From positions 1 through 24,433 of the IMG/VR virus record IMGVR_UViG_3300023176_002712: a DNA stretch of 24,433 nucleotides. One strand, given 5' to 3'. Shown here in pieces: positions 1-24,433 of this stretch. A program made the position numbers and the translations under genes. This stretch comes from a virus. Within the stretch, counting starts at the first letter, position 1; each line of letters starts with the position of its first letter. Below the pieces are notes generated by a model that was not told the DNA's origin, searched no databases, and saw only the letters and a list, made by a program, of their open reading frames with translations.

Positions 1-520
1 ATCCTACATAGTGTTCTAACCAAGATGGGAATAGAACTAGTTTTCCTGTCTCTGCGGGTACATTAAAAAACTCAATATCATAGTCTGTACTACCTCCTAT
101 AGTAGGTTCGTGCATCTTATGCGCCATGAGTGGATTAGCAAAAGTGATAGGCGCCGCATCTTTATCAGCGTAAATATAAAATGCTCCACTGATAACCGAG
201 AGTCTATGATTATGTTGCATTACAGTAGAACCTCGCTTTTGAATATTGAACCAACTTCTACCTAACTTCATATTACTCATGTCAATACCGACTTGTTTTG
301 TGAATGCTTTCACTTCTGATGTGATTACCGATTTCAACAAACTAAAATCCGAATGCTCTAGAATATTCATTTCTTTAGTATAGGTACTTGTCGCTTCACC
401 ATGTAGTAGTCCATGGTCTCCACTCTCTATCTGCAGACAGGTTTCTAACATTTTACTGGTATCAATGCGAGTGTCTTTTATTGCAATCGCCGATGGAAAT
501 AAACTCAATACTTCAATCAT
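1..520 (-). CDS. 2OG-Fe(II) oxygenase, partial (runs off window start)
   Basis: An open frame starts at the ATG at 520-518 and runs without a stop to the window edge, giving 173 residues. I translated it by hand. The layout is that of the phage 2OG-Fe(II) oxygenase family 2OG-FeII_Oxy_5/TIGR02466: a beta-rich centre with a His cluster (MQHNHRLSVISGAFYIY, H103/H105) and the C-terminal strand GKLVLFPSWLEH, where H170 would be the second iron-ligand His. The C-terminal Arg that binds 2-oxoglutarate would lie outside the window. Its start overlaps the stop of thyX (ATGA), so the two genes are translationally coupled. The substrate cannot be read from sequence. It is the first of four such oxygenases in the window. 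Confidence 0.8.
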   Translation of the reverse strand, partial: MIEVLSLFPSAIAIKDTRIDTSKMLETCLQIESGDHGLLHGEATSTYTKEMNILEHSDFSLLKSVITSEVKAFTKQVGIDMSNMKLGRSWFNIQKRGSTVMQHNHRLSVISGAFYIYADKDAAPITFANPLMAHKMHEPTIGGSTDYDIEFFNVPAETGKLVLFPSWLEHYVG

Positions 521-1176
521 ACTAAGTCCTCCGCAAGTGGAAATATACCTGCAATCACTTCTGCACATGCTTTCGCAATTTCAATATGCTCTAACTGTGT
601 TCCATTAGCGGCGCGAAGTTCAATGTAATGCATCCAAGAACGAAGTGTACCATTCATGTACAAACGTGACATAGTATTACCTTCTGGTAAGACTGCTCTT
701 GCTTGCTCTTTAGCAATACCGTTTTCGATTGCCCATTGATAAGCACTATTTGCTTCATCAATAACACCTCTTTGTCTTGCCGCCCATGCTTCTTGTAGAA
801 TTTCATCCTCTGTGGCGATGCTGTTTTGTCTATTTTTTTCATCTTGCAATCTCGCTTCTCTAATTACAAACTCTAAATCTTCTGTTGGATTAGCATACCG
901 TTGACTAAACTCTTGAAAACTGAATGAACGGTGTCTGAGAATTTGTCTTGCGATATCTCTTGTAGTCTCAATTTCTAAACAAGCAGACACCATCTCAAAA
1001 GGTGACCAATGACTATGCTTTGCTAGATATGATAGAAGTTTTTTAGATGTTGCGGAGTTCATCTGTCCGCTAGGGTTTGATACTCTCGCGCAATAAGCGA
1101 TTAAGTCTTGTACATCATCTAAACCTTCAATGTCACCGAGTGGTGGTTGCGAATATGAAATCAACTTTACTTTCAT
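517..1176 (-). CDS. thyX: Flavin-dependent thymidylate synthase ThyX
   Basis: ThyX makes dTMP from dUMP using FAD, NAD(P)H and methylene-tetrahydrofolate; in phages it feeds DNA synthesis. The signature RHRxxSxQExSxRY is complete as RHRSFSFQEFSQRY, about residues 81-94. The C-terminal half holds the usual Arg-rich dUMP-binding part (ARAVLPEG, then TLRSWMHYIELR). I chose the ATG at 1176, giving 219 residues, because GGAG lies six bases upstream of it. The ATG at 1188 is in frame but has no ribosome binding site. The gene is followed by an ATGA overlap with a 2OG oxygenase. Confidence 0.95.
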   Translation of the reverse strand: MKVKLISYSQPPLGDIEGLDDVQDLIAYCARVSNPSGQMNSATSKKLLSYLAKHSHWSPFEMVSACLEIETTRDIARQILRHRSFSFQEFSQRYANPTEDLEFVIREARLQDEKNRQNSIATEDEILQEAWAARQRGVIDEANSAYQWAIENGIAKEQARAVLPEGNTMSRLYMNGTLRSWMHYIELRAANGTQLEHIEIAKACAEVIAGIFPLAEDLV

Positions 1177-1243
1177 TATATGCTCCATTATGTTACTTGT
1201 GCGTTTTTGTCACATGTGTTATTCTAAAAAAACATCAATACTG

Positions 1244-1274
1244 TTGACCTTTTTTCTAGTCTCTTGTATAAATA
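1244..1274 (+). promoter_or_regulatory. Hybrid promoter: sigma70 -35/-10 overlapping T4-type late promoter
   Basis: TTGACC (1244-1249) is followed after exactly 17 bases by TATAAA (1267-1272), and the -10 is embedded in TATAAATA (1267-1274), the T4 late-promoter consensus. It would drive the structured leader and the two small genes at 1383 and 1551. The match is seen in sequence; activity is inferred. Confidence 0.7.
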
Positions 1275-1382
1275 GATTTGTGCAGTGCAACACTGTACAA
1301 CATCATCACACTATACACTAGTATATATGACTTGTGCCAAGGGGTCAAGTCAAAAGTGGTGCGGGCGTTTAAGGATAATAGC
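1275..1382 (+). other. Structured 5' leader (possible small RNA)
   Basis: The roughly 100-base untranslated leader contains two hairpins. The first is GTGCAGTG-CAA-CACTGTAC, an 8-bp stem with one G-U pair that begins near 1278. The second is TGACTTG and CAAGTCA, a 7-bp stem with an 11-base loop around 1327-1351. A ribosome site AAGGATA follows just before the ATG at 1383. It could be an mRNA leader or an independent small RNA; no known family was recognised. Confidence 0.4.
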
Positions 1383-1544
1383 ATGAAGAACTTGTTCAAA
1401 AAATTATTCAATACATTAGTAGGATCAAACCCAAACTCGGACATTATTCGTTTTATTAGAACTGAATTTTCTGATGATACGAAACATCTACAAGACGATG
1501 ATGCGCTTGCGTACTATAACAATTATATAAAATACAGGAGATAG
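1383..1544 (+). CDS. Small hypothetical protein (53 aa)
   Basis: A 53-residue protein starts at the ATG at 1383, preceded by AAGGATA at suitable spacing. Upstream in-frame codons have no ribosome site. It has a basic amphipathic N-terminus (MKNLFKKLFNTLVG) and a charged, Tyr-rich C-terminus; no family was recognised. It lies seven bases upstream of the next small gene, and both sit behind the strong promoter at 1244. It is probably a small early or late accessory protein of unknown function. Confidence 0.6.
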   Translation: MKNLFKKLFNTLVGSNPNSDIIRFIRTEFSDDTKHLQDDDALAYYNNYIKYRR

Positions 1545-1550
1545 AAATAA

Positions 1551-1748
1551 ATGTCGATTGGCATAGCATTACACAACAGTTATGAATACACATGCAAAGC
1601 ATGTGAGGTGATTAGAACTGCATTTATTGCGGGTTTAGTATTTGTAATCACAATTAGTGAGACTGCAGGACGTGCAAGAGCGGCACATGCATTATCACAA
1701 ATGGGTTATTATGAAGAGGCAAAAAGAATAATGTTGGATGACAACTAA
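1551..1748 (+). CDS. Small hypothetical protein with one membrane-like segment (65 aa)
   Basis: A 65-residue protein has an AGGAG ribosome site eleven bases before the ATG. The centre (AFIAGLVFVITIS, about residues 25-37) is hydrophobic enough for a short membrane segment. The rest is polar, with an Arg/Ala-rich helix and the acidic end MLDDN. It has two cysteines (CKAC). I do not recognise the family. It is the last gene of the short plus-strand unit, and a strong terminator hairpin follows three bases after the stop. Confidence 0.6.
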   Translation: MSIGIALHNSYEYTCKACEVIRTAFIAGLVFVITISETAGRARAAHALSQMGYYEEAKRIMLDDN

Positions 1749-1750
1749 GT

Positions 1751-1779
1751 AGAAGGAGAATTATCTCCTTCTTTTCTTT
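1751..1779. terminator. Intrinsic terminator between convergent genes
   Basis: A perfect 9-bp stem, AGAAGGAGA with TCTCCTTCT, has the 4-base loop ATTA and is followed by TTTCTTTT on the plus strand. It ends the small-gene unit. The stem also encodes the last codons of the minus-strand kinase, whose stop codon is in the loop. The minus side lacks a T run, so it is mainly a plus-strand terminator. Confidence 0.8.
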
Positions 1780-2468
1780 TCTAACTCGTTAGCAATCCAT
1801 TGTTTAGCAATATAGTTTTTGACTGGTGTTTTAACTAGTCCACGAACTCTCTTAAACACCATTTGAAGCACATCATCATTTGGACCATTGTTATCTAGAA
1901 TGATGAAGTTCTTACCACCAAAGAAACGCTGAAATGCACCGATGTTTTGTTGTACACCATTCCACATCTTTGTAACTTCTTCTCTAGGTAGTGTTCTTTT
2001 TCTTTCTTGATTTCTCTGTTGTGCAACTTCTTCTGAAGTGTTTACAAAAATCATGTAAGTGTCGTAACCAAGTTGCTTTAGTGCCGCCGCTTGTCTTTGA
2101 ATTTTTTCAAAGTCTTTACCGGTACCATCAATGACAACACCAAGACGACCCATCAAGAAATTACTCTGCATTCGCTTGGTAGTTGCTTTTGCTCTACCAC
2201 GAATTTCTTGACCTTTATCTGAGTAGATATCTTCTGGTGTAGTATCTAGACCAGCATCTTTGAGCATCTTTTCATAAACGTCATCAGAATTTACAACTTT
2301 CAGTCCCATACCTGAAGTCGTCTTTTTCTGAACATAAGACTTACCTGAACCAGGACCTCCTGCTAGAAAGAATGCTTTGAAGATGCCTGGATCATAAACG
2401 CCTTCATTCAGTTCTTTAATTTGCTCAACGATGATATCATCTTTAAGTTCCGAATATTTCTTAGACAT
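1761..2468 (-). CDS. P-loop kinase, zeta-toxin/polynucleotide-kinase-like
   Basis: A 235-residue NTPase has the Walker A motif GGPGSGKS at residues 37-44, preceded by the strand KAFFLA. It continues with VVNSDD, a typical substrate-Asp position after the P-loop in zeta-toxin and nucleoside-kinase-like proteins. Later come VVIDGTGKD (Walker B-like) and an Arg-rich lid region (QQRNQERKRTLPREEV). Similar kinases are common in T4-like marine phages; the substrate is not known, and nucleotide, nucleic acid or UDP-sugar are all possible. The start at 2468 was chosen because CGGAGA precedes it and a late promoter lies at 2501-2508. A longer reading to 2555 has neither and would cover the promoters. 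Confidence 0.8.
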   Translation of the reverse strand: MSKKYSELKDDIIVEQIKELNEGVYDPGIFKAFFLAGGPGSGKSYVQKKTTSGMGLKVVNSDDVYEKMLKDAGLDTTPEDIYSDKGQEIRGRAKATTKRMQSNFLMGRLGVVIDGTGKDFEKIQRQAAALKQLGYDTYMIFVNTSEEVAQQRNQERKRTLPREEVTKMWNGVQQNIGAFQRFFGGKNFIILDNNGPNDDVLQMVFKRVRGLVKTPVKNYIAKQWIANELEKKRRR

Positions 2469-2482
2469 GCTTATTCTCCGAT

Positions 2483-2490
2483 TATAAATA
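2483..2490 (+). promoter_or_regulatory. T4-type late promoter, plus strand
   Basis: An exact TATAAATA lies upstream of the gene at 2557, in the same intergenic region as a second plus copy and one minus copy. There is no sigma70 -35 box at proper spacing. Confidence 0.5.
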
Positions 2491-2500
2491 ACTATGAAAG

Positions 2501-2508
2501 TATTTATA
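2501..2508 (-). promoter_or_regulatory. T4-type late promoter, minus strand
   Basis: TATTTATA on the plus strand reads TATAAATA on the minus strand. It is placed 33 bases upstream of the kinase ATG at 2468, leaving room for a short leader with the GGAG site. Confidence 0.65.
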
Positions 2509-2521
2509 AAACCAACTATCG

Positions 2522-2529
2522 TATAAATA
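2522..2529 (+). promoter_or_regulatory. T4-type late promoter, plus strand
   Basis: An exact TATAAATA lies 27 bases before the ATG at 2557, with AGAGGA as the ribosome site in between. This is the best-placed promoter for the plus-strand block. Confidence 0.65.
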
Positions 2530-2556
2530 CTCATATAATTATAGTAGAGGAACAAA

Positions 2557-3153
2557 ATGTCAGATTACGATAAAACTCAACGTAAGTTGAATCCTGATGG
2601 AACTATTACTTTTATTAAAGGCGGTAGTAGATTTACAAATAATGGTAGGGACAATATTGTCAGCAAAGTGGGTGTTCTGTCTAATGCTGATATTGCTACT
2701 GCTAGAATGCCAAATACTCCTCCTGAAATTTCTAGAAAAAATTATAAGCAGATGATAGAACAGGGTCTAATACCATCTAAAGAAGAACTTGCGAAACAAG
2801 GACTTAAATTTACCTATGAAGATGATGTAGATGATAGTGTAACACATGTTTACTATGGTAATAAAAAGTATCCTAAAAATTCACAACTTTTTCCTGGTGA
2901 CCTTGTTGAAGGAAACTTTCCTGGAAACGAGAGAAAACACAAAAAGTTAGCAAAAGTGATACATGTTAGAAATTTCATGGATTGGACTATTTCAGTAAAG
3001 TGGATGGATGGTGACTATTTCGGTATTAAAGAAGTCTTGAATGTAGACCAATATAGAGTTGTTAAAAGATTAGATGGTACTTTACCTGCTGATATGAAGC
3101 GAGTACGCACAAATATTCTTAAAGAAGATGACGATAATATAGATAATATTTAA
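2557..3153 (+). CDS. Hypothetical protein (198 aa)
   Basis: A soluble, charged protein has a well-placed ribosome site (AGAGGA) and a late promoter just upstream. The N-terminus is polar and Gly/Asn-rich (KGGSRFTNNGRD). The middle has acidic stretches (YEDDVDD). The segment LFPGDLVEG...AKVIHVRNFMDWTISVKWMDGDYFG is beta-rich and could be a small barrel such as an SH3-like fold. The end is very acidic (KEDDDNIDNI). No family was recognised and no catalytic motif is visible. Its late promoter may mean a structural or assembly role, but that is inference. Confidence 0.75.
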   Translation: MSDYDKTQRKLNPDGTITFIKGGSRFTNNGRDNIVSKVGVLSNADIATARMPNTPPEISRKNYKQMIEQGLIPSKEELAKQGLKFTYEDDVDDSVTHVYYGNKKYPKNSQLFPGDLVEGNFPGNERKHKKLAKVIHVRNFMDWTISVKWMDGDYFGIKEVLNVDQYRVVKRLDGTLPADMKRVRTNILKEDDDNIDNI

Positions 3154-3167
3154 ATAGGAATTTTATT

Positions 3168-3818
3168 ATGCAAATAGATTATGTGTTTCCACATCCAATT
3201 GCAAGATTGGATATAAGTGATGAGGTGAATAATGATAGTATTGTTAAGTCTGTCATTGAATTATCAGAAACTATAGATGAGAATAGCGCATCCAATTTCT
3301 GGGATTGCAAACTTATAACTTCATTTGAAAATGAAGAAATCAATCTTGAATTTGCGAGAGACAACATTTCTTTTATTGAAGTTGTTGAGAAGCATGTAAA
3401 TCAATATATGGTAGAAGTTGGTTGGTACAAACCACACCTACCGAATAAAATTACTCAAATGTGGTTCAACAGATATATTGAAGGTCATCATTTTCAAGAA
3501 GCACACAATCATGGCAATCATGAAGTGTGTGCTATCTATTATGCTACTAATGATTTGACACCTACTCTATTCTTAAATCCTAATCATCATACTTTTCATA
3601 ATCATTATGATGCTTGTGATGTAACTGAAGTCACTAGAAGAGCATATGAAGCATATTCCCAGACGGGCACACTTGTAATCTTTCCTGGTTACATGCTACA
3701 CACAGTACCTTATATAAGAAAAAAAATGACAGAGTTTGATTTAGAAAAAGATAGAATGACTATTGCCATGAATTTCGGTAAATATGAGGAATCTGTCTTG
3801 ACAAAGATAGATAAGTAG
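3168..3818 (+). CDS. 2OG-Fe(II) oxygenase (2OG-FeII_Oxy_5-like)
   Basis: A 216-residue protein has the double-stranded beta-helix pattern of phage 2OG-Fe(II) oxygenases. HFQEAHNHGNHEVCAIYY (H113/H115) carries the first iron ligands. TLVIFPGYMLHTVPY holds the distal His (H178), and R196 in DRMTIAMNFG is the likely 2-oxoglutarate-binding Arg. A long His-rich loop (LNPNHHTFHNHYD, about residues 136-148) is unusual. AGGAAT precedes the ATG, and the gene follows the hypothetical gene after 14 bases. Such enzymes hydroxylate proteins, nucleobases or small molecules; the target here is unknown. Confidence 0.85.
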   Translation: MQIDYVFPHPIARLDISDEVNNDSIVKSVIELSETIDENSASNFWDCKLITSFENEEINLEFARDNISFIEVVEKHVNQYMVEVGWYKPHLPNKITQMWFNRYIEGHHFQEAHNHGNHEVCAIYYATNDLTPTLFLNPNHHTFHNHYDACDVTEVTRRAYEAYSQTGTLVIFPGYMLHTVPYIRKKMTEFDLEKDRMTIAMNFGKYEESVLTKIDK

Positions 3819-3832
3819 AGTATATTGATTGC

Positions 3833-4084
3833 ATGACTTATAAAAACTATAAACACACAAGAAAAGAAAGACCCCCTAAAGATGAGGGATTAACTGTTAC
3901 TGTTAGAGATGGTAATCTAGAGAAAGCAATGCGTATCTTTAAGAAGAAAGTGCAGAAAGCAGGAGTACTCAAAGAACTGAAGATGCGTAAGCAATTTGAA
4001 AAACCATCCGAAAAGAAACAGCGTAAGAAAAAAGAAGCAGTAAGACGCTGGCGCAAGTTGCAAAAGAAACTTGAAGAACAATAA
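3833..4084 (+). CDS. rpsU: Ribosomal protein bS21 (phage-encoded)
   Basis: An 83-residue, strongly basic protein matches bS21 along its length: TVRDGNLEKAMRIFKKKVQKAG, then VLKELKMRKQFEKPSEKKQRKKKEAVRRW. The EKPSxKxxRK block and the FKK...KAGVL helix are the family signature. bS21 sits near the 3' end of 16S rRNA in the 30S subunit and helps initiation at Shine-Dalgarno sites. Phage copies are known from marine phages, including those of SAR11, and are thought to swap into host ribosomes. The extra N-terminal 19 residues (MTYKNYKHTRKERPPKDEG) are longer than in typical bacterial bS21. Its own ribosome site is weak (GTAGAG, spaced far). Confidence 0.92.
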   Translation: MTYKNYKHTRKERPPKDEGLTVTVRDGNLEKAMRIFKKKVQKAGVLKELKMRKQFEKPSEKKQRKKKEAVRRWRKLQKKLEEQ

Positions 4085-4088
4085 ATAC

Positions 4089-4117
4089 TTGACATAATGA
4101 ATACTGTATGATACAAA
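4089..4117 (+). promoter_or_regulatory. Possible sigma70 promoter
   Basis: A perfect TTGACA (4089-4094) lies just after the bS21 stop. At 17 bases it is followed only by TACAAA (4112-4117), a 4/6 match to the -10. An AATAAATA, close to the late consensus, ends at 4086. The -35 is convincing; the -10 is weak. Confidence 0.35.
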
Positions 4118-4126
4118 GAGGTGACA

Positions 4127-4708
4127 ATGAATATATTCTATTTACATAATGACCCTAAAACGTGCGCTGAGTGGCATGTAGACAAACATGTGAGCAAGAT
4201 GCTTGTTGAGTATGCACAACTGATGTCGACCGCCCACAGGGTCTTAGACGGCGATGAATACATAGGTAAATCGCAGACTGGTCGTAGAGTAAAACGCTGG
4301 AGACTATCCGACAATTATGAGAACATTATATACAAAGCATGTCATGTCAATCATCCTTCGGGTGTTTGGACTCGTCAGTCTCGTTCTCATTATGAGTGGT
4401 TGTACTCACTCTGGACTGAACTTCATAAAGAATTCGTATATCGTTACGGACACTCCCACAAAAGTTACGATTTACTCAATGAAATTCTAGCAACACCCCC
4501 TAGTAACATCGAAGACAAATCTTTTGTCGAACCTCCGCAAGCAATGAAACAATTTCCGCAATGCATGGTAGAAGGTGATAGTATTTCTGCTTATCGTAAT
4601 TTCTATCGCGTGGCAAAAAAGACTTTTGCTGTGTGGTCTAAACGTAATGTACCTGACTGGTACAATCTTACAAATCTAAATAGTGATACAGAATATGCCA
4701 ACATATAA
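4127..4708 (+). CDS. Conserved T4-like phage protein of unknown function (193 aa)
   Basis: A 193-residue protein starts with MNIFYLHNDPKTCAEWHVDKHVSKMLVEYAQLMSTAHR. The D-P-x-x-C/A-A-x-x-H-x-D-K-H-V-x-K-M pattern recurs in hypothetical proteins of T4-like marine phages. Conserved His, Asp, Lys and Arg residues (H20, D22, K23, H24, and later NHPSGVWTRQSRSHYEWL) suggest an enzyme or nucleic-acid-binding protein, but no catalytic family was recognised. I chose the ATG at 4127, spaced well from AGAGG; the GTG six bases earlier overlaps that site. It overlaps the next gene by 14 bases. Confidence 0.8.
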   Translation: MNIFYLHNDPKTCAEWHVDKHVSKMLVEYAQLMSTAHRVLDGDEYIGKSQTGRRVKRWRLSDNYENIIYKACHVNHPSGVWTRQSRSHYEWLYSLWTELHKEFVYRYGHSHKSYDLLNEILATPPSNIEDKSFVEPPQAMKQFPQCMVEGDSISAYRNFYRVAKKTFAVWSKRNVPDWYNLTNLNSDTEYANI

Positions 4709-4988
4709 TTTTATAAACCAAGCAACTGGAGAAGTTGAAGAACATTTCATGTCAATTTCAGAATTGGATGATTTCAAAAAAACGAACCCGCATCTCGATA
4801 GCATTGTATCTGCACCTGCTATTGTGGGTGGAGTTTCTATTCGCAATAAAGAATCCGATGGTATGCGAGAAGTATTTTCTAGAATTGCAGAAAAGAATCC
4901 AGGTTCGAACTTAGATAGTTATCGTTCTAAAACGAATGCTGAAGTTAAAACAAAAAGTATTTTGGAAAAGCATAGGAATAAAAAGTGA
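4695..4988 (+). CDS. Conserved phage protein with MPTY N-terminus (97 aa)
   Basis: A 97-residue protein beginning MPTYNFINQATGEVEEHFMSISEL resembles small phage proteins related to the FmdB-type zinc-ribbon N-terminus (MPTY-F), but the Cys pairs of a zinc ribbon are absent. The C-terminus is basic and helical (LEKHRNKK), as in proteins that bind nucleic acid or a partner. The ATG at 4695 fits the family start; the GTG at 4683 is in frame but less likely. It overlaps genes on both sides (4708 and 4985), so the three are probably co-translated. Function is unknown. Confidence 0.75.
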   Translation: MPTYNFINQATGEVEEHFMSISELDDFKKTNPHLDSIVSAPAIVGGVSIRNKESDGMREVFSRIAEKNPGSNLDSYRSKTNAEVKTKSILEKHRNKK

Positions 4989-5998
4989 GAGAAGTCATTC
5001 AAGACTTTGCTCAATGGTTAGCAAAGAAAAGTTACACTCCACCAAAGATGCAATACTATTCGCATGTTGAAGGTATGGAAAAGTGGGCGGCACCTAAACC
5101 AATGTCTCGCTGGATTCCAGAGTGGTATAAAAAATTACCTAAACAAAATGTAGAAAATACTAAACCTTTAGCGGAACAATTACAAAGGCACGCCCCTATA
5201 GGTATTCATCCTGATTTTGGAACTGATGGACAGACTATCAAAACATGTCCTGGTATGCAAGATATCATGACAACTGGATACATGGTCCCTTTCTGGTCTA
5301 ATGCTATTATTACTACAACATTAGACGGAACACAAGTACTTACCCATACTGCAACTGATGGAAGTGAAACAATAGGTGCCGACTGGGAAACTAGAAGTAG
5401 TGACTTTACTAAACTTGAAATGTTGAATCCAGACAGTGATACCGTGCATCAATACTTACAAGGTATAGGATATACTACAGAAGAAATTGGAGACTGGAGA
5501 GCATTTCAAAAAAGACCTGAAACCACAGTTAATTTTAAAATACATCCTGATGCTCAATACACTACTATGGTAGAACAACTACCTGAAGAGTGGTGCACCA
5601 CTTTACTTAAATTAGAAACACCTTGGAGAATATGTACTCCTCCTGGTTGGAGTGTTTTATACACTGATCCAACATATCATTTTAATGATTGTCTGCAAGT
5701 AATGCCAGGTATATTAAATACAGATTACTGGCACGAAAGTAATATGTTTTTCTTTATTAAGAGAAAAGGTATTCAATTTTCTATGAATTTTGGTGACCCA
5801 TTGATTTGTCATATACCAATCAAAAGAGAAATGTTACCATTAGAAGTTCGAAAGTCTACAGAAGAAGAGCGTGAAAGAGACCGTCAGATGTTTTACTTTA
5901 TGAATGCTCACTGGAGTGGAGCGAAAGCATATAGAAAATTCAAAGAAGTATTTGGGTATAAACAAAAAGGAGTGTGTCCATATAATAAAGATGATTGA
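4985..5998 (+). CDS. Hypothetical protein, DUF6065-like (337 aa)
   Basis: The 337-residue protein starts at GTG in a GTGA overlap with the gene before it; AGGAAT is upstream. Only GTG fits the spacing, since the next ATG is 64 bases further in and has no site. The C-terminal half has LETPWRICTPPGWSVLYTDP, then VMPGILNTDYWHESNMFFFIKR and FGDPLICHIPIKRE, a beta-rich pattern I associate with a family of unknown function in environmental phages and bacteria (DUF6065-like, from memory). No enzyme motif is certain. The end has several Cys and His but no clear metal site. Its place ahead of PhoH gives no direct hint about its role. Confidence 0.75.
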   Translation: MREVIQDFAQWLAKKSYTPPKMQYYSHVEGMEKWAAPKPMSRWIPEWYKKLPKQNVENTKPLAEQLQRHAPIGIHPDFGTDGQTIKTCPGMQDIMTTGYMVPFWSNAIITTTLDGTQVLTHTATDGSETIGADWETRSSDFTKLEMLNPDSDTVHQYLQGIGYTTEEIGDWRAFQKRPETTVNFKIHPDAQYTTMVEQLPEEWCTTLLKLETPWRICTPPGWSVLYTDPTYHFNDCLQVMPGILNTDYWHESNMFFFIKRKGIQFSMNFGDPLICHIPIKREMLPLEVRKSTEEERERDRQMFYFMNAHWSGAKAYRKFKEVFGYKQKGVCPYNKDD

Positions 5999-6049
5999 TG
6001 ATGTTATTTGATGCTTCAATACAATGCATGACATGTAGAGGAGAAATTA

Positions 6050-6796
6050 ATGTCAAAACAAAAGTCCTTAGCGGTAAGAGCAAAATGCTTAACTAAATCA
6101 TCACTAAAGAAAATAAATCCGATTACAGATAATCAACTCAGAACATTTGAGGCGTTTAACGAAGATAAACATTTGATGATGCATGGATGTGCTGGAACAG
6201 GTAAAACATTTATTATGCTTTATCTTGCAATGAGAGCAGTTTTATCTAGACAAGTTGACCAACAGAAAGTTTATATTGTTAGGTCAATGTTACCAACAAG
6301 AGACATAGGTTTCTTGCCAGGTTCACAAGAAGAAAAAACAAGTGTATATACTGAACCTTACTATTCTCTCTTTGATGAAATGTTTCCAGATGTAGAGAAT
6401 CCATACGAACTCGCTAAGTATCAAGACATTGTAGAATTTGTGCCGACCTCATATATAAGAGGTGTAACATTACGAGATGCTTTCATTATTGTAGATGAAT
6501 GTCAAAATCTAAACTTTCATGAGTTAGACACAATCATTACAAGAGTGGGAGATAATAGTCGTATCTTTTTCTGTGGGGACTTCATGCAAACTGACTTGAA
6601 GAACAATGCAGAACAACGAGGTCTTATTCAGTTTATGGATATAATCAAAAATATGAAATCTTTTGAAACAATTGACTTTACTGAAGAAGATATTGTAAGA
6701 AGCGGTCTTGTGAAAGAATATATAATAAGCAAGAACCAAAAACAATATGAAGGTATATTTGAAAGCGTAGATAAGAAGATGCGACAAGTTGCCTGA
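6050..6796 (+). CDS. phoH: PhoH-like ATPase
   Basis: A 248-residue P-loop ATPase has Walker A GCAGTGKT at residues 46-53, Walker B IIVDECQN around 146-153, and the PhoH hallmark FCGDFMQTDL (sensor region). An RSMLPTRDIGFLPG block follows Walker A, as in PhoH. PhoH is a common auxiliary gene of marine phages; in some organisms it is tied to phosphate starvation, but its biochemical role (RNA helicase or ATPase) is unsettled. GAGGAG lies before the ATG. It is followed by a small membrane protein and the lysozyme. Confidence 0.93.
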   Translation: MSKQKSLAVRAKCLTKSSLKKINPITDNQLRTFEAFNEDKHLMMHGCAGTGKTFIMLYLAMRAVLSRQVDQQKVYIVRSMLPTRDIGFLPGSQEEKTSVYTEPYYSLFDEMFPDVENPYELAKYQDIVEFVPTSYIRGVTLRDAFIIVDECQNLNFHELDTIITRVGDNSRIFFCGDFMQTDLKNNAEQRGLIQFMDIIKNMKSFETIDFTEEDIVRSGLVKEYIISKNQKQYEGIFESVDKKMRQVA

Positions 6797-6809
6797 AAGG
6801 AGAAGTAAA

Positions 6810-6971
6810 ATGAGAAAATGGATTAACGCAAGAATTGGCGAAAGAACTAGTTGGGATGGAGCAGTGCTTATTGGCGCTGGCGTAGCATTTTTAATTTTTG
6901 CACCAATCGCTGATATCGTAGCATATGGTGCGATTGCATACGGTGCTTGGACAATATTCAAAGGAGAATAA
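6810..6971 (+). CDS. Small membrane protein, possible holin (53 aa)
   Basis: A 53-residue protein starts at 6810 after AAGGAGA. The basic N-terminus (MRKWINARIGERTSWDG) is followed by a long hydrophobic stretch, AVLIGAGVAFLIFAPIADI and VAYGAIAYGAWTIF, enough for one or two membrane segments. Similar short proteins occur in marine T4-like phages. Its gene lies two bases upstream of the GH108 muramidase start, so a holin or pinholin role is plausible but not shown. A longer in-frame start at 6789 overlaps phoH and has no ribosome site. Confidence 0.7.
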   Translation: MRKWINARIGERTSWDGAVLIGAGVAFLIFAPIADIVAYGAIAYGAWTIFKGE

Positions 6972-6973
6972 AG

Positions 6974-7552
6974 ATGGCAAAAGAGAATTGGGGAAACTGC
7001 ATTTCTAAAGTTCTCATTCATGAGGGTGGTTATGTAAATCATCCAAAAGACCCTGGTGGTATCACGAATATGGGTGTCACCAAGAGAGTTTATGAAGAGT
7101 GGGTTGGTCACGAAGTATCTGAACAAGATATGAAAGACTTAACAGAAGATGATGTAAGACCAATCTATAAGAAAAACTATTGGGATAGAATTAAGGGAGA
7201 CAAACTTCCTGATGGTCTAGACTTGTGTGTTTTTGACTTTGGAGTAAATGCAGGTACAGGTCGTGCCGCAAAATATTTGCAGAAGATGATTGGTACTACT
7301 GCAGACGGTGGGATAGGACCCAATACTCTGAAAGCACTGAAATCATATGTGAAAGAAAATGGTCTAGTAGAAACTATCAAGAAGTATCAATCAAATCGTC
7401 AAGACTACTATGAAAGTCTGAGTACATTTGATACTTTCGGTAGAGGTTGGACAAATCGTAATAACGATACAACTGAATACGCAATAGAACTCGCCGAGAG
7501 TGATGATGATGAAAATACTAGAGAAGCAGATAGAAATTCTATAAAGACTTGA
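6974..7552 (+). CDS. Endolysin: GH108-type N-acetylmuramidase
   Basis: A 192-residue peptidoglycan hydrolase. The N-terminal motif VLIHEGGYVNHPKDPGGITNMG is characteristic of glycoside hydrolase family 108, with E17 in HEGGY as the catalytic acid. The second half (VFDFGVNAGTGRAAKYLQ, then GTTADGGIGPNTLKAL) matches the family's peptidoglycan-binding domain 3. It has no signal peptide, so export would need a holin, and the small membrane protein just upstream is a candidate. AAGGAG precedes the ATG at 6974. The C-terminal tail (LAESDDDENTREADR) is an acidic extension. The stop codon lies inside a promoter -35 box. Confidence 0.92.
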   Translation: MAKENWGNCISKVLIHEGGYVNHPKDPGGITNMGVTKRVYEEWVGHEVSEQDMKDLTEDDVRPIYKKNYWDRIKGDKLPDGLDLCVFDFGVNAGTGRAAKYLQKMIGTTADGGIGPNTLKALKSYVKENGLVETIKKYQSNRQDYYESLSTFDTFGRGWTNRNNDTTEYAIELAESDDDENTREADRNSIKT

Positions 7553-7577
7553 CAATTACATTATAGTGTGTTATATT
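7549..7577 (+). promoter_or_regulatory. Sigma70-type promoter
   Basis: Perfect TTGACA (7549-7554) is followed after exactly 17 bases by TATATT (7572-7577), upstream of the exonuclease gene at 7597. The TGA of the lysozyme gene is within the -35 box. This is the strongest host-type early promoter in the window. Confidence 0.8.
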
Positions 7578-7596
7578 CACACTAGAGGATGAAAAA

Positions 7597-8268
7597 GTGA
7601 AATATACACACATTGAAGAAATTGATTATAATAGTAGTCTACCAGAATTAACAACTGAGCAAAACGACAACCTAAGACTGTACGTTACACCAGATGGTCA
7701 AAAATATCCATCAGTTACTACAGTCTTAGGTTGGCACACTCGTAAAGGTATTATGGAGTGGCGCAAGCGAGTAGGTGATGAAGCGGCGAACAAGATATCT
7801 CGCCAAGCATCATCAAGAGGTACAAGATTTCATTATCAGTGCGAAGACTATCTCAACAATAAAGAACCTAAGATTGAGGGTCCTGGTGAGATGTCTATGT
7901 TCAGTAGTATTAAACCTTTCTTACATCGTATAGACAATATACACTTTCAAGAAAAAACTATGTACTCAAAGTTTCTACAAACTGCAGGTCGTGTGGATTG
8001 CGTTGCTGAGTTTGATAATCGTTTGTCTATTATCGATTTCAAGACATCAAGTAAACCTAAAAAAGAAGAGTACATCAGCAATTACTTCATGCAAGGTGCG
8101 GCGTATGCAGTTATGTTCGAAGAGAGAACTGCAAAACCTATTGACCAGATTTGTATCTTGATTGCAGTTGAGGGTGATGAAGCACAACTATTCAAAGTTA
8201 AGAGAGATGATTACATAGAACAATATCGAAGTGTCAGAGATGCATGGCGAGATGCTCATGGATATTGA
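7597..8268 (+). CDS. PD-(D/E)XK nuclease (RecB/Cas4/MGME1-like exonuclease)
   Basis: A 223-residue nuclease. Motifs in order: SSRGTRFHYQCEDYL (residues 72-86; H79 is the RecB-family motif I His), E119, D134 in TAGRVDCVAEF, the core IIDFKTS (D147, K149), and motif QGAAYAVM (Q166, Y170), which is typical of RecB-family and MGME1-like exonucleases. It would cut or trim DNA ends in replication, recombination or host DNA breakdown. It starts at GTG, preceded by AGAGGA; an ATG eight bases upstream is out of frame and stops after three codons. The strong promoter at 7549 suggests early expression. It overlaps the following 2OG oxygenase gene. Confidence 0.88.
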   Translation: MKYTHIEEIDYNSSLPELTTEQNDNLRLYVTPDGQKYPSVTTVLGWHTRKGIMEWRKRVGDEAANKISRQASSRGTRFHYQCEDYLNNKEPKIEGPGEMSMFSSIKPFLHRIDNIHFQEKTMYSKFLQTAGRVDCVAEFDNRLSIIDFKTSSKPKKEEYISNYFMQGAAYAVMFEERTAKPIDQICILIAVEGDEAQLFKVKRDDYIEQYRSVRDAWRDAHGY

Positions 8269-8782
8269 CAACATTCAACTCTTTTCCTCAAACTTATATA
8301 AATACTTTTTACCGACATCACTTGTTGATGATTGTAAAGAAGAATTAGTAGAGTATGCTAAAAATAATAAAAGTGGAATTCAACAATACTTTACCACTTA
8401 CAATACTTTTTTAGAAACTGTTGATAGTATAGGTCCTTCTTGTAAATTAATTAGTGACAGTGTTGTTAGAGTTGCAACAATATTGTCAGAACGCCGAGTA
8501 AGAGTGGAGAATAGTTTCTTTAACTATGTACCTAAAGGTAATGTTCACTCAAAGCACAATCATGGCGGTAAAGAAATGATATGTGCTATTGTTTACTTTG
8601 ATACTATTGGTCAAACAAATTTTTATGATCCTAGACCTCAAGTATTCAATTGGCAACCTCATGTCGAAGTTGCTGAAAAAGGCAAAGTAGTTTTCTTTCC
8701 TGGTTGGTTAGAACATGATATGCCTGCTCATTATGAAGATGAGTTTAGAATTACAATGCCTTTTAATATGCTCATACAGTGA
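8258..8782 (+). CDS. 2OG-Fe(II) oxygenase (2OG-FeII_Oxy_5-like)
   Basis: A 174-residue protein with the same fold pattern as the oxygenases at 3168 and 1-520. VHSKHNHGGKEMICAIVYF carries H100 and H102, followed by TNFYDPRP. GKVVFFPGWLEHDMPAHY holds the distal His H153, and R164 in FRITMPFN is the probable 2-oxoglutarate Arg. The start was placed at the third of three clustered ATGs (8240, 8252, 8258) because MDIDNIQLFSSNLY matches the usual family beginning; the others differ by only a few residues. The start lies within the end of the exonuclease gene. Confidence 0.87.
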   Translation: MDIDNIQLFSSNLYKYFLPTSLVDDCKEELVEYAKNNKSGIQQYFTTYNTFLETVDSIGPSCKLISDSVVRVATILSERRVRVENSFFNYVPKGNVHSKHNHGGKEMICAIVYFDTIGQTNFYDPRPQVFNWQPHVEVAEKGKVVFFPGWLEHDMPAHYEDEFRITMPFNMLIQ

Positions 8783-8797
8783 GCAAAGGAAAGTAAA

Positions 8798-9184
8798 ATG
8801 AAAAATGTAGTATATGTAATAGTGCTAATTTGGTCTATATCATTTTTAGCAGGTTTTGCTAGTGCAGAACCAAAAGACTTACCTGAAGTAGAACCAGAAC
8901 CTAGTGTATTTCAATCTAGCAAAACTGTTACTTGTACTTCCGATGAATATGATGTGGTTAAGAAAAATTTTCAACAGTCTCATGGTGAAATTGGTATAAT
9001 GAGATACGTCAGTGATATTCAAACTGGAATTGAAATAATTGGTAATGTCGATACTGGAACTATTACTATTTTAGAATTCATACCTCCGAATAAAATTACT
9101 TGCTTCATCTCTATGGGTAAAGGTTTAGAAATTAATAGTTTACTTTTTAAAAAAGCAGAAACCGGTATACGAACTTCCTATTAA
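8798..9184 (+). CDS. Exported hypothetical protein (128 aa)
   Basis: The N-terminus MKNVVYVIVLIWSISFLAGFASA is a clear signal peptide, with likely cleavage after ASA (residue 23), followed by EPKDLPEVEPEPS. The mature part is about 105 residues, mainly beta, with two cysteines (VTCTSDEY and KITCFISMG) that could form a disulfide in the periplasm. No lipobox is present. No family was recognised. The site AAAGGAAAG precedes the ATG. A phage protein exported to the host periplasm could act in superinfection control or lysis, but the sequence does not say which. Confidence 0.75.
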   Translation: MKNVVYVIVLIWSISFLAGFASAEPKDLPEVEPEPSVFQSSKTVTCTSDEYDVVKKNFQQSHGEIGIMRYVSDIQTGIEIIGNVDTGTITILEFIPPNKITCFISMGKGLEINSLLFKKAETGIRTSY

Positions 9185-9247
9185 GTGATAGTAACAAAAA
9201 ATATTGCTTGAGAAATAAATATTTGATATGGCAGAAAGGAGACTAGT

Positions 9248-10312
9248 ATGCCACCTCGTAATCATAAGCAGTGGTCATCAGCACCACGAATAGAAGCAAT
9301 TAGTAGTAGAGCATATAATAACTACGAAGTATACAAACAAGAACAAGAACTAATATTCAGTAAAGTCTGGGTACCGATGTGTCACATCTCTGAGATGTAT
9401 GAGACAGGTGAGTTTCGCACTACGCAAATAGCAGGTGTGAATGTAATTGCAGTGAATGACCATGATGGTGTTAGAGCATTCAGAGACCATTCTATTGAGC
9501 AAGTCTCTGGTTGTTTATCTTGTCCTTACGAAGGTAATGAGATATATTGTGAAGTCAAGCATGGGGGTATGGTTTGGGTAACACTTAACCCTAACCCCAC
9601 ACAGTCAGTAGAAGAATGGACTGCAGGTGCATTTGATTGTATTGCAGACGCAATTGACACAGAAGAAATGGAAGTCTTTCACTATCACAAAGCAGTGATA
9701 GATACAAACTACAAACTGTGGCATGACACAAACAGTGAATTCTATCACGACTTCATGCATTACTTTAATAGAGTGTCAGGATTCAATGATGAATATTTCG
9801 CTAGAAAAAATATTCCTTTTGATAACGGTCATGTTAATGTTAGTAGTTTTACTGTTAATTACGAAGAGTATGACGGATTTGAAGATAGAGGGAATTTATC
9901 TTTTCCCAATCTGCCGCCCAACCAGTGGTACATGGTCGACCTCTTTCCAGGATTCAACTTTAACCTCCGTGGGAGTGCATATCGTTCAGACACAGTAACA
10001 CCACTTGGTCCGAATAAAGTATTGATTGAGTTTCGTGGATATGGATTAAGAAAAGATACATCAGAAGAAAGACAAACTCGTATCAAGCATCACAATAGTA
10101 TATGGGGACCTTTCGGTAGAAACTTGCACGAAGACCTTATTGGTGTAGCAGGTCAAGGCACAACAATGCGTGAAGGTACAGAAACAAGAAACATTCTACA
10201 TGGAAGACATGAGAATGGAACTATACATGATGAAGTAGGTATGAGACACTACTATACTGAATGGGGTAAATATCTAGATATCGACCCATATGTTCTTGAC
10301 AAAGTTGCTTGA
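9248..10312 (+). CDS. Rieske-type non-heme iron oxygenase, degenerate Rieske motif
   Basis: A 354-residue protein resembles the alpha subunit of ring-hydroxylating oxygenases. The catalytic mononuclear iron site looks intact: SEFYHDFMHYF gives H167 and H171, and NLHEDLIG gives D296. The N-terminal domain has the usual order (FSKVWVPMCHISEM, DGVRAF, CPYEG, GMVWVTLN), but the [2Fe-2S] motif C-x-H...C-x-x-H is damaged: the first pair reads FRDHS (no Cys) and the second reads CPYEG (Glu in place of His). Extra cysteines lie at 89 and 101. A working Rieske cluster is therefore doubtful. The substrate is unknown. AAGGAG precedes the ATG. A promoter for the tmRNA lies inside the 3' end. Confidence 0.85.
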   Translation: MPPRNHKQWSSAPRIEAISSRAYNNYEVYKQEQELIFSKVWVPMCHISEMYETGEFRTTQIAGVNVIAVNDHDGVRAFRDHSIEQVSGCLSCPYEGNEIYCEVKHGGMVWVTLNPNPTQSVEEWTAGAFDCIADAIDTEEMEVFHYHKAVIDTNYKLWHDTNSEFYHDFMHYFNRVSGFNDEYFARKNIPFDNGHVNVSSFTVNYEEYDGFEDRGNLSFPNLPPNQWYMVDLFPGFNFNLRGSAYRSDTVTPLGPNKVLIEFRGYGLRKDTSEERQTRIKHHNSIWGPFGRNLHEDLIGVAGQGTTMREGTETRNILHGRHENGTIHDEVGMRHYYTEWGKYLDIDPYVLDKVA

Positions 10313-10326
10313 ATGTAGTATAAATA
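10296..10326 (+). promoter_or_regulatory. Hybrid sigma70/late promoter for tmRNA
   Basis: Perfect TTGACA (10296-10301) lies 17 bases before TATAAA (10319-10324), which is part of the T4 late sequence TATAAATA (10319-10326). A start near 10331 would fit the acceptor piece of the tmRNA. The -35 box is inside the end of the Rieske gene. Confidence 0.78.
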
Positions 10327-10330
10327 GAAT

Positions 10331-10614
10331 TGAATTTGATGACACATGTTGGAGGATTGTAGGACGTGGGGGCAGTACCCACCGCCTCCACCAAAAGCAC
10401 ACTGGATGGTGTTTGTATCAAGACCGTCAGTGGAACAATACAATCCCAGTGTGCTTTTGATGGGGGCGAAATAGGTTCGACTGCATTAAGAAGGCATGAA
10501 GAGAATTCAAAAACATAAATGCAAACGATAACATTGCATATGAAGATGTTCGCCTAGCGGCATAATCTTCTGGGTGTTGTGGGGACGCCTGGAAACAGAA
10601 GAAGCAATTGCTTC
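10331..10614 (+). ncRNA. ssrA: Permuted two-piece tmRNA
   Basis: tmRNA rescues stalled ribosomes and tags the product for proteolysis. The gene is permuted, as in Alphaproteobacteria: acceptor piece first (about 10340-10393), intervening hairpin, then coding piece (from 10462). The acceptor piece has GGACGTGGG, the T-arm GTGGG-GGCAGTA-CCCAC (10366-10382), CGCCTCC and ACCA ending at 10393. CGCCTCC pairs with GGGGGCG (10462-10468) over 7 bp including one G-U. The coding piece has GGTTCGAC, as in all tmRNAs. The tag frame at 10521-10565 encodes ANDNIAYEDVRLAA and a stop; it ends in the usual LAA. A P2-like helix joins CATGTT (10345-10350) and GGCATG (10493-10498). The stem CTTCTG/CAGAAG after the tag frames a pseudoknot-like domain. 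The 5' and 3' limits are approximate. Confidence 0.93.
10393..10458 (+). repeat. Intervening hairpin of pre-tmRNA
   Basis: AAAAGCACACTGG (10393-10405) pairs perfectly with CCAGTGTGCTTTT (10446-10458), a 13-bp stem that closes the segment between the CCA end and the coding piece. In permuted tmRNAs such a segment is removed to give two RNAs; the hairpin brings the two acceptor-stem halves together for processing. Confidence 0.8.
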
Positions 10615-10651
10615 ACCCTACATTACACACATACACACAAGGAGAAATAGT

Positions 10652-10870
10652 ATGAGTAATCCATTCGACTTACGCTTTAGTATGATACAAAGCGCCAGAG
10701 AGTTGCTCACAGAGCAATATCACACTGATATCAATAATGTTAAAGAGAAATACTATGCAGACAAAGAAGCAGGACTAGATGTTCAGTTTCCAGAAATGCC
10801 GCCATTTCCGACATTCGAAGATATCAGCAAACTAGCAAATGAGATGAATTCTTTCGTTTCACAACGCTAA
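10652..10870 (+). CDS. Conserved T4-like phage protein MSNPFDLR (72 aa)
   Basis: A 72-residue protein begins MSNPFDLRFSMIQSARELL. This N-terminus is recurrent in small hypothetical proteins of T4-like marine phages. It is mostly helical and charged (NVKEKYYADKEAG), with a Pro-rich linker (FPEMPPFPTFEDI). No function is known to me. AAGGAG lies before the ATG at 10652; the longer in-frame start at 10574 would sit in the tmRNA and is rejected. It is followed by a strong terminator, so it and the tmRNA probably form one transcription unit. Confidence 0.75.
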   Translation: MSNPFDLRFSMIQSARELLTEQYHTDINNVKEKYYADKEAGLDVQFPEMPPFPTFEDISKLANEMNSFVSQR

Positions 10871-10883
10871 TGGTAAAAGTGTA

Positions 10884-10916
10884 AAGTCAAGGGAGAAATC
10901 CCTTGACTTCTTTATT
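10884..10916 (+). terminator. Intrinsic terminator with GAAA loop
   Basis: AAGTCAAGGGA (10884-10894) and TCCCTTGACTT (10899-10909) form a perfect 11-bp stem around the tetraloop GAAA, followed by CTTTATT. It ends the tmRNA and small-gene unit. Confidence 0.88.
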
Positions 10917-10931
10917 ATAATAATGTATATT
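10903..10931 (+). promoter_or_regulatory. Possible sigma70 promoter overlapping the terminator
   Basis: TTGACT (10903-10908), in the 3' arm of the terminator stem, lies 17 bases before TATATT (10926-10931). Transcription would begin close to the ATG at 10938. It is a plausible match, but overlapping AT-rich motifs are common here. Confidence 0.4.
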
Positions 10932-10937
10932 AGTCTA

Positions 10938-11438
10938 ATGATTAAATATCTCGCACCTTTTTTATTACTTGCATCTAGCGCATTAGCAGATGATGTAAAA
11001 CTACCAAGCACTAATTCAAAAGTATGTCTTGCTAATAACATATATCATGAAGCAAAGTCACAATCTACTGCAGGTCAAATAGCAGTTGGTCTTGTAGTTA
11101 TCAATCGTGTTCGTGATAGTAGATTTCCTGATACGATTTGTGAAGTTGTATACCAAGCAGAATATTCAACTTGGTGGAAAGAAGAAAAAGGTAAAGATAT
11201 ACCTAGAAGGCACAGATGTCAGTTCTCCTGGTTCTGTGACGGTAAACCAGAAATCATACATGACACAGAAGCATATGAAAGAATTTTGAGACTTGTTAAT
11301 AGAATATTAACAAACAGATACGCTGGCATGATTGAAGGTGCTACACACTATCATGCAGATTATGTCAATCCAGATTGGAACAAAGAAAAAACAAGAATTG
11401 GACAAATCGATGACCATATTTTTTATAGGTGGGACTAA
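10938..11438 (+). CDS. SleB-type cell wall hydrolase with signal peptide
   Basis: A 166-residue protein has the signal peptide MIKYLAPFLLLASSALA, probably cleaved before DDVK. The mature protein has the SleB/hydrolase_2 pattern: CLANNIYHEAKSQSTAGQIAVGLVVINRV, with E38 as the likely catalytic Glu, then QFSWFCDGKP and GATHYHADYVNPDW. The family cuts peptidoglycan as a lytic transglycosylase or amidase. The signal peptide suggests Sec export, in contrast to the cytoplasmic GH108 enzyme. The start at 10938 rather than 10923 was chosen because it gives a clean signal peptide and the upstream ATG lies in a promoter -10. The stop overlaps the gp33 start (TAATG). Confidence 0.9.
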   Translation: MIKYLAPFLLLASSALADDVKLPSTNSKVCLANNIYHEAKSQSTAGQIAVGLVVINRVRDSRFPDTICEVVYQAEYSTWWKEEKGKDIPRRHRCQFSWFCDGKPEIIHDTEAYERILRLVNRILTNRYAGMIEGATHYHADYVNPDWNKEKTRIGQIDDHIFYRWD

Positions 11439-11665
11439 TGAATCCTGAACCAATGACACCAAAAAGATTTAGTAAAATTATTGAAGATATTGTACTAGAT
11501 AAAGCAATCACGCATATGGATGCTATTCTTCTATATTGTGATGAGCATGAACTTGAACCAGAAGATGTGAAGAAGTTTGTGAGTAAAACACTTAAAGATA
11601 AAGTCACTGTCAATGCACAAGACTTACATTATTTACCTAAGACTACTGCGGAGTTGCCGGTATGA
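11438..11665 (+). CDS. 33: gp33-like late transcription co-activator
   Basis: A 75-residue protein similar to gp33 of marine T4-like phages (ITHMDAILLYCDEHELEPEDVKKFVSKTL, then KVTVNAQDLHYL). In T4, gp33 binds the RNA polymerase beta-flap and links it to the sliding clamp so that late promoters (TATAAATA) are activated with sigma factor gp55. It is shorter than T4 gp33 (112 residues), as in marine relatives. The ATG at 11438 overlaps the previous stop; the GTG at 11429 is in frame but lacks support. It starts the gp33-2OG-gp59-gp32 cluster, close to T4 order. gp55 is not in the window. Confidence 0.82.
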   Translation: MNPEPMTPKRFSKIIEDIVLDKAITHMDAILLYCDEHELEPEDVKKFVSKTLKDKVTVNAQDLHYLPKTTAELPV

Positions 11666-12249
11666 TTTTAAAATATTGTTATTCAACTACAAAACCTGTT
11701 TTTACTTTACCTGAAGTTGATAAAATTATTCAGATGGGCGAAGTGAATTTAGAAGATGCTAAGATAGATGGAACTGAAGCGGCAATACAGGGACACAGAA
11801 ATAGTTCTATATCTTGGTTCAAAAGAAATTCTGATACTGAATTCATTTATAAACCTTTACTTAAAATGATATATCTGGAGAATGTAAATAATAATTGGAA
11901 CTTTGATTATGATGCAATCGAAGATTTACAATTTACAACTTATGGTCCTGAACAACATTACAATTGGCACGCCGACCAGAGAAGTGTGCCGTATACTGAT
12001 ACTGACAAGTATCTACAAGGTAAGATTAGAAAGATTAGTTTCTCTGTGCTACTTAATCATGATTATGAGGGTGGTGAGTTTGAATTTGAATTAGGACTAC
12101 CACATGAAGAGAATAGAACTGAATTGTGTCAAGTAAAGACAGGAGAAGCAATTGTTTTTCCATCATTTACTTATCATAGGGTTCGACCCGTCACAAAAGG
12201 TAAGAGATATAGTTTAGTAGGATGGATATGCGGCAAACCTTACAGATGA
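11662..12249 (+). CDS. 2OG-Fe(II) oxygenase (prolyl-4-hydroxylase-like)
   Basis: A 195-residue protein with a full 2OG-Fe(II) site: H103-x-D105 in YNWHADQR, distal H172 in TYHRVRPV, and R182 (KGKRYSLVGW) for 2-oxoglutarate. The strand SVLLNHDYEGGEFEF is typical of the prolyl-4-hydroxylase/PiuC-like branch, which differs from the other three oxygenases here. The start forms ATGA with gp33, and its stop forms ATGA with gp59, so it is embedded in a coupled translation unit of the replication and transcription genes. The substrate is unknown. Confidence 0.88.
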   Translation: MILKYCYSTTKPVFTLPEVDKIIQMGEVNLEDAKIDGTEAAIQGHRNSSISWFKRNSDTEFIYKPLLKMIYLENVNNNWNFDYDAIEDLQFTTYGPEQHYNWHADQRSVPYTDTDKYLQGKIRKISFSVLLNHDYEGGEFEFELGLPHEENRTELCQVKTGEAIVFPSFTYHRVRPVTKGKRYSLVGWICGKPYR

Positions 12250-12881
12250 ATGAATTCGATGCTTTCAATGTGTATCTTGCTTTTAAGTTACACTTCACAA
12301 CAGATAGATATGATATAACAAAGACTAGAGGCGCAGTCAAGACAAAAGATGAAACTTTTTATAAAAGGTCTGACCAGTTTAATTTTAAGAAACTTGCAGA
12401 AGAGTTTAGTGAAGATGAACTACCTAAGTTTTTAATTGCTAATCATGTTGATGGTAATCGATGGGGTGGTGCTTTCATTTATGAAGAAGCATTACAAGTA
12501 TATAATAAATGGAAAGGTCGCTTACAGAGTTTAACTAAAAACTTGCATGATGACCTTGATGAGATTTGTTCAGAACTTGATGAAGAGAATATCAATAAGT
12601 TCGACAAATGCTTTGTAGTTAAAGATGAGCAACATCCTCTTCTACTACAAATGTATAGTCGTGGAGATGTAACAATCGAAACGATGTTGATACTAGATGC
12701 TATTAACAACTATTTGACATATTGGGATAAGACGCTCGGTGATGATTTCTTCTGGAAAGAAGAACGGCGAAAGTTAATTAAATACCGACCTTTTCTTGAT
12801 TTTGATGTTGACAAATACAAGGCAATAGTGTATAGTAAGCAACAGAAATATGATGAAAGTCGTATAAATAGTAGCATATGA
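12246..12881 (+). CDS. 59: gp59-like DNA helicase loader
   Basis: A 211-residue basic and helical protein similar to T4 gp59 (217 residues), which loads gp41 helicase onto gp32-coated forks. Shared patterns are FNVYLAFKLHFTTDRYDITK, AVKTKDETFYKRSDQFNFKKLAE, and YRPFLDFDVDKYKAIV near the C-terminus. ATG at 12246 overlaps the previous stop. An in-frame start at 12222 adds eight residues inside the upstream gene and is less likely. It directly precedes gp32, as in T4, and the two proteins act together at the fork. Confidence 0.85.
   Translation: MNEFDAFNVYLAFKLHFTTDRYDITKTRGAVKTKDETFYKRSDQFNFKKLAEEFSEDELPKFLIANHVDGNRWGGAFIYEEALQVYNKWKGRLQSLTKNLHDDLDEICSELDEENINKFDKCFVVKDEQHPLLLQMYSRGDVTIETMLILDAINNYLTYWDKTLGDDFFWKEERRKLIKYRPFLDFDVDKYKAIVYSKQQKYDESRINSSI
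12863..12870 (+). promoter_or_regulatory. T4-type late promoter upstream of gp32
   Basis: An exact TATAAATA lies within the 3' end of gp59, 73 bases before the gp32 start. No -35 box is seen at 17 bases. Confidence 0.5.
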
Positions 12882-12942
12882 TGAATATGTGGATAAGATA
12901 AACTTATACAACGCAATATAACGTACATACGAGGTAATACAA

Positions 12943-13863
12943 ATGACAAATTTTGCACAACTAAAAAAGTCTAACGACAACCTATCCCGCCTACTTTCAG
13001 AAGTAGATAAAGTAAACAAACCCCAACAGTCAAACAACAGCAATCAAGATGAACGCTTCTGGCGTCCAGAACTTGATAAGTCTGGTAATGGTTATGCTGT
13101 AATTCGTTTTCTTCCTCAAAGTGAAGGTGAAGAACTTCCTTGGGTTCGTGTTTTCAATCACGGGTTTCAAGGTCCTACTGGTAAGTGGTATATTGAAAAC
13201 TCACTCACTACCCTCAATCAGAAAGACCCTGTAGCAGAGTATAACTCTATTCTGTGGAACTCTGGCACTGAAGCAAACAAAGATATTGCACGAAAGCAGA
13301 AGCGTAGACTTTCGTATATCGCTAATGTCTTAGTAGTCTCTGACCCAAAGCATCCTGAGAATGAAGGTCAAGTCAAACTGTTTAAGTTTGGTAAAAAAAT
13401 CTTTGATAAGATTATGGATCACATGAAACCACAGTTCGAAGATGAAACACCTGTCAACCCATTTGATCCTTGGGCAGGTTGTAACTTCAAACTCAAAATT
13501 CGTAAAGTAGAAGGTTTTACTAACTACGATAAATCTGAGTTTGATAGTGCGTCACCTTTGTTTGAAGGTAATGATGAGAAGATTGAAAGTCTATGGAAGT
13601 CTCAATACAAACTGCAAGAGTTTGTTGCGCCTTCTAACTTTAAATCTTATGACGAATTGAAAGCAAAACTAGATTTGGTACTGAACTTGAATTCAGCACC
13701 AGAGACTTTTGCACCAAGTGCGCCAGCACCTGTTGCAGAAGAAAGCGCACCTTGGGTGGCAGAAGAGAAATCTACACCACAAGTTGCAACAACTTCTAAT
13801 GTTGATGATGATGAAGATGATGAAGCAATGTCATACTTCAGCAAGTTAGCATCTGAAGATTAA
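12943..13863 (+). CDS. 32: gp32 single-stranded DNA-binding protein
   Basis: A 306-residue ssDNA-binding protein that covers and protects replication intermediates. It has the gp32 layout: a basic N-terminus (MTNFAQLKKSNDNLSRLL), the OB-fold core (WVRVFNHGF...GKWYIENSL, LSYIANVLVVSDPKHPENEG, KLFKFGKKIFDKI, FKLKIRKVEGFTNYDKSEF), and the acidic tail (NVDDDEDDEAMSYFSKLASED) that in T4 contacts partner proteins. The T4 zinc ligands Cys77, Cys87 and Cys90 have no counterpart; the region reads LTTLNQKDPVAEYNSILW. The linker is Ala/Pro-rich (APSAPAPVAEES). It follows gp59, and a terminator lies downstream. Confidence 0.95.
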   Translation: MTNFAQLKKSNDNLSRLLSEVDKVNKPQQSNNSNQDERFWRPELDKSGNGYAVIRFLPQSEGEELPWVRVFNHGFQGPTGKWYIENSLTTLNQKDPVAEYNSILWNSGTEANKDIARKQKRRLSYIANVLVVSDPKHPENEGQVKLFKFGKKIFDKIMDHMKPQFEDETPVNPFDPWAGCNFKLKIRKVEGFTNYDKSEFDSASPLFEGNDEKIESLWKSQYKLQEFVAPSNFKSYDELKAKLDLVLNLNSAPETFAPSAPAPVAEESAPWVAEEKSTPQVATTSNVDDDEDDEAMSYFSKLASED

Positions 13864-13888
13864 ACACATAGGAGAACTGGAAGTTATT

Positions 13889-13952
13889 CCTTTATGATGT
13901 ATGCGCCTTATACTAGTTTGGTCTACATGCGCTTGCTGTAGGTACTTCATAA
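13889..13952 (+). other. Possible structured RNA downstream of gp32
   Basis: TTTATGATGTA and TACTTCATAAA pair over 11 positions with one mismatch and enclose a second hairpin, CTACA-loop-TGTAG. The region lies between the gp32 stop and its terminator. It could be a 3' untranslated element or a small RNA. No known family was recognised. Confidence 0.3.
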
Positions 13953-13970
13953 AAAATTAACAGTGAAAGT

Positions 13971-14000
13971 AAGGGTTATCAGCAATGGTAACCCTTTTTC
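13971..14000 (+). terminator. Intrinsic terminator after gp32
   Basis: AAGGGTTATC and GGTAACCCTT form a 10-bp stem with one G-U pair and a short loop (AGCAAT), followed by a run of T. Confidence 0.85.
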
Positions 14001-14003
14001 TTT

Positions 14004-14011
14004 TATAAATA
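14004..14011 (+). promoter_or_regulatory. T4-type late promoter
   Basis: An exact TATAAATA directly follows the gp32 terminator, 79 bases before the ATG at 14090. It would give that gene a late start independent of gp32. Confidence 0.6.
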
Positions 14012-14089
14012 TTATTGAGAGAGTGACACATATCATTAAATAGCAACAATTGATTTATATTCTTCTTTTTTAGCAAATGAGGAATCAAT

Positions 14090-14539
14090 ATGCTTGCAGA
14101 ATTAGCAATTGCCACAGCGGCATTTAAAACCGTCAAAGAATTTGTCCAAGAAGGTAGAGAACTTCATCAGATGGGTGAGGGACTTCTAAATTATTTTGAC
14201 GCCAAAAGTAAATTACAGATTGAAGTAAATAAGAGTTCAAAGTCTGATAAGTCGGACCTTGAAGAATTTATGGCACTTGAACAAATTAAGGCACAAGAAG
14301 ATGAGTTGCGCGAACTTATGATTTATACGGGACGCGCTGGTATGTGGCAAGATTGGATCAAGTTTCAAGCAGAAGCGGCACGAAGAAGAGAAGAACAAAA
14401 GAAAGAAGCATTGCGAATAAAAGCACAGCGAGAACAAAAAATGTATGAATATTTTGAAATGGCAATCGCGGGAGTGCTAATCATAGGTTCTATCGTTGGC
14501 CTAGGGTTTGCATATTATTATATTAAAATGTACAGTTAA
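14090..14539 (+). CDS. Conserved T4-like phage membrane protein (149 aa)
   Basis: A 149-residue protein. The N-terminal helix (MLAELAIATAAFKTVKEFVQ) is followed by a long coiled-coil-like charged region (LEEFMALEQIKAQEDELRELMIYTGRAGMWQDWIKFQAEAARRREEQKKEALR) and a C-terminal membrane segment (FEMAIAGVLIIGSIVGLGFAYYYI). Related hypothetical proteins with the same order occur in marine T4-like phages. The single C-terminal membrane anchor and the late promoter would fit an inner-membrane or lysis-related function, but that is inference. GAGGAAT precedes the ATG. Its stop codon overlaps that of the minus-strand gene. Confidence 0.8.
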   Translation: MLAELAIATAAFKTVKEFVQEGRELHQMGEGLLNYFDAKSKLQIEVNKSSKSDKSDLEEFMALEQIKAQEDELRELMIYTGRAGMWQDWIKFQAEAARRREEQKKEALRIKAQREQKMYEYFEMAIAGVLIIGSIVGLGFAYYYIKMYS

Positions 14540-14766
14540 TGGTCATAGATATGTACACCGTCTTGAATTTTGACAGGTTTACAGTAAGCAGTAACCCTAT
14601 CTTTAGGGTCCACATAAGCACCGTATGAGTAATTACCAAACTGTTGTGGGATTCTTTTTGCATACCAAAGACAAGTAGATATGCTTCTAAAATACATAGG
14701 GTCTGGTTGAACTTGTCTAAACTCTCCTGTTCCGATAACAACCATCAACATGAAAGCGTGTATCAT
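14536..14766 (-). CDS. Small conserved phage protein with hydrophobic N-terminus (76 aa)
   Basis: A 76-residue protein starts MIHAFMLMVVIGTGEFRQVQPDPMYFRSISTCLWYA. The hydrophobic start is short, too short for a clear signal peptide. Similar proteins (MYF-S, then C-x-Y-A, GNY, YC-P) occur next to structural genes of T4-like marine phages. Two cysteines (STCLW and AYCKP) could pair. Function is unknown. The ATG overlaps the tape-measure stop (TAATG). The stop codon overlaps that of the gene at 14090 on the other strand. Confidence 0.65.
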   Translation of the reverse strand: MIHAFMLMVVIGTGEFRQVQPDPMYFRSISTCLWYAKRIPQQFGNYSYGAYVDPKDRVTAYCKPVKIQDGVHIYDH

Positions 14767-16889
14767 TAGAAGGCGCCGAGCATCAATTCATTTTTAGCAG
14801 AAGTGTGATGCTGAGTACGAGAAGCAAGATTTGTTGTACTCTGGTTATTCACAGTGCTTGGTGATACGTTTGACTGAATGACAGTAGGTGCTTCAGACGA
14901 ACCAGAATTAGCATTTGCTTCTGCTTGTGCTTGTTGCAAGTCTTGTCCTGATTGTCTAGTTGGAATGAGATTAGCAGAGGTATTGTTCATCTCTGCTCTC
15001 ATAGTTCTAGCACCATTAATTCTATCAATTTCATCATTAGTGTAGAGATATGTAGGAACTTCAACACCATCAACTGTTGTAGGGATACCTGCTTCAAATG
15101 TCGCAGTCCTTGCAGTACCCATACCCAATGCCTTTGCAAGTTGTTTTGCTCTTAACTTCTTTTCTCTAGAATTGTATGGTAATGTTAAATCGCCTGTATC
15201 TACAATCGTTGTATCTGTGCTTCCTGTAATTCCTGCACCTGTATCAGCAGGAACAGCAGTCTGTGCTACACTACTACTTACACTAGCACTTGCACCACCT
15301 AATGCTTCACGAAGAGATTGAATTCTTGCTACTGCCGCTTCATAATCAATGTCTGGAGATGCTAGACCTTTAATTTCTGTTCCTGAACTGAAGAAACCTT
15401 CTCCAACTGTTCCGCCTTGAATTGCAAGTTCAAGTGCAGGTATTGAGTTCATCAAATCATCAGTCAAGTCTTTTATATTAAATCCTGCACCATCAAAACT
15501 AATACTAGATAATTTACTAATAGCAATTCTAACTCTATCAATTGCGTCTGCACCTTTATTCAATTCTTCAGATTTATCTGCAATGGTTATCATTTGCTCA
15601 ATAGGACTTTCATTACCACTCAGAAAACCCATCAGCGCAGTTCCAGCATCCATAATAGAACCCAGGAAGTTGCTACCGGAGAACTTTAGAAGTCCTGCCG
15701 ACAAACTACCCATTGTGTCACTAAATGTTTCTGCTTCTTCTGCGGTTATTTTATCTTTCACACTTGTAAGTGTTTCTACACTATCAACAATACCATCTGC
15801 AAAACCAGGTTTAGCAAGCGAAGCAACTGCAGAACCAACACCAAATACGGCCAGACCAGCACCGAGTGTAGTCAATGAACCTGCCGCTTCAACAGCGGCG
15901 AAGAAACTTAAATCACCAATACCAATAAGAGTTTCTACACTATCATAAATGCGCTGTGCCCAATTAGCATCACTCATAGTGTCGGCGATTGCTTGACCTG
16001 CTCCACCGACTGCAGAACCAACCCCAAACACCGCAAGACCTGCGCCAAGTGTAGTTAATGAACCTGCCGCTTCAACTGCTCCTAGAAAAGATAAATCACC
16101 AATCGATATAAGAGTTGCGACACTATCATATATTTTGTCCGCCCACCCTTCTTTTAGCATTCCTTCCGCAAGACCTGCACCAAGTGCGCCAACGCCAGAA
16201 CCAATTCCAAATGCGGCAAGACCTACACCAAGTGTGGTTAAAGATGCCGCCGCCTCAACTGCTGATAGAAAAGATAAGTCACCAATTTTTATAAGAGTTG
16301 CGACACTATCATATATTTTGTCCGACCAATTATCTTCCATAAATGATTGGCCTATACCATTAGCAATAGAACCAATTCCAAATGCGGCAAGACCTACACC
16401 TAATGATGCGAGAGTTGCAACTGTCTCTGCAGTATCGGCGCCATCAACTTCATCTGCAATACTTGTAAGAATGAGAACTTTATCTTTTACTTTCTGTGCA
16501 TCGAAATCTAAGAATCCTGCAAAAGCGGCAACAAGACCAGCGGCGGCACCAGCGGCGGCAACACCGAGCATACCCATCATGCCCATGCCTTTTTTACCTT
16601 CAGTAGGAGTAACAACAGATTGTTCTGCTGGTCCACCTATAATAGGTGCGCCATCTCCTTCTCTAGATGCTTCTGTTGATTGTGCGGAACCGAATGCATC
16701 AGGTGCTAGTGATGCTTGTATGGCAGAAATCGCTTCAAGCATTTGTGAATTGACGGCATATAAATCTTGAATACCACTTTCGATATTACCTAGTATTTGA
16801 TTACTTTCTATGCCAGATTTGGTATTATCTTTATTCAGAGTTTCTACCGCATCACTCAATCCGCCAATAGTTTCTTTTTTGTCTGCCAT
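14766..16889 (-). CDS. Tape-measure candidate with tandem 61-residue repeats
   Basis: A 707-residue protein, low in Cys and rich in Ala, Gly and Ser. The N-terminal part (1-100) is polar and coiled-coil-like; 101-130 is a hydrophobic Gly/Ala stretch. From about 137 to 426 come tandem units (starts at 191, 252 and 313, period 61) with KIYDSVATLI-IGDLSF, AVEAA-SLTTLG and GLA-FGIGS. The end (540-707) is Ser/Thr/Ala-rich. Its place after the gp26/gp51 pair is where tail length genes (T4 gp29) lie, and its length fits a T4-sized tail. I did not see direct gp29 similarity. It could also be another virion protein. AGGTAA precedes the ATG. Confidence 0.6.
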   Translation of the reverse strand: MADKKETIGGLSDAVETLNKDNTKSGIESNQILGNIESGIQDLYAVNSQMLEAISAIQASLAPDAFGSAQSTEASREGDGAPIIGGPAEQSVVTPTEGKKGMGMMGMLGVAAAGAAAGLVAAFAGFLDFDAQKVKDKVLILTSIADEVDGADTAETVATLASLGVGLAAFGIGSIANGIGQSFMEDNWSDKIYDSVATLIKIGDLSFLSAVEAAASLTTLGVGLAAFGIGSGVGALGAGLAEGMLKEGWADKIYDSVATLISIGDLSFLGAVEAAGSLTTLGAGLAVFGVGSAVGGAGQAIADTMSDANWAQRIYDSVETLIGIGDLSFFAAVEAAGSLTTLGAGLAVFGVGSAVASLAKPGFADGIVDSVETLTSVKDKITAEEAETFSDTMGSLSAGLLKFSGSNFLGSIMDAGTALMGFLSGNESPIEQMITIADKSEELNKGADAIDRVRIAISKLSSISFDGAGFNIKDLTDDLMNSIPALELAIQGGTVGEGFFSSGTEIKGLASPDIDYEAAVARIQSLREALGGASASVSSSVAQTAVPADTGAGITGSTDTTIVDTGDLTLPYNSREKKLRAKQLAKALGMGTARTATFEAGIPTTVDGVEVPTYLYTNDEIDRINGARTMRAEMNNTSANLIPTRQSGQDLQQAQAEANANSGSSEAPTVIQSNVSPSTVNNQSTTNLASRTQHHTSAKNELMLGAF
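15791..16319 (-). repeat. Tandem coding repeats, 183-bp period
   Basis: Near-identical segments, such as the stretch starting at 16108 and the one at 16291 (183 bases apart), encode the 61-residue units of the tape-measure candidate. Further diverged units lie on either side. Confidence 0.85.
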
Positions 16890-16897
16890 TTAATTAC

Positions 16898-17230
16898 CTA
16901 TTTCTTCTTATCGGTGTAAGCATTTGCTCCAAAGTAGGCGGCAACAATTGCTGAAGTAGCAACGAAGTAAGTCGGAGCAATATCTCCAATAATATTCGCC
17001 GCTGTATCATAACCTAACATTGCTGTAATCAAAACCGCCGCTGGATAGTTGAATATACCCATCAAAGCGAACCATGTCATATATCTCATTGCATCTCTTC
17101 TTGCATCCACATCCTCCAGTTCTTTGCGTTTGAACTCAAGGTACATTTCTTGCTCTTTATTACTGACCTTACCATCGCCGTTTGTATCGGCAGGATGATG
17201 ACCAGATGCTTTTATCTCTTCTTCTCCCAT
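16898..17230 (-). CDS. EF-hand membrane protein (110 aa)
   Basis: A 110-residue protein has a canonical 12-residue EF-hand loop, DTNGDGKVSNKE (15-26), followed by a charged helix, and two hydrophobic segments (about 49-71 and 79-104). The loop has Asp, Asn, Asp and a final Glu at the Ca-binding positions. A helix with many charged residues joins it to the membrane part. Its place between the gp51 frame and the tape measure suggests a tail role, or a membrane protein used at DNA entry or lysis; no homolog of known function was recognised. CGGAGA precedes the ATG; the gp51 stop lies only three bases upstream of that ATG. Confidence 0.75.
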   Translation of the reverse strand: MGEEEIKASGHHPADTNGDGKVSNKEQEMYLEFKRKELEDVDARRDAMRYMTWFALMGIFNYPAAVLITAMLGYDTAANIIGDIAPTYFVATSAIVAAYFGANAYTDKKK

Positions 17231-17233
17231 TTA

Positions 17234-18114
17234 CTATCTCCGTTGTTTTGCTTTTTCATTTTCGTCTTCAATAAACTGGGTCAACAGAGTTATATAAATT
17301 TCCCTCTCCCATGGCATCATATTTTCAAGTTCTGTTAATGAGTATTTATGATGTTGCATTAGTGCAAAATTAGTTCTCATGTGATTTACTAAATCATCAT
17401 GCGAGAGGCCTACGCTAAAAAACTTTGTATTCCACTAATTACTCTTTTTTGTTCCTTTCCACACTTACTGCATGTATACTCAAGGTCTTTCGATAATCTT
17501 GGTAAAGTTGTAAAGAAATTCTTTAGCATATTAAATTGTGATGTTGTCATACTTTCGATGAATGCTTGAATTTCTTCTTTCGGTGTTGTATCTACATCAT
17601 AGATATTTCCATCTGCTTCAATGCTTTCAATACAACTCGCAAGAAATTTGAAGTTATCTTCTACATTTTCTAAATTAGTTACATCTTCTAAATTTGACAT
17701 TGTTGGAAATCTCATATTAAGATTAACATTTTCACTAATCTTAATTGTTCTACTAGGAATACTATCCATATCATATTTAATTTGTGTCAAGTCCAATGTA
17801 TAGGGTGTTTGTCCTTTACACTCTTCATCAGTACATACTAATCTCAAATCAATTTGCTCACCTACAGATTTTTCTCTCAATCGTAAGAATATATTCTCGA
17901 TTTCGAATATAGGTAATGTATTTACATCTACTTGGTCGAAGATGCAATTTGAAATGATTTGCTTCATAGCATTCATAACATGTTTTTGTTCTTGTTCTTC
18001 TACTGCCAATAGAAGAAGTTTTTGTTCTTTGACCAGAAAAGGTCTGAATTTAATATTTTCACCATTATATAATGTCAAGTCATATTGTGGTGCATCAAGT
18101 CTTGGTAGTGCCAT
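17234..18114 (-). CDS. 26-51: gp26-gp51 fusion by predicted -1 ribosomal frameshift
   Basis: Zero-frame reading to residue 233 of gp26 and then a -1 shift at T TTT TTA (17416-17422) gives a 293-residue product. The extra 60 residues (SVGLSHDDLVNHMRTNFALM, then HHKYSLTELENMMPWEREIY and LLTQFIEDENEK) have the gp51 character: a short acidic helix pair with the motif PWERE-IY. The frame has no start codon before the ATG at residue 13, which lacks a ribosome site, and a stop lies just upstream of the shift site. The product is analogous to the G-GT pair of lambda, which chaperones the tape measure. The extension stops at 17234. Confidence 0.8.
17410..18114 (-). CDS. 26: gp26-like baseplate hub assembly protein
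   Basis: A 234-residue protein similar to the T4_baseplate (gp26) family: MALPRLDAPQYDLTLYNGENIKFRPFLVKEQKLLLLA, then KQIISNCIFD, a Cys pair (C94/C99 in VCTDEEC) and a second pair (C215/C218, TCSKCG) that could bind zinc together. T4 gp26 is needed for baseplate hub assembly; T4 gp51, encoded next to it, is its partner. A slippery heptamer sits just before the stop. The last residues are QSFLA. TMP and gp54 genes flank it. Confidence 0.87.
   Translation of the reverse strand: MALPRLDAPQYDLTLYNGENIKFRPFLVKEQKLLLLAVEEQEQKHVMNAMKQIISNCIFDQVDVNTLPIFEIENIFLRLREKSVGEQIDLRLVCTDEECKGQTPYTLDLTQIKYDMDSIPSRTIKISENVNLNMRFPTMSNLEDVTNLENVEDNFKFLASCIESIEADGNIYDVDTTPKEEIQAFIESMTTSQFNMLKNFFTTLPRLSKDLEYTCSKCGKEQKRVISGIQSFLA
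17416..17422 (-). promoter_or_regulatory. Slippery heptamer T TTT TTA for -1 frameshift
   Basis: On the minus strand the zero frame reads AGT TTT TTA GCG TAG, so T TTT TTA is in the correct X XXY YYZ register, and it is the heptamer used by HIV-1 gag-pol. About 19 bases downstream a small hairpin, TGATTT-AGT-AAATCA, could assist. The site is seven bases from the gp26 stop. Confidence 0.8.
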
Positions 18115-18153
18115 ATTGTTTTCTCCATAGTTTAATCGTTAGTTAATATTTAA

Positions 18154-18912
18154 TTACCATAAATCTGCAACGTCTGCTTCCATTCTTGCGAAGTTTGCAT
18201 CAGACCGTGCTTGTACTGACTGCACAGGATTATATGTTACATAATCGTTCATGACAATATTAGAACCAAGTGAACCAATACCAGTCACCGCAGTAGTTTC
18301 TTTCCATTTTCTGAATTGCATTGATACTTGAAGTCTTGCTACTTCAGAGGAACTGGCGCTGTATGCAATTTCAGCAACAGTTTTTGGATATGCTTCTATC
18401 AGTGTGCATTGATATTTTGCTCTCAGTGTTCCATTTGCGTCTATGCTATCTTTAGCATCTAGTGCTAGAATGTGAACAGATGTCACATATTCATTATAGT
18501 AATTAGTTTTTGATGTGTCCGGATCAATAATTGTTCTCTGCCAAGCATCAAAAAATTTCTTTACAGTATATTCTCTATCCATATAAAATGTAAAATTGAC
18601 AGGTGTGTAACTGTGACCATAAGGAATTTCTCTTCCTGGTCCATACTGTTTATTTAGTTTAGTATCTATATTCATTGATGGTAGTGATGTTGCTTCACAA
18701 TAAAGATTTACTAGTCTTTGTCCATTTATTAGTTGCGAGTATCTTCCGTATTGATTTTGACCAGCATTGATATCTGAAAATCTAGATAACTGACCTAAAT
18801 TATTAGCAGATGGACCTCTAGGCACATCAATAACTACCATATACCTATTAGACTTTGCAAGTCCTGCTCCGTCTCTTCCATGCACTTCTGCAATAAAATT
18901 ATCTATACTCAT
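18154..18912 (-). CDS. 54: gp54-like tail-tube initiator / tube family protein
   Basis: A 252-residue protein with the tail-tube fold pattern: NFIAEVHGRDGAGLAKSNRYMVVIDVP, FYMDREYTVKKFFDAWQRTIID, TSVHILALDA, CTLIEAYPKTVAEIAYS and VARLQVSMQFRKWKE. This resembles T4 gp54 and gp19. The length (T4 gp19 is 163, gp54 is 320) and the surroundings favour gp54, which joins the baseplate to the tube. Its start makes ATGA with the gene before. gp48, its partner in T4, is encoded on the other strand at 20005. Confidence 0.75.
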   Translation of the reverse strand: MSIDNFIAEVHGRDGAGLAKSNRYMVVIDVPRGPSANNLGQLSRFSDINAGQNQYGRYSQLINGQRLVNLYCEATSLPSMNIDTKLNKQYGPGREIPYGHSYTPVNFTFYMDREYTVKKFFDAWQRTIIDPDTSKTNYYNEYVTSVHILALDAKDSIDANGTLRAKYQCTLIEAYPKTVAEIAYSASSSEVARLQVSMQFRKWKETTAVTGIGSLGSNIVMNDYVTYNPVQSVQARSDANFARMEADVADLW

Positions 18913-19502
18913 CTTGCCCTCATTTTTCTGTTACTGTCTAAATAGACTTGTTGCTTACTTGCACCCCTAAAACTCTCTGTTGGTAACATTGCCGCTGTTG
19001 TCCAGTCATCAGGTTGTATAAACAAGTATCTACCTTTTATTTGACTTTTCTTATATCTCTTCACAGAAGGTCTTACTTCTCTAAATCTAGCAAAGTTACT
19101 TAGTATACCCCAATCTGCACGAATTCTAGTTTGAATGTCAGTATCACCTACTTTAAATCTACTTAGTTTCTCTAATAGTATAACTCTATTGACTGGATGT
19201 AGATAGTGAAAGTTTATTGCGGTAATGTAACTACTTTCGACATTAAATGGAAGTATAAGAGGAAACATATCATAGTAAGGTAATGCTGGAGTTCCTTTTC
19301 CAATAGGGTTTGAATAGTTTATCAAATACATACGTCCAGGTAACATTCTGCCTGTCATATTTTCTGCATACTCTCTTTGAAACTGCGTAGGTTCATAGCG
19401 AGTACCGACAAGACTTTTTACTTGGTCTTGATACCATTGTGCAGAACGTCTTTGGTCTCCAGACGCATTCCTTATTTCTTCTAGTACTTTAATCTCTGCC
19501 AT
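18909..19502 (-). CDS. gp2-like DNA end-protector candidate
   Basis: A 197-residue protein with YLINYSNPIGKGTPALPYYDMFPLILPFNVESSYITAINFHYLHPVNRVILLEKL and RYLFIQPDDWTTAAMLP. The LPYYDxFPLI...NFHYL pattern is shared with T4-like phage proteins that are often labelled gp2 DNA end protector, though my recall of that label is not firm. T4 gp2 caps the packaged DNA ends against RecBCD. Its place next to gp4 fits the T4 order 2-4-53. An alternative is a neck or head-completion protein. Confidence 0.5.
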   Translation of the reverse strand: MAEIKVLEEIRNASGDQRRSAQWYQDQVKSLVGTRYEPTQFQREYAENMTGRMLPGRMYLINYSNPIGKGTPALPYYDMFPLILPFNVESSYITAINFHYLHPVNRVILLEKLSRFKVGDTDIQTRIRADWGILSNFARFREVRPSVKRYKKSQIKGRYLFIQPDDWTTAAMLPTESFRGASKQQVYLDSNRKMRAR

Positions 19503-19515
19503 AATAGTATTTATG

Positions 19516-19950
19516 CTACTTTAAATGGTCTTCTGTGAGAATTATGAAATCCCATTTCTTATCTTTAGCATATTCACTTGCCGCTTTCCATTTCGCAGAA
19601 TTAACTCCCCAATTCTTAACTTCAGAAAACCAAGACTTTGACTTCTTCTTAGGATTAGTTTCGGGAGGTTTAGTGTATTTTTTGGGTTTTACTTCTACTA
19701 GATAAGATTTAATCAGTCCATCTTTTGTTCTGACTTGTATATAGAAGTCTACGAAATATCGATGTATTTTATTATCAAGAGGTGACACATAAGGAATCAC
19801 AGTTTCTTCACTTCCCCATTTGATAACGTCAGGATTTAGGTCACACCATTTCATAAGTTTACGTTCCCAAAGAGAGCGATATATCACATTCGATGGATTA
19901 CCTGCGTATTTGTCTTTATTTTGCGGAGTGTATCTACCTTTATATGCCAT
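19516..19950 (-). CDS. 4: gp4-like head completion protein (T4 gp50/65)
   Basis: A 144-residue protein closely similar in pattern to T4 gp4: MAYKGRYTPQNKDKYAGNPSNVIYRSLWERKLMKWCDLNPDVIKWGSEETVIPYVSP, then HRYFVDFYIQV...SYLVEVKPKK and VNSAKWKAASEYAKDKKWDFIILTE. E-x-K and D residues match a nuclease-like fold of the head-completion protein, which acts when the packaged head is prepared for tail joining. The ATG at 19950 has a late promoter 35 bases upstream on the minus strand, shared with the divergent gp48 region. Confidence 0.88.
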   Translation of the reverse strand: MAYKGRYTPQNKDKYAGNPSNVIYRSLWERKLMKWCDLNPDVIKWGSEETVIPYVSPLDNKIHRYFVDFYIQVRTKDGLIKSYLVEVKPKKYTKPPETNPKKKSKSWFSEVKNWGVNSAKWKAASEYAKDKKWDFIILTEDHLK

Positions 19951-19963
19951 ATCGAAAAACTCT

Positions 19964-19971
19964 TATAAATA
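19964..19971 (+). promoter_or_regulatory. T4-type late promoter for gp48 block
   Basis: An exact TATAAATA lies 34 bases before the gp48 ATG, with AGGAAG as ribosome site. Confidence 0.65.
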
Positions 19972-19984
19972 ATATCGTAATTAC

Positions 19985-19992
19985 TATTTATA
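19985..19992 (-). promoter_or_regulatory. T4-type late promoter for gp4 block
   Basis: The minus-strand reading of TATTTATA gives TATAAATA, 35 bases before the gp4 ATG at 19950. The two promoters cross, since each lies beyond the start of the other's transcript. Confidence 0.65.
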
Positions 19993-20004
19993 GGAAGAAA
20001 CCAT

Positions 20005-21102
20005 ATGGCGATATTAAACCCACATTTTACTGGCAGTTCGGCACTAGGTCGATTTGCCAGAAATTCGTCTAGATTAGGTGAACCGGCAAAGACTGGTAGA
20101 CAGTATGGTACAATGGGATTGACATATCCTATTGATTTGGGTATTGACGCACCTGCTGAATTTGATAATCATGTTATCTTTGATATATACTTTGATGAAA
20201 CAACATCCTTTACCTCTTTACAGGGAACTCCGGGAGAACCTAGAGCATGGAAAGGGGAATCTGCAATATTAGGAAACAAACTTGATGTAAGAGGAGTTGT
20301 AGAAAAGGGTGGAGAATATGCCGCCGAATTGGGTAAAGCAATTACTGGAGGTGAAGGCGGACTTGTAGATAAAGCGTTAAGTAGTGAAACTGGATCAGCG
20401 GTGACTGACAGTCTAGGTAAGTTTACAGATGGCGCGTTTGGCGGCGCACAAAACTTAAAGAAGTTAAACTCTTCAATTGCACTTGCAGTACCAAATACAA
20501 TGACGATGAACTCAACTGCTAATTATACAGAAGCAAAAATGGGTCCTCTTGTTGGACTATTAGCAAGAGCAGGAGCAGGTGATAATGCTAATGCTGATTT
20601 AGCAAACTTGGGTGGTCAAGCGGCGAGACTTGCATCAGAAGTATTGTTTCAAATACCAGATATGTTTGGTATGAACATCCAGAATGTTATGGAAGTTTCT
20701 ACAAGAAGAGTTTCAAATCCACATATCGAACAAAGATTTGAAAGCATGTCTTTTAGAGAATTTACTTTTACATATGAGTTTGCCGCAAGGTCTGAACAAG
20801 AAGCAGTTGCTATTGATGAGATTATTAAAACATTTAGATTTCATATGCATCCTGAGTTGATACCTAGTGGGTTGTTCTTTGATTATCCTTCACTATTTGA
20901 TATTTCTATCATGCATCAAAATAGACATAATCAATTCATGCACAAAATATCAACTTGCTATTTAACTTCATTCAATACTAACTATACTTCAACTGGAGTT
21001 TTTTCTACTAATAGAGATGGTCAACCTACAGAAATTCAAGTAACTATGAACTTCAGAGAAATTGAACCATTGCATAAGAAGAGAATTGAAGAGGGTTACT
21101 AA
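20005..21102 (+). CDS. 48: gp48-like baseplate tail-tube cap
   Basis: A 365-residue protein, close in length to T4 gp48 (364). The C-terminal half has FREFTFTYEFAARSEQEAVAIDEIIKTFRFHMHPEL, FDISIMHQNRHNQFMHKISTCYLTSFNTNYTSTG and EIQVTMNFREIEPLHKKRI, matching the gp48 tube-like domain. The middle is Gly/Ala-rich. gp48 sits on the baseplate hub and with gp54 starts tail-tube polymerisation. It is the first gene of the plus-strand block; its stop and the gp53 start overlap (TAATG). Confidence 0.85.
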   Translation: MAILNPHFTGSSALGRFARNSSRLGEPAKTGRQYGTMGLTYPIDLGIDAPAEFDNHVIFDIYFDETTSFTSLQGTPGEPRAWKGESAILGNKLDVRGVVEKGGEYAAELGKAITGGEGGLVDKALSSETGSAVTDSLGKFTDGAFGGAQNLKKLNSSIALAVPNTMTMNSTANYTEAKMGPLVGLLARAGAGDNANADLANLGGQAARLASEVLFQIPDMFGMNIQNVMEVSTRRVSNPHIEQRFESMSFREFTFTYEFAARSEQEAVAIDEIIKTFRFHMHPELIPSGLFFDYPSLFDISIMHQNRHNQFMHKISTCYLTSFNTNYTSTGVFSTNRDGQPTEIQVTMNFREIEPLHKKRIEEGY

Positions 21103-21920
21103 TGAGTTATTTTGAATATTTTCCAACAACATTCTACGATATCACTAAACAAGGTGAATTACAAACTAGAGCGATTATAACAAAAGATATTATTCGTAGA
21201 GTTAAAGTAAATAGCAGAATTGCTAATAGCGCATTCTCATATGACTTGTATGATATACAAGAGGGTGAAAGACCTGATATATTAGCACATCAATTTTATA
21301 ACTCAAGTAAGTTTGCTTGGGTTTTTCTCGTAACTAATGAAATACATGATATTTATGAAGACTGGCCGAGAACTGAACGCGAATTAAAAAATATGATTAA
21401 TAAAAAGTATGGAGGTAATGGTCCTTATGCTTTATTTGGAACTGGTACATCTGGTATGCATCGCGGCACTGGGTATTGGTATCCTATATTTTTATCTGAA
21501 AAAGAAGCAAGAGAATATAATAGATATAAACAAAATGGAACTGGAATATCGCACACTCACACATTCAGTGAATTTGGTAGTACAGTTTTTCATATGCCAG
21601 GGAATTATGGCAGTGGTCACGCGAAGAGTACATATGACAGTAACATATATAAACTGTGGACTGTGAATTCTGGACCTGATGGTATTCATCATTATGAAAG
21701 ACCTGCCGCATCTGGAGATACAAATCGAAAGATTAGAACTACAGAAAGTACATATAAACTCTTCACCAGTCCTGGAACTGAACAAACATTCAATAGCGAT
21801 GTTATCACCAACAGATTATATGAAGAAAAACTTAACGAAGAAAAGCGACAAATTAAAATTTTAAGACCAAATCTTTTACAAGAGTTTGTTGAAGAATTTA
21901 AACAAATTATAGGAAATTAA
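21102..21920 (+). CDS. 53: gp53-like baseplate wedge protein with insertion
   Basis: A 272-residue protein. The N-terminus (FPTTFYDITKQ, then PDILAHQFYNSSKFAWVFLVTNEIHDIYEDWP) and the C-terminus (NRLYEEKLNEEKRQIKILRPNLLQEFVEEFK) match T4 gp53 (196 residues). Between them lies an insertion of roughly 75-80 residues that contains YWYPIFLSEKEAREYNRY, ISHTHTFSEFGSTVFHMPG and NYGSGHAKSTYDS, a segment also seen in some marine phage virion proteins. gp53 closes the baseplate wedge ring. TAATG overlap with gp48; two bases separate its stop from the gp27-like start. Confidence 0.87.
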   Translation: MSYFEYFPTTFYDITKQGELQTRAIITKDIIRRVKVNSRIANSAFSYDLYDIQEGERPDILAHQFYNSSKFAWVFLVTNEIHDIYEDWPRTERELKNMINKKYGGNGPYALFGTGTSGMHRGTGYWYPIFLSEKEAREYNRYKQNGTGISHTHTFSEFGSTVFHMPGNYGSGHAKSTYDSNIYKLWTVNSGPDGIHHYERPAASGDTNRKIRTTESTYKLFTSPGTEQTFNSDVITNRLYEEKLNEEKRQIKILRPNLLQEFVEEFKQIIGN

Positions 21921-21922
21921 TT

Positions 21923-23311
21923 ATGGCAGGTGGAGTTAAAGGCGGCGGTGAAGTACAAGTCGAAGCAATGCAGTTATTTCCTAATACTGCAAAAACAATT
22001 GAAGATGCTAGAGGTTCTGATAAATTTTTAGATTTACTTAGCATATATGTGAGTTTTTCTATGAGTGAAAGTGTATTAACGCCTTTCATAACAGGAACTC
22101 TTATGATTAATGACAGCAATGATATGATTCCTGATTATCCTATTCTTGGTGCGAACATATTTCATTTTAAATATAATGTAAAAGATGGTGAAAGCAGTAC
22201 TGAACGTGAAATATGGATGCGTGTTATTGGTATTGAAAATGTAATCATTCAAGAAAGAAAACAATTATTCACATTAAAACTCATAAGTGAAGAAGGATAT
22301 AGAAATATGAATACTGTATTATCTTCTTCATTTGTGGGAGAACCACATGTTATCATAGGTAATATATTCAATCGTAGTTTGAGAAGTACTCATAAAAGAT
22401 TAGCAACAGGACCTTCTATTGGAGGATTAAAGTTTGTTTGTCCTATGTGGAAACCAAGTCAAGCAATTAAGTGGGTTACTAATAGAGCAGTATCTATGAC
22501 AAAAGATACTCCTGGTTATTTCTTTTATGAGAGTATTGGGGGATTTTATTTTGTTTCTACATCAACATTACTTGATAAAGAGAAAAACTTAGTTATTACA
22601 GATTTGATGGCAGACGTTGAAAATGAAAGAGACAACAGTGGTAAAGTCAAAAAAGGTTATTTATATAAGATACCTGGAGTCCCTGTTGTTGGGTCAGACG
22701 GCAAACCTCAGTCAGGAATGGTTGGTTCAGAAACTACACAAAACGTAGATGACTTTAGAATATTAGAAAGACAAAAACTTGCTAAAGATTTGATATCAGG
22801 ACATATTGTATCAAAGCACATAACACATGATATATTTCATAAAAATTATACAGTAGAGACTTATAACTATTGGGATGATTTTAGTGATTATGTTAGATTA
22901 TCAAAACAAGCACATTTTGATAAACCTTATAAGTCAGTATCTAGTGATATTAATATTATGCTAAGTCCTAAACAAAGTAGAATACATTCTATGAAAAAAG
23001 ATGAAGTTGGATTTAGAACAATATATGCTGATGGAACCGTTTTAAAGAGAAAGCAAATTGTTAAACAATTAGATGATGAAGTTGTAGAAAATTTCGAAGC
23101 ACCTGGTAATCCAATTATTGAGTGTGGACGTTTGCTAGAATTTAATTATCCTGCGATTAGAAAAGTCGAAGGTATTGAAGATGTTTATAATAAAAAGTAT
23201 TCTGGTCATTACTTGATTAGAGACTGTGTACATATGTTTACTCCTATATCAAATCAAACTGCAACATATAAAGTAGACATGAATATCGTAAAGGATGGAT
23301 GGGATGCGTAA
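21923..23311 (+). CDS. 27: gp27-like baseplate central hub protein
   Basis: A 462-residue protein with the hub pattern FLDLLSIYVSFSMSESVLTPFITGTLMINDSND-MIPDYPILGANIFHF, then LISEEGYRNMN, KFVCPMWKPSQAIKWVTNRAVS and PGYFFYESIGGFYFVS, and a late domain with GRLLEFNYPAIRKV...YSGHYLIRDCVHMFT. T4 gp27 (391 residues) forms the trimeric hub that bridges tube and needle. It is longer than T4 gp27. The neighbour gp53 fits a baseplate module. The gene for gp5 (needle lysozyme) is not visible here. Confidence 0.78.
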   Translation: MAGGVKGGGEVQVEAMQLFPNTAKTIEDARGSDKFLDLLSIYVSFSMSESVLTPFITGTLMINDSNDMIPDYPILGANIFHFKYNVKDGESSTEREIWMRVIGIENVIIQERKQLFTLKLISEEGYRNMNTVLSSSFVGEPHVIIGNIFNRSLRSTHKRLATGPSIGGLKFVCPMWKPSQAIKWVTNRAVSMTKDTPGYFFYESIGGFYFVSTSTLLDKEKNLVITDLMADVENERDNSGKVKKGYLYKIPGVPVVGSDGKPQSGMVGSETTQNVDDFRILERQKLAKDLISGHIVSKHITHDIFHKNYTVETYNYWDDFSDYVRLSKQAHFDKPYKSVSSDINIMLSPKQSRIHSMKKDEVGFRTIYADGTVLKRKQIVKQLDDEVVENFEAPGNPIIECGRLLEFNYPAIRKVEGIEDVYNKKYSGHYLIRDCVHMFTPISNQTATYKVDMNIVKDGWDA

Positions 23312-23690
23312 ATTTTCTGAACTAAGAGAGCAAGTTTCAAAGAGTGATTTAGATGGCGTAGAAAAGTTTGCAGATAGGTTGTTTGCAAAGGTCGGCATCG
23401 ATGTTGAATTCACTCGACATTTTTTAGATAGGGTAAACGATGAACGTAACAAGAAACAGATTACTACTGCAGAACTTACGAGACTGTTTAAGCAAACTTA
23501 TAACAAACATGGTAAAAAGATTCCGCAATTAGGACCTGATGCTGAAGCAGTTTTGAAAGATATGCAAACTGATATAAATATGCCATTTGTTCTAAAGTAT
23601 GATAGAAACTCTCAAGAGTTTGACCTTGTAGCGAAGACTGTTATGCGTAAAAAAGGGTTCAAAACAAGTAACCAAACACTGTCAGTATAA
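23304..23690 (+). CDS. Conserved T4-like phage protein (128 aa)
   Basis: A 128-residue protein with DVEFTRHFLDRVNDERNKKQITTAELTRLFKQTYNKHGKKI, then GPDAEAVLKDMQTDINMPFVLKYDRNSQEFDLVAKTVMRKKGFKTSNQTLSV. The pattern recurs in marine T4-like phages next to baseplate genes; function unknown. The RHF..R and FDLVAKTVMRKK parts hint at a small RNase/toxin-like fold (inference only). AAGGATGG spaced eight bases supports the ATG at 23304 rather than 23295. Its start lies within the end of the gp27-like gene. Confidence 0.75.
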   Translation: MRKFSELREQVSKSDLDGVEKFADRLFAKVGIDVEFTRHFLDRVNDERNKKQITTAELTRLFKQTYNKHGKKIPQLGPDAEAVLKDMQTDINMPFVLKYDRNSQEFDLVAKTVMRKKGFKTSNQTLSV

Positions 23691-23693
23691 ATA
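23686..23693 (+). promoter_or_regulatory. T4-type late promoter
   Basis: An exact TATAAATA contains the stop codon of the gene before and lies 34 bases upstream of the ATG at 23720. Confidence 0.6.
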
Positions 23694-23719
23694 AGACTAA
23701 AGGGAGAGAATAGCATCTT

Positions 23720-24433
23720 ATGGGCAACTACTTTTTCAATGATGAGCGCATAAATCTAGCAAGAGGTTTACTCAAAGGTGTATCTGATATACACAAGTTC
23801 GGTGCTGTTCCTGCAATGTCTCAGAACACAACTGGTACAGTTTGGGATATTGATGACACACCGTATCCATGGTCATCATTCTCATCTGCATCTGCAGTCA
23901 CAGTAGATAGAGCAAATGCGGGTGATGCTAACAAAGTAATAACCATCGAAGGACTTGACGAAAATTACGAGAGTGTTTCTACAACTTGCACACTCACAAA
24001 TGCATCAGCAAACGCAACTACGGATTCAGTAACATTCATCCGTGTCTTTAGAGCATATGTTTCTTCAGGTGCAGATAATGTAGGAAATATCGATATTAAA
24101 GTATCATCTACAGTTGTTGCAAGAATTACTGCTGGTATTGGTCAAACTCTGATGGCGATTTATACAATTCCTGCAGGTTACACAGGTTATCTAATGAAAG
24201 GAACTGCAACAGTTCAGTCTGGAGCAGATGCAACAGTAAATCAGTTTGTAAGATATTTCGGGCAAGATGCATTTAGAATTGGTCACTCATTTGAAGTATC
24301 TGGTGCAGGTGGACAATACTTATACGAGTTTTCAGTTCCTAGAGTAATTCCAGAGAAGTCTGATATTGATGTTCGTGCATCAGTGCGGTCAAACAATGCA
24401 AGAGTAACAGCGGCATTTGACATTATACTCAAA
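23720..24433 (+). CDS. Virion structural protein, partial (runs off window end)
   Basis: Hand translation from the ATG at 23720 gives 238 residues with no stop: MGNYFFNDERINLARGLLKG, then VSDIHKFGAVPAMSQNTTGTVWDIDDTPYPWSSF, a beta-rich Ser/Thr/Ala-rich body, and VIPEKSDIDVRASVRSNNARVTAAFDIIL. This type is frequent among virion proteins of marine T4-like phages. AGGGAGAG precedes the start and a late promoter lies just upstream. The exact role is unknown; the trailing edge is cut. Confidence 0.7.
   Translation, partial: MGNYFFNDERINLARGLLKGVSDIHKFGAVPAMSQNTTGTVWDIDDTPYPWSSFSSASAVTVDRANAGDANKVITIEGLDENYESVSTTCTLTNASANATTDSVTFIRVFRAYVSSGADNVGNIDIKVSSTVVARITAGIGQTLMAIYTIPAGYTGYLMKGTATVQSGADATVNQFVRYFGQDAFRIGHSFEVSGAGGQYLYEFSVPRVIPEKSDIDVRASVRSNNARVTAAFDIILK

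Follow-up and report, generated by a model that had tools for sequence, protein, structure and literature searches.

Phage tmRNAs are known yet unexplained. The window, i.e., the whole stretch of DNA that was analyzed (positions 1-24,433 of IMG/VR record IMGVR_UViG_3300023176_002712, one strand), is a 24.4-kb viral fragment in which an alpha-type, circularly permuted tmRNA gene extends from 10332 to ca. 10619 on the plus strand. The gene sits between an MsmA-like gene and gp33, gp59 and gp32 of a T4-like phage, upstream of gp33 with two small genes in between (Table 1). The original prediction was of a phage-encoded, permuted two-piece tmRNA; every element it described (acceptor piece, T-arm, CCA end, hairpin, coding piece and tag) was found, the 7-bp acceptor stem and the P2-like helix between the pieces are both present in the sequence, and the adjoining T4-type genes bear out that it is phage-encoded. 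That prediction mentioned neither the composite promoter nor the genes that close relatives carry in their spacers.

Anatomy, selection and spread of the tmRNA

A single permuted tmRNA (10301-10656) with the tag ANDNIAYEDVRLAA was called by ARAGORN, and the alpha type that had been proposed was confirmed by Infernal with two Rfam families, RF04321 (tmRNA_permuted; 10332-10565, positions 1-213, 97.0 bits against a cut-off of 47, E 5e-18) and RF01849 (alpha_tmRNA; 10292-10609, positions 1-355, 94.9 bits against a cut-off of 50, E 5e-25), i.e., full-length at about twice the curated cut-offs. Folded as a single strand, the precursor is unusually stable (z = -5.1, with none of 200 shuffles equally good). 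Its acceptor piece terminates in CGCCTCCACCA at 10393, the acceptor stem formed between the two pieces contains G3.U70, and the inter-piece helix pairs UGUAG (10358-10362) with CUGCA (10481-10485). The G3.U70 pair is the alanine identity element used for alanine charging. The coding piece carries GGTTCGAC at 10474-10481, and the tag has an ANDN start and a hydrophobic-AA end.

Table 1. Features of the tmRNA locus in the window and of its neighbors
Feature	Position	Strand	Evidence
Ring-hydroxylating oxygenase alpha-subunit-like gene, MsmA homologue, upstream of tmRNA	9248..10312	+	PF00848; 72% identity to SAR116 phage HMO-2011 homologue
Putative composite promoter: TTGACA 10296-10301, 17-nt gap, TATAAATA 10319-10326	10296..10326	+	sequence; position and spacing conserved in phage homologues
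Acceptor piece (P2 strand, T-arm, 3' acceptor strand, encoded CCA)	10332..10393	+	RF04321 match start; ARAGORN; CCA end at 10393
T-arm, alpha-type loop GGCAGTA; stem 10366-10370/10378-10382	10366..10382	+	Rfam match; stem pairs kept in 58/58 sequences
Acceptor stem 3' strand CGCCTCC and ACCA; gives G3.U70	10383..10393	+	sequence; homologue alignment
Intervening sequence (spacer), 68 nt, closed by 12-13 bp stem	10394..10461	+	sequence; stem covaries in relatives
Coding piece: acceptor 5' strand GGGGGCG (10462-10468), AAATAGGTTCGAC, tag frame, 3' structured region	10462..10619, 3' end approximate	+	ARAGORN, Rfam, comparison with near twins
Tag reading frame ANDNIAYEDVRLAA and stop	10521..10565	+	ARAGORN
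gp33-like late-transcription coactivator gene, 3' of tmRNA	11429..11665	+	phrog_254, E 1.6e-19
gp59 helicase loader and gp32 ssDNA-binding protein genes (T4-like core)	12222..13863	+	phrog_269, phrog_224

Selection on this structure is evident when 58 diverse phage homologues are aligned without their spacers, as the compensatory changes expected of a maintained RNA are present. In the T-stem all five pairs are kept in all 58 sequences and show as many as four pair types; in the inter-piece helix (P2) six pairs are kept in 88-100% of the sequences and show up to six types. The acceptor stem is nearly constant, its G.U invariant, and hence uninformative. Among 76 distinct tags, 70 start with ANDN and 64 end in LAA; the tags of bacteria are built alike, with greater variety at their ends. 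Unusually long tags of 29 residues (ANDNAL.NVTFVDFSAPVTAVNEDFALAA) were seen at five loci (L074, L087, L115, L141 and L148), and another reaches 31 residues. The window RNA scores 94.9 bits where bacterial homologues reach ca. 240-313 among the matches listed, and owing to this far lower score an altered function is possible.

Such genes recur in T4-like phages. In viral contigs found by tmRNA motif, a T4 core gene lies on the same locus for 62 of 102 distinct tmRNA genes, a frequent order being nuclease or oxygenase, tmRNA, gp33, gp59, gp32. Among 40 loci picked independently, on gp32 similarity alone, and with 4 kb or more of upstream sequence, 19 held a permuted tmRNA, seven found by motif and 12 by ARAGORN only, and we therefore consider it a widespread component of such phages. 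No smpB was seen in 16 phage records (tmRNA carriers or members of the same group), which include the 141.6-kb Melnitz genome, most of the others being perhaps fragments; host SmpB is thus the likely, not proven, partner. Cellulophaga phage matches were rejected as permuted, as they are short and confined to the acceptor region at the 3' end of the annotated tmRNA, which is therefore probably one-piece.

The phage-borne two-piece tmRNA is itself already published and so not new: the available text of Buchholz et al. 2022 (PMC9004378) describes one, with a promoter called early, in Melnitz (MZ577095-98), a phage of OM43 Methylophilales, and counts 53 two-piece phage tmRNA genes by ARAGORN. The alphaproteobacterial host that had been read from the tmRNA type does not follow, because on that account Melnitz carries the alpha type and infects OM43 Methylophilales. 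Like the phage of the window, Melnitz is a T4-like marine phage with its permuted tmRNA upstream of gp33 and a TTGACA-17-TATAAATA promoter, but it differs in its tag (ANDNYVPVDYALAA) and in a glutamine riboswitch on the tmRNA 3' side, none being present in the window, where neither glnA nor another riboswitch was found (RF01739 gave no match at E up to 5 in 10250-10700). In Melnitz the covariance-model match to the tmRNA stops at 6346, so that the aptamer (6354-6402) falls outside it, a short way to the 3' side. The ssrA of Pelagibacter phage Mosig (MT647606), a SAR11 phage, is likewise permuted and adjoins gp33, but its coding piece has a diverged start (GGGGGTGTGGTAGG), its spacer is short and gene-free, and no TATAAATA was seen just upstream. 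Alphaproteobacterial permuted tmRNAs (RF01849/RF04321) share with the window the gene order, the T-loop, the acceptor stem G.U, GAAATAGG.TCGAC and an ANDN...AA tag; unlike the phage ones, those sampled have short spacers and no TATAAATA upstream, whereas phage spacers hold genes.

The surroundings offer further observations. The MsmA-like protein has no Rieske domain match, and by eye its CxH and CxxH cluster motifs are replaced by RDH and CPYE, so its [2Fe-2S] site looks lost; relatives of this protein are encoded on at least 598 viral stretches. The fragment also carries two unlike candidate endolysins (6947-7552, GH108 type, and 10923-11438, Hydrolase_2 type) and, within ca. 9 kb, three 2OG-Fe(II) oxygenase genes (3168-3818, 8231-8782 and 11662-12249).

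A putative composite promoter upstream of the acceptor piece

The stretch TTGACA-17-TATAAATA, which overlaps the 3' end of the MsmA-like gene and ends 6 nt before the acceptor piece, looks like a fusion of two promoter types, with a -35 box of the sigma70 kind followed by a T4-type late motif that would also act as the -10. In the window TATAAATA is enriched (13 occurrences against 3.0 expected, with none of 100 shuffles having as many). Across the distinct phage tmRNAs with enough upstream sequence it stands 41-50 nt before the T-arm in 77 of 117, as against 0.16% of background windows, and TTGAC lies exactly 17 nt upstream at 51 of these 77 sites but at only 8 of 226 other TATAAATA sites in the same loci. 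None of 97 bacterial tmRNA genes with both pieces located has TATAAATA within 75 nt upstream.

T4-type late transcription starts six nucleotides past the late motif. Here this predicts a start at 10332, exactly where the RF04321 match begins. Of the marks of a T4-type late promoter, the window has the motif, its position and gp33, while gp55 was not seen in the fragment. We infer from this arrangement that a single start would be used by both the host sigma70 polymerase and the phage late machinery. Common in phage tmRNAs and absent from the sampled bacterial ones, the composite promoter looks new: the available text of PMC9004378 has sigma70 and TATAAAT motifs scanned separately in Melnitz, and a literature search found no description of it, subscription papers being mostly out of reach and absence no proof.

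The spacer and the genes within it

In phages the spacer is closed by a stem: over 71 distinct spacers, 88.5% of cells are paired between the first 11 nucleotides past CCA and the nucleotides 5-15 ahead of the acceptor strand, as against 62.5% with shuffled partners (sd 1.4, maximum 67.5) and 35-56% off register. It shows many pair types, and the window's 13-bp hairpin (arms 10393-10405/10446-10458) is the same stem; matches of this hairpin to micro-RNA families were set aside as chance, their scores being far under the family cut-offs. Bacterial spacers have a similar, less complete stem, and the strongly covarying closure of the spacer appears to be new. Bacterial spacers are also short, with a median of 34.5 nt and no more than 116 nt in any of 112 genes, whereas phage spacers reach 499 nt; in a class-wide search across 289 genomes, the bacterial matches listed have a total span of ca. 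290-440 nt. One apparent 1480-nt bacterial spacer (L288) arose from a false T-arm match, its true length being ca. 115 nt.

What a longer spacer may contain is best seen in three near twins of the window (L126-L128), which are 99.1% identical to it over the 800 nt through the acceptor piece and 99.5-100% over a 190-nt coding stretch, but have, instead of its 68-nt spacer, an unrelated one of 267 nt with a gene for a 78-aa membrane protein preceded by a Shine-Dalgarno-like sequence. A scan with this protein, which has a strongly hydrophobic segment, returned 26 loci, where the gene mostly starts 18 nt past CCA and stops 15 nt ahead of GGGGGCG. Within the family dN is ca. 0.03-0.14 against a dS of mostly 0.6-1.6, and changes at codon positions 1, 2 and 3 number 200, 62 and 548. 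Related genes also occur outside any tmRNA found (L226-L229).

Other spacer groups comprise MKNPLV... (38-44 aa, ten loci), a YLSG-motif group that includes Melnitz, ...DLC, RLW-NEE and a DUF2061-like one; several further groups were left out as alternate frames of real genes or frames within the conserved tmRNA piece. A spacer frame with relatives in other spacers or a family-like match is present in 28 of 102 distinct genes from the motif scan. The Melnitz spacer (142 nt) has a Shine-Dalgarno-led candidate frame, MFKWLSKT...IPKYLSG; the available portion of PMC9004378 reports no spacer gene. A 35-aa family (MDE...YICINNYS..HARL..MGAK) ends on GGG-GCG-AAA-TAG, i.e., on the tmRNA acceptor strand and the invariant AAATAG, and outside this overlap has a mean dN of 0.19 and a mean dS of 1.12 (21 pairs with computable dS). 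If RNase P cuts before GGGGGCG, its message would lose the stop codon.

Some spacers are more crowded or unusual. One (L218) has two genes overlapping at AAGTGA, and another (L020) contains a 120-aa membrane-like protein with a weak holin-like match that lies outside the spacer in many other phages. In five (L036, L049, L054, L081 and L090) the MKNPLV gene is overlapped at its start by a further frame, read in a different phase, which begins at offset 13, has its own Shine-Dalgarno sequence and would encode 23-25 aa (...GDSDEE.S.KKNIGG.V), either a leader peptide or coincidence.

Pfam and PHROGs gave only weak matches to the spacer proteins (the best, DUF2061-like in L093, just below the cut-off), PADLOC gave none, and no cultured phage encoding the 78-aa or the 35-aa protein was found. 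The window's own spacer carries no convincing gene of this kind, though its near-identical twins do: the 22-codon frame MVFVSRPSVEQYNPSVLLMGAK, whose stop is the TAG at 10472-10474, was rejected and is treated as chance because it lacks a clear Shine-Dalgarno sequence and relatives in the sample. In the relatives, the patterns of codon change indicate that the loop of the spacer stem carries small genes under purifying selection, which again looks new. The 2025 tmRNA survey (PMC11915505; 79 phage sequences) describes, in its available text, a tRNA-Ala gene in one intervening sequence and a repeat in another, as against the protein genes seen here, and reports no protein-coding cargo there; a literature search returned no report of protein genes in tmRNA spacers, with the caveat that subscription papers mostly lay out of reach and absence is not proof.

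What the phage tmRNA may do

We consider it probable (ca. 0.8) that this T4-like phage carries a working alpha-type two-piece tmRNA that acts in ribosome rescue and whose spacer is usable for cargo. In such a scheme transcription would start at ca. 10332 both early, by the host sigma70 RNA polymerase, and late, by the phage gp55/gp33 machinery, host RNase P would cleave before GGGGGCG and host nucleases would trim to CCA, and the spacer, whose stem probably keeps the acceptor ends in contact before they are processed, would be thrown away; because it is discarded, its loop could carry cargo. The paired pieces would be charged with alanine and bound by host SmpB, and the charged phage tmRNA would free ribosomes stalled on broken mRNAs in infection, adding the ANDN...LAA tag for proteolysis by the host. 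In related phages the loop holds small, mostly membrane-protein genes, which would be part of the tmRNA transcript, the window phage having the plain 68-nt form. Ribosome rescue during infection, part of the original prediction, is thereby supported as probable, while a phage tag that replaces the host's found no support, given that phage and bacterial tags share the ANDN...LAA form. The phage RNA may compete with the host tmRNA instead of supplementing it.

Two other views of the RNA have to be weighed. tmRNA genes are common integration sites, so a functionless passenger copy of a host gene, acquired by imprecise prophage excision, could be imagined here, as could a mis-assembled host contig. 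The available text of Buchholz et al. (PMC9004378) suggests such an excision origin for Melnitz. We find this very improbable, as the gene keeps its site ahead of gp33/gp59/gp32 even among phages with gp33 proteins only 35-55% identical and recurs in 19 of 40 gp32-selected loci, and the compensatory changes that maintain its structure largely refute the passenger reading. A decoy that occupies SmpB, alanyl-tRNA synthetase or ribosomes and so blocks host trans-translation would fit the divergence in score from bacterial tmRNAs and has a precedent in the tag-less DS6A phage RNA, reported to block host trans-translation and cited in the available text of PMC11915505; unlike DS6A, these RNAs retain the tag frame, with both ends conserved in 76 distinct tags, and their T-stem and P2 are under selection, which leaves the decoy an improbable reading.

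As to the spacer frames of relatives, many are short, and frames of 12-30 codons often arise by chance in spacers this long, so they might be by-products of a conserved RNA; this too we judge improbable, slightly more so than the decoy, in view of the excess of third-position changes (548 against 200 and 62), a dN far under dS in two families, the Shine-Dalgarno-like sequences, the occurrence of the 78-aa family outside tmRNAs and the DUF2061-like frame in L093. Taken as genes, they could still have no regulatory tie to the tmRNA, the spacer being simply a tolerant landing site. We regard this as rather likely and compatible with ribosome rescue by a cargo-bearing tmRNA: different, unrelated genes occupy the spacer, near-identical tmRNAs occur with and without one, and some spacer genes are also found elsewhere in related phages, although start signals often fall within or beside the stem and some families overlap the tmRNA, ending at the invariant AAA-TAG, so that processing would remove their stop codon. 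That spacer gene and tmRNA work together as a single regulatory unit, and so as a self-titrating sensor for the rescue of ribosomes in infection, is improbable, if less so than the decoy; the idea applies to the relatives and not to the window's short spacer. Were it true, the RNase P cut would make a spacer frame ending in GCG-AAA-TAG non-stop, its ribosomes would be rescued and tagged by the released tmRNA, and synthesis of the small spacer protein would be confined to times when processing or the supply of tmRNA is limiting.

Taken alone, the tmRNA of the window belongs to a known type, and the novelty rests on the wider set that includes its near-identical relatives. In this set the spacer that a permuted tmRNA discards has become a place for small genes, and a likely early-and-late promoter stands in front. 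Near-identical tmRNAs that either have or lack a spacer gene provide a natural control, and Melnitz, cultured and with a candidate spacer frame, is a bench system. The composite promoter predicts that the phage tmRNA acts both early and late, the spacer genes show that protein genes can reside in a portion that a non-coding RNA gene discards, and one spacer protein family even shares its last codons and stop with the tmRNA.
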